From the NCBI RefSeq assembly GCF_029643425.1, contig NZ_CP119106.1, positions 2,046,001 through 2,110,000 on the forward strand: a stretch of DNA of 64,000 bases, in the 5' to 3' direction. The DNA is from Isoptericola sp. AK164. Lineage in GTDB: Bacteria; Actinomycetota; Actinomycetes; Actinomycetales; Cellulomonadaceae. Positions within the stretch are counted from its first letter, which is position 1, and every line of letters begins with the position of its first letter. Made by a program: the position numbers and the translations under genes. Positions 1 through 64,000 of this stretch are shown here, piece by piece. Under the pieces are notes generated by a model, which worked only from the letters and a program-made list of their open reading frames with translations, made no database searches and was not told the origin of the DNA.

Positions 1-1488
1 CCGTCGATGGCGCTCGAGGAGTACCACGGCGCCGGCCCGGAGACGATGCAGGGCCAGCTCATGTCCGTGGCCTTCGCCTCGACGCTGGACCTCTCGTTCG
101 AGGTGCGCGGCGGTCTGCTCATGCGGCAGATCCACCACTGGGCGGCCCTGATCTTCATGGCCGCGATCGTGGTGCACATGATGCGCGTGTTCTTCACCGG
201 CGCGTTCCGCAAGCCGCGCGAGATCAACTGGCTCGTCGGCACCGTCCTGCTGATCCTGGGCCTGGCCGCCGGCTTCTCCGGCTACTCCCTGCCGGACGAC
301 GTGCTCTCCGGCAACGGCCTGCGCATCACCGACGGCGTCATCAAGTCGATCCCCGTGATCGGCTCGTACATGTCGTACTTCGTCTTTGGCGGCGAGTTCC
401 CGGGCGAGCACATCATCCCGCGCCTGTTCACCGTGCACATCCTGCTGGTGCCGGCGCTGATCCTCGCTCTGATCGGTGTGCACCTGTTCCTCATGGTGCT
501 GCACAAGCACACCCAGTTCCCGGGCGGCGGCCGCACCGACAAGAACGTCGTCGGCTACCCGCTCTTCCCCGTCTACATCGCCAAGATGGGCGGCAACTTC
601 TTCATCGTCTTCGGCATCCTCGCCCTGATGGGTGCCACGATGAGCATCAACAACGTCTGGAACTATGGGCCGTACGACCCCTCCCCCGTCGGCGCCGGTG
701 CGCAGCCCGACTGGTACATGCTGTTTCTCGAGGGATCGTTGCGTCTGATGCCGGGTGCGGGGACGGAGTGGGTCCTCTTCGGCTACACGCTGTCCCTCAA
801 CGTGCTGATCCCCGCCGTGGTGATCCCGGGTCTGCTGTTCACGTTCCTGTTCGCCTACCCGTTCGTCGAGGCCAAGGTGACCGGTGACAAGCGTGAGCAC
901 CACGTCCTGGACCGCCCGCGCAACGTCCCCGTCCGCACGGGCCTGGGAGTCGCGTTCCTGACGGCGTTCATCATCCTGGCGCTCGCCGGGTCGAACGACC
1001 TCATCGCGACGCACTTCGGGATGTCGCTCAACCAGATCACCTGGGCCTTCCGCATCTTGTTCTTCGCCGGACCGGTCATCGCGTTCTGGATCACCAAGCG
1101 GATCTGCCTCGGCCTGCAGCGCAAGGACCGCGAGCTTGTCCTCCACGGGCACGAGACCGGTCGGATCGTGCGGTTCGCCAACGGCGAGTACATCGAGGTC
1201 CACCGTCCGCTGGACGAGCAGGAGCGCTGGCTGCGCGTCAACTACACCGCGCACAAGCCGCTCGAGATCGAGCCCGCCACGGACGCACGGGGCGTCAAGC
1301 GTCCGGGCTACAAGGCCGAGAAGCGCTGGCAGCGTCTGTCGCGGTTCTTCTACGAGGACCGCGTCGAGCCGGTGACCCCGGCCGAGCTCGCCGCCGCCCA
1401 CTCGCACGGTGAGCACGACGAGATCGCTGCCGCCCAGACCTCCCCCGAGGTGACCTCGGGGGCGACGAACGTCGAGCAGGAGCGCTGA
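1..1488 (+). CDS. qcrB: Cytochrome bc1 complex cytochrome b subunit (5' partial)
   Basis: Membrane cytochrome b of the menaquinol:cytochrome c reductase that feeds the aa3 oxidase encoded nearby. The frame is open from base 1, so the start and the first membrane helix lie outside the window. Visible: helix-B haem histidines 14 residues apart in IHHWAALIFMAAIVVHMMR, a second pair 15 apart in the next helix (VHILL...IGVHLF), and the actinobacterial PDWY form of the Qo-site PEWY motif (AQPDWYMLF). A long hydrophilic C-terminal tail of about 130 residues follows the last helices, as in other actinobacterial QcrB proteins. It is followed by a strong hairpin, so it ends its operon (qcrCAB upstream is inferred). 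Confidence 0.96.
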   Translation, partial: PSMALEEYHGAGPETMQGQLMSVAFASTLDLSFEVRGGLLMRQIHHWAALIFMAAIVVHMMRVFFTGAFRKPREINWLVGTVLLILGLAAGFSGYSLPDDVLSGNGLRITDGVIKSIPVIGSYMSYFVFGGEFPGEHIIPRLFTVHILLVPALILALIGVHLFLMVLHKHTQFPGGGRTDKNVVGYPLFPVYIAKMGGNFFIVFGILALMGATMSINNVWNYGPYDPSPVGAGAQPDWYMLFLEGSLRLMPGAGTEWVLFGYTLSLNVLIPAVVIPGLLFTFLFAYPFVEAKVTGDKREHHVLDRPRNVPVRTGLGVAFLTAFIILALAGSNDLIATHFGMSLNQITWAFRILFFAGPVIAFWITKRICLGLQRKDRELVLHGHETGRIVRFANGEYIEVHRPLDEQERWLRVNYTAHKPLEIEPATDARGVKRPGYKAEKRWQRLSRFFYEDRVEPVTPAELAAAHSHGEHDEIAAAQTSPEVTSGATNVEQER

Positions 1489-1506
1489 GACTCCTGCCAG
1501 GTTCCG

Positions 1507-1563
1507 ACAGAGGCCCGCGTGCCCGATGACCCGCTCCGGCGGGCACGGCACGCGGGTCTCTGT
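1507..1563 (+). terminator. Hairpin terminator after qcrB
   Basis: A 17-bp stem with one G-T pair (arms 1507-1523 and 1547-1563) starts 18 nt after the qcrB stop. No long T run follows, as is usual in high-GC actinomycetes. Confidence 0.8.
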
Positions 1564-1564
1564 C

Positions 1565-1641
1565 TATCCTGCACCGGGGGTCGGTACGGCTGACCCACCG
1601 GGACGACGAGACACACGCCGCACACGTTCGACGTGGTGCGG
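1565..1641 (+). promoter_or_regulatory. Candidate sodA promoter and leader hairpin
   Basis: TATCCT at 1565-1570 is a plausible -10 box directly after the qcrB terminator. The leader contains a short hairpin (about 1618-1626 with 1632-1641) upstream of the GGAGGT ribosome-binding site of sodA. No clear -35 was seen; the role of the hairpin is unknown. Confidence 0.35.
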
Positions 1642-1664
1642 CCCGACACCGGAGGTACACCAGC

Positions 1665-2288
1665 ATGGCCGTCTACACGCTGCCTGACCTGCCCTACGAC
1701 TACAGCGCCCTCGAGCCGCACATCAGCGGCAAGATCATGGAGCTGCACCACGACAAGCACCACGCCGCCTACGTCGCCGGCGCGAACACCGCGCTGGACA
1801 AGCTGGCCGAGGCGCGCGAGTCGGGCGACCTCGCGGCGGTCAACCTGCACGAGAAGAACCTCGCGTTCAACCTCGGCGGGCACACCAACCACACCATCTT
1901 CTGGAACAACCTGTCCCCCGAGGGCGGCGGCGAGCCCACCGGCGAGCTGGCCGAGGCCATCAAGGACCAGTTCGGCTCCTTCGCCGCGTTCCAGGCGCAC
2001 TTCGCCGCCACCGCCACCGGCATCCAGGGCTCCGGCTGGGCCGTGCTCGGCTGGGACTCCATCGGCCAGCGGATGCTGATCTTCCAGCTCTTCGACCAGC
2101 AGGCCAACGTCCCGGTCGGCATCACCCCGCTGCTCATGCTCGACATGTGGGAGCACGCCTTCTACCTGGACTACCTCAACGTCAAGGCCGAGTACGTCAA
2201 GGCGTTCTGGAACCTCGCCAACTGGCAGGACGTCGCCGCCCGCCTCGAGCGCGCCCGCACCGCCACGAACGGCCTCCTGACCGCCTGA
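1665..2288 (+). CDS. sodA: Superoxide dismutase, Mn-type (Fe/Mn family)
   Basis: Cytosolic dismutation of superoxide to peroxide and oxygen. The 207-residue length is normal. The four metal ligands are visible: His28 (ELHHDKHH), His76 ([10 protein letters not shown]), Asp160 and His164 (LDMWEHAFY). Gly72 replaces the Gln of classical Fe enzymes, and Gln145 (DQQANVP) stands where the mycobacterial Fe enzyme has His; both favour manganese, though metal choice cannot be proven from sequence. Start chosen from GGAGGT eight bases upstream. It has its own terminator and probably its own promoter, so it is monocistronic and convergent to ctaF. Confidence 0.97.
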
Positions 2289-2326
2289 GAGGCCGCACGG
2301 GCCCACACAGGGCCTTGGCGAACCGC

Positions 2327-2361
2327 GAGAGCCCCGGACAGCTGTGCTGTCCGGGGCTCTC
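2327..2361 (+). terminator. Hairpin terminator after sodA
   Basis: A perfect 15-bp stem (arms 2327-2341 and 2347-2361) with a 5-nt loop, 38 nt after the sodA stop. Confidence 0.85.
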
Positions 2362-2370
2362 CTCGTCCCG

Positions 2371-2450
2371 CCAGGTAGGCAATCTCCAGCCGAGGTAGGC
2401 ATCCTCCAGCCGAGGTAGGCAAGTTCCGGCCGAGGTAGGCAACCCCGGCC
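2371..2450 (+). repeat. Left array of 20-bp repeat (forward orientation)
   Basis: Four adjacent units with an exact 20-bp period, beginning at 2371, 2391, 2411 and 2431. The core is cgAGGTAGGCA(A) followed by a variable C-rich half. Weaker units seem to continue at 2471 and 2491 in the same phase (cgaggcggac, cgaggcagtg). The unit is the reverse complement of the right array. Confidence 0.85.
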
Positions 2451-2680
2451 GGGAATGGGGCTCCATCCCGCGAGGCGGACGACCTTCCGGCGAGGCAGTG
2501 CGCCGTGTCCGTGAGGTCCGGTGAGGCCGACGCACTGACCGGGCGGGCGACGTCCGGCTTGGTCTGCCGGCCCTCGTGGCTGGGAAGCCTTCCCGGATGG
2601 CCCGAGGCAGGGTACGCGGACGGCCGGCCCCCACATGGCCCGGTGCGACAAGACCTCCCAGATCTACCGCACGGCCACAC
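2451..2680. other. Noncoding spacer between the two repeat arrays
   Basis: About 230 bp with no credible gene. Open frames here have no Shine-Dalgarno signal and are only low-complexity translations. Degenerate 20-bp repeat units occupy the left third; nothing recognised in the rest. Confidence 0.5.
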
Positions 2681-2820
2681 GGTGGCCTACTTCGGAGGGA
2701 TGTTGCCTACTTCGGCCGGAGGTTGCCTACCTCGGCCGGAGGTTTGCCTACCTGGTGGGGACCTTGCCTACCTCGGCCCAGAGTTGCCTACCTCGCCGGG
2801 AGGTTGCCTACCTCGCGGGA
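2681..2820 (-). repeat. Right array of 20-bp repeat (inverted orientation)
   Basis: Seven units starting at 2681, 2701, 2721, 2742, 2762, 2782 and 2802, period 20 with one 21-bp step. The core is TTGCCTACCTCGGCCGGAG with substitutions, i.e. the inverted form of the left array. It ends eight bases before the ctaF terminator hairpin. Confidence 0.85.
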
Positions 2821-2827
2821 CGACGAG

Positions 2828-2860
2828 AGGGGCCCTGCACCATGCGGTGCAGGACCCCTT
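2828..2860 (-). terminator. Terminator of the ctaCDF operon
   Basis: A 13-bp stem (2828-2840 with 2847-2859, one G-T pair), 18 bases downstream of the ctaF stop and followed, in the minus direction, by the right repeat array. Confidence 0.75.
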
Positions 2861-2877
2861 TCGAGGAACGCTGTGGA

Positions 2878-3279
2878 TCAGTGGGCGTGCTGTCCCCGGC
2901 TGAACTCGAAGACCCAGCCGACGAGCCCGATGACGCCGACGATCGTGGCGATGTAGAACACCCACCAGCCGACGGCGAGCCCCAGGAAGGCGGCGGCCGC
3001 GGCGGCACCGATGACGAGCGGCCACCAGGACCACGGGGCGTAGACGCCCTGGTCGCCGGCACCCTGCTCGATCTCGCCGTTCTCGTCGTCCTCCGGACGC
3101 GGGTCGGTGTGCTTCGCCTGGACGACCAGGTAGGCCCCGATCATGGCCATGAGGGCTCCGACGAGCGGGATGCCCAGGTAACCCACCGGCTCCGTGAAGC
3201 CGGTGAACAGCCCGTACAGCACACCGACGACCACGAAGAACGGCGCGGTCCAGACGAAGAGCCGGATCTCGATCTTCAC
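2878..3279 (-). CDS. ctaF: Cytochrome c oxidase subunit IV, actinobacterial type
   Basis: Small membrane subunit of the aa3 oxidase, specific to Actinobacteria. 133 residues with an N-terminal hairpin of two helices (about 8-30 and 34-53), an acidic loop ([14 protein letters not shown]), the family's WSWWPLVIG segment and two closing helices. The start is GTG at 3279 and overlaps the ctaD stop by four bases (GTGA), so translation is coupled. Last gene of ctaC-ctaD-ctaF. Confidence 0.93.
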
Positions 3280-5111
3280 TTGGAGTCCTCCTCGCCCTCG
3301 GCCGGGCGGTCAGCGTCGAGGACGGTCGTGCTCGACTGGTGCTTCTCGGGGTAGTCCTTCCAGCTGAGCTCCTCGACCATCTCGTGCTGGCCGGTGCGGT
3401 CCGCTCCGCCGTAGACGCGCTCCAGGGCGCCCTCGTTCAGGTGAGGGTCCTCCATCGCGGCGACCTCCGGGTGGTGGAGGTCGAACGCCGGCGACTCCGA
3501 GCGGATCCGCGGCAGCGAGGTGAAGTTGTGCCGCGGCGGCGGGCAGGACGTCGCCCACTCGAGCGAGCGGCCGTAGCCCCACGGGTCGTCGACCTGCACC
3601 TTGGGGGCGTTCCGCCACGTGGTGTACACGTTCCACAGGAACGGCAGCGTCGAGGCGGCGAGGATGAACGCACCGACCGTCGAGAGCTGGTTCTCCCAGG
3701 TGAAGCCCTCCTCGGGCAGGTAGTCCGCGTACCGGCGGGCCATGCCCTCGACGCCCAGCCAGTGCTGGACGAGGAACGTCATGTGGAAGCCGACGAACAG
3801 GATCCAGAAGTGGATCTTGCCGAGGCGCTCGTTGAGCATGCGCCCGGTGAACTTCGGCCACCAGAAGTAGAAGCCGGCGAACATCGCGAACACCACGGTG
3901 CCGAAGACGACGTAGTGGAAGTGCGCCACGACGAAGTACGAGTCGGACAGGTGGAAGTCGAGCGCCGGGCTGGACAGGATGATGCCGGTCAGACCACCGA
4001 AGAGGAAGGTCACCAGGAAGCCGATCGACCAGAGCATCGGTGTCTCGAAGGTGATCTTCCCTCGCCACAGCGTGCCGATCCAGTTGAAGAACTTCACGCC
4101 GGTCGGGATCGCGATGAGCATCGTCATGAAGGCGAAGAACGGCAGCAGCACCGCACCGGTGACGTACATGTGGTGGGCCCACACCGTCACCGACAGGGCG
4201 GCGATCGCGATCGTCGCGTAGACCAGGCCCTTGTAGCCGAAGATCGGCTTCCGGCTGAAGACCGGGAAGATCTCGGACACGATGCCGAAGAACGGCAGCG
4301 CGATGATGTACACCTCGGGGTGGCCGAAGAACCAGAACAGGTGCTGCCACAGCACCGCTCCCCCGTTGTCCGGGTTGAACACCTGGGCGTCGAACCGGCG
4401 GTCCGCACCGAGGGCGAACAGCGCCGCGGCCAGCGGCGGGAACGCCATGAGGACCAGCAGGCTGGTGACCAGGGTGTTCCAGGTGAAGATCGGCATCCGG
4501 AACATCGTCATGCCGGGCGCACGCATGCAGATGATCGTGGTGATGAAGTTGACGGCACCGAGGATGGTGCCGAAACCACCCAGGGCGAGGCCGAAGACCC
4601 ACAGGTCTCCCCCGAGGCCTGGACTGAACGTCGTGTTCGACAGCGGCGCATAGGCGAACCAGCCGAAGGAGGCCGCGCCCTGCGGGGTGAAGAAGCCGCC
4701 GGCGGCGATGAGCCCGCCGAACAGGAACAGCCAGTACGCGAACATGTTCAGACGCGGGAACGCGACGTCCGGCGCACCGATCTGCAGCGGCATGATGACG
4801 TTGGCGAAGCCCGCGAACAGCGGCGTCGCGAACAGCAGCAGCATGATCGTGCCGTGCATCGTGAAGAGCTGGTTGTACTGCTCCTTGCTCTGCACGAGCT
4901 GGATGCCCGGCTCGAAGAGCTCGGCGCGGATGAGCAGCGCGAGGATGCCTCCCACGGCGAACCAGAGGAACGACGTGATGAGGTACATGTACCCGATCGT
5001 CTTGTGGTCGGTGGAGGTGATCCACTTGACCACGGTGCGACCCAGCGTCTGGCGCCTCGGCTGCAGGCCGGGGACGACCTCGGCGCCGTAGGCGGTCTCG
5101 GTGGTGGCCAT
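3276..5111 (-). CDS. ctaD: Cytochrome c oxidase subunit I
   Basis: Catalytic haem-copper subunit that reduces oxygen to water and pumps protons. 611 residues, twelve helices. The CuB ligands and the His-Tyr cross-link motif are present in [12 protein letters not shown], the second CuB His pair in [10 protein letters not shown], and the haem a/a3 histidines in [11 protein letters not shown] hydrophilic tail of about 90 residues follows the last helix. The start ATG shares its A with the ctaC TGA stop (TGATG), so it is coupled to ctaC, and its end overlaps ctaF. Confidence 0.98.
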
Positions 5112-6034
5112 CAGCCCTCGACCTCCGGGATCGTCTCGTCAGTGGAGAACTCGGAGTGCTGCTGGCGGTTCAGGTCCAGACCGAGCTCGCCGGTCTGACC
5201 CTGAGCGCGCAGCTCCTCCATCTGTGCGTCGTACTCGGCGCGGTCGACGACCTCGACGTTGAAGAGCATGCCGGAGTGGAACTCGCCGCAGAGCTCGGCG
5301 CACTTGCCGGCGTAGGTGCCTTCACGCTCGGGGACGACCTGGAACGTGTTCGTCTTGCCCGGGATCATGTCCATCTTGAACAGGAACGCCGGGATCCAGA
5401 AGGAGTGGATGACGTCACGGGAGTCGACGGTGAACTCGACGCGCTCACCGACGGGCAGGTACAGCGTCGGCAGGTCCTCGGAGGTCCCGGGAGCGTCGTT
5501 GACCGTCTCCTCCTCCGTCACGGAACCCGGCTCCAGCAGGTGCTGGCCGGTCTCGTAGACGTCGTCGTCGAGGTAGTTGAAGTCCCAGCTCCACTGCTTG
5601 CCGATGACCTGGATGTTGACGTCGGGCTCCTCGGAGGTGTCGAGGATCGCCGTCATGTCGCGGTTCGTGTAGAAGAACAGCACGAGGATCATGAGCGTCG
5701 GCACGATCGTGTACATGATCTCGAGCGGCATGTGGTACCGCGTCTGGACCGGCAGTCGCTCGTCGCCGCGGCGCTTGCGGTAGGCGGCGACGCACCAGAG
5801 CATGAGGCCCCAGGTGATGACGCCGACGGCGAGCGCGGCGACCCACGAGCCGTTCCACAGGTTGGTGATCCGCTCGGTCTGGTTCGTCACCTCCCCGTCG
5901 GTGTATCCCGGGAGGTATCCGCGCTGGACGGCGTCGCTGGCGCAGCCGGTGGCGAACGCTGCGACCGCGACGGCGAGCGCCGTCGCACGCAGCGCCATCG
6001 ACCGCCGGGTGCGGGTGGTGCTCTTCGAGTGCAA
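5111..6034 (-). CDS. ctaC: Cytochrome c oxidase subunit II (lipoprotein)
   Basis: Electron-entry subunit of the aa3 oxidase. The CuA motif [13 protein letters not shown] is complete, and the tryptophan region [10 protein letters not shown] is present. Two membrane helices lie near residues 50-70 and 92-112. I choose the TTG at 6034 (307 residues) because it gives a proper lipoprotein signal: basic n-region (K, R, R-R), hydrophobic stretch, lipobox FATGC. It also has AAAGG six bases upstream. Starting at the internal ATG (5998) would remove most of the positive charge. First gene of the operon; TAGGCT (minus strand, 6119-6114) is a possible -10. Confidence 0.93.
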
Positions 6035-6307
6035 GGGAGGCCTTTCACGTCTCGTCCGACCGCCGCGTCCTGAGGCAGGGCGCACGGGTGGGACCTTCGT
6101 CCTCGATGGGAGCAGCCTAGCGCGACCTTCACGGTTTCGACGCCAGAAGACCCCCCTTCCTACGTGACGGGACAGGGTCCCGACGTCGCCATCCGCCCTG
6201 TTCGCGACGCCCGGCTGGGCCGTGTCAGATCGCACCGGGGTTTCGCGACACCGAGGACGTCGGCGGCATGATGGTGACGACGCTGCGACGCCCATCGAGA
6301 GGCCCCT

Positions 6308-7465
6308 GTGACACATCCCACCTCGCCGACGCCGACCCGGACCCCTCTGGACAACGGCGGCTCGGCGCCCCTGCACCCCCTGGCCCGGCAGGCGCTGGTC
6401 CAGGCCCTCGACGAGGGCTGGGCGGACCCCCGGCGCCTGCACGCCGAGGGGCGGCGCGCGGCCGCACTGCTCGACGGCGCGCGCGAGGCCGTGGCCGGCG
6501 TGCTGGGCGTGCGCACCGAGGAGGTCCGGTTCACGCCGTCGCACACGGCCTCGCTGCACTCCGCGGTGGCGCAGGTGGTCCGGGCCCGACGGCGGCACGG
6601 ACGCGGCGTCGTCGTCGGTGCGGCCGAGCGCGCGGCGATCCTGCACGCGGCCGACCACGCCGCGGGCCCCGGCGGACGCACCACGACCGGCGTCGACCGG
6701 CAGGGGCGCGTGGACGCCGACGAGCTCTCCCGGACCGCCCGCGCCGACGGCGTCGCCCTGGCGGCGCTGCAGCACGCCAACGGCGAGGTCGGCACGCTCC
6801 AGCCCGTCGCGGCGGTGCACGCCGCGCTGGGGGGCTCGGGCGTGCCCCTGCTCGTGGACGCGGGCGCGTCGGTCGGGCACACGGAGCTGCCGACGGCGTG
6901 GGACCTGCTGGCGGCGGACCCGGCGGACTGGGGCGGGCCGCGGGGCGTGGGTGTCCTGGCGGTGCGGCACCGCACCCGGACGGTCCCCGACGGGCCCGAG
7001 GACCCGGATCCCTGGGCCCCCGGCGGCGTCAGCGTGCCCGCGGCGTTCGCCGCCGCCGTCTCCCTGCAGGCGGTCGCCCAGGACGTCGCCGCCGAGGACG
7101 CACGCCGCCGCGCCCTGGTCGACCGGATCCGGGCCGCCGTCGCACAGATCCCGGACGTCGAGGTGGTGGGCGACCCGGTCGACCGGCTCCCCCACGTCGT
7201 GACGTTCTCTTTCCTCTACGTCGACGGCGAGGCGATGGTGACCGAGCTGGACCGCGCGGGGTACGCCGTCGGCTCCGGGTCCGCCTGCACGGCCGGCACC
7301 CTGGAGCCCTCGCACGTCCTGGCGGCGATGGGCGTCCTCACGCACGGCAACGTGCGTGTCGCCCTGGACCGGTCGACCACGGCCGAGGACGTCGACCGGT
7401 TCCTCGCCGTGCTGCCGGGCGCGGTCGCGCACGTGCGCGACGCGCTGGGGGTGTCCGGGCTGTGA
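6308..7465 (+). CDS. NifS/IscS-like fold protein lacking the PLP lysine (possible pseudo-cysteine desulfurase)
   Basis: A class-V aminotransferase fold with the shape of a class I cysteine desulfurase (385 residues; GTG start). It keeps the mobile loop with the persulfide cysteine (GSGSACTAG, Cys327, then EPSHVL), the HANGEVGT segment (156-163) and Asp184 for the pyridine nitrogen. The Schiff-base lysine (normally S-G-H-K before GPKG) is replaced: the region reads PADWGGPRGVG, with Asp207 at the Lys position. The PLP-stacking His is Arg108. The whole protein contains no lysine. It therefore cannot hold PLP as an internal aldimine; it may be a persulfide carrier or have another role. It overlaps a TusA-like gene by GTGA, which suggests a sulfur relay. 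Confidence 0.85.
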   Translation: MTHPTSPTPTRTPLDNGGSAPLHPLARQALVQALDEGWADPRRLHAEGRRAAALLDGAREAVAGVLGVRTEEVRFTPSHTASLHSAVAQVVRARRRHGRGVVVGAAERAAILHAADHAAGPGGRTTTGVDRQGRVDADELSRTARADGVALAALQHANGEVGTLQPVAAVHAALGGSGVPLLVDAGASVGHTELPTAWDLLAADPADWGGPRGVGVLAVRHRTRTVPDGPEDPDPWAPGGVSVPAAFAAAVSLQAVAQDVAAEDARRRALVDRIRAAVAQIPDVEVVGDPVDRLPHVVTFSFLYVDGEAMVTELDRAGYAVGSGSACTAGTLEPSHVLAAMGVLTHGNVRVALDRSTTAEDVDRFLAVLPGAVAHVRDALGVSGL

Positions 7466-7719
7466 GCACCGTGCCGGAGGTCGTCGACGCGCGCGGGCTG
7501 CGCTGCCCGCTGCCCGTGGTGCGGCTGGCCGCCCGCGCGAAGGAGCTGGCCGCCGGCAGCGAGGTCACGGTGCTCGCCACCGACCCGGCCGCGCGGTACG
7601 ACGTGCCGGCCTGGGCCCGGCTGCGGGGCCACGTGATGGTGGCCGAGGAGCACCACCCCGTGAACGACGAAGCGGACGGCGGGCCCTGGTGGGCCCTGAC
7701 CGTCCGCCTCGAGGACTAG
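7462..7719 (+). CDS. TusA/SirA-like sulfur carrier
   Basis: 85 residues with the diagnostic DARGLRCPLPVVRL segment; Cys15 in the CPxP motif is the persulfide carrier residue of TusA proteins. GTG start at 7462 inside the preceding stop (GTGA overlap), so it is co-translated with the lysine-free NifS-like protein. TusA normally receives sulfur from IscS and passes it to tRNA thiolation or molybdopterin pathways; which acceptor is used here is unknown. Which enzyme loads it is also open, since its partner appears unable to bind PLP. Confidence 0.87.
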   Translation: MSTVPEVVDARGLRCPLPVVRLAARAKELAAGSEVTVLATDPAARYDVPAWARLRGHVMVAEEHHPVNDEADGGPWWALTVRLED

Positions 7720-7721
7720 CG

Positions 7722-7740
7722 GCCGGCTCGACGAGCCGGC
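7722..7740. terminator. Short hairpin between convergent genes
   Basis: A 9-bp GC-rich inverted repeat (7722-7730 / 7732-7740) lies between the TusA-like stop and the stop of the A-type Fe-S protein. It could serve both directions. Confidence 0.55.
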
Positions 7741-7748
7741 GGGGTCGA

Positions 7749-8099
7749 TCAGCCGAAGGAGCCGCCGCAGGCGCAGGACTCGCCGGCGTTGGGGTTGTCG
7801 ATCGTGAAGCCCTGCTTTTCGATCGTGTCGGCGAAGTCGATCTTCGCGCCGTCGAGGTAGGGCACGCTCATGCGGTCCACGACGACCTCGACGCCGTCGT
7901 AGTCGCGCAGCGCGTCCCCGTCGAGCAGGCGCTCGTCGAAGTACAGCTGGTAGATGAGGCCGGAGCAGCCGCCGGGCTGGACGGCGACGCGCAGGCGCAG
8001 GTCGTCGCGCCCCTCCTGCTCGAGGAGGCTGCGGACCTTGTTCGCGGCGACCTCGGAGAGCTCGACGCCGTGCGTGGCGATCTCGGTGGTGTCGGTCAT
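7749..8099 (-). CDS. erpA: A-type iron-sulfur carrier (HesB/IscA/ErpA family)
   Basis: 116 residues with the three conserved cysteines of Fe-S carrier proteins: Cys45 (GGCSGLIY) and Cys109/Cys111 (CACGGSF). It binds or delivers an Fe-S cluster to apo-proteins in the cytosol. The ATG at 8099 has GGAGGAAG directly upstream. It faces the NifS-like/TusA-like pair convergently and lies close to nadA, whose product needs a 4Fe-4S cluster; a functional link is only inferred. The symbol reflects family, not a tested function. Confidence 0.93.
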   Translation of the reverse strand: MTDTTEIATHGVELSEVAANKVRSLLEQEGRDDLRLRVAVQPGGCSGLIYQLYFDERLLDGDALRDYDGVEVVVDRMSVPYLDGAKIDFADTIEKQGFTIDNPNAGESCACGGSFG

Positions 8100-8178
8100 G
8101 CTTCCTCCAACAGGTGGGCCGGTACGGCTGTTCCCGATCCTACGCCCGAATTCTCCGGCGTCGATGACGTGGCTCACA

Positions 8179-8709
8179 TCACTCGTCGTCGGCGGCCCAC
8201 GCGGGCGCCCAGGTCCGCGCGACGCGGGCGACGGCGTCCTCGGCGGGCACGGGACCGACCTCGTGCGCCCCGGCGACCCCTGCTCCGGCGAGCTCGCGGC
8301 GCGTGGCCTCGCTGCGTCCGGCCAGCACGACGACGGGCACGGCGTGGGGGGCGGCGGCCTGCGCAGCGGAGTGCACCGGTCCGGCGTGCAGCGCGGCGCC
8401 GTCCAGGACGGGGGTGTGCACGACGACGAGGTCGGCCTCCGCGACGCGCTCGTGCAGCAGCCGCACCTCCGGCCGCGGGGCGGGCGGCACGACGCTGGAC
8501 AGCCCGAGCTCGGTCGTGGGGACGAACACCCCGGGCGACGGCGACCCGTCGGGCGGGCCGGTCGACGCCGCGGGGCCGGGCGGCAGCACCATGGGTTCGA
8601 CGACGCAGCGGGGAGCGGCGGCGGTCCAGGCGGCGGCCAGCGCCGTCGCGGCGGTGCGGTCGGGGTCGTCCGGTCCACCGTCGGCGGTGGCCAGCAGCAG
8701 TACGTGCAC
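8179..8709 (-). CDS. Hypothetical protein, glycerate-kinase-like remnant
   Basis: 176 residues, GTG start at 8709. The C-terminal third (HAVPVVVLAGRSEATRRELAGAGVAGAHEV) resembles the end of actinobacterial type-1 glycerate kinases, and the N-terminus (MHVLLLATADG) resembles their opening strand. Most of the intervening catalytic region is absent or unrecognisable, so it is at best a shortened or degenerate relative. The frame is intact and the codon use matches its neighbours, so it is probably expressed. It is divergent from nadA with about 44 bp between the starts. Family assignment is from memory of related proteins and is uncertain. Confidence 0.5.
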   Translation of the reverse strand: MHVLLLATADGGPDDPDRTAATALAAAWTAAAPRCVVEPMVLPPGPAASTGPPDGSPSPGVFVPTTELGLSSVVPPAPRPEVRLLHERVAEADLVVVHTPVLDGAALHAGPVHSAAQAAAPHAVPVVVLAGRSEATRRELAGAGVAGAHEVGPVPAEDAVARVARTWAPAWAADDE

Positions 8710-8753
8710 GAGACCGATCGTGGCACACGACGCGGGCGTGGGAGGATGAGGGC

Positions 8754-9956
8754 GTGACTGTGCTGAACGAGACGTCGAACTTCGTCGAGCCGGCGCCCTC
8801 GGCGCTGCTGCTGCTCGGTCAGGGCCGCGACCTCGCCTCCGAGCGCGGGGTGGAGTGCACCGGCGCGCTGCCGGCGCCGTCGGACCCCGACCTGGTGGAC
8901 CGCGCCCGCGCCGCCCGCGCCGCGCTGGGTGAGCGCGCCTTCGTGCTGGGCCACCACTACCAGCGTGACGAGGTGATCGACTTCGCCGACGTCACCGGTG
9001 ACTCCTTCAAGCTCGCCCAGCGGGCGGCGGCCCGCCCCGAGGCCGAGTTCGTCCTCTTCTGCGGCGTGCACTTCATGGCCGAGTCGGCCGACATCCTCAC
9101 CGCGGACTCCCAGCAGGTCGTGCTGCCGGACATGGCGGCCGGCTGCTCGATGGCGGACATGGCCGAGATCTCCCAGGTCGAGGAGGCCTGGGAGGTGCTG
9201 GCCGACGCCGGGGTCGCGGGTGACACCGTGCCGGTGACCTACATGAACTCCTCGGCGGCGATCAAGGCGTTCACCGGCCGCCACGGCGGGACCGTGTGCA
9301 CGTCGTCGAACGCCCAGGTGGCCCTGCGCTGGGCCTTCGACCAGGTCGGCGGCGTCGACGGCACCGGCAAGGTGCTGTTCATGCCGGACCAGCACCTGGG
9401 CCGCAACACCGCGGTGAACCAGCTCGGCCTGTCCCTCGACGACTGCGTCGTGTTCGACCCGCGCAAGCCGAACGGCGGCCTGACCGACGCCGAGCTGCGC
9501 GACGCCCGGATGATCCTGTGGCGCGGGCACTGCTCGGTGCACGGACGGTTCTCCGTCCAGAACGTCGAGGCGATCCGCGCCACGGCGCCGGACGTCAACG
9601 TCATGGTCCACCCGGAGTGCCGCCACGAGGTCGTCGCCGCGGCCGACCGGGTCGGCTCGACGGAGTACATCATCAAGGCCCTCGACGCCGCCGAGCCCGG
9701 CTCGACCTGGGCGATCGGCACCGAGCTGAACCTGGTGCGCCGGCTGGCCAAGGCCCACCCCGACAAGCAGGTGCACTACCTGGACTCGACGGTGTGCTTC
9801 TGCTCCACGATGAACCGGATCGACCTGCCGCACCTGGTGTGGGCGATGGAGTCGCTCGCCGAGGGACGCGTGGTCAACCGGATCGTCGTCGACGCCGACG
9901 ACGCCCACTGGGCCCGCGTGGCCCTCGACCAGATGTTGGCGCTGCCGGGGATCTGA
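8754..9956 (+). CDS. nadA: Quinolinate synthase
   Basis: Condenses iminoaspartate with dihydroxyacetone phosphate to quinolinate in NAD synthesis, using a 4Fe-4S cluster. 400 residues; visible family segments are LGHHYQRDEVIDFAD, the LPDMAAGCSMADM stretch, MPDQHLGRNT, HPECRHE and the cysteine-rich CFCSTMNRI, which together hold the cluster cysteines and substrate residues. GTG start at 8754 with GGAGGA seven bases upstream. nadB and nadC are not adjacent; the next gene is a DJ-1 protein, so the usual nadABC operon is broken here. Confidence 0.97.
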   Translation: MTVLNETSNFVEPAPSALLLLGQGRDLASERGVECTGALPAPSDPDLVDRARAARAALGERAFVLGHHYQRDEVIDFADVTGDSFKLAQRAAARPEAEFVLFCGVHFMAESADILTADSQQVVLPDMAAGCSMADMAEISQVEEAWEVLADAGVAGDTVPVTYMNSSAAIKAFTGRHGGTVCTSSNAQVALRWAFDQVGGVDGTGKVLFMPDQHLGRNTAVNQLGLSLDDCVVFDPRKPNGGLTDAELRDARMILWRGHCSVHGRFSVQNVEAIRATAPDVNVMVHPECRHEVVAAADRVGSTEYIIKALDAAEPGSTWAIGTELNLVRRLAKAHPDKQVHYLDSTVCFCSTMNRIDLPHLVWAMESLAEGRVVNRIVVDADDAHWARVALDQMLALPGI

Positions 9957-9981
9957 CCGGGGCGCTGGGAGGCGACAACGT

Positions 9982-10572
9982 GTGAGTACCGACGGCGGGC
10001 TGCACATCGGGATCTTCCTGTTCGACGACGCCGAGGAGCTCGACGTCGTGGGTCCCTTCGAGGTCCTGGCGGCGTGGGAGGAGCACTCCGCGCTCAAGCC
10101 GCACGTGAGCACCTTCTCGCGCGACGGCGACGGCGTGCGCCTCGCCAAGGGGATGCGGCTGGTGCCGGCTCGGTCGGCGGACGACGTCGGCCCCCTGCAC
10201 GTGCTGGTGCACCCCGGCGGGTGGGGCACCCGGGCCCTCGTCGGCGACCACGGCCACCTCGAGTGGCTGCGCCAGGCCCACGCCCAGACCGCGGTCGTGG
10301 CGAGCGTGTGCACCGGGGCGCTCGTGCTCGCCGCCGCGGGGCTGCTGGCGGGACGTCCGTCGACGACCCACCGTCACCACTACGACGAGCTGGCGCAGAT
10401 CGATCCCTCGACGGTCATCGACACCGAGGCGCGGTTCGTCGACGACGGCGACGTCGTCACCTCCGCCGGCGTGACGGCGGGGATCGACATGGCGCTGCAC
10501 CTGGTCGAGCGCCTGGAGTCGGCCGAGGTCGCCGACGCGGTGCGCGACGCCCTGCAGTACGGGGATACCTGA
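9982..10572 (+). CDS. DJ-1/PfpI family protein (isonitrile hydratase-like)
   Basis: 196 residues. The opening GIFLFDDAEELDVVGPFEVL with its conserved Glu, the nucleophile elbow SVCTGALVLAAAGLL, and the end segment SAGVTAGIDMALHLVE are characteristic of the DJ-1 branch that includes isocyanide hydratase and the N-terminal domains of AraC-type amidase regulators. No DNA-binding domain follows. GTG start with GGGAGG about ten bases upstream and 25 bp after nadA, so it is probably in the same transcript. The substrate is unknown. Confidence 0.85.
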   Translation: MSTDGGLHIGIFLFDDAEELDVVGPFEVLAAWEEHSALKPHVSTFSRDGDGVRLAKGMRLVPARSADDVGPLHVLVHPGGWGTRALVGDHGHLEWLRQAHAQTAVVASVCTGALVLAAAGLLAGRPSTTHRHHYDELAQIDPSTVIDTEARFVDDGDVVTSAGVTAGIDMALHLVERLESAEVADAVRDALQYGDT

Positions 10573-10590
10573 TACCGCTCGTCGCTGGTA

Positions 10591-10596
10591 TAGCGT
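10591..10596 (+). promoter_or_regulatory. -10 box for a probably leaderless thioesterase mRNA
   Basis: TAGCGT followed by 7 nt and then the ATG; no Shine-Dalgarno sequence is seen. The overlapping TATAGC one step upstream is an alternative reading of the same box. Confidence 0.5.
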
Positions 10597-10603
10597 CGCC
10601 CGC

Positions 10604-12568
<1,965 letters not shown>

Positions 12569-12613
12569 GGCGCCCACGGTACCGGGGTGTCCCGAGGCAC
12601 CCCGTGACTCCAC

Positions 12614-12619
12614 TACCCT
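12614..12619 (+). promoter_or_regulatory. -10 box (TACCCT) for leaderless DUF3043 mRNA
   Basis: TACCCT is followed by exactly 6 nt and then the GTG start. The GGAGG just before the start is too close (2 nt) to act as a normal ribosome site, which favours leaderless initiation. Confidence 0.5.
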
Positions 12620-12625
12620 GGAGGG

Positions 12626-13306
12626 GTGTTCTCCCGCAAGCGTGATCTCGCCGATTCTCCCGCGACGTCCCCCGCAGCGGGGCAGTCCGCCTCGTCCGCC
12701 GACGTCGCGGCGACGTCCTCCGCCGCCGACTCCACCGACACGCCCTCGTCCGGGGCGCCGTCGAAGGGCCGCCCGACGCCGAAGCGCAGCGAGTCCCAGG
12801 CGAAGAACAAGCGCCCGCTGGTCCCGAACGACCGCAAGGCCGCCCGCAAGGCGTCCAAGGAGAAGGTGCGCGCGGAGCGCAACCGCGAGTACCAGGCGAT
12901 GCAGACCGGTGACGAGCGGTTCATGCCGGCGCGCGACAAGGGCCCCGTCCGCCGCTACGTGCGCGACTACGTCGACGCCCGCTGGAACGTCGGCGAGTTC
13001 TTCCTGCCGGTGGCGTTCGTCTTCATCTTCATGAACCTGATCTTCCTGCAGAACCCGACGATGGCGACGCTGGTGCTGCTCGCGCTGTACGCGGTGGTGT
13101 TCATCACGCTGATCGACGTCGTCGTCATGTGGCAGCGTCTCAAGCGCCGGCTGCGCGACAAGTTCGGCACGCTCGGCACGGACGGGAAGAAGGAGTACTT
13201 CGTCCCGCGCGGCACGATGATGTACGCGGCGATGCGTGCACTGCAGATCCGTCGGTCCCGGCTGCCGAAGCCGATGCACAAGAAGCACGGTCACTGGCCC
13301 GAGTGA
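12626..13306 (+). CDS. DUF3043 family membrane protein
   Basis: 226 residues. An N-terminal disordered region rich in Ser, Ala and Thr (1-60) is followed by a Lys/Arg-rich stretch (PNDRKAARKASKEKVRAERN). Two membrane helices lie at about residues 130-150 and 153-173, before a basic C-terminal domain ending KPMHKKHGHW. This layout is typical of actinobacterial DUF3043; the function is unknown. GTG start at 12626. Confidence 0.9.
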   Translation: MFSRKRDLADSPATSPAAGQSASSADVAATSSAADSTDTPSSGAPSKGRPTPKRSESQAKNKRPLVPNDRKAARKASKEKVRAERNREYQAMQTGDERFMPARDKGPVRRYVRDYVDARWNVGEFFLPVAFVFIFMNLIFLQNPTMATLVLLALYAVVFITLIDVVVMWQRLKRRLRDKFGTLGTDGKKEYFVPRGTMMYAAMRALQIRRSRLPKPMHKKHGHWPE

Positions 13307-13310
13307 TCCG

Positions 13311-13569
13311 CGTAGGGTGACCGGATGGTCAACTACCGGTACCTCGGCAACAGTGGTCTCAAGATCTCCGAGATCACCTACGGCAACTGGCTCACCCACG
13401 GCTCCCAGGTCGAGAACGACGTCGCCACGCAGTGCGTGCGCGCCGCCCTCGACGCGGGCATCACGTCCTTCGACACCGCGGACGTCTACGCGAACACCAA
13501 GGCGGAGCAGGTCCTCGGCGACGCGCTGAAGGGCGAGCGCCGCGAGTCGCTGGAGATCTTCACCAAGGT
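13311..13569 (+). repeat. Direct repeat, copy A (5' end of aldo/keto reductase)
   Basis: About 259 bp matching 14969-15227 at a constant offset of 1,658 bp with no gaps. I count about 19 mismatches, nearly all at third codon positions and clustered towards the 3' end. The shared part runs from just before the -10 box TAGGGT to the octamer ACCAAGGT at 13562-13569. Confidence 0.92.
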
Positions 13570-13573
13570 GTGA
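13325..13573 (+). pseudogene. Truncated aldo/keto reductase (N-terminal 82 codons)
   Basis: Start of an aldo/keto reductase of the Kv-beta/AKR6-like type: MVNYRYLGNSGLKISEITYGNW and FDTADVYANTKAEQVLGDAL with the catalytic Asp and Tyr. It breaks off immediately after the catalytic lysine (TKV, then TGA at 13571). The downstream intact gene at 14983 carries a second version of the same 82 codons. This copy reads GERRESLEIFTKV with GC-rich codons, so it looks like the original chromosomal 5' end cut off by an insertion. It keeps its promoter box (TAGGGT at 13313-13318) and may still make an 82-residue fragment. Confidence 0.92.
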
Positions 13574-13578
13574 GGCTT

Positions 13579-13637
13579 TGGCCAACCGCCCTCGTTGACG
13601 GTGGGCCAGGAAACTTTCACTGCCCCACGGTTGGCCA
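13579..13637. repeat. 10-bp inverted repeat near the island's left end
   Basis: TGGCCAACCG (13579-13588) and CGGTTGGCCA (13628-13637) are perfect inverted copies separated by 39 bp. They begin ten bases inside the left boundary of the island and lie downstream of the HEPN gene stop (13670). They could be a recombinase-binding site or a weak terminator. Confidence 0.55.
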
Positions 13638-13669
13638 GTACACATCCGGCGATCGATAACGGGCGCGCA

Positions 13670-14251
13670 CTAACCAAGCTGCCGCACCCAGTCCTCCAGG
13701 TACATGCGTAGCCTCTGGACTTCGCGGTCCTCCAATGTATTGCTGTGCGCGATGATATTGCGAGAGTTTTCAAGCTCGCGCATTCTTTGCATCACCCAGT
13801 TTTGATCTGGAAACAGGTCTTGAAACGACTGCCAGTTGCCTTGGATGATTAGGGATAGATCGCCAAAGTCGGTGTAGTAAATCTCGCGGGCGCCACGTTG
13901 CGCATGCCATCTATTCTTATCTTCCTTCACTCGCCGGCCAGCAACTCGGTCTCGAATCGCCTTTCCAACGCTCTCCTCCCACCAATCCGACCCCAGAGTG
14001 TCGTCCAGTCTCTGCACCACAAGCTCGCGCACAGCGTTCTCAAGACAGAAGAACGCTAGGTAGGCTGCCATCGAGTCGACCGCCGATCGCCGAATTGCGC
14101 GCGAGAAGCCCTCTATCGGAAGCACGCGTTGAACCGCCCCGACTTCGACGTCAGATCGGACACGCAGCCCTTCCTGCTCCAGCTCGTCGAGTCGAGACTC
14201 CGCCGAGAGCCCCTTGAAGAGCCAGTTCCTTACTTCATCCAGATCAGTCAC
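13670..14251 (-). CDS. Swt1-type HEPN domain protein (putative RNase)
   Basis: 193 residues. The C-terminal half matches the HEPN domain of Swt1-family proteins: DLFPDQNWVMQRMRELENS followed by RNIIAHSNTLEDREVQRL. The RX4H motif (Arg164-His169) is the catalytic signature of HEPN ribonucleases. An inner helix CLENAVRELVVQRL also fits the family. GTG start overlapping the upstream stop by four bases (GTGA), so it is co-translated with the DUF5343 protein. Codon use and G+C differ sharply from neighbouring genes, indicating transfer. A toxin or antiviral RNase role is inferred from the domain and setting. Confidence 0.88.
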   Translation of the reverse strand: MTDLDEVRNWLFKGLSAESRLDELEQEGLRVRSDVEVGAVQRVLPIEGFSRAIRRSAVDSMAAYLAFFCLENAVRELVVQRLDDTLGSDWWEESVGKAIRDRVAGRRVKEDKNRWHAQRGAREIYYTDFGDLSLIIQGNWQSFQDLFPDQNWVMQRMRELENSRNIIAHSNTLEDREVQRLRMYLEDWVRQLG

Positions 14252-14853
14252 ATGAGCTCCTCGCGCAAAGCCTGAAATATTGCACGATAGACACTTACGT
14301 CGCTAGTCGGCGGAAGGTGGACGTGAATATCCTGGTGAAGCCCGATCCCAACCGCCTGCCCCGCGACCGAACCTCCCTGGGGAATTTCTGGCGCCACCTC
14401 GTCCGCACTGTCGCCGCCACCGGGCGCGGGATCTGACCAGTCCGCTAGATTCGCCAGGGCGACGAACGTTGTGGCCATCTTTTGCGCTACGGAATCCCCG
14501 GTTCCCGTGACACTCTTGCAGATATCAGCAATCTCGCCAGAGTTGAGTCTGTAGACGCTCTCGTTTGCCAGAAACAGATCTTTCCAGCCTTCGCGCAATC
14601 CTTGCGCAAGCGCGCGGCCACCACGGCTCGTGGACTTGTAGTCGTTGTAGCGCTGTGTTGGAGTCCCATCTTGCGACAGGAATCCGAGGCGCTTCAGAAT
14701 CTTGTGCATTCCTCGGTCTTGGGAGCTATTGAAGCCCAAGGTCTTCGAGAGGAACTCCAGGTTGAACTTGGGAGGAGTCCCAGCAGTCCGCATCTTTTCG
14801 AAGATGCCCGGAATATTCGTTGCGGACGGAAGATAAGGAAAGTCGTCGGCCAT
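14248..14853 (-). CDS. DUF5343 family protein
   Basis: 201 residues. The N-terminal DUF5343 domain (about 4-138) includes FPYLPSATNIPGIFEKM, GMHKILKRLGFLSQDGTPTQRYNDY and LREGWKDLFLANE; it resembles a winged-helix-like fold. A flexible acidic linker (140-165) leads to a C-terminal motif HQDIHVHLPPTSDVSVYRAI (residues 173-192), a short strand-helix seen at the end of many such proteins. ATG at 14853 chosen because GGGAG precedes it; an upstream ATG would add only a poorly conserved extension. First gene of the pair; it may be a sensor, antitoxin or adaptor for the HEPN protein. Confidence 0.85.
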   Translation of the reverse strand: MADDFPYLPSATNIPGIFEKMRTAGTPPKFNLEFLSKTLGFNSSQDRGMHKILKRLGFLSQDGTPTQRYNDYKSTSRGGRALAQGLREGWKDLFLANESVYRLNSGEIADICKSVTGTGDSVAQKMATTFVALANLADWSDPAPGGGDSADEVAPEIPQGGSVAGQAVGIGLHQDIHVHLPPTSDVSVYRAIFQALREELM

Positions 14854-14968
14854 ACTGCTCCCTTCGTCGCGTGACATGCTGCCTGCATCGCACCGATCCG
14901 CAACCCGCACCGTGGTGTTTCACCCCGTTAAAACACACGTTCGACAGCGATCCGAGGCACCAGACGGC
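14854..14968. promoter_or_regulatory. Promoter region of the DUF5343-HEPN pair
   Basis: About 115 bp between the DUF5343 start and the replacement reductase promoter. It holds the AT-richest spot nearby, with a 6-bp inverted repeat GTGTTT/AAACAC (14915-14920 / 14931-14936) that could be an operator. No confident -35/-10 pair was identified on the minus strand. Confidence 0.35.
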
Positions 14969-15227
14969 CGTAGGGTGACGGCATGGTCAACTACCGCTAC
15001 CTCGGCAACAGTGGTCTCAAGATCTCCGAGATCACCTACGGCAACTGGCTCACCCACGGCTCCCAGGTCGAGAACGACGTCGCCACGCAGTGCGTGCGCG
15101 CCGCGCTCGACGCCGGCATCACCACCTTCGACACGGCGGACGTCTACGCCAACACCAAGGCTGAGCAGGTCCTCGGCGACGCCCTCAAGGGCGAGCGTCG
15201 AGCTTCGTTGGAGATCCTTACCAAGGT
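14969..15227 (+). repeat. Direct repeat, copy B (5' end of aldo/keto reductase)
   Basis: Partner of 13311-13569 (offset 1,658 bp). Includes TAGGGT at 14971-14976, 6 nt before the ATG, so the copied segment restores both promoter and start codon for the downstream gene. Confidence 0.92.
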
Positions 15228-15996
15228 CTACTGGCCCACGGGCCCGGGCGGCCCCAACGACACCGGCCTGTCGCGCAAGCACGTCATGGAGTCGATCAAC
15301 GGCTCGCTGCGTCGCCTCGGCACCGACTACGTCGACCTGTACCAGGCGCACCGGTACGACACCGAGACGCCGCTCGAGGAGACGATGCAGGCGTTCGCCG
15401 ACATCGTGCGCCAGGGCAAGGCGCTCTACATCGGCGTCTCGGAGTGGTCGGCCGACCAGATCCGCGCGGGCGCCGCGCTGGCGAAGGACCTCGGCTTCCA
15501 GCTCATCAGCTCCCAGCCCCAGTACTCGATGCTGTGGCGGGTCATCGAGGACGAGGTCGTGCCGGCCTCGCGCGAGAACGGTCTGTCCCAGATCGTCTGG
15601 TCCCCCGTCGCCCAGGGCGTGCTGACCGGCAAGTACGTGCCCGGCCAGCCGCTGCCGTCCGGGTCCCGCGCCACGGACGACAAGGGCGGGGCCAAGATGA
15701 TCCAGCGGTTCATGAACGACGACGTCCTGGGCCGCGTGCAGCAGCTCAAGCCGGTCGCGGACGAGCTCGGCCTGACGATGGCCCAGCTCGCCGTGGCGTG
15801 GGTGCTGCAGAACGACAACGTCGCGGCCGCCATCGTCGGTGCGTCGCGTCCGGAGCAGGTGGCCGAGAACGTCAAGGCCTCCGGCGTCGAGATCCCCGCG
15901 GCGCTCATGTCGCAGATCGACGAGGCCCTCGGCGACGTCGTCGAGCGCGACCCCGCCAAGACTCTTGAGGGGGCACCGCAGACGCGCGTCGTCTGA
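14983..15996 (+). CDS. Aldo/keto reductase, Kv-beta/AKR6-like
   Basis: 337-residue NADPH-dependent oxidoreductase, full family length. Catalytic residues Asp50 and Tyr55 (FDTADVYANTKAE), Lys81 (ILTKVYWPTG) and the His/Asn region DLYQAHRYD are present, as is the C-terminal cofactor segment IVGASRPEQVAENVKA. The first 81 codons duplicate the stub at 13325, differing at three residues (S/T, E/A, F/L), and appear to have arrived with the island; codons from Lys81 onward are the original gene. The start is 6 nt after TAGGGT, consistent with a leaderless message. A strong terminator follows. Confidence 0.95.
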   Translation: MVNYRYLGNSGLKISEITYGNWLTHGSQVENDVATQCVRAALDAGITTFDTADVYANTKAEQVLGDALKGERRASLEILTKVYWPTGPGGPNDTGLSRKHVMESINGSLRRLGTDYVDLYQAHRYDTETPLEETMQAFADIVRQGKALYIGVSEWSADQIRAGAALAKDLGFQLISSQPQYSMLWRVIEDEVVPASRENGLSQIVWSPVAQGVLTGKYVPGQPLPSGSRATDDKGGAKMIQRFMNDDVLGRVQQLKPVADELGLTMAQLAVAWVLQNDNVAAAIVGASRPEQVAENVKASGVEIPAALMSQIDEALGDVVERDPAKTLEGAPQTRVV

Positions 15997-16009
15997 CGGT
16001 CCCTCCCCC

Positions 16010-16055
16010 GGACCTCGGGCCGTGCGCGGCGGGTGCCGCGCACGGCCCGAGGTCC
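16010..16055. terminator. Perfect 21-bp hairpin terminator
   Basis: Arms 16010-16030 and 16035-16055 pair perfectly around a GGGT loop, between the convergent reductase and yczE-like genes. Probably bidirectional. Confidence 0.88.
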
Positions 16056-16063
16056 GTCCGGGG

Positions 16064-16885
16064 TCAGAGCGTGCGGTCCTGGTCGCCGAACGTCTCCAGG
16101 GCCCGCGCGATCTGCCGGGCACGGCGGCGCCGCTCGGCGTGCCGGCGCTCGGTCTCGCCGTCCCCGGCGCCGTCCGGGGCCCGGCGGGCCGCGGGCCCCG
16201 CCGGCACCCGCCGGGCCGGCGTCCGCCGCGCGGGAGCCGCCAGCCCGTCGGGCACGAGCCACCGCCACCGGGCGGCCGCCTGCACGACGGGCCCCACCCC
16301 GAGCGCGTAGGCGACGGTCATCCAGCCGAAGGTGCCGCCGAGCACCCAGCCCACGGCCACGACGCTGATCTCGATGCCGGTCTTGACCCCGCGCACGGAC
16401 CAGCCCGTCCGTGCGACGAGGCCGGTCATGAGCCCGTCCCGGGGCCCCGGCCCGAGCCGCACGCCGACGTAGGCGGCGGTGGCGAGGCCGTTGAGCACGA
16501 TGCCGCCGAGGCCCAGCAGCACCTCCGCGGCGACGCCGGGGGCGGGCACGAGCCGCTCGACCAGCGCCAGGCAGGGGCCGATCAGCACCGAGATCACCAC
16601 GACGTTCGCGACCGTCCCGACCCCGGGCCGCTGCCGCAGCGGGACCCACAGCGCCAGCACGGCGAGGGACGTCAGCGCGACGGCGACGCCGAAGGACCAC
16701 CCGGTGGTGCGCACGAGGCCCTGGTGCAGCACGTCCCAGGGCATCCCGCCCTGGCCGGCCTGCAGCATCATGGCCATCGAGACGGTGTAGGCCGTCAGAC
16801 CCAGCAGGAGCTGGGCCGCGCGGCGCACCGGGCGCATGCAGGTCCGGACGTCGAGGCGGGTCGGGTGGTGCACGTCTGCGGTCAT
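16064..16885 (-). CDS. yczE: YczE-family membrane protein
   Basis: 273 residues. Five to six helices fill residues about 28-205 (AYTVSMAMMLQAGQGGMPWDVLHQGL, then VANVVVISVLIGPCLALV and later segments). The glycine-rich LGPGPRDGLMTGL segment is typical of the YczE/YitT-like BCR family. A basic cytoplasmic tail rich in Arg follows. Divergent from a MocR regulator, an arrangement known from Bacillus subtilis yczE next to the MocR gene ycxD. Transport or sensing of a vitamin B6-related compound is a guess. Confidence 0.87.
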   Translation of the reverse strand: MTADVHHPTRLDVRTCMRPVRRAAQLLLGLTAYTVSMAMMLQAGQGGMPWDVLHQGLVRTTGWSFGVAVALTSLAVLALWVPLRQRPGVGTVANVVVISVLIGPCLALVERLVPAPGVAAEVLLGLGGIVLNGLATAAYVGVRLGPGPRDGLMTGLVARTGWSVRGVKTGIEISVVAVGWVLGGTFGWMTVAYALGVGPVVQAAARWRWLVPDGLAAPARRTPARRVPAGPAARRAPDGAGDGETERRHAERRRRARQIARALETFGDQDRTL

Positions 16886-16903
16886 ACCCGCCACCCTGAC
16901 GAT

Positions 16904-16930
16904 GATTGGCCTGGACTTCCATAGCCAATC
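16904..16930. promoter_or_regulatory. Inverted-repeat operator between yczE and mocR
   Basis: GATTGGC (16904-16910) and GCCAATC (16924-16930) form a perfect 7-bp inverted repeat with arm centres 20 bp apart. It lies in the 61-bp gap between the two divergent starts, so one bound protein could control both. A MocR autoregulatory site is the simplest reading. Confidence 0.65.
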
Positions 16931-16946
16931 GAGGGAGAGTGGACCG

Positions 16947-18413
16947 GTGACCACCACCACATCCGGTCCGCCCGCCGCTGTCCGGTCCGTCTCCCCGCAG
17001 GCCACGGTGCGGCTGCTCGGCGCGTGGCACACGACCGGGCCGGCCTACGCGGCGCTGGCCGACGCGCTGCGCTCCGCCGTCCTCGCCGGCTCCCTGCCCG
17101 TGCTGACCCGGCTGCCGAGCGAACGCGAGCTCGCCCGGGCGCTGGGCGTCTCGCGGGCCACGACGTCGGCCGCCTACGCCCGGCTGCGGGACCTCGGCTT
17201 CGCCACCAGCCGCGTGGGCTCCGGGACGGTCGCCGCGCTGCCGCGGGACGCCTCCCGGCACGAGGTCGCCGCCCCGCCCCCGGCCGGCGACGCTCCCGCG
17301 AGCGACACGCCGTCGGCGGACCCGACCACCCCCGCCACGGACGACACCATCGACATGTCCCAGGCGACCCCGTCCGCGTCCCGGGCCCTGCACGGCGCCT
17401 ACACCCGCGCGCTCGAAGCGCTGCCCGCCTACCTGGACGGCGGCGGGTACGCCCACCTCGGCGTCGAGCCGCTGCGCGCCGCCGTGGCCGCGCGGTACAC
17501 CGCCCGCGGGGTGCCGACCGACCCCGACCAGATCCTCGTGACCACGGGCGCGCAGCAGGCGATCGCGCTGCTGGCGACCACGCTGGTGGCGCGCACGGAG
17601 CACGTCGTGGTCGAGTCCCCCACCTACGTGCACGCCCTGGAGGCGATGCGACGCACCGGCGCCCGCGTCGTCGGCGTGCCCGTCGGCGACGTCGAGGCGA
17701 TCGAGTCGGTGGTCCGGCGCACCGGCGCGCGGTTCGTCTACCTCGTGCCGGACTTCCACAACCCGACCGGACGCTCCCTGTCCGCCGACGAGCGCCGTGC
17801 CCTGGCCGACCTCGTCGCCCGCCACGACGTGACCGTCGTCGGCGACGAGACGCTGACCGACGTCGACCTCGTCGGTGCCGGGGTGCCCGCACCCGTGGTC
17901 GGCGACGGGACCGACCCGCGGCTCGTCGCGGTCGGCTCCGCGTCCAAGTCGTTCTGGGGCGGGCTGCGCGTCGGCTGGGTGCGCGCCGACCCGCAGCTCG
18001 TCCGTCGGCTCGCGCACACCCGCCAGGTCCTGGACGTCGCCACCCCGGTGCTCGAACAGCTCGCGGTGACGGACCTGCTCGAGCACCGTGCCGCGATCCT
18101 CCCCGACCGCCTCGCGGCCCTGCGGGCCCAGCGGGACGACCTGGTCGACCTGCTGCACGAGCGGCTCCCGGCCTGGGACGTGCCCCGGCCGGACGGCGGG
18201 CTGTGCCTGTGGGTCGGCGTGGGCCGGCCGGTCGGGCGGGCGCTGGCCGCCGCGGCCGTCACGGAGGGCCTGCGCGTCTCCCCGGGTCCGCTGTTCACCC
18301 CGGACGGCTCGGGGCAGGACCGGGTGCGCCTGACCTACACCCGGCCGGCCGGGCAGTACGAGCCGGTCGTCGACCGGCTCCGGCGAGCGTGGGAGCGGGT
18401 CGGCGGGCGCTGA
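16947..18413 (+). CDS. MocR-type regulator (GntR HTH fused to aminotransferase fold)
   Basis: 488 residues; GTG start at 16947. An N-terminal GntR winged helix (about 25-90: AYAALADALRSAVLAGSLP, PSERELARALGVSRATTSAAYARL) is joined through a flexible linker to a class I aminotransferase domain (about 135-488). The PLP lysine is Lys334 (GSASKSFWGGLRVGW), and VPDFHNPTGRSL is the NPTG cofactor segment. Such proteins use PLP or a derivative as effector. Divergent from yczE across the inverted repeat, so it probably regulates that gene and itself. Confidence 0.94.
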   Translation: MTTTTSGPPAAVRSVSPQATVRLLGAWHTTGPAYAALADALRSAVLAGSLPVLTRLPSERELARALGVSRATTSAAYARLRDLGFATSRVGSGTVAALPRDASRHEVAAPPPAGDAPASDTPSADPTTPATDDTIDMSQATPSASRALHGAYTRALEALPAYLDGGGYAHLGVEPLRAAVAARYTARGVPTDPDQILVTTGAQQAIALLATTLVARTEHVVVESPTYVHALEAMRRTGARVVGVPVGDVEAIESVVRRTGARFVYLVPDFHNPTGRSLSADERRALADLVARHDVTVVGDETLTDVDLVGAGVPAPVVGDGTDPRLVAVGSASKSFWGGLRVGWVRADPQLVRRLAHTRQVLDVATPVLEQLAVTDLLEHRAAILPDRLAALRAQRDDLVDLLHERLPAWDVPRPDGGLCLWVGVGRPVGRALAAAAVTEGLRVSPGPLFTPDGSGQDRVRLTYTRPAGQYEPVVDRLRRAWERVGGR

Positions 18414-18459
18414 GCCCGACGACGGGACGGGCCCGCCGGGACGCGGTGCCCGCGCGGTG

Positions 18460-18669
18460 TCACGGTTTGCGCAGCTCCACCGTGGGGGTGGCCTGGGTGC
18501 CGTCGTGCAGCAGGCGCGCCTGGGCGGCACCGGCGGAGGCCAGGGCGCGCCAGTGCTCGCCGAGCCACTCCTCGGCGTCGAACTGCGTGGTGAAGGCGGG
18601 GCTCAGGGCCGCCGCCAGCGGCGTGCCGGCGTCGTCGTCGAGGGCCCACTCCCAGCGCGGCCGGATCAT
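18460..18669 (-). CDS. Small conserved hypothetical protein downstream of pyrD
   Basis: 69 residues, starting [18 protein letters not shown] and containing QFDAEEWLGEHWRAL. It is strongly acidic and tryptophan-rich with no membrane segment. Start ATG overlaps the pyrD stop by four bases (ATGA), so it is translated with pyrD. Similar small proteins accompany pyrD in related actinomycetes as far as I recall; function unknown. Confidence 0.75.
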   Translation of the reverse strand: MIRPRWEWALDDDAGTPLAAALSPAFTTQFDAEEWLGEHWRALASAGAAQARLLHDGTQATPTVELRKP

Positions 18670-19745
18670 GCGACCCTCCCGGCGCTCGACGAGCCCTGCG
18701 ACCTGGTCAGGGCGCGGTTGATCGCGGACGGCCAGAACGGGCCGCGGTAGACGAAGGACGTGTAGCCCTGGACCAGGTCGGCCCCGGCCCGCAGGTACGC
18801 ACGCACGTCGTCGGCGCCGGTGACCCCGCCCACGCCGATCACCACCGGGTCGGGTCCGAGGCGGTCGCGCAGGCGCCGCACCACCTCCAGGCCCCGGGGC
18901 AGCAGCAGCGGCCCGGACAGCCCGCCGGGTCCGCGGTCGTGGCCGATCGTGGTGTTGACGGCCACGACGCCGTCGAGCCCCAGCTCGGTCACGAGGTCCG
19001 CGGCCGCGTCGACGTCCTCGTCGGCCAGGTCCGGGGCGATCTTCACCAGCAGCGGCGTGCGCCGCACCCCCGCGGCCCGCGTGGCCTCGTCGGCCGCGGT
19101 CCGGGCCGCGACGAGGATCGGCCGCAGCTCGGCGGTGGTCTGCAGGTCCCGCAGGCCGGGGGTGTTGGGCGAGGAGACGTTGACCACGAGGTAGTCGGCC
19201 TCCACCGCCAGCAGCCGGGCGCACCGGGCGTAGTCGTCGGCGGCGTGCTCGGCCGACGTGGTCTTGTTCTTGCCGATGTTGACGCCGACGACGGCGGCAC
19301 GACCGGCGGGCGTGGACCGCAGCCGCCGCAGCCGCTCGGCCATCTCGACGGCGCCGTCGTTGTTGAAGCCCATCCGGTTGCGCACACCGTGCAGGTCGAG
19401 CTCGCGCCACATCCGGGGTGCGTCGTTGCCGGGCTGCGGGCGCGGCGTGACCGTGCCGACCTCGACGAACCCGAAGCCGAGCATGGTCAGCCCACGCACC
19501 GCGCGGGCGTTCTTGTCGAAGCCGCCGGCGAGCCCGAAGGGTGCCGGGACCGTCCGACCGAGCACCTCGACGCTGCCGGGGCCGCCCGCGCCGCGGCCGA
19601 GGTAGGGGGCGAGGGCACCCTGGACGACGTCGCGCAGCACCGGCACGCGGCCGGCGGTCTCGATGGCGCGGAAGGCGAGCTCGTGCGCGCGCTCGGGATC
19701 CATCCGCCGGAAGACGGTCTGGAACAGCAGGGTGTAGGGCGTCAT
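18666..19745 (-). CDS. pyrD: Dihydroorotate dehydrogenase (quinone), class 2
   Basis: Membrane-associated FMN enzyme of pyrimidine synthesis that passes electrons to quinone. 359 residues, with the N-terminal helix of class 2 enzymes ([19 protein letters not shown]). FMN and orotate segments are [29 protein letters not shown] and [14 protein letters not shown] (catalytic Ser), then [12 protein letters not shown] and the phosphate loop YTSFVYRGP. The ATG at 19745 shares a base with the upstream stop (TGATG), and the end overlaps the small downstream gene, so four genes are coupled. Confidence 0.97.
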
Positions 19746-20194
19746 CAGGCCTCCGTCGGTCGGGCCGGCGCGGACGTCGGGGCGTTGCGTCCGGGGCGAG
19801 TGTGCCAGAGCCACCACAACCCCACGAACGGCAGGACGAGCGGGACGTACCCGTACCCCTGGCCGAAGCCGGACCAGACGGTCGGCTCGGCGAAGTACGC
19901 GGGGTGCGTCAGCGAGAGGGTGCCCACCGTCAGCACGCCGACCGCCTCGACGACGACGGCGGCCCAGGCGGCCCGCCGCCAGCCGGGGCGCGCGCCGAGG
20001 GCGAGGGCGACCGTGGCCACCACGTAGACGACGGCGGCCAGCAGCGACAGCAGGTAGGCCGCGGGCGCGTCGGCGAGCTTGGTCAGCACCTGGTAGCTCG
20101 ACCGGCCCAGCGCGGCGAACGCCAGGATGCCGTAGACGGTGACCAGCAGCCGGCCGAAGCCGCGGCCGGTCGCCGGGGCGTGCTCGTCGCTCAC
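19745..20194 (-). CDS. Hypothetical four-helix membrane protein
   Basis: 149 residues; GTG start overlapping the upstream stop (GTGA). Four hydrophobic segments at about 14-34, 45-66, 76-96 and 113-133, the third around AAWAAVVVEAVGVLTVGTLSL and the last around YGYVPLVLPFVGLWWLWHT. No family confidently recognised, although such proteins are common beside pyrD in Micrococcales. It lies in the coupled run of four genes ending with the small pyrD-associated protein. Confidence 0.75.
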   Translation of the reverse strand: MSDEHAPATGRGFGRLLVTVYGILAFAALGRSSYQVLTKLADAPAAYLLSLLAAVVYVVATVALALGARPGWRRAAWAAVVVEAVGVLTVGTLSLTHPAYFAEPTVWSGFGQGYGYVPLVLPFVGLWWLWHTRPGRNAPTSAPARPTEA

Positions 20195-20550
20195 AGTCCG
20201 GCCTCCCAGATGATCCACAGGCGCCACTCGAGGAACGCGACCGTCAGCGCGGCGACGCACAGCACCACCGACGACCACTTGGTGCGCTCGGCGAAGGCCC
20301 ACACGGCGGCCAGCGGCAGCAGCAGCGCCGCGGTGAGCAGGTAACCCCAGAACAGCGGTCCGTCCACGGCGTGCCCCTGGACCTGCAGGACGCCGGCGAC
20401 GACGGCCTGGACGACCAGGACGGCCTCCACCGCCGCCGCGCCGAAGAGCTGGCGCAGGATCACCGCGCGGTCCCGCACCACGAACCACGCCGCCCAGCCG
20501 GCGAGCAGGGCGCACAGCAGCAGGGCGAGGAACAGGAGCGGAAGGACCAC
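20191..20550 (-). CDS. Hypothetical membrane protein
   Basis: 119 residues, GTG start at 20550. Four hydrophobic stretches (about 3-24, 33-56, 67-87 and 93-112) and very few charged residues; ends WRLWIIWEAGL. It opens the operon that leads into pyrD. No function can be assigned; the paired small membrane proteins may work together. Starts 62 bp from the divergent pepA start. Confidence 0.72.
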   Translation of the reverse strand: MVLPLLFLALLLCALLAGWAAWFVVRDRAVILRQLFGAAAVEAVLVVQAVVAGVLQVQGHAVDGPLFWGYLLTAALLLPLAAVWAFAERTKWSSVVLCVAALTVAFLEWRLWIIWEAGL

Positions 20551-20599
20551 GTCGGCAGACTACCGCTCACGGTCGGACGCGGTGGTCGGGGCGACCGGT

Positions 20600-20605
20600 T
20601 AGCCT
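20600..20605 (+). promoter_or_regulatory. -10 box for leaderless pepA
   Basis: TAGCCT is followed by 7 nt and GTG at 20613, which decides the start. The GTG at 20607 would be only 1 nt from the box. Confidence 0.5.
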
Positions 20606-20612
20606 GGTGCGC

Positions 20613-22115
20613 GTGGCTGACCTCACTCTGACCGGTAAGAACCCGACCTCCCTGACCGCTGACGCCCTCGTGGTGGGCACCTGCTCGACCTCCGACGGCG
20701 TGGCCGTCGTGGCCGACCAGCTCCCCGCCGCGCTGGTCGAGCAGCTCGAGACGCTCGCACCGCGACTCGGTGTGACCGGCGCCCGGCAGGAGGTGCGCAC
20801 GGTGCCGGCCGGCAAGGACGTCTCGGCCGACGTGCTGGTCCTGACCGGGCTGGGCGAGCGGGACGCGGACGGCACCTTCGACCGCGAGACGCTCCGCGGC
20901 GCCGCCGGTGCGGCCGTCCGCTCGCTGGCCGGTTCGCGGTCGGCGGTCGTGGCCCTGCCCGCGGTCGACGAGGAGGAGCTCGGCGCCGTCGTCGAGGGCG
21001 CCCTGCTCGGCGCGTACGCCTACACGGCCTACCGCGAGGAGAAGGCCGCGACGAAGCTCGCCCCGGTGGAGACCCTGCAGGTCGCCACCCCGTTCGCCCG
21101 CTCGGCCCGCGCCAAGGCGGCCGTGGCCCGCGCCGAGGTGCTCGCCGCGGCCGTGCACGGCACGCGCGACCTGGTGAACACCCCCGCCAACGACCTCTAC
21201 CCCGCCTCCTTCGTCGACGCGGTGAAGTCCGCCGTCAAGGAGCTCGGCGTCAAGGGCGTCAAGGTGTCGGTCCTCGACGACAAGCAGCTCGCCGCCGGCG
21301 GGTACGGCGGCCTGACCGGCGTCGGCCAGGGCTCGGCCCGCGGCCCGCGCATGGTCAAGCTCTCCTACTCCCCGCCCAAGCCGACCGACAAGGTCGCGCT
21401 GGTGGGCAAGGGCATCACCTTCGACACCGGCGGCATCTCCATCAAGCCGGCGGCCAACATGGGTGCGATGAAGTCCGACATGGCCGGCGCCGCCACGGTG
21501 CTGCACGCCGTGCTCGCCGCGGCCCGCCTGGGTCTGCCGGTGGCCGTGACCGGCTACCTGTGCCTGGCGGAGAACATGCCCGGCAGCAACGCCACCCGTC
21601 CCGGTGACGTCCTGACCATCCGCGGCGGCAAGACGGTCGAGGTGCTCAACACCGACGCCGAGGGCCGCCTGGTCATGGCCGACGGCCTCGTCTCGGCGGT
21701 CGAGGACGGCCACGACGTCGTCCTCGACATCGCCACGCTGACCGGCGCGCAGATGGTGGCGCTCGGCAAGCGCGTCGGCGGCGTCATGGGCACCGACGAC
21801 GTGCGCGACGAGGTCAAGGTCGCCGCGGACACCGTGGGCGAGCTGTTCTGGCCGATGCCGCTGCCCGAGGAGCTGGCCGACGGTCTGAAGTCGAAGACCG
21901 CCGACATCGCCAACGTCGGCGAGCGCTGGGGCGGCATGCTCTCGGCGGGGATCTTCCTGCAGTCCTTCGTCGGCGACACCCCGTGGGCCCACCTGGACAT
22001 CGCCGGCCCGTCGTTCAACGACGCCGGCGCGTTCGGCTACACCCCGGTCGGCGGCACCGGCGTCGGCCTGCGCACGCTGGTCGGCTTCCTCGAGGGCCGC
22101 GGCACCACCGACTGA
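20613..22115 (+). CDS. pepA: Leucyl aminopeptidase (M17)
   Basis: Cytosolic di-zinc aminopeptidase, 500 residues. The C-terminal catalytic half carries GKGITFDTGGISIKP, MKSDMAGAAT (metal-binding Lys and Asp), and the signature NTDAEGRLVMADGL. The N-terminal half is the usual regulatory macro-like domain. Start at 20613 chosen from the leaderless spacing; the upstream GTG at 20607 would add two residues. Followed by a long two-way terminator. Confidence 0.96.
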   Translation: MADLTLTGKNPTSLTADALVVGTCSTSDGVAVVADQLPAALVEQLETLAPRLGVTGARQEVRTVPAGKDVSADVLVLTGLGERDADGTFDRETLRGAAGAAVRSLAGSRSAVVALPAVDEEELGAVVEGALLGAYAYTAYREEKAATKLAPVETLQVATPFARSARAKAAVARAEVLAAAVHGTRDLVNTPANDLYPASFVDAVKSAVKELGVKGVKVSVLDDKQLAAGGYGGLTGVGQGSARGPRMVKLSYSPPKPTDKVALVGKGITFDTGGISIKPAANMGAMKSDMAGAATVLHAVLAAARLGLPVAVTGYLCLAENMPGSNATRPGDVLTIRGGKTVEVLNTDAEGRLVMADGLVSAVEDGHDVVLDIATLTGAQMVALGKRVGGVMGTDDVRDEVKVAADTVGELFWPMPLPEELADGLKSKTADIANVGERWGGMLSAGIFLQSFVGDTPWAHLDIAGPSFNDAGAFGYTPVGGTGVGLRTLVGFLEGRGTTD

Positions 22116-22142
22116 CCGGACTGTTCCGGTACCGCCACGGAC

Positions 22143-22240
22143 AGGGCGGCCGGGGGATCTCGCGGACGGTCGTCGGACCGGAAGCGGAGGGCGCGCAGCG
22201 CCCGTGAGCGCGCCCGTGCGCGAGATCTCCCGGCCGCCCT
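22143..22240. terminator. Bidirectional terminator with 22-bp stem
   Basis: Arms 22143-22164 and 22219-22240 pair over 22 bp with one G-T mismatch. The 54-nt loop contains a smaller GC hairpin. It lies between the convergent pepA and the following minus-strand gene. Confidence 0.85.
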
Positions 22241-22270
22241 CTGGTGTGTTCGGTGCGTGGTGTCCGAGGC

Positions 22271-22624
22271 TCAGCGGCGCTTGCGCGCCTGGCGCTGGGC
22301 GGAGTTCCAGTCGCGCATCCGCTGCGGGTATCCCGTGAAGCGGACGTTGTAGACCGGCACACCGAGCGAGCGGGCGACCTCGAAACCGGTGCGCTCGTCG
22401 GGCACGCGCCGCCGTGTCCACTCCCCCGTGGTCGCCACGAGCAGCACGGTGGTCGGCGTCTGCGCGTTCGGCGGCTCGACGTAGGCCTCGACGCCGACGC
22501 GCGTGCGGGCGAACTCCTCGAGGTGGCCGACGGCGGCGGCTCGACCACCCCCGGCGGGCGCGGCGGCGGGCGACGACGGTGCGGACCGTCCGAGGAGACG
22601 GTCCAGCGCAGACCTCAACGACAT
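22271..22624 (-). CDS. Conserved hypothetical protein
   Basis: 117 residues. An N-terminal Ala/Pro-rich linker (14-32) is followed by a compact domain (33-117) with LEEFARTRVGVEAYVEPP, VLLVATTGEWTRRRVPDERTG and VPVYNVRFTGYPQRMRDW. The C-terminus is basic (RQARKRR). No family name is known to me. The ATG at 22624 lies 7 nt after TAGTCT on the minus strand (22637-22632), so the message is probably leaderless. Confidence 0.78.
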   Translation of the reverse strand: MSLRSALDRLLGRSAPSSPAAAPAGGGRAAAVGHLEEFARTRVGVEAYVEPPNAQTPTTVLLVATTGEWTRRRVPDERTGFEVARSLGVPVYNVRFTGYPQRMRDWNSAQRQARKRR

Positions 22625-22938
22625 GGTGGCGAGACTACCTGCCGACGCCGCACCGTGGCGGAACGCGCTCGGACCGCACAGGTGCCCGACGGGAGCGCGG
22701 CACGCGCTCTTTTCACGACGTCCGTGCTGCCGACGCCAGCAAAACGTCTCCGTGTGCCGACGATGTACCCAGTGTCACAGTTCTGCGGCACCCCCCGATT
22801 GGGGGGCGGACCCAGGTAGTGACAAGATGGCACGCAGTGACCCAGGAACGCGGCTACCGGACAGGAGGCGGTCGAGCCTCCGGCCGACCGGCTCCGGCGC
22901 CTCGCTCGACCCACTGATCGAAGGAGACTCCACAGGTC
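22625..22938. promoter_or_regulatory. 314-bp promoter region upstream of sucB
   Basis: No gene. It holds a GC hairpin CCCCCC-GATT-GGGGGG (22791-22806) nested inside a TGTCAC/GTGACA inverted repeat (22773-22778 / 22819-22824), followed by the sucB leader and GAAGGAG (22919 region). The nested repeat looks regulatory, but no known factor site was recognised. Confidence 0.45.
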
Positions 22939-24720
22939 ATGTCTGAGAACGTGCAGCTGCCGGCACTCGGCGAGTCCGTCACCGAAGGTACCGTCACGCG
23001 GTGGCTGAAGTCCGTCGGTGACACCGTCGAGGTCGACGAGCCCTTGCTCGAGGTCTCCACCGACAAGGTCGACACCGAGGTCCCCTCCCCCGTCGCCGGC
23101 GTCGTCGAGCAGATCCTGGCCGAGGAGGACGAGACCGTCGAGGTCGGCGCCGTGCTCGCCGTCATCGGCGACGGTTCCGGCTCCGGCTCCTCCGACGGCG
23201 GCTCGCAGGAGGCGCCCGCCGAGGAGTCCGCCGCCGAGTCCGCCCCCGCCGAGGAGTCTCCCGCGGAGTCCGCGCCGGCCCAGGAGCCCGCGGCCGAGTC
23301 CGCCCCGGCCGCCGAGGAGTCGGCGCCGCAGCCGTCCGCCGGCGGCGGTGACGGCACCGAGGTGACCCTGCCCGCGCTGGGCGAGTCGGTCACCGAGGGC
23401 ACCGTGACGCGGTGGCTCAAGGAGGTCGGCGACAGCATCGAGGTCGACGAGCCCCTGCTCGAGGTCTCCACCGACAAGGTCGACACCGAGGTCCCCTCCC
23501 CCGTGGCGGGCACGGTGCAGGAGATCAAGGTCGCCGAGGACGAGACCGTCGAGGTCGGCGCCGTGCTCGCGATCGTCGGTTCGGGCGCCGCCCCCGCCGC
23601 CGAGAAGCCGGCCGAGAAGAGCGAGCCCGCGCCCGCTCCCCCGGCCGAGAAGCCCGCCGAGAAGTCCGAGCCGGCCCCCGAGCCGAAGGCCGAGAAGCCC
23701 GCCGAGTCGCCGGCGCCGGCCGAGTCGCCCGCCCCGACGAAGTCCCCGGAGCCGGCTCCCGCGGCGGAGAAGCCCGCGGGCGGCCGCAGCTCGTACCTGA
23801 CGCCGCTGGTGCGCAAGCTCGCCGCGGAGAAGGGCGTCGACGTCTCGACCGTCGAGGGCACCGGTGTCGGCGGACGCGTCCGCAAGGAGGACGTCCTGGC
23901 CGCGGCCGAGAAGGCCGCCGCTCCGGCCGCCGAGCCCGCGCCCGCGTCCGCACCGTCGTCGGCCCCGAAGAAGCCGACCGTCCCCGAGGTCTCGCCGCTG
24001 CGCGGCACCACGGAGAAGATGTCGCGCCTGCGCAAGGTCGTGGCCGAGCGCATGCACGAGGCGCTGCACACGCAGGCCCAGCTCACCACCGCGGTCGAGG
24101 TCGACGTCACCAAGGTCTCGAAGCTGCGCCAGCGGGCGAAGGCCGACTTCAAGGCGCGCGAGGGCGCGAACCTCACGTTCCTGCCCTTCTACACCCAGGC
24201 CGCCGTCGAGGCGCTCAAGGCCTTCCCGAAGGTCAACGCGTCGATCGACACCGACAAGGGCGAGATCACCTACCACTCCTCGGAGAACGTCGGCATCGCC
24301 GTGGACACCGAGCGTGGCCTCGTCGTGCCGGTGATCAAGAACGCCGGTGACCTGAACCTGGCCGGCATCGCCCGTCAGATCGGTGACCTCGCGACCCGCA
24401 CCCGCGACAACAAGATCGGGCCGGACGACCTCAGCGGCGCCACGTTCACGATCACGAACACCGGCTCCGGCGGTGCCGTGTGGGACACCCCGATCGTCCC
24501 GGTGGGCCAGGTCGCGATCCTGGGCACGGGCACCATCACGAAGAAGCCCGTGGTCGTCACCACCCCGGACGGCGAGGAGACCATCGCGATCCGTCAGATG
24601 GCGATGCTGTTCCTGTCCTACGACCACCGCCTGGTCGACGGCGCCGACGCCGCCCGCTTCCTCACCGCGGTGAAGAACCGCATCGAGGAGGGCGCGTTCG
24701 AGTCCGAGGTCGGTCTCTGA
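22939..24720 (+). CDS. sucB: Dihydrolipoamide acyltransferase (E2), two lipoyl domains
   Basis: E2 core of a 2-oxo acid dehydrogenase complex, in actinomycetes usually the 2-oxoglutarate type and sometimes shared with pyruvate dehydrogenase. 593 residues. Two lipoyl domains (about 1-80 and 138-217) are near-identical internal duplicates with lipoyl lysines Lys43 and Lys180 in [12 protein letters not shown]. They are joined by long Ala/Pro/Glu linkers. A peripheral E3-binding domain follows (about 285-322, [16 protein letters not shown]), then the catalytic domain with His563 and Asp567 in [12 protein letters not shown]. The lipB-lipA genes that supply its lipoate lie 6 kb downstream. No E3 gene is adjacent. 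Confidence 0.95.
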
Positions 24721-24736
24721 CCCGCTGACCGCACCC

Positions 24737-24776
24737 ACGACAGGGGCGAGAACCGTGAGGTTCTCGCCCCTGTCGT
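24737..24776. terminator. Perfect 18-bp hairpin terminator
   Basis: Arms 24737-24754 and 24759-24776 around a GTGA tetraloop, 16 nt after the sucB stop. The convergent minus-strand gene ends at 24810, so it may serve both. Confidence 0.9.
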
Positions 24777-24809
24777 CGTCCCGGGCGGTGCTGCCGCGGC
24801 GGCCCAGCC

Positions 24810-26174
24810 TCACACGACGTCGGTGACCCGCCACCCGTCGGCGGTCCAGGCGAGCCGGACCGTGTCGGTGCGGGGCGTGCCGGCCGGCACGGTGGTGGCC
24901 GCACCGTCGCCGTCGACCTGGGTGTGCTCCTCGACGACGTAGCGCACCACGACCTCGGCGGTGCCGGTCGCCGGTTCGGCGGCCAGCCGCGCCGACAGCA
25001 CCGTCACCTCGGCCCCGACGAGCCGGGTCCCCGACGCCGCCGCACGCTCGACCAGCGCCGTGTCCGCGCCGTGGGCGTCCGAGCCGGGCAGCGCCACCTC
25101 CGCCACGGCGTGCTCGCCCGTCAGCAGGCCGGCACGGCGCCGGGTCAGCTCGGCCGCCGCACCGGCCGGGTCGTCGCGGTCGGTCGTCGTCGCACCCTCC
25201 ACGGCCCCCGGACCTGCGGCGGGCTCGGGACCTGCCGAGGACGCCGTGGCCGGCGACGACGCCGCCACCGGGATCGACGGTTGGCCCGTGGACCCCTGCC
25301 CGGCCGTCAGCGCCAGCCCCCCGGCCACCAGCACGCCCAGGGAGACCAGGACGCCGGCTCCCGCCAGCACCGGCCGCCACGGCGAGACCGGAGGCCGGGC
25401 CGTCGTCCGCCGGGCCCGCCGCTCGGCCCGTGACGGAACGCGGCCGCCGGCGCCGGGCGGATCGACCGGGCCCGCTGCTCGTCGCGCCCGCCGATGCCGT
25501 GGCTCCGAGCCCACCGCGTCCACCTCGCCACCGGGCCGTTGCCGGTGCGCACCCAGCGCCGCGGCGGCGAGCGCCGCCGGCTCGGGCAGCCGGACCGGTT
25601 CCGGGCTCGCGGTCTCGTGGACGCGAGCGGCGAGGGTGCCCGCCTCGGGACGCACCCGCGGGTCGTCCGCGAGCGCCGGGGCCAGCACGGCGCGCAGCGC
25701 GGTCGCGGCGTCCGAGGGGTCGTGGCCGCGCAGGGTCTCCACGAGTCGGGCCAGGGCGTGCACGTCCGCGCTCTCCGTGGTGTGCGCGGGGTCCGCCGGC
25801 GGGGTCAGGCGCGGCCTCAGCAGGGCCCGGCCGGTGAGGTCGACGAGGACGTCGGCGACGTCGAGCCCGCCGTGCACGACGCCCGCGCTGTGCAGCGTGG
25901 CGAGCCCCTGGGCGAGGTCGGCGGCGAGTCCCGCCGCCTCGGGCCCGTCGCAGCGCCCGCGCACGGCGAGCACGGTGGCGAGGTCCGTCGCGGACGTCGA
26001 GCCGCGCGGCACGACGAGCGCTCCGTCCGGGCGTGCCACGGCAGCTCCGACGGGTTCCACCCGGGCGGCGTCGATCGTGGCCAGCCGTCGCAGCCGGTCC
26101 AGGAGCGCGTCGCGGGCGGTCGCGTCGGAGGGGACGGTGAGCACGGTGTCGGTCTGCACGCGACCATGCAACAC
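24810..26174 (-). CDS. Membrane-anchored pseudokinase-like protein
   Basis: 454 residues. The N-terminal part resembles the C-lobe of a Ser/Thr protein kinase: LAADLAQGLATLHSAGVVHGG then LDVADVLVD. The catalytic HRDLKPxN motif has become HGGLDVAD (101-108), and no DFG is visible, so it should be inactive. An Arg-rich linker leads to a single membrane helix (about 268-291), a Pro/Ala/Ser-rich stretch and an external domain (about 345-454) with a strand-rich end like SnoaL-type or sensor domains. GTG start at 26174; GTG codons a few residues later are alternatives. Confidence 0.75.
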   Translation of the reverse strand: MLHGRVQTDTVLTVPSDATARDALLDRLRRLATIDAARVEPVGAAVARPDGALVVPRGSTSATDLATVLAVRGRCDGPEAAGLAADLAQGLATLHSAGVVHGGLDVADVLVDLTGRALLRPRLTPPADPAHTTESADVHALARLVETLRGHDPSDAATALRAVLAPALADDPRVRPEAGTLAARVHETASPEPVRLPEPAALAAAALGAHRQRPGGEVDAVGSEPRHRRARRAAGPVDPPGAGGRVPSRAERRARRTTARPPVSPWRPVLAGAGVLVSLGVLVAGGLALTAGQGSTGQPSIPVAASSPATASSAGPEPAAGPGAVEGATTTDRDDPAGAAAELTRRRAGLLTGEHAVAEVALPGSDAHGADTALVERAAASGTRLVGAEVTVLSARLAAEPATGTAEVVVRYVVEEHTQVDGDGAATTVPAGTPRTDTVRLAWTADGWRVTDVV

Positions 26175-26267
26175 CGCGGGCCCGGGGTCCTGCAGGCGTC
26201 GTCCACAGGCCCGGCGGGGGTGGGCCGGGCGGTCGGTGCGGCGCAGGCGAGGCGGGCGGTGCCGTCC

Positions 26268-27308
26268 TCAGAGCTCGACGCGGCGTCCCTGACGGGCAGC
26301 CACGCGGGCCGCGTCGAGGACCTCGGCGGTACGCACGGCGTCGGCCGGGTCGACGGGCGCGGGCTCCTCGCCGTCCAGCCAGGGGCCGAGGGCCCGGTAG
26401 AAGTCGGCGTGGCCGCCCGCCGCGGCGGGGACGGGCCGCCGCTCGCGCCCGCGCGTGAACCATCCGTGCGTGCCGGCCGGGGCGTCGTCGTCGAACCGCT
26501 CGAGCGGCGAGGCGTCCTGCTCGAAGGTGGTCACGAGGTAGGCGCCGTCGGTGCCGAGCACGCGGGTGCGCGGCCCGGGCGCGGCGACGACGGAGCCGGC
26601 CCACAGCCGCGAGGTGACGGCGTGCGGGCTGGCGGCCAGCCCGCCCCCCGCCTCGTGCGTCAGGACGAGGAAGACGTCGTCCTCGGTCGGCGTGGTCAGG
26701 GCCCGCAGCTGGGCCCACACGCCGGTCACCCGGCCGAAGAGCCGGGTGGCGGAGTCCACGAGGTGCGGTCCGAGGTCGAGCAGGAGACCGCCGCCGTCGG
26801 GGTCGTTCTCCTTCCACCGCTTGCGCGGTACGGGCCGCCAGCGCTCCCAGTGCCGTTCGAAGGTGTGCACGTCGCCCAGCTCTCCGCGCCCCAGGAGCGC
26901 GGAGAGCGTGAGCTGCTCCGGGTCCCAGCGCCGGTTCTGGAACACCGTGAAGGGGGTGCCGGTCGCGTCCGCCTCGGCGACCACGGCGCGCGCCTCGTGG
27001 GCGTCGACGCCGATCGGCTTGTCCAGGACGAACGGGACGCCCGCCCGGGCCAGCGCCGCGGCCTGGGCGGCGTGGAGCTGGGTGGGGCTGGCGACCACGA
27101 CGACGTCGTAGGTCGAGCGCGCGGCCAGCAGGGCGTCCAGGTCGTCGTACAGCCGGGCGCCGGGCCAGTCGCCCGCGGCCTGGGTGCGGCGACCCTGGTC
27201 GCGGGTGACGACACCGGTGACGGGGAGACCGGCCTCCCGTGCGAGGGCGGCGTGGATCCCCCGGCCGGCTCCCCCGTACCCGATGATGGCGACGCGTGGC
27301 GTGATCAT
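26268..27308 (-). CDS. Gfo/Idh/MocA family oxidoreductase
   Basis: 346 residues. N-terminal Rossmann fold with VAIIGYGGAGRGIHAAL for NAD(P) and the DKPIGVD motif (the EKP of the family with Asp). The C-terminal domain includes GGGLLLDLGPHLVD with the conserved His near the active site. Substrate is probably a sugar or polyol derivative, not predictable. The ATG overlaps the stop of the MMPL gene (ATGA), so the two are co-translated under the MarR-controlled promoter; the reason for that pairing is unclear. Confidence 0.9.
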   Translation of the reverse strand: MITPRVAIIGYGGAGRGIHAALAREAGLPVTGVVTRDQGRRTQAAGDWPGARLYDDLDALLAARSTYDVVVVASPTQLHAAQAAALARAGVPFVLDKPIGVDAHEARAVVAEADATGTPFTVFQNRRWDPEQLTLSALLGRGELGDVHTFERHWERWRPVPRKRWKENDPDGGGLLLDLGPHLVDSATRLFGRVTGVWAQLRALTTPTEDDVFLVLTHEAGGGLAASPHAVTSRLWAGSVVAAPGPRTRVLGTDGAYLVTTFEQDASPLERFDDDAPAGTHGWFTRGRERRPVPAAAGGHADFYRALGPWLDGEEPAPVDPADAVRTAEVLDAARVAARQGRRVEL

Positions 27309-29665
27309 GTGCCCATGGTGCCCGACCCCTGCTCGACCGCCACCGGGCGACGCGCCAGGTGGGACGGCCACCACGTGCGGTCGCCGATGTCGTGGACCAG
27401 CGCCGGCACCAGCAGGCTGCGGACCACGAGGGTGTCGATCAGCACGCCGAAGGAGACGATGAAGGCGAGCTGGGCGAGGAACGCCAGCGGGATGACGCCG
27501 AGGGCCGCGAACGTCGCCGCGAGCACGACACCGGCCGAGGTGATGACCGATCCCGTGACCGCGAGCCCGCGCAGCACCCCCGGCCGCGTCCCGATCTTCA
27601 GGCTCTCCTCCCGCACGCGGGTCATGAGGAAGATCGAGTAGTCGACGCCGAGCGCGACGAGGAACGCGAACGCGTACAGCGGCACGCTGGGGTCGGTCGC
27701 CGGGAAGTCGAAGACGGTGTTGAACAGGATCGCCGAGACGCCGAGGGCGAAGCCGAACGACAGCACGTTCGCCCCCATGAGGAGCGCGGCGGCCAGCACC
27801 GAGCGCAGCAGCAGCATGAGGATCAGCAGGATGACCACCAGCACGACGGGCACGATGACCTGCAGGTCACGCTGGCCGGCGAGCTGGGTGTCCAGGCGTT
27901 CGGCGGCGGCGCCGCCGACGAGGGCGTCGGGCGAGACGTCCTGCAGCGAGTCCCGCAGGGCCGACACGGCCTCGGTGGCCTCCTGGCTGTCGGAGGGCGC
28001 GTCGGTGACGACGTCCACCCGGACCAGGCCGTCCACCACGAGCGGGTCGCCGCCGGCCGGCGCCCCGGGCGCCGGGGCCGGCTGGTCGGTCACCGGGGCG
28101 GCCTCGGAGACCCCCGCGGTGCCTTCGGCGGCCTCCACGACGGCGTCCAGGTCGCCCTCGGGGACGATGACGGTGGCCGGCTGGGTGGACACGCCCTCGA
28201 AGTGCGCGGTGAGGACCTCCTCGCCGTCGACGGAGTCGACCTGGGTGAGGAACACGTCGGAGTCGCCCGTCCCGCCGGCGTTCAGCGTGGGCACGAAGGC
28301 GGCACCGGCGAGGAGCACGATCGCGGTGACGATCCAGACGGGCCGGTCGTGGCGACCGACGAAGCCGGCCACGCGGGACCACAGGCCGTGCCCGGCCACG
28401 GCCGGGGCGTCGTCCGTCGCGCCCGCGGCGCTGTGGCGGCCGTGGCGCGGCGCGGCGCCGTGCGTGGCGTCCTGCTCGGCGTCGTGCTCGGCGGACGTGC
28501 CGGCGTCGGACGCCGTCGCGCCCTCGGCGGTGGCCGGCACCCGGGGGATCCGGGGCCAGAACACCCAGCGGGCACGCTTCCCGCCGACGAGCAGCAGCGC
28601 CGGCAGCAGGGTCAGCGCGGACAGGAACGCCGCGACGATGCCGATGGCGGCGACGGGCCCGAGGCTGCGGTTGGACGACAGGTCGGACAGCAGCAGGCAG
28701 AGCAGGCCGGCGATGACGGTGACCGCGCTGGCCGTGATGGGTTCGAACGACGCCCGGACGGCGCGGCGCAGGGCGGTGTAGGGCGACGACAGCCGCCCCA
28801 GCTCCTCGCGGTACCTGGCCACGACGAGCAGGGAGTAGTCCACGGACGCGCCGACCACGAGGATCGACAGGATGCCCTGGGACTGGCCGTTGAGGGTCAG
28901 CACGTCGTTCGCCGCCAGCTGGTAGACGGCGAGCCCGGCGAGGGACAGCGCGAGCACGGAGGTGAAGATGACCACGAACGGCAGGAACGGCGAGCGGTAG
29001 ACCAGGGCGAGGATGACGAGGACGGCGCCGAGGGCGACGAGGAGCAGCACGGTGTCGATGGCGCCGAACGCGTTGGTGAGGTCGGCGACGAAGCCGGCCG
29101 GTCCGGTGACCCACGCCTCGAGCCCGGTGTCGGCCAGACCGCCGTCGCCAGCACCCTGCTCGGCGAGGTCGCGCAGCGCCGTGACGGCGGCCTCGGTCAC
29201 GCTGGACTCCTTCTCGCCGACGACCTCGTCGGCGAGCGAGGCGTCGAGGGAGACCAGCACCAGCGCCGCCTCGCCGTCCTCGGACGGGATGACCACCGGG
29301 TCGGCGACGCTGGCCTCGCCCACCGTGGCGGGCTCGTCGCCGGTGGCTCCCTCGAGCGGCGCGTCCGGCACCGCCTCGGCGTACGCCTGCACGTCCGCGA
29401 GCTGCTCGGGGGTCAGGGTGGCACCGTCACCGGCCTCGGCCACGAGCAGGGCGGGCAGGGTCGTGTCGTCGGTGAACTCCGCGGCGAGCTCGGCCGCCCG
29501 GGTCGACTCGGCGCTCTCGGGCAGGAACGCGGCGGAGTCGTTCTCCTGGACGCTGCTCAGGTTGCCCTGGGCCTGGCCACCGAACGCCCCGATGGCGAGC
29601 CAGACGCCGATCGCTGCCAGAATGACCAGACCGCGGGCGATACCCGCCCACCTTTTACTCAGCAT
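27305..29665 (-). CDS. MMPL family RND-type transporter
   Basis: 786 residues with twelve predicted helices in two sets of six, and two large external loops after helices 1 and 7 (about 32-185 and 440-570). The family segments GASVDYSLLVVARYREEL and GVDYSIFLMTRVREE, one in each half, carry the proton-relay-type Asp-Tyr pair. Exports lipids or toxic hydrophobic compounds in relatives. The ATG at 29665 lies inside a palindromic operator, and the gene is divergent from a MarR repressor, so it is likely induced by a ligand. Confidence 0.93.
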   Translation of the reverse strand: MLSKRWAGIARGLVILAAIGVWLAIGAFGGQAQGNLSSVQENDSAAFLPESAESTRAAELAAEFTDDTTLPALLVAEAGDGATLTPEQLADVQAYAEAVPDAPLEGATGDEPATVGEASVADPVVIPSEDGEAALVLVSLDASLADEVVGEKESSVTEAAVTALRDLAEQGAGDGGLADTGLEAWVTGPAGFVADLTNAFGAIDTVLLLVALGAVLVILALVYRSPFLPFVVIFTSVLALSLAGLAVYQLAANDVLTLNGQSQGILSILVVGASVDYSLLVVARYREELGRLSSPYTALRRAVRASFEPITASAVTVIAGLLCLLLSDLSSNRSLGPVAAIGIVAAFLSALTLLPALLLVGGKRARWVFWPRIPRVPATAEGATASDAGTSAEHDAEQDATHGAAPRHGRHSAAGATDDAPAVAGHGLWSRVAGFVGRHDRPVWIVTAIVLLAGAAFVPTLNAGGTGDSDVFLTQVDSVDGEEVLTAHFEGVSTQPATVIVPEGDLDAVVEAAEGTAGVSEAAPVTDQPAPAPGAPAGGDPLVVDGLVRVDVVTDAPSDSQEATEAVSALRDSLQDVSPDALVGGAAAERLDTQLAGQRDLQVIVPVVLVVILLILMLLLRSVLAAALLMGANVLSFGFALGVSAILFNTVFDFPATDPSVPLYAFAFLVALGVDYSIFLMTRVREESLKIGTRPGVLRGLAVTGSVITSAGVVLAATFAALGVIPLAFLAQLAFIVSFGVLIDTLVVRSLLVPALVHDIGDRTWWPSHLARRPVAVEQGSGTMGT

Positions 29666-29673
29666 GCTTAGTA
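29656..29673. promoter_or_regulatory. MarR-type palindromic operator
   Basis: TACTCAGCATGCTTAGTA, an 18-bp palindrome with a single mismatched pair. It spans the start codon of the MMPL gene and sits 28 bp before the divergent marR start. MarR proteins typically bind such TA-rich 16-20-bp palindromes. Confidence 0.78.
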
Positions 29674-29701
29674 TGATGGAGAACCCGAGGACGGAACGCA
29701 A

Positions 29702-30193
29702 GTGATGACACCGCAGAGCCGATCCGGCACGGAACCGGACCCGATGAGCGAGGACCCGCGCCAGTGGCCCACGGGGCGCCTCCTCTTCTCGGTCGCGCGC
29801 CGGATCGAGCAGGACTGGAACGCGCACCTGGCGACCTGGGACCTCAACCACGCCGGGCACCCCGCGCTCCTGCACCTGATGGGCGGACCGCTCACCCAGC
29901 GCGAGATCGCCGCCCGCAACGGGGTCACCGAGCAGACCATGAGCCGCATCGTGGCTCGTCTCGAGCGCTCCGGCTACGTGACGCGGGACGACGACCCGCG
30001 CGACCGCCGTCGTCGCGCCGTCACCATCACCGACCTCGGCCGGCGCGTCGCGCTGGAGGCGGCGCAGTTCCAGCCCGCCGAGGACCTCACCGCGCGCGGC
30101 CTCGACGAGGACCAGGTCGAGGCCCTGCGCGAGCTCCTCGTGGCGATGGTGCGCGCCCAGCGCGCGGAGCCCCGCAGCCCCGCCGAGCAGTAG
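29702..30193 (+). CDS. MarR family transcriptional regulator
   Basis: 163 residues (GTG at 29702 or ATG at 29705). The winged-helix core runs from about 45 to 115: [58 protein letters not shown] in outline, with the recognition helix around [12 protein letters not shown] and the wing [10 protein letters not shown]. Dimerisation helices are at both ends. Most likely represses the divergent MMPL-oxidoreductase pair and itself through the palindrome at 29656-29673. Its TAG stop forms the start of the lipB -10 box. Confidence 0.93.
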
Positions 30194-30196
30194 GCT
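30191..30196 (+). promoter_or_regulatory. -10 box for leaderless lipB
   Basis: TAGGCT, 7 nt before the lipB ATG. Its first three bases are the stop codon of the MarR gene. Confidence 0.5.
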
Positions 30197-30203
30197 GCCG
30201 GAC

Positions 30204-30920
30204 ATGGACGTCGTCTCCCTGCCGGGCCCGGTCGACTACCACGAGGCCTGGGACCTGCAGCGCCGCACGCACGCCGCCGTGCACGCGGGCCAGGACGCCG
30301 GACGCCTCTTCCTGCTCGAGCACGCCTCGGTGTACACGGCCGGGCGACGGACCCGCCGGGCCGAGTACCCCACCGACGGCACCGCGGTCGTGGACGTCGA
30401 CCGCGGCGGCAAGATCACCTGGCACGGGCCCGGCCAGCTCGTCGCCTACCCGATCGTCCCCCTGCGCTCCCCCGTCGACGTCGTCGCCTACGTCCGCACG
30501 CTCGAGGCCGCCGTCATGGACGTCTGCCGCGGGCTGGGGCTCGAGCCGGTCCGCGTCGAGGGCCGGTCCGGGGTGTGGTTCGCGGCCGACGAGGGCGCCG
30601 AGGGGCCGGACGGCGGCGCCCCGCGCCGGGCCCGCAAGGTCTGCGCGATCGGCGCCCGCGTGGCCCGCGGCGTGACGATGCACGGCCTGGCCCTGAACTG
30701 CGACCCGGACCTGACCGCGTTCGACGCCATCGTGCCCTGCGGCATCGACGACGCCGACGTCACCTCGCTGACGGCCGAGACCGGACGGCACATCACGGTC
30801 GACGACGTCCGGGACGCCCTGACCGAGGCCCTGGTCGGGCACCTGACACCCCTGGTGACCCACCTCACGCCCACGCAGCAAGACGTCGCGCCGGGGACGC
30901 GCGACGCCGTCGTAGGCTGA
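30204..30920 (+). CDS. lipB: Lipoyl(octanoyl) transferase
   Basis: Transfers octanoate from acyl-carrier protein to lipoyl domains such as those of SucB. 238 residues. Present are [33 protein letters not shown], the catalytic lysine in [19 protein letters not shown], and the catalytic cysteine in [15 protein letters not shown]. Probably leaderless. Followed closely by lipA. Confidence 0.97.
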
Positions 30921-30946
30921 CAGACGTCGACGAAGGGAACGACGCC

Positions 30947-31957
30947 GTGACCATCGCACCCGAGGGCCGCCGCCTGCTGCGCGTCGAGGCCCGCAACGCC
31001 GAGACCCCCATCGAGAAGAAGCCCGAGTGGATCAAGACCCGCGCGGTCATGGGCCCGGAGTACAAGGAGCTCAAGGGCCTGGTCAAGGGCGGTGGGCTGC
31101 ACACCGTCTGCGAGGAGGCAGGCTGTCCGAACATCTTCGAGTGCTGGGAGGACCGCGAGGCGACCTTCCTCATCGGCGGTGACCAGTGCACCCGCCGGTG
31201 CGACTTCTGCCAGATCGACACCGGCAAGCCGGCCGACTTCGACGCCGACGAGCCGCGGCGCGTCGCCGAGTCGGTCCAGCAGATGGGCCTGAAGTACTCC
31301 ACGGTCACGGGCGTCGCCCGCGACGACCTGGCCGACGGCGGCGCCTGGCTCTACGCCGAGACCGTCCGGCAGATCCACGCGCTTAACCCGGGCACCGGCG
31401 TCGAGCTGCTCATCCCGGACTTCAACGCGATCCCCGAGCTGCTCGACGCGGTCAACGAGTCGCGCCCCGAGGTGATGGCGCACAACGTCGAGACCGTGCC
31501 GCGCATCTTCAAGAAGATCCGCCCCGCCTTCCGCTACGAGCGGTCGCTGTCGGTGCTGACCCGTGCGCGCGAGGCCGGCCTGGTGACCAAGTCGAACCTC
31601 ATCCTCGGGATGGGCGAGACGATCGAGGAGGTCAAGTCCGCGCTGGACGACCTGCAGTCGGCCGGGTGCGACCTCATCACGATCACCCAGTACCTGCGCC
31701 CGTCCGTGCGCCACCACCCCGTGGAGCGCTGGGTGCGCCCCGAGGAGTTCGTCGAGCTGAGCGAGTACGCCGAGGAGATCGGGTTCCTCGGCGTCATGGC
31801 CGGCCCCCTGGTGCGGTCCTCGTACCGCGCCGGACGCCTGTGGGGCCAGGCCATGACCAAGCGCGGCCAGGCCGTCCCGGAGGCCCTCGCACACCTGACC
31901 GAACCCACGACCGCACGCCAGGAGGCGGCGAGCCTCGTCGCTCCCCGCGCCCAGTAG
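30947..31957 (+). CDS. lipA: Lipoyl synthase (radical SAM)
   Basis: Inserts two sulfurs into octanoylated lipoyl domains. 336 residues. The radical-SAM cysteines CTRRCDFC and the LipA-specific auxiliary cluster [12 protein letters not shown] near the N-terminus are complete, and the C-terminal RSSYRAG serine motif is present. GTG at 30947 chosen for GAAGGG about nine bases upstream; TAGGCT at 30913-30918 is a possible own promoter. Confidence 0.98.
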
Positions 31958-31968
31958 ACTGGACCACC

Positions 31969-32703
31969 ATGGCCCGCACGAAGTCCGACGCCGGCGAGCC
32001 CGCCGACGCGTCCACGAAGAAGCAGAAGAAGCCCAAGAAGCAGCGCTGGTACCACCAGGTGTGGTCCGCGTACCAGATGACCAGGCGCCAGGACCCCATG
32101 GTCACCTGGATCATGCTGGCGGTCTTCCTCGGCGTCCTCGCCGTCGCGCTGCTCATCGGCGCCCTGACCGGCAACGTGATCTACGCCTCGATCATCGGTC
32201 TGCCGTTCGCCCTGCTCGCCGCGATGTTCGTCCTGACGCGCAAGGCCGAGCGGGCGGCGTACACCCAGATCGCCGGCCAGCCGGGCGCCGTGCGCGCCGC
32301 CCTGGGCACCGTCCGCGGCGGCTGGAACTTCGACGACGAGCCGGTGGCGGTCAACCGCCACCAGGACCTCGTCTTCCGCGGCGTGGGACGCCCCGGCGTC
32401 GTGCTGGTCTCCGAGGGCCCCGCGCACCGCGTGCAGCGGATGCTGGCCGACGAGCGCAAGCGCACCACGCGCATCCTGCCCAACGTCCCGGTCGCCACGA
32501 TCCAGGTCGGCGACGAGGAGGGCCAGGTGCCGCTGCCCAAGGTCGCCCGCAAGGTCCAGCGCATGAAGAAGCAGCTCACGCGGGCCGAGGCCGGCGAGGT
32601 CGGCAAGCGCCTCAAGGCGCTCGGCGGGGTCCGCCTGCCGGTGCCCAAGGGCGTCGACCCCATGAACGCCCGGCCCGACCGCAAGGGGATGCGCGGGCGC
32701 TGA
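31969..32703 (+). CDS. DUF4191 family membrane protein
   Basis: 244 residues. A basic N-terminus (KKQKKPKKQRWYHQVWSAYQ) precedes two adjacent helices (about 44-64 and 70-90), then a soluble domain with GAVRAALGTVRGGWNFDDEPVAVN and a Lys/Arg-rich tail. This is the usual DUF4191 protein found after lipA in actinomycetes; function unknown. TAGACT (31955-31960) stands 8 nt before the ATG, so it may be leaderless. Confidence 0.93.
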   Translation: MARTKSDAGEPADASTKKQKKPKKQRWYHQVWSAYQMTRRQDPMVTWIMLAVFLGVLAVALLIGALTGNVIYASIIGLPFALLAAMFVLTRKAERAAYTQIAGQPGAVRAALGTVRGGWNFDDEPVAVNRHQDLVFRGVGRPGVVLVSEGPAHRVQRMLADERKRTTRILPNVPVATIQVGDEEGQVPLPKVARKVQRMKKQLTRAEAGEVGKRLKALGGVRLPVPKGVDPMNARPDRKGMRGR

Positions 32704-32725
32704 GCCCCGGACCGAACCACCCGCA

Positions 32726-32770
32726 GGCGGCCGGGACCGTCATCGACGCACGATGACGGCCCCGGCCGCC
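32726..32770. terminator. 20-bp hairpin between DUF4191 and RDD genes
   Basis: Arms 32726-32745 and 32751-32770 pair with one mismatch. The right part overlaps the last codons of the convergent RDD gene, so the hairpin is partly coding. Confidence 0.75.
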
Positions 32771-33186
32771 TTGTCGTGCAGGCCGCGGCCGTCGGCGTCC
32801 CACACCACGGCGGGGATCACCAGGCAGAGCAGCACGGCACGGATCGCGCCGGCACCGAAGCCGACCAGGTGCGGGCCCGCGGTGTGCAGCCGGCGCACCC
32901 GCAGGCCGAGCAGTCGGTGGCCGAGAGTGGTCCCGACGGTGCTGACCAGGATCAGGTTCATCGCGAAGAACAGCCCGAGCGTGGCCCCGGCGTCGTAGGA
33001 GAAGAACGCGTAGCTCATGCCGCTCACGGCCGCCCAGTCCACGACGAGGGCGACGACACGACGTCCGAGCGGCGCCGGCGACCCCGGCCCCGAGCTCGGC
33101 AGACCGAGCCGGTCGGTGCCCGGTGTCTCATCTGGTGGAACGTTCTGTCCGGAGAGCCAGGACCCGAAATCGTCGCGTGACGGCAT
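32740..33186 (-). CDS. RDD family membrane protein
   Basis: 148 residues. Three helices follow the family layout: GRRVVALVVDWAAVSGMSYAFF (Arg then Asp), a second helix with the LGLFFAMNLILVSTVG segment leading into GHRLLGLRVRRL, and a third near VLLCLVIPAVVW. Function unknown; this RDD-glnA divergent pair is a common actinobacterial arrangement. Ends in the shared terminator. Confidence 0.93.
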   Translation of the reverse strand: MPSRDDFGSWLSGQNVPPDETPGTDRLGLPSSGPGSPAPLGRRVVALVVDWAAVSGMSYAFFSYDAGATLGLFFAMNLILVSTVGTTLGHRLLGLRVRRLHTAGPHLVGFGAGAIRAVLLCLVIPAVVWDADGRGLHDKAAGAVIVRR

Positions 33187-33220
33187 GAAATCACCCTACG
33201 TCGGCCACCAGGTCGCGTAC

Positions 33221-33236
33221 GTAACGCGGACGAAAC
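33221..33236 (+). promoter_or_regulatory. GlnR-like box upstream of glnA
   Basis: GTAAC-N6-GAAAC fits the actinobacterial GlnR consensus (gTnAc-N6-GaAAc). A weaker pair (GCTAT-N6-GTAAT) follows in the same spacing. It lies 85 bp before the glnA start, the usual region for nitrogen control. Confidence 0.65.
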
Positions 33237-33320
33237 ACTCGCGCTATGCAAGGGTAATCCCACGGCTCTAGCGTCAAGGGCGCCGAGCCACCTGGCACCG
33301 TCTCATCAAGGAGCGCATGC

Positions 33321-34745
33321 ATGTTCACCAATGCCGAGGAGGCAATCGCCTTCACCCGCAACGAGGGGGTGGAGTTCATCGACGTCCGGTTCATCGACCT
33401 GCCGGGCGTCATGCAGCACTTCAACATCCCCGTGGCGCAGTTCGACGAGGACTCGTTCACCGACGGCCTCATGTTCGACGGCTCCTCGATCCGCGGGTTC
33501 CAGGCGATCCACGAGTCGGACATGAAGCTCGTCCCGGACGTGAAGACCGCCTTCATCGACCCGTTCCGCAAGCGCAAGACGCTCGTGATGAACTTCTCGA
33601 TCGTCGACCCGTTCACGGACGAGCCCTACGCCCGTGACCCGCGCAACATCGCGGCCAAGGCCGAGGCCTACCTCGCCTCCACCGGTCTCGCGGACACCGC
33701 GTTCTTCGCGCCCGAGGCCGAGTTCTACATCTTCGACTCCGCTCGCTTCGAGACCAACTCGCAGCGGAGCTTCTACGAGATCGACTCCGTCGAGGCCGCC
33801 TGGAACACGGGCCGCGACGAAGAGGGCGGGAACCTCAGCTACAAGACCCGCTACAAGGGTGGCTACTTCCCCACCTCCCCCAGCGACCGCTTCGCGGATC
33901 TGCGCGACGACATGGTCGCGACCCTGGGCCAGGTGGGCCTGGACGTCGAGCGTGCGCACCACGAGGTGGGCACCGCCGGCCAGCAGGAGGTCAACTACAA
34001 GTTCAACACCCTGCTGCACGCCGCCGACGACCTGATGAAGTTCAAGTACGTCATCAAGAACGTCGGCTTCAACGCCGGCAAGTCGGTGACGTTCATGCCG
34101 AAGCCGATCTTCGGTGACAACGGCTCGGGCATGCACTCCCACCAGTCGCTGTGGCTGAACGGCGAGCCGCTGTTCTACGACGAGAAGGGCTACGGCGGCC
34201 TGTCCGACATGGCCCGCTGGTACATCGGCGGTCTGCTCAAGCACGCCCCGTCGCTGCTGGCCTTCACCAACCCGTCGGTGAACTCGTTCCACCGCCTGGT
34301 CCCCGGCTTCGAGGCCCCGGTCAACCTGGTCTACTCGGCCCGTAACCGCTCGGCCTGCATCCGCATCCCGGTCACCGGCTCCTCGCCGAAGGCCAAGCGC
34401 GTCGAGTTCCGCGTGCCGGACCCGTCGTCGAACCCGTACCTCGCGTTCTCCGCGATGCTGCTCGCCGGCATCGACGGCATCAAGAACCGCATCGAGCCGC
34501 CGGCCCCGGTCGACAAGGACCTCTACGAGCTCCCGCCGGAGGAGCACGCGGAGATCGCCCAGGTCCCGAGCTCGCTCGAGGGCGCGATCAACAACCTCGA
34601 GGCGGACCACGAGTTCCTCACCCAGGGCGACGTCTTCTCCGAGGACCTCATCGCCACCTGGGTCGACTACAAGCGCACCAACGAGATCGACCCGATCCGT
34701 CTGCGCCCGCACCCGCACGAGTTCGAGCTCTACTACGACATCTGA
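33321..34745 (+). CDS. glnA: Glutamine synthetase type I
   Basis: Cytosolic dodecameric enzyme forming glutamine from glutamate, ammonia and ATP. 474 residues. Present are [11 protein letters not shown] (Asp latch loop), EAEFYIFD, the [13 protein letters not shown] region and NRSACIRIP. The adenylylation site is complete: Tyr402 in DLYELPPEE. This ties it to GlnE, whose gene is at the right end of the window. ATG at 33321 with GGAG upstream. Regulated by the GlnR-like box at 33221 (inferred). Confidence 0.98.
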
Positions 34746-34809
34746 GTTCGTCACGATGTCGTCGACCAGCACGACATCTGATCGGTAGCGCTCCGCCGTG
34801 AGCTCGTCG

Positions 34810-34843
34810 AAGGCCCCGGAACCCCTGAGGGTTCCGGGGCCTT
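34810..34843. terminator. Terminator after glnA
   Basis: Perfect 15-bp stem (34810-34824 / 34829-34843) with CTGA loop. Confidence 0.88.
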
Positions 34844-34874
34844 CCGCGTCGGCGCACGCCCGGCAGGATGCCCT

Positions 34875-34912
34875 GTGGCCGCCCCCCTCCCAGGCGGGAG
34901 GAGGGCGGCCAC
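34875..34912. terminator. Second terminator, probably for the minus-strand citrate synthase
   Basis: A 17-bp stem (34875-34891 / 34896-34912) with one mismatch, 28 bp beyond the citrate synthase stop at 34940. Confidence 0.8.
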
Positions 34913-34939
34913 GGGAGCCGGGGCTCTCGTCGACGAGTC

Positions 34940-36115
34940 CTACCCGGCCTGCTCCTCGCTCCGGGTCGCCGCGGCCACCGCCGCCGCGTCCGGGACGTAG
35001 CCGGCGACGTGCCGCTCGCCCACGCCGTCGTAGGCGCTGAGCGGACGGATCAGGGCGTTGTCGGCGTACTGCTCCTGGACGTGCGCGGTCCAGCCGGCGA
35101 TGCGCGAGGCCACGAAGATCGGCGTGAAGAGCTCGGTGTCGAAGCCGATGAGGTGGTAGGCGGGGCCGGAGGGATAGTCGAGGTTCGGGTAGATCCCCTT
35201 GCGCTCGACGAACTCCGTCTCGAGGGCCGTGGCGAGCTCCGCGAGATCGGGCCGGTCGTCGTGCGCGACGAGTGAGTCAAGCGCCGCCTGCATCGTGGGC
35301 ACCCGGGAGTCGCCGCGCTTGTACACGCGGTGCCCGAATCCCATGATCTTGCGCTTGTCCGCGAGCGCGGTGTCGAGCCACGGCACGACGTTCGCTGCGG
35401 TGCCGATCTCGTCGAAGGTATGCATCACGGCCTCGTTCGCCCCGCCGTGCAGCGACCCCTTGAGGGCGCCCACGGCCGCCACGATCGCGCTGTGGTAGTC
35501 GGACAGCGTCGAGGCGACCACCCGGGCGGTGAAGGTCGAGGCGTTGAACGAGTGCTCCGCGTAGAGCGTCATCGACACGTCGAAGGCCTGGCGCACGACC
35601 TCGTCGGGTTCGTCGCCGAAAGTCATCCACAGGAAGTTCGCGGCGTAGCCCAGGTCGTCCCGGGGCGGGACCGGGGCCAGCCCCCGACGCCGTCGCTGGA
35701 CGTGGGCCACGACGGCAGGGAGCTTCGCGTAGAGCACGAGCGCCTTGCGCAGCACCGTCTCGGGGTCCTGGTCGGCGACGTCGGGGTCGTCAGCACCGAT
35801 GACGCTGACGGCGGTGCGCACCACGTCCATCGGGTGGGCGGTCCGCGACAGCCCGTCGATGACGTCCGTCAGGTGCGCGTCCAGCGCTCGGTGCTTCCGC
35901 TCGGCCGCCCGGAAGCGGTCGAGCTCCTCGGCGGTGGGCAGGTCGCCGTACCAGAGCAGGTGCACGACCTCCTCGAACGAGGTGGTCGCCGCGAGCTCCT
36001 GCACCGGGTACCCCCGGTAGAGCAGCGAGTTGCTCTCGACGTTGACGTGGGAGACGGCGGTGCGGTCGACCGTGACACCGGCCAGACCCTTCCTGATCTC
36101 GACGGTCTCGCTCAT
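34940..36115 (-). CDS. Citrate synthase / 2-methylcitrate synthase
   Basis: 391 residues, the short type II-like form. Catalytic segments are LHGGANEAVMHTF (His), KIMGFGHRVYKRGDSRV (His) and the Asp in NLDYPSGPAYHLIGFDTELF. The YAEHSFNASTFTARV segment is typical of PrpC-like and bifunctional enzymes. ATG at 36115 has AAGGAG six bases upstream. As the last gene of the electron-transfer/acyl-CoA operon it could use propionyl-CoA or acetyl-CoA released by beta-oxidation; specificity cannot be read from sequence. Confidence 0.93.
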   Translation of the reverse strand: MSETVEIRKGLAGVTVDRTAVSHVNVESNSLLYRGYPVQELAATTSFEEVVHLLWYGDLPTAEELDRFRAAERKHRALDAHLTDVIDGLSRTAHPMDVVRTAVSVIGADDPDVADQDPETVLRKALVLYAKLPAVVAHVQRRRRGLAPVPPRDDLGYAANFLWMTFGDEPDEVVRQAFDVSMTLYAEHSFNASTFTARVVASTLSDYHSAIVAAVGALKGSLHGGANEAVMHTFDEIGTAANVVPWLDTALADKRKIMGFGHRVYKRGDSRVPTMQAALDSLVAHDDRPDLAELATALETEFVERKGIYPNLDYPSGPAYHLIGFDTELFTPIFVASRIAGWTAHVQEQYADNALIRPLSAYDGVGERHVAGYVPDAAAVAAATRSEEQAG

Positions 36116-36152
36116 GATCACTCCTTCGTGACTGCGGGTGGTCGGACGGGGC

Positions 36153-37640
36153 TCAGCGCCGGCTGACGGTGCCGAACCGGCGGGCGACGGGCGCGAGGAG
36201 GACGGGGCGCAGCGCGGACGCGGCCGCCACGATCACGACGAGCGAGGCCACGAGCATCCAGAAGCCGAACCAGCTCACCTCGTCGCGTCCGCCGTACATG
36301 TGGTTGAGGTTGCGCAGCGCACCGGTCGAGAGCACGAGGGCCACGTGGACGACCGTGAACGCGACGAAGTAGAGCATCACCGGGAAGTGGAGACGGCGGG
36401 CCGTCGCGACGGGGAGCACCCGGTCCCACCGGCTGCCCTCGCGCCACGCGGAGCTCATCCGCACCCCGCTGGCGATCGCCAGCGGCGCCGCGACGAACAC
36501 GGTGGTGAAGTAGGCCAGCTGCTGCAGGCTGTTGTAGTGGACCCAGCCGTTGTCGGTGGGCCAGCTCAGCGAGAGGTACTGGAGTCCCGCGGAGAGCGCG
36601 TTCGGGACCACGCTCCAGTCGGTCGGCACGATGCGCACCCACTGCCCGGTCGCGAAGAGCAGGACCAGGTAGAGCGCGCCGTTGGCGATCCAGAAGACGT
36701 CCAGCGCCTGGTGGGCCCAGGACATGATGCTGACGCGGGAGGTCGGCGCGGACCGTGGGGCCCAGTACGCCTCGGGGCGCTGCTGGCGCCGCACCATCCA
36801 GCCGGTGCGCACGATCATCACCAGCAGGAACACGTTGAAGAAGTGCTGCCACGAGAGCCAGGCGGGGATCCCCACCGGCGACCCCTCGGGCAGGGGGTAG
36901 TCGCCGGGGTACGTCGCCAGGAAGCGCTGCACCGGCTCGAGGTCGACCAGCCACCGCGCCACCAGGACGGCGACACCGACCAGCACGACCGCCACGGCGA
37001 CCAGAGCCAGAGCACGGGCCGCGCGGCGCGGCAGTCGCGGGCCGGTCCTGGCGGAGGGCTCGTCACCGCCGACCGTGCCCGGCTGCTGCCGTGCGACGGG
37101 GACGTCGTCCCCCGCCCCGACCGGAGTCGGCACCGGTTCCGGCCCCGCCTCGGGCTCGGGCACCGGTTCCGGCCCCGCCTCGGGCTCGGGCACCGGTTCC
37201 GGCCCCGCCTCGGGCTCGGGCTCCGGCTCGGGCTCGGGCACCGGTTCCGGCCCCGCCTCGGGCTCGGGCTCCGGCTCGGGCTCGGGCTCCGGCTCGGGCG
37301 GTCGGTACGCCCAGGCCGGCGCCGTCCCCGCCGGCGGCCACGGCTCTCCCCCGGCCACGCGCGGCAGGCCGCGGCGCAGCGGGACACCGTCGGCGACCGG
37401 CTGCGCAGGACCCTGGGCAGACCCACCGGACGCGGCTGCCGGCCGGGCGGACGTCGCGCCGCCCGTGCCCGCGGCCGAGGCCTCCGGCTCAGCGACGCCC
37501 TCCTCCGGGCGCTCGATCGTCCCGGTGGCCACGGACGCCTCCGGCGCGGCCACGACGCCCGCCGTCCCGGGCGCCTCGCCGGCCGGCGGCCACGGCGGCC
37601 CGCCCGGACGACGCGGCAGCCCTCGCCGCAGCGCGGTCAT
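36153..37640 (-). CDS. b561-type membrane cytochrome with repetitive N-terminus
   Basis: 495 residues. The first ~205 are disordered, with two copies of an (L)RRGLPRxxGGxPWPPAG motif (about 4-21 and 87-104) and a Pro-Glu repeat (about 113-170). The membrane part has an anchor helix near 210-230 and then four or five helices. Histidines sit in [24 protein letters not shown] and [20 protein letters not shown], the bis-His pattern expected for b-type haems. ATG overlaps the etfA stop (ATGA). A role in passing ETF electrons to the quinone pool is inferred from this coupling. Confidence 0.85.
37131..37300 (-). repeat. 30-bp in-frame tandem repeat (PEPEPE region)
   Basis: Units begin at 37131, 37161 and 37191 with an exact 30-bp period, then at 37239 after an insertion of 18 bp. 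It encodes the [10 protein letters not shown]-type repeat of the cytochrome's disordered arm. Length is a multiple of three, so copy-number change would keep frame. Confidence 0.9.
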
Positions 37641-38617
37641 GCGCCCCTCCGCTCCTCGAGCGCGGCCACGAGCTGCGGCACGACCTCGAACACGTCACCG
37701 ACCACCCCGAAGTCCGCGATCTCGAACAGGGGCGCGTCGGCGTCGTTGTTGACGACGACGATGGTCTGGGCGGTCTGCATCCCGGCACGGTGCTGGATCG
37801 CGCCCGAGATGCCCAGGGCGACGTAGAGGCGCGGTGACACGGACACGCCCGTCTGCCCCACCTGGGCCGACGCCGGGGCGTACCCGTTGTCCACCGCGAC
37901 GCGCGAGGCGCCGACGGCGGCACCGAGCGCGTCGGCAAGGCGCTCGACCAGCTCGAAACCCTCCGCCGAGCCCAGTCCCCGACCGCCGGACACGACCTTC
38001 TCGGCCCCGCGCAGCTCGGGTCGTTCCGAGGTGACCTCGACCGGCTCGACCGCCACGATCTCGGCACCGGGCAGGCCCGAGTCCTCGACCTCGATCTCCT
38101 CGACGGCGGCGTCGTCGACGGCCGGTGCCCGGTCGTCGATCTCGCCGGGCCGGACGGTGATGACCGGCGCGCCGAACGTCGGTGCGGCGTCGACCAGGTA
38201 GGTCCCGCCGTAGACCGAGTGGTGGGAGACGATCCCCTCGTCGTCGCGGGAGACCCGCACGGCGTCGACCGCGAGCGCCGACCGGGTCCGGACCGCGTAG
38301 CGGGCGGCCACCTCGCGCCCCTCCACGGAGTGCGCGGCGAGCACCGCCGCCGGGCGGACGTGCCGTGCCGCCGCCGCGAGGGCGTCCACCTGGGGGACAC
38401 CCAGCGTCTTGGCCGGCGTGGAGACGGTCAGCACCCGCCGCGCCCCCAGCGCGCCGGCCGCGGCGGCCTCGGTCTCGGCACCGGGTCCCACGAGCAGCGC
38501 GACGGGCGTGCCGATCGTGGCGGCCGCCCCGAGCAGCTCGGCGGACGACGCCGCCGGTGCACCGTCGGGCGTGCGGTCGAGGAGCACCAGGATCGGTGCG
38601 TCGTGGACGTCGGTCAT
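37637..38617 (-). CDS. etfA: Electron transfer flavoprotein alpha subunit
   Basis: 326 residues. The C-terminal FAD domain is clear: [41 protein letters not shown] and [17 protein letters not shown], ending in [19 protein letters not shown]. Accepts electrons from acyl-CoA dehydrogenases together with EtfB. ATG at 38617 chosen for GGGAGG upstream. Its stop overlaps the cytochrome start; 14 bp separate it from etfB. Confidence 0.96.
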
Positions 38618-38631
38618 CGTGGTGTCCTCCC

Positions 38632-39408
38632 TCATGCCAGCCGGTTCTCGAGGAGGAACGCCGCCAGCTGCTCACCGGCGTCCCCGCGGTCGACGATCTT
38701 GGTGCCCGCCGTCCGCGCCGGCCGCTCGGCGACGGCGAGCATGATCGACCGGGCGGCGTCGGCCGGCTCGGGGTCGACGCCGAGGTCGGTGGCGGAGACG
38801 GTCTCGATGGTCTTCTTCTTGGCGGCGATGATCCCCTTGAAGCCGGCCATGCGGGCCTCGGGCAGCGCCTCGGTGACGGACACCACGGCCGGCAGGGGCG
38901 CGGTGAGGCGCACGGTGGCGCCGTCGGAGGCGCGCAGGCCGGTGACCTCGGTCGCGGTCAGCTCCACCTCGGCCAGCGCGGTGGCGCACGGCAGGGCGAG
39001 GAGCTCGGCGACGGCGGCCGGGACGGCCCCGCCGGACCCGTCGGTGGACGCGTCGCCGGCCAGGACGAGGTCGAAGCCGACGTGCTGCACGGCCGCGGCG
39101 AGGATCTCGGCGGTGAGCACGACGTCGGCCCCGAGGAGACGGTCGTCGACCACCTGCAGCGCCGAGGTCGCCCCGAGGGCGAGCGCCTTGCGCAGGCTGG
39201 TGACCCCGGGTTCCGGGGTCATGGCGACGGCGACGATCTCGGTCTCGGGGTCCTCGTCGGCGTGGGCCAGGGCCACCTCGAGCGCACGCTCGTCGATCTC
39301 GTCGAGGACGAGGTCGGCGGTGGCACGGTCGGCCAGCCCCGTCTCGAGCGACAGCGTGCGGTCCACGTAGGTGTCCGGGACCACCTTCATCAGCACGACG
39401 ATCTTCAT
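38632..39408 (-). CDS. etfB: Electron transfer flavoprotein beta subunit
   Basis: 258 residues. Opens MKIVVLMKVVPDTYVDRTL and carries DEIDERALEVALAHADE, the AMP-binding DASTDGSGGAVPAAVAELL, and the recognition-loop segment LPEARMAGFKGIIAAKKK that docks to dehydrogenases. ATG overlaps the stop of the upstream kinase-like gene (ATGA). Part of the coupled SDR-ACAD-APH-etfB-etfA-cytochrome set. Confidence 0.96.
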   Translation of the reverse strand: MKIVVLMKVVPDTYVDRTLSLETGLADRATADLVLDEIDERALEVALAHADEDPETEIVAVAMTPEPGVTSLRKALALGATSALQVVDDRLLGADVVLTAEILAAAVQHVGFDLVLAGDASTDGSGGAVPAAVAELLALPCATALAEVELTATEVTGLRASDGATVRLTAPLPAVVSVTEALPEARMAGFKGIIAAKKKTIETVSATDLGVDPEPADAARSIMLAVAERPARTAGTKIVDRGDAGEQLAAFLLENRLA

Positions 39409-40502
39409 CGTCTTCCTTCCTCGGCACGAGACAGCGCCTGGGCGGCGACGTCGGCCATCAGCGGGACGCCCTCGGCCAGGCCGGGGGCGAAGGTGTCGTC
39501 CGGTCGCTGCCCGTCGAGCCATCGTGTGTAGATCGCCTCGCAGAAGATCGTCGACTTCCACAGGGCGAGCGCCTCGTACCAGGCCAGGTTCTCCAGGTCC
39601 GCACCGGTGCGGGCAGCGTATCGCTCGACGAGCCCCGCCCGGGACGGGAACCCCGGGCCGGCGGTCACCGGGGTGAGATCCATCGGCGTGCGGACCTCGC
39701 CGGCCGCGGAGTAGGTGGCGACGAGGTAGCCCAGGTCCGCGAGCGGGTCCCCGAGCGTCGCCATCTCCCAGTCCAGGACGGCGGCGAGCCGGTCGGGCGC
39801 GGCGAACAGCAGGTTGCCGAGGCGGTAGTCGCCGTGCACGACCGTCGCGCGGGCGGACCGCGGCACGGTGGCGGCGAGCCGCTCGGCCAGCCGGTCGACG
39901 ACCGGGACGGAGCGCCGCGTGTTCACCGGCCAGAGCTGGGCGAAACGCCGGACCTGCCGGTCCAGGTAGCCGGCGGGCCTGCCGAGGCCGGCCACCTCGC
40001 CCTCGAGCGGTACCTGGTGCAGGTCGGCGAGGGTGTCGACGGCGGCGTGGACCAGGGCGGTCCCGGCGCCCGGGCCGTCGAACCCGGGCGGCAACGACGT
40101 CGTGACGACCTCGCCCTCGACGTAGTCCATGAGGTAGAAGGGCACCCCCAGCACGGCGAGGTCGTCGCACACCGCGCGGACCCGCGGCACGCGTACGCCT
40201 ACGGCGCCCAGCGCGGCGACGACGCGGGCCTCGCGGACCATGTCGTGGGCCGACGGCGGGAACGGGGGGCGCGGTCCGCGGCGCAGCACCATCCGCTCGC
40301 CGCCGCGCCGCACCTCGTAGGTGACGTTGGCCTGGCCGTCGCCGATGCGCCGCCAGGCGAGCGTGCCCGCCGGGACACCGAGGCCGTCGAGGTACCGCTG
40401 CAGCGGGTCGAGCACCAGCAGCGGCGGGCGCGGGGCCGCCGCGGCCTCGGCCGCGTCCTGCACGACGTCGGCCCGGTCGGGTCCGGTCACGAGCGCGCTC
40501 AC
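39405..40502 (-). CDS. APH-like phosphotransferase (ACAD10/11 N-domain type)
   Basis: 365 residues, GTG start overlapping the stop of the acyl-CoA dehydrogenase. Kinase-like fold with GQANVTYEV (glycine loop), ATVVHGDYRLGNLLF (catalytic Asp) and AAVLDWEMATLGDPLADLGY (metal Asp). In animals this domain is fused to acyl-CoA dehydrogenases (ACAD10/11), where it phosphorylates 4-hydroxyacyl-CoA so that the hydroxyl can be removed. Separate but adjacent genes here suggest a similar 4-hydroxy acid route; that is inference. Confidence 0.9.
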   Translation of the reverse strand: MSALVTGPDRADVVQDAAEAAAAPRPPLLVLDPLQRYLDGLGVPAGTLAWRRIGDGQANVTYEVRRGGERMVLRRGPRPPFPPSAHDMVREARVVAALGAVGVRVPRVRAVCDDLAVLGVPFYLMDYVEGEVVTTSLPPGFDGPGAGTALVHAAVDTLADLHQVPLEGEVAGLGRPAGYLDRQVRRFAQLWPVNTRRSVPVVDRLAERLAATVPRSARATVVHGDYRLGNLLFAAPDRLAAVLDWEMATLGDPLADLGYLVATYSAAGEVRTPMDLTPVTAGPGFPSRAGLVERYAARTGADLENLAWYEALALWKSTIFCEAIYTRWLDGQRPDDTFAPGLAEGVPLMADVAAQALSRAEEGRR

Positions 40503-41698
40503 CGGTCGGCCTCCGCTCGGTCCAGGACGCGTTCGCCGGCGTCGACCTCCCGCTCGCGGCGTGCCACGGCACGACGCGCGATGGCCCACCGGTGCGTCTC
40601 GCTCGACCCGTCGTACACGCGGAAGGGGCGGACCTCGTTCTGGAACGCCAGCAGGGGCAGCTCGAGGGTCACGCCGTCGCCGCCGCAGAGCTGGACGGCC
40701 CGGTCGACGACCCGTCCGACCGCCTCGGAGCAGTGCACCTTCGCGATGGACGACGCCTGGGCGCCGGCCCGTGCGTCGTCCTCGAGCGTGCGGGCCGCCC
40801 GGTCGACGAGCGCGGCGGCCGTGGCGAGGTCGATCTCGGAGTCGGCGACGAGCGCCTGCGCGATGCCCAGCTCCGCGAGGGGGGAACCGAACAGCTCGCG
40901 GTGGCGCACCCGGTCCAGCGCGGTGTCGTGGGCCCGACGTGCCAGCCCCAGCCATCGCATGCAGTGCGTGAGCCGGGCGGGGCCGAGCCGGACCTGGGCG
41001 TGCCGGAAGCCTTCCCCCGGCGTGCCGAGGACGGCGTCGTCGGGGACGACGCAGTCCCGGAAGTGCACGTGCGGGTGCCCGCCGGTGATCGCCGTCTCCA
41101 GCGTGCGGATGCCGTGCCCGATCGAGACGCCGTCGGCCCCCATCTCCACGAGGAACATCGTGGCGGCCTCGGGGCCGACGTCCGGCGTCCGGGCCATCAC
41201 GATCGCGACGTCGGCCTCCTCGGCACCGGAGATGAACCGCTTCTCCCCGTCGATCGCCCATCCCCCGTCGACCCGGCGCGCCGTGGTCGTCAGGGCGGCC
41301 GGGTCCGACCCGGCACCCGGGTGCGGCTCGGTCATGGCGAAGCACGACCGCGTCTCGCCCGCCGCGAGCGGGGCGAGGTAGCGCTCCTGCTGCGCGGGGG
41401 TGGCGACCCGCTCCAGCAGCAGCATGTTCCCCTCGTCGGGCGCCATGCAGTTGAGGACCGCCGGGCCGATCGGCGAGTAGCCGGCCTCCTGGAAGACGGC
41501 GGACCACTCGCCGAGCCGCAGCCCCTGCCCGCCGAACCGGGTCGGCACGTGGGGCGCGAACACGCCGGCCTCCCGGGCCTGTCGCTGCAGGGACCGGCGG
41601 GCCGCGGGTTCCAGGGGGGTGCCGACCGGCGGTTCCGCCGGGACGACGACGTCCCGCACGAACCGCCGTGTGCGCTCCACCAGGTCCGTCGTCGTCAT
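40499..41698 (-). CDS. Acyl-CoA dehydrogenase (ACAD10/11-like)
   Basis: FAD enzyme, 399 residues. Signature segments: CFAMTEPHPGAGSDPAALTT, WAIDGEKRFISGAEEADVAIV, and the end region QLCGGDGVTLELPLLAFQNEVRPFRVYDGSSETHRW. ATG at 41698 overlaps the SDR stop (ATGA). Coupled with the APH-like kinase and ETF, so it probably delivers electrons to the adjacent EtfAB. Shares little with the second dehydrogenase at 42630. Confidence 0.94.
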   Translation of the reverse strand: MTTTDLVERTRRFVRDVVVPAEPPVGTPLEPAARRSLQRQAREAGVFAPHVPTRFGGQGLRLGEWSAVFQEAGYSPIGPAVLNCMAPDEGNMLLLERVATPAQQERYLAPLAAGETRSCFAMTEPHPGAGSDPAALTTTARRVDGGWAIDGEKRFISGAEEADVAIVMARTPDVGPEAATMFLVEMGADGVSIGHGIRTLETAITGGHPHVHFRDCVVPDDAVLGTPGEGFRHAQVRLGPARLTHCMRWLGLARRAHDTALDRVRHRELFGSPLAELGIAQALVADSEIDLATAAALVDRAARTLEDDARAGAQASSIAKVHCSEAVGRVVDRAVQLCGGDGVTLELPLLAFQNEVRPFRVYDGSSETHRWAIARRAVARREREVDAGERVLDRAEADR

Positions 41699-42483
41699 GC
41701 CGTTCCTCCTGCCGCGAGCAGCCCGCCGTCGAGCGTGAGGACCTGCCCGGTGATCCAGCTCGCGTCGTCGGAGCACAGGAACGCGGCGGCGGAGGCGACG
41801 TCGACCGGCTCCCCGAGGCGCCCCAGCGGGTAGCGTGCGGCGACCTCCGCCTCGCGCCCCTCGTACAGCGCCCGGGCGAACCGGGTCCTGACCACCGCGG
41901 GGGCGAGGGCGTTGACGCGGACCGACGGGGCGAGCTCGACGGCGAGCGTCGTGGTGAGGTGGGCGACGGCGGCCTTGCTGACGCCGTACCAGCCGATGCC
42001 CGGCGACGGCACCTGCCCGCTCACGGACGAGAGGTTGAGGACGGCGGCGCCCTCGCGGTCGCCGAGCCCGGCCGCGAGGGCCTCCTGGACCCAGCCGAGC
42101 GTGCCGACGACGTTCACCTCCAGCACCTTGCGTGCGGCCTCGGGATCGAGCCCGACGAGCGGCCCGTAGACCGGGTTGATGCCGGCGTTGTTGACGAGCA
42201 CATCCAGCGCCCCGAGCTCGCGCACGGCGGTCTGCACGGCCGCGCGGCGGTGGTCCGGGTCCTGGGCGCGTCCGGCGACGACCCGGACGCGGCCGGGCGG
42301 CAGCGTCGCCGCCGCCGACTCCAGGTCCTCGGCGGAGCGCGCGGTGAGCACGACGGACGCGCCCTCCGCGACGAGTCGTCGCGCGACCGCGAGGCCGATG
42401 CCACGGCTCGCGCCGGTCACGAGTCCCACACGGCCCTCGAGGCGCGTGCAGCTGCCCACCCGGGGCGCTTCACCCTCCGTCAT
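41695..42483 (-). CDS. Short-chain dehydrogenase/reductase
   Basis: 262 residues. NAD(P)-binding TGASRGIGLAVARRL, NNAG, catalytic Ser in LNLSSVSGQ, and YGVSK (Tyr and Lys). The end segment GQVLTLDGGLLAAGG is typical of FabG-like SDRs. First gene of the minus-strand catabolic operon; ATG at 42483 with GGGAG upstream. Could oxidise a hydroxyacyl or alcohol intermediate. Confidence 0.93.
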   Translation of the reverse strand: MTEGEAPRVGSCTRLEGRVGLVTGASRGIGLAVARRLVAEGASVVLTARSAEDLESAAATLPPGRVRVVAGRAQDPDHRRAAVQTAVRELGALDVLVNNAGINPVYGPLVGLDPEAARKVLEVNVVGTLGWVQEALAAGLGDREGAAVLNLSSVSGQVPSPGIGWYGVSKAAVAHLTTTLAVELAPSVRVNALAPAVVRTRFARALYEGREAEVAARYPLGRLGEPVDVASAAAFLCSDDASWITGQVLTLDGGLLAAGGTA

Positions 42484-42629
42484 GCCACGCTCCCTTGCGT
42501 GATCGCTTAACGCCGGTTCAATCCTTCGCACCCGCGCGACGAGAAGATGCTCGGATCCGGGCCTCGCCATCGCGGTTTCTAATATGGTATAAAAAGTTGA
42601 GGTCGAGATCAAGGACGATCGGAGACAGC
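42484..42629. promoter_or_regulatory. Divergent promoter region with AT-rich palindrome
   Basis: Between the SDR operon and the second acyl-CoA dehydrogenase operon. TTCTAATATGGTATAA (42577-42592) is a near-palindrome overlapping the -10 candidate TATAAA (42588-42593) for the plus strand; a TetR operator is likely. GTGATCGCTTAAC near 42496 faintly resembles the element shared by the promoters at 48336 and 54064. Confidence 0.5.
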
Positions 42630-43790
42630 ATGAGCCAGATCATCGGACCGCGATCCCTCTACGAGGACGAGCACGAACAGCTGCGCGAGATGGTGCGAGC
42701 CTTCGTCGAGCAGTACGCCCGCCCGCACGCCGCACGCTGGGAGCAGGAGGGCCGGGTCGACCGCAAGCTCTTCGTCCAGGCCGCGGAGGCCGGGATCCTG
42801 GGCTTCGGCATCCCGGAGGAGTACGGAGGCGGGGGGTCGGACGACTTCCGCTTCAACGCCGTCATGGGCGAGGAGCTCGCCCGCCACCCCGTGTCGGACG
42901 GCATGGCGGGCATCGCCCTGTCGAACGACATCGTCATCCCCTACTTCACCGACCTGACGGACGACGAGCAGAAGGAGCGCTGGCTGCCCGGCATCGCGGC
43001 CGGGGAGTCGATCGTCGCCGTGGCGATGTCCGAACCCGGCACCGGCAGCGACCTCGCCGGGATCCGCACCACGGCCACCCGCGACGGCGACGACTACGTC
43101 GTCGACGGGTCCAAGACGTTCATCTCCAACGGGCAGAACGCCGACCTCGTGGTGACCGCCGTGCGCACCGGGCCGGACCCGCACCGCGGGCTGAGCCTGC
43201 TCGTGATCCCCGCCGACTCCCCCGGGTTCTCCCGGGGACGGCGGCTCGAGAAGATCGGCCTGCACGCCCAGGACACCAGCGAGCTCGCGTTCGAGGGCGT
43301 CCGCGTCCCGGCGGCGAACCTGCTGGGCGCCGAGGGGTCCGGGTTCGCCGGCCTCATGCGCAACCTGCCGCAGGAACGGATCTCCATCGGCGCCGCCGCC
43401 GTCGCGTCCAGCGAGGGCGTCCTGGAGCGGACGCTCGAGTACGTCAAGCAGCGCCAGGCGTTCGGCCGACCGATCGGGTCGTTCCAGAACACCCGCTTCG
43501 AGCTGGCCGAGATGGTCACCGCCGTGCGGGCTAGCCGCGCCTACGTCGACGCCTGCCTCGTGCAGCACAACGCGGGCCGGCTGAGCCCCGAGGACGCGGC
43601 CGCGGCGAAGTTCTGGGCCACCGAGCAGTACGTCGACGTGGTGGGCCGCTGCCTGCAGCTGTACGGCGGCTACGGCTACATGCGGGAGTACCGCATCGCC
43701 CGCGACTACGAGGACGCCCGCATCACCACCATCTACGGAGGCACGACCGAGATCATGAAGGAGATCGTCGGTCGAGGCCTGGGACTGTGA
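42630..43790 (+). CDS. Acyl-CoA dehydrogenase
   Basis: 386 residues. [20 protein letters not shown] and [17 protein letters not shown] bind FAD and substrate; [17 protein letters not shown] is the family signature 2 region. The catalytic base is the Glu of [13 protein letters not shown]. Start ATG at 42630 after GGAGAC. Opens a four-gene beta-oxidation operon; thiolase starts within about ten bases of its stop. Confidence 0.96.
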
Positions 43791-43798
43791 GGACCCCC

Positions 43799-48202
<4,404 letters not shown>

Positions 48203-48247
48203 ACGGCTGATCACACGTCGGCACCGTCCGAGCGACCGGTACCCGAC

Positions 48248-48287
48248 CACTGGCGCGACCCTCTCCCCCCGGAGGGTCGCGCCAGTG
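48248..48287. terminator. Terminator after the beta-oxidation operon
   Basis: Perfect 16-bp stem (48248-48263 / 48272-48287) with 8-nt loop. Confidence 0.9.
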
Positions 48288-48304
48288 CTGCTGTCACGGG
48301 ACGG

Positions 48305-48323
48305 TCACGGATTCGAACCGTGA
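48305..48323. promoter_or_regulatory. Inverted repeat upstream of the importer promoter
   Basis: TCACGG-N7-CCGTGA, 12 bp before the -35 box. A position suited to an activator; no known factor assigned. Confidence 0.5.
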
Positions 48324-48335
48324 TTCGACAAACCC

Positions 48336-48400
48336 TTGCCGGGGCCACGCCGAGGCCCTAGCATGTGAAGCGCCATTAACTTGCTGCTCAACGGAGAGTA
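48336..48400 (+). promoter_or_regulatory. Promoter and operator of the Liv-type importer operon
   Basis: TTGCCG (48336-48341), 17-bp spacer, TAGCAT (48359-48364): a good sigma-70-type promoter. Downstream, TGCTC-N6-GAGTA (48385-48400) is an inverted repeat. The whole block, including the leader up to the AGGAG, closely matches the aldehyde dehydrogenase promoter at 54064-54129. Confidence 0.75.
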
Positions 48401-48570
48401 GGAGACCGGCGATGATCGACCACGGACAACCGACCGACGGCGGTCCCGTCCGGCACTCGCCCGACGCCGTGCCGCGCGTCCCGGCGGACCGGGACTCCAC
48501 CGGCGGGCACCCACGGTGCGCACCGCGCCGTTCCCGCCACGCCCAGCAGGCCCGCCCCCGAGGAGGAACC

Positions 48571-49881
48571 ATGTCCATCGTCCGCACCGCAGGACGCGCA
48601 CGACCCCTGACCACGCTCGCGGCGGGGATCGCCGTCGTCGCGCTCACCCTGGCGGGGTGCTCCGGGCGCGACGCGGCCGACGACGCCCCCGCCGCGTCCG
48701 GGGAGGACGCCGGCGACGACACCACGACCGCGGCCGCCGCCGAGGACTGCAGCCCCGGCTTCACCGAGACCGAGGTGCGGATCGGCAACAGCATCCCGCT
48801 CTCGGGACCGGCCGCCGCCTACGGCGCGATCGGTCAGACGCTCCAGGCCTACTTCGACGACGTCAACGCCGCCGGGGGGCTCGAGCTGGCCGACGGCACG
48901 CAGCGCGACGTCTCGGTCAGCGTCGTCGACGACGGCTACGACCCCGCGAAGACCGCCGCGAACGTCCGCTCGCTCGTCGAGCAGGAGGAGGTGTTCGCCC
49001 TGGCGGGCGTGCTCGGGACGGGCGCCGCGATCAGCGTCGCACCGTACGTGGAGGAGGCCGGCGTACCGAACCTGTTCGTGGGCACCGGCACGGACGCCCT
49101 CCAGTCCCTGCACGCCGAGGACCCCTGGACGACCGGCTTCATGCCCCAGTACGGCTTCGAGGTGCAGGCGCTCGCCGAGTACCTCGTCGCGCACCACCCC
49201 GGCGCGACCGCCGCGATCCTGTACCAGAACGACGACTTCGGCGAGAGCGTCCGCGCGGGCTTCGAGGAGGCGTTCGAGGGCACCGACCTCGAGATCGTCG
49301 CCGCCGAGCCGTACGAGCTGGCCAGCGCCTCCGTCGACAGCCAGGTCACGACCCTCGCGGCGTCCGAGGCGGACATCTTCCTGGACTGGGCCGTCGGGTC
49401 GTTCGCGACGCAGTCGCTCAAGAAGAAGATGGAGCTCGGGTGGGACGCGACGACCGTCGTCAGCGCCCCGGCGGCCGACGCGACGTTCTTCCTCAAGCCC
49501 GCCGGCGAGGGAGCCGCCGACGGCGTCGTCTCCGTCGCCTACACCAAGGACATCACCGACCCGTCGTCCGCCGGCGACGCCGGCTTCGACGCCTGGACCG
49601 ATTTCGCCACGGCGCACGACGAGGTCGACCCCCTCTCCGCCCCCGCGGCGGCGGGCTACCAGACCGCGCAGCTGCTGGAGGCCGCGCTGCAGCAGATGCA
49701 GGGCTGCACCCGCGAGGCGCTGCTCGAGGCGGCGACGACCTTCGAGGGCCTCGAGCTCGACCTCGCGCCGGTCGCCGTCACCACGACGCCGGACTACCCG
49801 TACGTCTTCCGGGAGATCAAGGTCCAGGTCTTCAACGGCGAGAACTGGGACCTCGCCGAGGGGGACTACACCGTCGACTGA
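48571..49881 (+). CDS. ABC transporter substrate-binding lipoprotein (branched-chain amino acid type)
   Basis: 436 residues. Signal peptide with Arg-containing n-region, hydrophobic core and lipobox LAGC (Cys about 31), then an Ala/Asp-rich linker. Periplasmic-binding fold type I: VRIGNSIPLSGPAAAYGAIGQ and YQNDDFGESVRAGFEEAF. ATG at 48571 chosen because AGGAGG precedes it and it places the signal peptide at the N-terminus. An in-frame ATG at 48412 with its own AGGAG would add 53 residues and bury the signal. The surrounding genes suggest a carboxylic-acid or aromatic/acyl substrate rather than an amino acid. Confidence 0.93.
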   Translation: MSIVRTAGRARPLTTLAAGIAVVALTLAGCSGRDAADDAPAASGEDAGDDTTTAAAAEDCSPGFTETEVRIGNSIPLSGPAAAYGAIGQTLQAYFDDVNAAGGLELADGTQRDVSVSVVDDGYDPAKTAANVRSLVEQEEVFALAGVLGTGAAISVAPYVEEAGVPNLFVGTGTDALQSLHAEDPWTTGFMPQYGFEVQALAEYLVAHHPGATAAILYQNDDFGESVRAGFEEAFEGTDLEIVAAEPYELASASVDSQVTTLAASEADIFLDWAVGSFATQSLKKKMELGWDATTVVSAPAADATFFLKPAGEGAADGVVSVAYTKDITDPSSAGDAGFDAWTDFATAHDEVDPLSAPAAAGYQTAQLLEAALQQMQGCTREALLEAATTFEGLELDLAPVAVTTTPDYPYVFREIKVQVFNGENWDLAEGDYTVD

Positions 49882-49889
49882 CCGAGCAC

Positions 49890-49918
49890 CCGGGGCCGGC
49901 CACGACGGCCGGCCCCGG
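49890..49918 (+). terminator. Intercistronic hairpin after the binding-protein gene
   Basis: A 12-bp GC stem (49890-49901 / 49907-49918). Probably attenuates transcription so that the binding protein is made in excess over the ATPases and permeases. Confidence 0.6.
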
Positions 49919-49952
49919 TGGTGACCCACCGGACACGGCCCAGGAGGATGCG

Positions 49953-50720
49953 ATGGACGCGTTGCTCGAGGTGCACGACGTGCACCTCTCGTTCGGCGGG
50001 CTGCAGGCGCTCGACGGACCGAGCCTGACGGTCGCCGACGGCGAGGTCGTGGGCCTCATCGGCCCCAACGGCGCGGGCAAGACCAGTCTCTTCAACTGCA
50101 TCAACGGCTTGTACCGACCGCAGTCGGGCAGCGTCCGGGTCCTCGGACGGGAGGTCGCGGGCCTGCCGCGCCACCGCATCGCCGGGCTCGGCGTCGGGCG
50201 GACCTTCCAGAACCTCGGTCTGCTGGCGAGCCAGACCGTGCTGGAGAACGTGCTGGCCGGCGCGTACCACGCCACGCGCGGCGGCTGGTGGGCCACCGTG
50301 CTCGACCTGCCCGACGTCCGTCGCACCGAGGACCGGCTCCGCGCCCGCGCCCTGGAGCTCCTCACCGAGCTCGACCTCGCCGACGTCGCGGGCCGTCCCG
50401 TCGGCACGCTCCCGTTCGGCACGCTCAAGCGCATCGAGCTGGCCCGTGCGCTCGTCGGCGAGCCGCGTCTGCTGCTCGTGGACGAGCCGGCCAACGGACT
50501 GGTCCACAGCGAGGTGGCCGAGCTCGGCGCGACGCTCCGACGGCTGGCCACGGACCGCGGGGCGGCGATCCTCCTCGTGGAGCACCACATGGGTCTCGTG
50601 ACGTCCGTCTGCGACCGCGTCGCCGTGCTGGACTTCGGCCGCCTCATCGCCGAGGGCGACCCCCGCGAGGTCGCCCGCGACCCGCAGGTCGTGGCCGCCT
50701 ACCTCGGGACCGCCGCATGA
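49953..50720 (+). CDS. livG: ABC transporter ATP-binding protein, LivG type
   Basis: 255 residues. Walker A GPNGAGKTS, LivG-type signature LPFGTLKRIELARAL, Walker B LLLVDEPANGL, H-loop EHHMG, and C-terminal LivG segment EGDPREVARDPQVVAAYLG. AGGAGG precedes the ATG. Its end overlaps livF. Confidence 0.95.
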   Translation: MDALLEVHDVHLSFGGLQALDGPSLTVADGEVVGLIGPNGAGKTSLFNCINGLYRPQSGSVRVLGREVAGLPRHRIAGLGVGRTFQNLGLLASQTVLENVLAGAYHATRGGWWATVLDLPDVRRTEDRLRARALELLTELDLADVAGRPVGTLPFGTLKRIELARALVGEPRLLLVDEPANGLVHSEVAELGATLRRLATDRGAAILLVEHHMGLVTSVCDRVAVLDFGRLIAEGDPREVARDPQVVAAYLGTAA

Positions 50721-51424
50721 GCGCGCTGACGGTCGAGATCGAGGCCGCGGGCTACGGTCCCGCGACGGTCCTCCGCGACGTGCGCTTCGAGGTGCCCGAC
50801 GGCGGGCGGCTGGTGCTCCTCGGGGCCAACGGGGCCGGCAAGACCACCGTGCTGAGGACCATCTCCGGCCTCTGCGACGCCGTGGGGTCCGTCCGGCTCG
50901 GGGAGACCGAGCTCCTCGGCCTCCCGCCGTACCGTGTCGCCGGGGCGGGCATCGCCCACGTGCCGCAGGGCCGCGGGACCTTCGGGGACCTCACGGTGCG
51001 CGAGAACCTGCTCGTGGGCGGGGCGACGCGACCCCGGAGAGAGGCGGTCGCGGCAGCGGACCGCTGGATGGAGCGCTTCCCGCGGCTGAGTGAACGCAGC
51101 GGCCGTCCGGCGTCCGGGCTCAGCGGCGGCGAGCAGCAGCTGCTGGCCATCGCCCGCGCGTTCATGTCGGCGCCGCGGATGCTGCTGCTGGACGAGCCCT
51201 CCCTGGGCCTCGCGCCCAAGATCACCACCGACCTCTTCGTCACCCTCGACGAGCTGGGCCGCGAGACGGGCACGGCCATGCTGCTCGTCGAGCAGAACGC
51301 CGAGGTGGCCCTCGGCATCGCCGAGGACGCGGTCGTCATCTCCAGCGGCCGGATCACCGTGCGAGGTCGGGCGGACGAGCTCCGGGACAACGACGACGTG
51401 CGCCGGGCCTACCTGGGCGTCTGA
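50717..51424 (+). CDS. livF: ABC transporter ATP-binding protein, LivF type
   Basis: 235 residues. Walker A GANGAGKTT, signature LSGGEQQLLAIARAF, Walker B MLLLDEPSLGLAP, and the EQNAEVALGIAED switch region. ATG overlaps the livG stop (ATGA). Placing both ATPase genes before the permeases differs from the common liv order. Confidence 0.95.
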   Translation: MSALTVEIEAAGYGPATVLRDVRFEVPDGGRLVLLGANGAGKTTVLRTISGLCDAVGSVRLGETELLGLPPYRVAGAGIAHVPQGRGTFGDLTVRENLLVGGATRPRREAVAAADRWMERFPRLSERSGRPASGLSGGEQQLLAIARAFMSAPRMLLLDEPSLGLAPKITTDLFVTLDELGRETGTAMLLVEQNAEVALGIAEDAVVISSGRITVRGRADELRDNDDVRRAYLGV

Positions 51425-51435
51425 GAGGACGACGG

Positions 51436-52311
51436 ATGCTGCTGCAACAGCTCGCCGACGGGGTCGCGACCGGAGCGGTCTACGGCGCCCTCGCGCTCGC
51501 GATCGTGCTGGTCTACCGCGCGTCGCGGACGCTCAACTTCGCCCAGGGCGAGCTCGCCCTGCTCGGGGCGTACGTGTCGTGGCAGCTGACGGCCTGGGGC
51601 CTGCCGATCTGGGCCGCACTGCTGGTCGCGACCGCCGCGCTCGCCGCGCTCTCCGCGGGGGTCGAACGGGTGCTCGTCCGCCCCCTGGTGCGCCGCCACC
51701 AGGCGCTCCCGCTCATCATCGTCACGCTCGGGCTGATGATCGCGCTCAACGCGATCATCGGCTGGGTGTGGACCTACCAGACCAAGGAGGTCCCGGCGCT
51801 CTTCGGCTCGGGAGCGGTCGAGATCGGCGGCGTTGCGGTCTCGCGCCAGGACGTCGGCATCGTCCTGACCGTCCTGGTCGTCGCCGTGGCCCTCGGCGTG
51901 CTCTTCGAGCTCACGCCGGTGGGGCTGCGCATGCGGGCCGCGATCTCCGCCCCCGAGTCCGCCGAGCTGTCGGGCATCTCGACCGGTCGCACCATGACCG
52001 CCGGCTGGGCGATCGCCGGCGCGGTGGGTGCGGTGGCCGGCACGCTGATCGCCCCCGAGCTGTTCCTGCACCCCGGCATGATGACGCCGGTCCTCATCTA
52101 CGCCTTCGCGGCGGCGACGCTCGGCGGCCTCGACTCGCCGCCCGGAGCGCTCGTCGGCGGCATCGTCGTCGGGGTCATCGAGAACCTCGCCGGCAGCTAC
52201 CTGCCGCACGGCTCCGACTTCAAGCAGGTGGTCGCGCTGGCGATCATCGTGGTCGTGCTGCTGGTGCGACCTCAAGGACTCCTCGGACGACGAGAGGTGG
52301 TGCGCGTATGA
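51436..52311 (+). CDS. livH: ABC transporter permease, LivH type
   Basis: 291 residues, about eight helices. Opening LLQQLADGVATGAVYGALALAIVLVYRASRTLNFAQGELALLGAYVSW (split here by family convention) is typical, and SGISTGRTMTAGWAIAGAVGAVAG is the coupling-helix region. ATG at 51436 after GAGGACG. Its stop overlaps livM. Confidence 0.95.
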   Translation: MLLQQLADGVATGAVYGALALAIVLVYRASRTLNFAQGELALLGAYVSWQLTAWGLPIWAALLVATAALAALSAGVERVLVRPLVRRHQALPLIIVTLGLMIALNAIIGWVWTYQTKEVPALFGSGAVEIGGVAVSRQDVGIVLTVLVVAVALGVLFELTPVGLRMRAAISAPESAELSGISTGRTMTAGWAIAGAVGAVAGTLIAPELFLHPGMMTPVLIYAFAAATLGGLDSPPGALVGGIVVGVIENLAGSYLPHGSDFKQVVALAIIVVVLLVRPQGLLGRREVVRV

Positions 52312-53375
52312 GCACGACGGCGACCCGTCCGGCCCGGACGTCCGGCGGCGGAACCACACGTCGCGGCGGCGGCACGGTGGCGGAGTGGCTGCGACGACCG
52401 CGGCCGCCCCTGGCACCACCGCGCTGGCTGGCGGTGCTGAGCACCGTGGGAGCGGCCGCGGCGCTCCTCGTCGTGCCGCTGGTCAACCCCAGCTACGTCA
52501 ACCTCACGGTCACGCTGGTCATGGTCTGGACGATCGTCGGCCTCGGGCTCAACCTGCTCGTCGGCTTCGGGGGCCAGGTCTCGCTCGGACACTCGGCGTT
52601 CTTCGCGATCGGTGCGTACGCCGTCGCGGTGGCCGGGGAGGCCGGGTGGGCGCAGCCCGCCGCACTGCTCGTCGCGGGGGTCGTGCCGTTCGTCGTCGGC
52701 TACGCGATCGGCTTGCCGGCGCTGCGTCTGCACGGCCTCCAGCTCGGCCTCGTGACGCTCGCGCTGGCGATGGCCACCCCGGCCGCCATCCGCGCGTTCG
52801 AGCCGCTGACGCACGGCAGCCGAGGGATCGGGATCGACGGCACCCCACCGGCGTGGGTACCGCTCGACCACGACCAGTGGGTCTACTACCTCGCGCTCGC
52901 CGCGGCGTCGCTCGGCTACGTCGTCACCCGTCGGCTCGCGCGCGGTCGTCTGGGCCGGTCCTTCGTCGCGGTGCGGGACGCCGAGCTGGTCGCCGAGACG
53001 CTCGGCGTGAACACGTGGCAGACCAAGACCCGGCTCTTCGCGACGTCCGCCGCGTACGCGGGCGTCGCCGGGGGTCTGTACGCGCTGCTCCTGGAGTTCG
53101 TCGGGCCCGAGAACTTCAACCTCACGCTGTCGATCTCGTTCGTGACCCTCATCGTGGTCGGGGGGCTCGCGACGGTCCCCGGCGCCGTGCTCGGCGCGAT
53201 CTTCGTCCAGTACGTCCCGACGCTGACCTCGAGCATCAGTCCGGCGGCGACCGGGGCGACCTACGGCGTCGTCCTCATCCTGTTCGCGTTCTTCGTGCCC
53301 CACGGACTCGCCGGGCTCGCGCGCGCTGCGCTCGGTCCCCTGGTCCGCCGGGTGCCGGGCCGGCCGAAGGCCTGA
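52308..53375 (+). CDS. livM: ABC transporter permease, LivM type
   Basis: 355 residues. A basic, disordered N-terminus of about 38 residues (rich in Thr, Gly, Arg) precedes eight to nine helices. Family segments: GLGLNLLVGFGGQVSLGHSAFFAIGAY (in part), VRDAELVAETLGVNTWQTK (coupling helix) and VGPENFNLTLSI. ATG overlaps the livH stop (ATGA). Last gene of the importer operon. Confidence 0.95.
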   Translation: MSTTATRPARTSGGGTTRRGGGTVAEWLRRPRPPLAPPRWLAVLSTVGAAAALLVVPLVNPSYVNLTVTLVMVWTIVGLGLNLLVGFGGQVSLGHSAFFAIGAYAVAVAGEAGWAQPAALLVAGVVPFVVGYAIGLPALRLHGLQLGLVTLALAMATPAAIRAFEPLTHGSRGIGIDGTPPAWVPLDHDQWVYYLALAAASLGYVVTRRLARGRLGRSFVAVRDAELVAETLGVNTWQTKTRLFATSAAYAGVAGGLYALLLEFVGPENFNLTLSISFVTLIVVGGLATVPGAVLGAIFVQYVPTLTSSISPAATGATYGVVLILFAFFVPHGLAGLARAALGPLVRRVPGRPKA

Positions 53376-53405
53376 GGCGTCGCCCCGGCGCACCGTCCGC
53401 CGTGG

Positions 53406-54032
53406 TCAGGCGACCCCGGCGCCGTGCCGGACCATCCCCTGGGCGGTCGCGACCAGCTCGTCGAGCGACCGCGTGCGGGGGTTCCACCACTCGACGACCC
53501 AGTTCATCGCTCCGAGAAGCAGCAGCCGGAAGATGTTGATGTCGAGGTCGGCACGCACCTGGCCCGCCTGCTGGGCGGCCACGAACAGGTCGCGCCACAA
53601 CCGGCTGTACAGGGCCTCCTCCGCGGCGGGACGGACGCGGAGCTGCTCCGGGACGTGACCGGCGTTGCGCACCGAGGCGGTGGCGTAGTCCGAGAGCTGC
53701 AGCTCGTAGCGCAGGTGCGCGTCGACGGCGACCAGGAGCCGGTCCATCGGCGAGGCGTCCTCGGGCACCGCCGCCAGCCGCTCCTCCACGTGGAGCCGGA
53801 CACGGTGGGCACCGACCCACATCACCTCCTCGACGAGCTCGTCGCGTGAGGCGAAGTAGTAGTAGATCGCCGGGGCCTGCACGCCCGCCGCAGCGGCCAC
53901 GTCGGAGAGCCGGGTCCCGGCGTAGCCCTTCCTCGACAGCACCTCGGCAGCCGCGTCGAGGATGCGCTGCCGGGTCTGCGCGGACTTCGACGCCGCGCGG
54001 GTCGGTGGCGGGGCGGGCTCGGTCACGTCCAT
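53406..54032 (-). CDS. TetR family regulator
   Basis: 208 residues. HTH domain at about 18-64: TRQRILDAAAEVLSRKGYAG, LSDVAAAAGVQAPAIYYYFASRDEL. The C-terminal ligand domain resembles TetR repressors of fatty-acid or steroid catabolism. Its -10 (TAGAAT, 6 nt before the ATG) lies inside the palindrome at 54038-54061, so it should be leaderless and autoregulated, and could control the divergent aldehyde dehydrogenase. Confidence 0.93.
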   Translation of the reverse strand: MDVTEPAPPPTRAASKSAQTRQRILDAAAEVLSRKGYAGTRLSDVAAAAGVQAPAIYYYFASRDELVEEVMWVGAHRVRLHVEERLAAVPEDASPMDRLLVAVDAHLRYELQLSDYATASVRNAGHVPEQLRVRPAAEEALYSRLWRDLFVAAQQAGQVRADLDINIFRLLLLGAMNWVVEWWNPRTRSLDELVATAQGMVRHGAGVA

Positions 54033-54037
54033 GGCAC

Positions 54038-54061
54038 GATTCTAAGCCAGATTAGAGAATC
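54038..54061. promoter_or_regulatory. TetR operator candidate
   Basis: GATTCTAA (54038-54045), six bases, TTAGAGAATC (54052-54061). CTAA/TTAG form a perfect inner repeat and GATT/AATC an outer one offset by two bases. It covers the tetR -10 and abuts the -35 of the divergent gene. Confidence 0.6.
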
Positions 54062-54063
54062 TC

Positions 54064-54129
54064 TTGCAGGGCGCGCCGGCAAACGCTAGCGTGTGACTCG
54101 CCATTTACTTCGCTGCTCGACGACGAGTA
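54064..54129 (+). promoter_or_regulatory. Aldehyde dehydrogenase promoter and operator
   Basis: TTGCAG (54064-54069), 17-bp spacer, TAGCGT (54087-54092), then TGCTC-N6-GAGTA (54114-54129). Same layout and largely the same sequence as 48336-48400. Confidence 0.75.
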
Positions 54130-54141
54130 GGAGACCAGGCC

Positions 54142-55641
54142 ATGACACTCGCGGACCAGGCACCGGCGGCCCAGCAGGTGACGACGCACAACCCGGTCGA
54201 CAGCGAACCCGTCGGCCACTACCCCCTCGCGCAGGGCGCGGACGTCGAGGACGCCGTCCGCCGTGCACGCGCCGGGGCCACGTGGTGGCAGAACCAGGGC
54301 TTCGCCGCCCGGCGCGCCCACCTGCTCCACTGGAAGTCCCGCATCGCGGCCGGGGCCGAGGAGCTCGCGACCCTCATCTCCGCAGAGACCGGCAAGCCGC
54401 ACGGCGACGCCCTGCTCGAGATCATGCTGACGCTGGGCCACCTCGACTGGGCCGCGAAGAACGCGCGGCGGGTGCTGCGCCGGCGCAAGGTGTCCGCCGG
54501 GCTGATCAACTACAACCAGCACGCCACCGTGGGCTACGAGCCCTACGGCGTCGTGGGCGTGATCGGTCCGTGGAACTACCCGCTATACACCCCCATGGGG
54601 TCGATCTCCTACGCTCTCGCCGCGGGCAACGCCGTGGTCTTCAAGCCCAGCGAGCTCACCCCCGGCCCCGCCGTGTGGCTCGCCGAACGCTGGGCGGAGG
54701 CGGTCGGCCACGACGTGCTCGTCGCCCTGACCGGCGACGGGGCGACCGGCGCACAGCTGGTCCGCTCGGTCGACAAGATCGCCTTCACCGGGTCGACCGC
54801 CACGGCGAAGAAAGTCATGTCCGTGGCGGCCGAGCAGCTCACCCCGATCGTGGCCGAGTGCGGCGGCAAGGACGCCATGCTCGTCGCCGCCGACGCCGAC
54901 CTGGACTCCGCGGCCGACTTCGTGGTCTTCGGAGCCATGGGCAACGCCGGGCAGACCTGCGTCGGGGTCGAGCGCGTGTACGTCGTCGACACGGTCCGCG
55001 ACGACCTGGTGGCGCGCGTCGTCGAACGGGTCGAGCGGCTGCGCATCGACGGACCCGACCCGCACTACGGTCCGATGACGATGCCGTCGCAGGTCGACGT
55101 CGTGCGCGACCACGTCGACGACGCCCTGCGCACGGGGTCGGCCGCGTTCGGCGGACGCGACAGCGTCGCCGGCCGGGTCGTCGGACCCGTCGTCGTCACC
55201 GACGTGGCCGAGGACTCCGCCGCCGTGCAGCACGAGACGTTCGGCCCGCTCGTCGTCATCAACACGGTCGCGTCCCTCGACGAGGCCGTCGAGCGCGCGA
55301 ACGCCACGGTGTACGGCCTCGGCGCCGCCGTGTTCACGAAGGACAAGGGCGCCGCGACCCGGGCCGCGGACGCGCTGCGGGCGGGAGTCGTCACGATCAA
55401 CTCGGTGCTCGGGTTCGCCGGTGTGGCGGCGCTGCCCTTCGGGGGCGTCAAGCAGAGCGGCTTCGGGCGCATCCACGGGGCCGACGGGCTGCGCGAGTTC
55501 TGCGCGGTCAAGTCCGTCGCGCGGCAGACCCGTCGGGCGGCGCTGAACCTGCTGACCATGGAGCGCACGGACAAGGACATGCACACGGTCGCCCGGATGA
55601 TCCCGATGCTGCACGGCAGAGCGAAGCCGCCGCGCAACTGA
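54142..55641 (+). CDS. Aldehyde dehydrogenase (NAD(P)-dependent)
   Basis: 499 residues. Substrate/cofactor segments: GVIGPWNYPLYTPMG, FTGSTATAKKVM, VAECGGKDAMLVAAD with the general-base Glu, and the nucleophile in GNAGQTCVGVERVYV; ETFGPLVVINTV and LPFGGVKQSGFGRIHG near the end. Converts an aldehyde to its acid, which the downstream acyl-CoA ligase could activate. Start ATG 54142 after AGGAG. Shares its promoter type with the importer operon. Confidence 0.95.
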   Translation: MTLADQAPAAQQVTTHNPVDSEPVGHYPLAQGADVEDAVRRARAGATWWQNQGFAARRAHLLHWKSRIAAGAEELATLISAETGKPHGDALLEIMLTLGHLDWAAKNARRVLRRRKVSAGLINYNQHATVGYEPYGVVGVIGPWNYPLYTPMGSISYALAAGNAVVFKPSELTPGPAVWLAERWAEAVGHDVLVALTGDGATGAQLVRSVDKIAFTGSTATAKKVMSVAAEQLTPIVAECGGKDAMLVAADADLDSAADFVVFGAMGNAGQTCVGVERVYVVDTVRDDLVARVVERVERLRIDGPDPHYGPMTMPSQVDVVRDHVDDALRTGSAAFGGRDSVAGRVVGPVVVTDVAEDSAAVQHETFGPLVVINTVASLDEAVERANATVYGLGAAVFTKDKGAATRAADALRAGVVTINSVLGFAGVAALPFGGVKQSGFGRIHGADGLREFCAVKSVARQTRRAALNLLTMERTDKDMHTVARMIPMLHGRAKPPRN

Positions 55642-55653
55642 GGACCCCGCGCG

Positions 55654-56865
55654 TCAGACCCCCAGGGTCGCCTCGAGGACGGGTTCGATCCAGCCCTTGG
55701 CGTCCGCCGCGGGCGCGTGCCGCAGCGCCACGCTCAGGTCGGCGACCACGTTGAACCCGGCGTGCACGAGGAACCGCCGCTCGCGGGCGTCGAGCTCCGG
55801 GCGGACACGGCCCAGCAGCTCGACCCAGTCGTCGACGTGCGCCCGCTGCAGGCGCCGCAGCCGCCGCTGGTCCTCGGCGTCGAGAGCGCCGACGTCCGCC
55901 GTGTACACCTCCATCAGGCCGCGGTCGTCCACGGCGAACCCGATGTAGGCCGTGGCGAGCAGCCGGAGCGCCTCCCGGGGCTCGGTGTACCGCAGCGCGT
56001 CCTCCGCGGCCGCGTCGAGCGCCGCGGCCGCGCGCTCGCAGGCCGCCCGCAGGATCTCCGACTTGCCGCTGAAGTGGCGGTACACGCCGGACGGGGTGAG
56101 CCCGACGGCCGCCGCGATCTCCTCGATGGTCACGTCGTGGTAGCCGCGCCGCGCGAACATCGCGATGCCGGCCCGGGCCAGCTGGTCGCGGCGTCGCCGG
56201 GGCGGCGCGGGAGCCTCCACCTCCTCCGGACCGTCGGCGGGCGCCGGGCCCGCGGTCCGGGCCAGCACCCGCACCGCCGCCTCGCGCAGGAGCACCCCGA
56301 GGCGGGCGGCCGGCATCGCGGTGCGGTGCGTCGTGACGCTGGCGACGGCACTCAGGGCCGCGAGCGCCGCGAGGTCGAGCGTCCGGGGGTCCAGGTCGGG
56401 CCGGAGCACGGCGCCGGGGCCGGCCAGGCGGCGGCGCAGCGCGGCGAACTCGCCCGCGAGCACCCGGCGGTCCTCGGGCCGCAGGCAGCGGCTCTCCCAC
56501 CGGTAGATGCTCCCGGTCGACCGCATCGCGAGCGTCGCGCCCACGACGGCGTCCAGCAGGACCTCGAGCTCCTCCTGGGCGGCCGCAGGCGACCGGCCCT
56601 GCCCCGCGTCGACGGCGGCGGCCGCGGCGGAGATCCGGTGCACGTGGTCGAGCGCGACCTCGCGGAACAGCTCGTACTTGTTGTCGAAGTGCCGGTACAG
56701 GGCTGCCGCCGTGATCCCCACCTCGTCGGCCACGTCCTGCATGGCCACGCGGTGGTACCCCCGTTCGGCGAACGCGACCGCGGCCGCCGCCTCGATGACC
56801 TGACGGCGGTCACGGGGTCGCCGCCGGACCGGCGTCGTCGCACGCGTCTCGCTCACGCTGCTCAC
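55654..56865 (-). CDS. Double TetR regulator (two TetR domains in one chain)
   Basis: 403 residues. Two complete TetR HTH domains: about 18-65 (VIEAAAAVAFAERGYHRV, MQDVADEVGITAAALYRHFDNKYEL) and about 228-273 (LARAGIAMFARRGYHDV, IEEIAAAVGLTPSGVYRHFSGKSEIL). Each is followed by its own helical ligand domain. The chain is thus a covalent pseudodimer. GTG start at 56865; a GTG three codons later is possible. It is divergent from the acyl-CoA ligase across the 16-bp palindrome at 56919-56934 and convergent with the aldehyde dehydrogenase, 12 bp away. Confidence 0.93.
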   Translation of the reverse strand: MSSVSETRATTPVRRRPRDRRQVIEAAAAVAFAERGYHRVAMQDVADEVGITAAALYRHFDNKYELFREVALDHVHRISAAAAAVDAGQGRSPAAAQEELEVLLDAVVGATLAMRSTGSIYRWESRCLRPEDRRVLAGEFAALRRRLAGPGAVLRPDLDPRTLDLAALAALSAVASVTTHRTAMPAARLGVLLREAAVRVLARTAGPAPADGPEEVEAPAPPRRRRDQLARAGIAMFARRGYHDVTIEEIAAAVGLTPSGVYRHFSGKSEILRAACERAAAALDAAAEDALRYTEPREALRLLATAYIGFAVDDRGLMEVYTADVGALDAEDQRRLRRLQRAHVDDWVELLGRVRPELDARERRFLVHAGFNVVADLSVALRHAPAADAKGWIEPVLEATLGV

Positions 56866-56918
56866 ACTAACCCGCCGGCTTCACCCGGCACACACGGTAG
56901 CCATCCGATGTGAATCAT

Positions 56919-56934
56919 GAGTAACATGTTGCTC
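56919..56934. promoter_or_regulatory. 16-bp palindrome upstream of the acyl-CoA ligase
   Basis: GAGTAACATGTTGCTC, a palindrome with one mismatched pair. It aligns with the CATTA-N6-TGCTC part of the elements at 48336 and 54064, including the upstream TGTGAA. Probable operator for one of the TetR proteins. Confidence 0.68.
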
Positions 56935-56999
56935 GAAGGGACGGGGCGGGGCAACGAAGCCCCTCCGTCGAGGGCTCGACGTACAACGAGGTGCAGGTC

Positions 57000-58577
<1,578 letters not shown>

Positions 58578-58592
58578 CCGCGGGGGTGCACG

Positions 58593-59393
58593 ATGGAGGG
58601 ACGCGGGTCCGGCCCGCGTCCCGCACCGAGGAGCTGCTCGACCATCACGACGACGCCCGACCTCCTGGCCGCCGGGATCGACCTCTCGGCCGACCCGCGC
58701 AAGACCGGCGTGGCGACGATCGCCTGGCACGGCGACGACGCCACCGTCGTCGAGGTCGCCGTGGGCCGGCACGACGACGCCGCGCTGTGCGAGGTCGTCC
58801 GCGCGGCCGGGACCACGGGCGTCGACTGCCCGATCGGGTGGCCCGACGCGTTCGTGGACTACGTGGTCGCGCACCGTGCCGGCGGGCACGACCTGGAGAT
58901 TCCCGAGACCCGCAGGCCGCTGACCTACCGGGCGACCGACCTGCACGTGTGGCGACGGACGGGCGTGCGACCGCTCGCCGTCTCGGCCGAGCGGATCGGC
59001 TCTGCCGCGATGCGCTGCGCGGCCCTGCTGGCGACGCTCGCCCGGTCCGGGACCCTCGTCGACCGCGCGGGCGGCGGTCCCGTCCTCGAGGTGTACCCGG
59101 CGGCGTCCCTGAAGATCTGGGGGCTGCCGCACCGCGGGTACAAGGGACGCGACCCGGCGGCCCGCCAGGTGCGCGAGCGGCTCGTCGACGCGGTGGCGAC
59201 CACGTTCCCCTGGCTCGACCTCGCGGGGTTCGCGCAGGACTGCCGCGACTCCGACGACGCCCTCGACGCCGTGCTGTGCGCCGTGATCGCGGGTCTCGCC
59301 CACCGCGGCCGGTGCGAGCGGGTGCCGGAGGAGCTGCGGGACACGGCGTCGCGCGAGGGGTGGATCGTGCTGCCGCTCGACGCGTCGGTCTGA
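58593..59393 (+). CDS. DUF429 family protein (RNase H-like fold)
   Basis: 266 residues. LLAAGIDLSADPRKTGVATI opens the fold, followed by GVDCPIGWPDAFVDYV, TYRATDLHVWRRTGVRPL, LEVYPAASLKIWGLPHRGYKG and DDALDAVLCAVIAGL. Acidic residues in the first and last motifs suggest a metal-dependent nuclease-like site, but function is unknown. The ATG at 58593 is the only start before the conserved core. Starts 15 bp after the ligase and may share its transcript. Confidence 0.87.
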   Translation: MEGRGSGPRPAPRSCSTITTTPDLLAAGIDLSADPRKTGVATIAWHGDDATVVEVAVGRHDDAALCEVVRAAGTTGVDCPIGWPDAFVDYVVAHRAGGHDLEIPETRRPLTYRATDLHVWRRTGVRPLAVSAERIGSAAMRCAALLATLARSGTLVDRAGGGPVLEVYPAASLKIWGLPHRGYKGRDPAARQVRERLVDAVATTFPWLDLAGFAQDCRDSDDALDAVLCAVIAGLAHRGRCERVPEELRDTASREGWIVLPLDASV

Positions 59394-59401
59394 CGCGGCT
59401 C

Positions 59402-60106
59402 TCACCGCGACGGCACGACCAGCGCGTCCGCCAGGTCGAGGAGCGAGGCCGCCTCGACGTCGGCCGGGGCGAAGTGAGCGGGGTAGGCGGCTCCGGTGCG
59501 GTTGATCCACGCGGTCCGCAGACCGGCCCGCCGAGCCCCCTCGACGTCCCAGGGATGGACGGCGACGAGCATCGCGTGCTCGGCGGCGACGCCCGTGGTC
59601 GACAGCGCGTGGGCGTACGCGCGCGCGTCGGGCTTCCATGCCTCCGTGTCGGTGACCGCGAGGCAGTCCTCGACGACACGCTCCGCCGGGGTGTCGCGGA
59701 GCAGCGCGCGGGCCACGTCCGCGGACCCGTTGCTGAGGGCCACCAGCCGGCAGCCCCGCCGCGCCAGGGCGAGGAGTCCGGGCACGACGTCGAGATGGGT
59801 GCCGAGCGCGGCGAAGCGCGCCATGACGTGCGCGGCGCCGCCGGCGGGGTCGGGGCTCCCGGCGGCCGCCAGGCGGGCCCGCAGGGCCGAGTCCGCGACC
59901 TCCGCGAACCGCGGGTTGTCACCGAGCACGGTGAGGGCGAAGGCGTCCCGGAGCACACCGGCGAACCACGCCTCCGTGTCGTGCGCGGGCAGGCCCACGT
60001 CGGCGAAGGCCTCGCCCAGGGGTGCGAGGTCGGACAGGGTCTCGTTGACGTCGAGGACGACCAGCTCGGGGCGGACCGGCGCGGCGGTGCCGGGCTCAGT
60101 GCTCAT
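59402..60106 (-). CDS. HAD hydrolase (haloacid dehalogenase type II-like)
   Basis: 234 residues. Nucleophile motif LVVLDVNETLSDL (first Asp; the usual second Asp is Asn), motif II LVALSNGSADVA, lysine in DTEAWKPDARAYAHAL, and motif IV VAVHPWDVEGARRAGLRTAWINR. DVNETL is typical of the 2-haloacid dehalogenase-like branch. Substrate unknown. ATG at 60106 overlaps the 3' end of the DUF808 gene by 11 bp, suggesting coupling. Confidence 0.9.
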   Translation of the reverse strand: MSTEPGTAAPVRPELVVLDVNETLSDLAPLGEAFADVGLPAHDTEAWFAGVLRDAFALTVLGDNPRFAEVADSALRARLAAAGSPDPAGGAAHVMARFAALGTHLDVVPGLLALARRGCRLVALSNGSADVARALLRDTPAERVVEDCLAVTDTEAWKPDARAYAHALSTTGVAAEHAMLVAVHPWDVEGARRAGLRTAWINRTGAAYPAHFAPADVEAASLLDLADALVVPSR

Positions 60107-61118
60107 CGGGCCGGCCCCCACCGGGGTGCGCCGTCCCGCCGTCGGCGGCGACGTCCGCACCGTGCCCCACGGGCTCGTCGCGCGGGTCGTCGTCGTGGCC
60201 GAACGGCAGCAGGTGCATCACGGCCACGGCCACGGCCCCGACGACGAGCCCGATCACCGCCGAGCACAGCGTGTTGAAGCACCAGGCGAGGAACCCGCCG
60301 ATCCCCGGCACCGCGGCGGCGATCGCCTCCTCGCCGTGGTGGACCAGGTCGTACAGGCCGTGCCAGCCGAGCTCGTCGACGCCGACCAGCAGGATGTGCC
60401 CGCCGACCCACAGCATCGCGACCGTGCCCACGACGGAGATCGCCGCGAGCACCTTCGGCATGCCGGTCACCAGGGCGCGCCCGACGCGCTGCGCGACGTC
60501 GGACTCCCGCTGGGCGAGGGAGAGCCCGACGTCGTCCATCTTCACGATGAGCGCCACCACGCCGTAGACGATCACCGTGATCACCAGGGCCACCACGAGC
60601 AGGATCGCCAGCCGCGCCCAGAACCCCTCGTCGGCGACCTCGTCCAGGGCGATGACCATGATCTCGGCGGACAGGATGAGGTCGGTGCGGATCGCCCCGG
60701 CCACGAGCGTCTTCTCGGCCTCCGGGCCGACGGCGGCGGCCGGTTTCTGGTGGTCGGTGTGGCCGCGCACGCGCCGCCAGATCTTCTCGGCCCCCTCGAA
60801 GGCGAGATAGGTGCCGCCGAGCATGAGGATCGGGGTCAGCAGCCACGGCAGCCACTCGCTGAGCACCAGCGCGATCGGCAGGATGACGAGGACCTTGTTG
60901 CGGATCGACCCCCAGGCGATCTTCTTGACGATCGGCAGCTCCCGGTCGGCGGCGACCCCGTGCACGTACTGCGGCGTGACGGCCGTGTCGTCGACCACCA
61001 CGCCGGCCGCCTTGGCCGTCGCGCGCCCGGCCGCCGCGCCGACGTCGTCCAGGGAGGCCGCCGCCAGCTTGGCGATCGCCGCGATGTCGTCCAGGAGCCC
61101 CAGCAGACCTGCGCTCAT
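60096..61118 (-). CDS. DUF808 family membrane protein (YedI-like)
   Basis: 340 residues. N-terminal AGLLGLLDDIAAIAKLAAASLDDVGAAAGRATAKAAGVVVDDTAVTPQYV is the family hallmark in outline, and five to six helices follow (LVILPIALVLSEWL, LLVVALVITVIVYGVVALIV and later). The end is acidic and His-rich. Function unknown. Ten bases downstream of glnE, so probably in its transcript. Confidence 0.9.
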   Translation of the reverse strand: MSAGLLGLLDDIAAIAKLAAASLDDVGAAAGRATAKAAGVVVDDTAVTPQYVHGVAADRELPIVKKIAWGSIRNKVLVILPIALVLSEWLPWLLTPILMLGGTYLAFEGAEKIWRRVRGHTDHQKPAAAVGPEAEKTLVAGAIRTDLILSAEIMVIALDEVADEGFWARLAILLVVALVITVIVYGVVALIVKMDDVGLSLAQRESDVAQRVGRALVTGMPKVLAAISVVGTVAMLWVGGHILLVGVDELGWHGLYDLVHHGEEAIAAAVPGIGGFLAWCFNTLCSAVIGLVVGAVAVAVMHLLPFGHDDDPRDEPVGHGADVAADGGTAHPGGGRPDEH

Positions 61119-61128
61119 CGTGTGCTCC

Positions 61129-64000
61129 TCAGTCCTCGCCGTAGACGAGGCGCTCCATCACGGTGCGGGCCCGCCGGGCGTGCCGCAGGTACAGCTCCTC
61201 CAGCTCCTGGCCGGTGTCCACGTCGCCGAGCAGCCGCGCCAGCCCGCTCAGCGCCCAGGCGTCCGCCGGCAGGACGTCCGCCCGCGGGCCCCCGACCTTG
61301 CCGGACCACAGCACCAGCGCCGACCGCAGCCGGGAGGCGAGCAGCCACGCCTCGAGCAGGCAGTCCGCGTCCTCGGCCTCGACCAGGCCGGCCTCCTGCG
61401 CCGCGGTCAGCGCGGAGACTGTCTCCGTGGTGCGCAGCCCGGGCACCTCGTGGGCGTGCTGGAGCTGCAGCAGCTGCACCGTCCACTCGACGTCGGCCAC
61501 TCCCCCGCGGCCCAGCTTCAGGTGCCGGCTGGGGTCGGTGCCGCGCGGCAGCCGCTCGGACTCGACGCGTGCCTTGATCCGCCGCACCTCGCGCAGCTTG
61601 GGCTCGGAGAACCCGCCGGACGGGTAGCGCAGCGGGTCGACGATCGCGGCGAACCGCTCGGCGAGGTCGCGCGCCGATCCCTCGGCGCCCGCCACCGGCC
61701 GGGCCCGCAGCAGCGCCTGCTGCTCCCACACGCTGGACCAGCGCTCGTAGTACTCGGCGTAGGAGGCCATCGTGCGCACCAGAGCGCCCTGGCGGCCCTC
61801 GGGACGCAGGTCGGCGTCCACCGGCAGCGACGGCTCGGGCCCGACGGCGGAGAGCATCTTCTGCAGCGTCCGCGCGGTCAGCAGGGCGAAGTCGTGGGCG
61901 TGCTTCTCCTCGACGCCGGGCAGCGGGTCGTGGACGAACATCACGTCCGCGTCGGAGCCGTAGCCCATCTCCCGGCCGCCGAGGCGCCCCATGGCGACCA
62001 CGAGCATGCGCGTCGGGTTGGCCGCCGGGTCGGGGCCGAGGCCCATCTCGGCGCGTGCCGCGTACTCGGCCACGCGCAGCCCGCCGACGAGCACCATGTC
62101 CGCGGCGTCGGAGATGGCGGCCTGCGCCTGGACGGGGTCGAGCACGCCGAGCACCTCGCCCGCGCCGGTGCGGGCGAGCTCGCGACGGCGCAGGGCCCGC
62201 AGCTTCGTGGCCGCCGGCCCGGGGTCGTCCGACCGGGTCAGGACGGCGTCCGCCTCGGCGGCGAGCCGCTCCGGGCCTCGCGGCTCGAGCCGCGAGGTGT
62301 CGGCCAGCCACTGCACCGACTCGGGCGACCGGGACAGCGCCTCGGCGAGGTAGCGCGACGACGACAGCAGCTGGGCGAGGTGGTAGGCCGCGTTGCCGGA
62401 GTCGCGCAGCAGCCGCAGGTACCAGGGGGTCGACCCGAGGTTCTCGGACAGCTTGCGGAAGGCCAGCAGCCCGGCGTCCGGGTCGGCTCCCTCGGCGAAC
62501 CAGCCGAGCATGACCGGCAGGAGCTGGCGCTGCAGCTTGGCGCGGCGCGAGGTGCCCTCGGTGAGGGCGACGACGTGCCGCATCGCGCCGTCGGGGTCGC
62601 GGTAGCCGATCGCGGCGAACCGGGCCCGCGCGGCCTCGGGGGCGAGCGAGAGCTCGTCCTCCGAGAGCTGCGCCCAGGCCGGCAGCAGCGGGCGGTAGAA
62701 GACGGCCTCGTGCAGGGCGCGCACCTCGCGGCGGGTGTCCCGCCACCGCTTGCGCAGGTCGTCGGCACCCTGGCCGCGCATCCCCAGCGACCGGGCCAGG
62801 CGCCGCAGGTCGTCGTCGTCCGTGGGCAGCAGGTGGGTGCGCTTGAGCCGGAAGAGCTGGACCCGGTGCTCCAGGGACCGCGAGAACCGGTAGCACGCGC
62901 TCATCTTCGTGGCGTGCTCGCGGCCCACGTAGCCCCCGGCGGCCAGCGCGGCGAGCGCCGCGAAGGTGTTGCCGGCGTGGATCGTGTCGTCGGTGCGCCC
63001 GTGCACGAGCTGCAGGAGCTGGACGGTGAACTCCACGTCCCGCAGCCCGCCCTTGCCGAGCTTGATCTGCCGGTCCGCCTCGGCGTTGGGCACGTGCGCC
63101 TCGACCCGGCGCCGCATCGCCTGGGCGTCCTCGACGAAGTGGTCCCGGTTGGCGGCGGCCCACACGAACGGGTCGAGGGCCTCGCGGTAGGCGGTGCCGA
63201 GCGCGACGTCGCCGGCGACCGGGCGGGCCTTGAGCAGGGCCTGGAACTCCCAGGTCTCGGCCCAGCGCTCGTAGTAGGCGACGTGGCTCTCCAGGGACCG
63301 CACCAGCGGCCCCTGCTTGCCCTCGGGACGCAGGGCGGCGTCGACCTCCCACAGGGCCGGCTCCAGCGAGGTCCCGCCGCAGACCTTCTGCAGCCGGGTG
63401 GCGAGCTGGGTCCCGGTCCGCATGGCCGTGGGCTCGTCCACCAGGGGTTCGCCGTCGTCGCCGGTGGCGGGCTCGCACACGTAGACGACGTCGACGTCGG
63501 AGACGTAGTTCAGCTCGCGCCCGCCGGTCTTGCCCATCCCGATCACCGACAGCCGGGCACCGGCGCCGTGGTCGGGCAGCTGGGAGCGCGCGACGGCCAG
63601 CGCGGCCTCCAGCGCCCCGGAGGCCAGGTCGGCCAGCGCCGCGGCGACGTCGGGCAGGGTGGCCGACGGGTCGGGGGCGGTCAGGTCGGTGGCCGCGATG
63701 CGCAGCAGCCGCTCGCGATAGGCGCGCCGCAGGGCGTCGGTCGCGGTGGGGGCGTCGGTGTCGGGCCAGCCCGATTCCCCGTCGCCGGCCGCCTGCTCGG
63801 CGGCCACCGGGGCGACCGCCTCGGGATCCGCCCCGACGGCGCGCAGCAGCTCGGCCCGGACGTCGGCCGGGTCGACCCCGAGGCCGCCGTCGCCGTCGCC
63901 GAGCACGTCCAGCAGCGCCGGACGCCGCACGATCTCGTCGCCGAGCGCCGAGGACGCCCCGAGCACCGCGAGCAGCCGTCCGCGCGCGACACCGTCGGCC
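61129..64000 (-). CDS. glnE: Glutamine synthetase adenylyltransferase/deadenylylase (5' partial)
   Basis: Adds and removes AMP on GlnA. At least 957 residues are visible; the frame continues past the window edge (GRLLAVLGASSALGDEIV near the edge), so the start is missing. Two nucleotidyltransferase domains are present: GMGKTGGRELNYVSDVDVVYV in the N-terminal deadenylylase half and AMGRLGGREMGYGSDADVMFV in the adenylylase half, each with the paired Asp metal site. Helical domains follow each. Its target tyrosine is present in GlnA, 28 kb away. Confidence 0.97.
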   Translation of the reverse strand, partial: ADGVARGRLLAVLGASSALGDEIVRRPALLDVLGDGDGGLGVDPADVRAELLRAVGADPEAVAPVAAEQAAGDGESGWPDTDAPTATDALRRAYRERLLRIAATDLTAPDPSATLPDVAAALADLASGALEAALAVARSQLPDHGAGARLSVIGMGKTGGRELNYVSDVDVVYVCEPATGDDGEPLVDEPTAMRTGTQLATRLQKVCGGTSLEPALWEVDAALRPEGKQGPLVRSLESHVAYYERWAETWEFQALLKARPVAGDVALGTAYREALDPFVWAAANRDHFVEDAQAMRRRVEAHVPNAEADRQIKLGKGGLRDVEFTVQLLQLVHGRTDDTIHAGNTFAALAALAAGGYVGREHATKMSACYRFSRSLEHRVQLFRLKRTHLLPTDDDDLRRLARSLGMRGQGADDLRKRWRDTRREVRALHEAVFYRPLLPAWAQLSEDELSLAPEAARARFAAIGYRDPDGAMRHVVALTEGTSRRAKLQRQLLPVMLGWFAEGADPDAGLLAFRKLSENLGSTPWYLRLLRDSGNAAYHLAQLLSSSRYLAEALSRSPESVQWLADTSRLEPRGPERLAAEADAVLTRSDDPGPAATKLRALRRRELARTGAGEVLGVLDPVQAQAAISDAADMVLVGGLRVAEYAARAEMGLGPDPAANPTRMLVVAMGRLGGREMGYGSDADVMFVHDPLPGVEEKHAHDFALLTARTLQKMLSAVGPEPSLPVDADLRPEGRQGALVRTMASYAEYYERWSSVWEQQALLRARPVAGAEGSARDLAERFAAIVDPLRYPSGGFSEPKLREVRRIKARVESERLPRGTDPSRHLKLGRGGVADVEWTVQLLQLQHAHEVPGLRTTETVSALTAAQEAGLVEAEDADCLLEAWLLASRLRSALVLWSGKVGGPRADVLPADAWALSGLARLLGDVDTGQELEELYLRHARRARTVMERLVYGED

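Follow-up and report, generated by a model that had tools for sequence, protein, structure and literature searches.

A ctaC-linked desulfurase-TusA module of actinobacteria whose desulfurase has very probably turned pseudoenzyme repeatedly

The locus and its genomic setting

The window analysed here, a stretch of 64,000 nucleotides within a single 3.58 Mb contig of Isoptericola sp. AK164, carries a gene for a NifS/IscS-like protein that is read divergently from ctaC and overlaps a gene for a TusA-like sulfur carrier. The relevant features, in window coordinates, are these:

5111 to 5998, minus strand: ctaC, cytochrome c oxidase subunit II, the divergent neighbour, start codon estimated (PF00116)
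6222 to 6232, plus strand: GTGTCAGATCG motif, about 80 bases upstream of the NifS-like gene and kept in near relatives (motif search)
6308 to 7465, plus strand: NifS/IscS-fold protein of 385 residues without the PLP lysine (Pfam, structure alignments, AlphaFold2)
6629 to 6631, plus strand: codon for Arg108, at the position of the PLP-stacking His (family alignment)
6926 to 6928, plus strand: codon (GAC) for Asp207, at the position of the Schiff-base lysine (alignment to solved structures, family alignments)
7286 to 7288, plus strand: codon for Cys327, the mobile-loop cysteine, invariant in the family (alignment)
7355 to 7357, plus strand: codon for Arg350, invariant (family alignment)
7462 to 7719, plus strand: TusA-like sulfur carrier of 85 residues (PF01206), with Cys15, Asp41 and Asp47 kept

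The NifS-like reading frame opens with GTG at 6308 and closes with TGA at 7463-7465, and its product contains 35 arginines and no lysine. Cysteine desulfurases require a Schiff-base lysine for PLP; the classic IscS and NifS proteins have it where this protein reads PADWGGPRG, with Asp207 at the site, and the mobile-loop cysteine lies in VGSGSACTAG. The reading frame and the alignments thus confirm what an earlier note on this DNA had described, namely a 385-residue protein that keeps the Cys327 loop, has Asp at the lysine site and Arg at 108, and is devoid of lysine. The partner gene, which that note had also recognized as TusA-like and overlapping by GTGA, does start with the GTG at 7462, and its product matches PF01206 with an E value of 3.6e-17. 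No second TusA was found in the genome. The protein has the TusA domain of the family, with the CPxP cysteine and the conserved Asp residues, and it resembles the E. coli TusA-type carriers in its catalytic Cys and two conserved Asp. Against NF001423, the curated equivalog for the TusA of tRNA thiolation, it scores 45.3 bits, below the cut-off of 78. Of the residues with which E. coli IscS contacts TusA, Asp52 and Arg55 are kept in the NifS-like protein while Trp45 and Glu49 are not (here Arg49 and Ala53). No TusBCD or TusE neighbours were seen in the conserved locus.

The divergent arrangement with ctaC is found at 70/70 loci of lysine-less family members and at 102 of the 105 lysine-bearing loci with enough sequence, and erpA and nadA often lie close by; in relatives of the window, the ErpA gene lies directly downstream of TusA. 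Between erpA and nadA these relatives also keep a minus-strand gene (8179-8709 in the window) for a 176-residue protein whose resemblance to glycerate kinase is confined to the C-terminal part of that enzyme (PF02595 positions 276-350, just below the cut-off). On the oxidase side, ctaF lies directly beyond ctaC at six loci of Micromonosporaceae and Glycomycetaceae (L073, L095, L132 and L137-L139), where no ctaD was found between the two genes, unlike at the other named loci. Linkage to ctaC does not translate into a requirement for the oxidase: in an order-wide draw of 149 genomes, COX2 was found in 118 and a family member in 36, all 36 with COX2, and the 82 genomes with COX2 and no family member indicate that an oxidase can generally do without the pair.

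Elsewhere in its own genome, the window protein is accompanied by other class V enzymes that have the lysine, including an IscS beside MnmA and a SufS (GHK/AHK), and by 11 rhodanese-domain matches; its identity to the genome's IscS is only 34-37%. Upstream of the gene, GTGTCAGATCG at 6222-6232 occurs in exact form nowhere else in the genome and is a possible promoter or operator. The shorter pattern [GC]TGTCAGA occurs within 500 bases upstream of 12/70 lysine-less loci, all near relatives and some with two copies, and at none in the coding control; a simple scan for promoters and terminators found nothing. A separate repeat family is represented between sodA and ctaF by tandem 20-bp units (GGTTGCCTACCTCGGCGGGA-like) in opposed arrays at 2385-2444 (minus strand) and 2681-2801 (plus strand). 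With up to a single mismatch allowed, the repeat core, TTGCCTACCTCGGCNGG, has 118 copies in the genome, against 0 for the reversed control. The copies frequently form a minus array with a plus array after it, one such case lying next to iscS-mnmA (G000:C1:2440509-2440747), and they belong to a genome-wide, mostly tandem family.

A group I desulfurase fold without the PLP lysine

The NifS-like protein matches PF00266 (Aminotran_5) with an E value of 1.3e-35, and its AlphaFold2 model (pLDDT 90.9, pTM 0.90) is less confident in the Cys327 loop than in the core, as expected of a mobile loop. In VIA-align comparisons, the model superposes on four IscS/NFS1 structures, those of human NFS1, M. tuberculosis IscS, E. 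coli IscS (also from its TusA complex, 3lvj) and A. fulgidus IscS, with Z of about 45-46 over 354-371 residues at 2.0-2.5 A. With the group I desulfurases, such as E. coli IscS, human NFS1 and M. tuberculosis IscS, the protein shares the fold type I class V aminotransferase fold, the mobile-loop cysteine (GSAC) and the dimer class, and E. coli IscS feeds TusA. It differs from them in having Asp207 and no lysine at all where the Schiff-base lysine belongs, Arg108 for the stacking His, and Asp204 and Ala206 among the phosphate-side Ser/His/Thr residues, of which Thr80 is present. Its scores against the NCBIfam equivalogs fall short for both NifS (211.4 bits against 530.75) and IscS (134.8 against 643.2), cut-offs that the lysine-bearing orthologues miss too. 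Those orthologues, exemplified by Nocardioides, Microbispora and the fused proteins of Streptomyces, occupy the same divergent place with TusA adjacent or fused, but they keep SAHKWGGP, His108, Ser204 and Thr80. An AlphaFold model of a fused Streptomyces orthologue has a disordered linker (pLDDT <50 at 384-408), and therefore says nothing of docking.

Among solved structures, the best sequence matches are to A. fulgidus IscS (4eb5, E 2.7e-49; 4r5f), followed by IscS, NFS1 and NifS chains. Lysine-less IscS pseudoenzymes are known in archaea, namely A. fulgidus IscS and Methanosarcina acetivorans IscS1, and A. fulgidus IscS, in which Asp takes the place of Lys, does not act as a desulfurase and provides a ligand to the IscU cluster (PMC7585200); its structures are PDB 4eb5, 4eb7 and 4hvk, with 4r5f being the D199K variant. 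The window protein agrees with this archaeal type in its fold, the replaced lysine and the retained loop cysteine, and the two proteins share Asp at the site itself (ND-IYGPKG in A. fulgidus IscS, AD-WGGPRG here). However, A. fulgidus IscS has IscU rather than TusA as its partner, keeps the stacking His, and has Leu at the position of Arg350, so the bacterial proteins cannot simply be equated with it; the window locus has ctaC, TusA and ErpA genes as neighbours and no IscU scaffold alongside. A common origin is also not supported, since on the tree A. fulgidus IscS falls outside the ctaC-linked family, among the classic IscS rows (SH-aLRT 100), and its Asp is thus convergent.

Repeated lysine loss and selective erosion of the pocket

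Searches of the order, the class, the phylum and named genome contigs yielded an orthologue set of 179 distinct proteins, of which 109 keep the PLP lysine and 70 have lost it, most often to Asp (42) or Ser (14) and otherwise to Ala (6), Thr (3), Gly (3), Glu (1) or Met (1). The lysine-less proteins belong to Promicromonosporaceae, Cellulomonadaceae, Demequinaceae, Intrasporangiaceae and further families of the order, with scattered members elsewhere, and SAHKWGGP or a near equivalent is kept in Streptomyces, Nocardioides, Streptosporangiaceae, Thermomonosporaceae, Kribbella, Glycomyces and others. Close relatives of the window protein (75-77% identical) all have Asp207 in the sample, and distant relatives share it, which rules out a sequencing error or a lone mutation. 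The total lack of lysine, which the earlier note had put forward as a feature, is correctly counted and yet mostly incidental: beyond the site itself, lysine-bearing members contain a median of just 2 lysines, and 16/107 contain none, so that zero lysine largely reflects loss of the site residue from a family that was lysine-poor to begin with and is no signal in itself.

On a quick tree of 108 rows with some long branches, parsimony requires at least six changes between lysine and non-lysine within the family and 20 changes among the letters at the site, and forcing all lysine-less rows into one group costs the best such tree 122 log units (AU p 0.009). Within the limits of this quick tree, both results reject a single loss. 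Lysine is lost throughout the Micrococcales clade of the window and in at least five further branches, and loss would be the natural direction of change because the outgroup desulfurases have Lys. Losses in Nocardioides are sporadic: of the 30 sequences nearest the lysine-less one (L126, with its remaining pocket intact), 28 have Lys; the two exceptions are a Thr, from the same genome again, and a Gln. A module that is lysine-less as such, as first proposed, therefore stands for the clade of the window and not for the family, in which 109/179 orthologues keep the residue.

Other residues around PLP have changed along with the lysine. Ser204 is present in 109/109 lysine-bearing proteins versus 7/70 lysine-less ones, His108 in 107/107 versus 23/70 (with Arg in 42 of the latter), Thr80 in 105/107 versus 31/70, and Gln187 in 79/109 versus 2/70; His206, found in 96/109 lysine-bearing proteins, is not among the five commonest letters in the lysine-less set. 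The pocket of the window protein (Arg108, Asp204, Ala206) follows this trend, its Thr80 being a residue that is not general in lysine-less members. In contrast, Arg350 (109/109 and 69/69), Asn158 (105/109 and 70/70), Gln155 (106/109 and 70/70) and Asp184 (109/109 and 69/70) are kept in lysine-bearing and lysine-less proteins, respectively, as is Cys327 (109/109 and 69/69). Going by NifS and SufS structures, we take Asn158 and Arg350 to be the pair that binds the substrate carboxylate, Arg350 matching the substrate-carboxylate Arg position of group I desulfurases, and Asp184 to be the Asp that contacts the PLP ring nitrogen in this fold type. The invariance of Cys327, Arg350 and Asn158 while the PLP residues vary indicates selective rather than general decay, and the lysine-less genes are under purifying selection, with dN/dS of 0.09-0.38 between gene pairs by a simple NG86 estimate in which dS is partly saturated.

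The TusA partner is less strictly kept than the cysteine. By profile search for a downstream or fused TusA, it accompanies 50/69 lysine-less and 102/108 lysine-bearing loci, and is thus missing beside 19/69 and 6/108, respectively. Fusion occurs in Streptomyces and, among lysine-less members, in three genomes (L018, L204, L205). All 50 TusAs at lysine-less loci have the catalytic Cys, and each of the two conserved Asp is likewise present in 50/50. Independent pairs on the tree give no support for a linked loss of lysine and TusA, in a test that was under-powered. Four Demequina-like members (L022, L024, L028, L030), lysine-less and with no adjacent TusA, have a new lysine two residues past the loop cysteine (SGSACGKA). 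Of the pattern that the earlier note had proposed to look for among homologues, the retention of Cys327 held throughout; constant loss of the lysine (70/179) and strict conservation of TusA did not.

A probable pseudoenzyme and a possible sulfur relay

With its PLP lysine and most of its PLP pocket gone, the window protein should form no internal aldimine with PLP, and we strongly infer that it takes no sulfur from cysteine. It is very probably a pseudoenzyme, as had been suggested from the sequence alone; loss in a whole clade and at least five branches, the eroded pocket, and the preservation under purifying selection of Cys327, the ctaC-side position and, for the most part, the TusA partner all support this. 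More broadly, these comparisons describe what is very probably a ctaC-linked actinobacterial desulfurase-TusA module whose desulfurase has repeatedly turned pseudoenzyme, the lysine-bearing orthologues presumably being ordinary desulfurases that feed TusA, often as one fused protein. Repeated loss of the lysine, with the cysteine and the oxidase-side place always kept and TusA usually so, suggests a sulfur-handling role without the enzyme's own chemistry.

The reading that we favour, if tentatively, is that the locus is a clade-specific form of the ctaC-divergent sulfur module, working as a PLP-independent persulfide relay to TusA. Ancestrally, the module would have joined TusA, as a coupled or a fused partner, to a cysteine desulfurase of the IscS/NifS type. 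In the window lineage the PLP lysine has gone from the desulfurase, as has most of its PLP pocket; the fold, Cys327 with its mobile loop, Asn158, Asp184 and Arg350 on the substrate side, and the TusA partner are kept. Cys327 may then take sulfane sulfur made elsewhere, be it by IscS or SufS, by a rhodanese, or as a small persulfide in the old substrate pocket, and may hand it to TusA Cys15, much as E. coli IscS passes its persulfide, within the dimer, from Cys328 to TusA Cys19 (PMC2854127). That Cys327 still carries sulfane sulfur to Cys15 is a weaker proposition than the loss of PLP chemistry and is argued from this analogy. The ctaC linkage suggests a sulfur client tied to the respiratory chain. 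Since 19/69 lysine-less genes keep the cysteine with no TusA beside them, delivery to TusA would not be the whole reason for its retention, and in some clades it may have another use, as a cluster ligand or toward another acceptor. That Trp45 and Glu49 among the TusA contacts of E. coli IscS have no equivalent here also counts against the relay, although Asp52 and Arg55 do.

The best placed of the alternatives, which we nonetheless regard as unlikely, holds that the protein is a non-catalytic adaptor that carries no sulfur, its task being to stabilise or gate TusA or to form heterodimers with an active IscS or SufS. Group I desulfurases are dimers, and TusA touches both subunits of the IscS dimer (PMC2854127); here, TusA is co-transcribed or fused and the predicted fold is intact. 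However, a pure adaptor would need neither the invariant Cys327 loop nor Arg350, and the low identity to the genome's own IscS leaves heterodimers uncertain. Close behind, and likewise improbable, is a role with no sulfur chemistry in which Cys327 is lent as a ligand for Fe-S assembly on a partner, perhaps ErpA or SufU. The A. fulgidus precedent, with the same Lys-to-Asp change in the best PDB sequence match, argues for this role, as do the ErpA gene just past TusA and the persistence of the cysteine where TusA is gone; against it, the archaeal protein groups with classic IscS and lacks Arg350, no IscU is adjacent, and the conserved partner, TusA, is a sulfur carrier rather than a scaffold.

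We give rather less credence to a fully specified version of the relay, in which PLP-free forms have arisen many times, the Asn158/Asp184/Arg350 pocket binds a small persulfide, cysteine persulfide for instance, Cys327 acquires the sulfane sulfur of that persulfide through thiol exchange, and TusA carries it to a client connected to the cytochrome aa3 oxidase. Slightly more doubtful still is that the gene is a relic, a desulfurase no longer needed that erodes beside ctaC, with TusA to be lost next. Multiple losses, among them isolated, recent ones in an otherwise intact pocket (L126 K->T and L250 K->Q in Nocardioides; L187 K->M), and the more frequent absence of TusA beside lysine-less genes would fit such decay, but the low dN/dS and the frames that stay open throughout a clade both old and diverse, the invariant residues amid changing PLP contacts, and the failure of the two losses to coincide in the under-powered tree pairs speak against it. 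Finally, retention of PLP in active form, held non-covalently or by another residue, would be consistent with the kept Asp184, Asn158 and Arg350 (roles from general knowledge) and is nevertheless very improbable, given that the phosphate-side and stacking residues are lost too, that the window protein has no lysine whatsoever, and that desulfurase activity is absent from A. fulgidus IscS, which shares the Asp (PMC7585200).

In the open-licence literature searched, no description was found of a ctaC-linked desulfurase-TusA pair, the searches also covering SCO2157 and desulfurase pseudoenzymes. Within those searches, the earlier note's suggestion of an undescribed module beside the oxidase genes fits the bacterial, recurrent, TusA-coupled and ctaC-linked form; lysine-less IscS as such was already known from archaea. 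If the relay reading is correct, a widespread actinobacterial locus would manage without the catalytic lysine that defines the family but not without the sulfur-carrying cysteine, and sulfur transfer would have been separated from sulfur mobilisation within one fold. The family offers a natural series for testing that separation, from members with the lysine, through those in which it is just lost and the pocket intact, to those with the lysine lost and the pocket eroded. Many of the automatic "cysteine desulfurase" annotations in Cellulomonas, Promicromonospora, Demequina, Phycicoccus and their relatives would then be unlikely to denote desulfurases, and the cytochrome oxidase locus would appear to be connected, in a way not yet described, with a TusA-type carrier.
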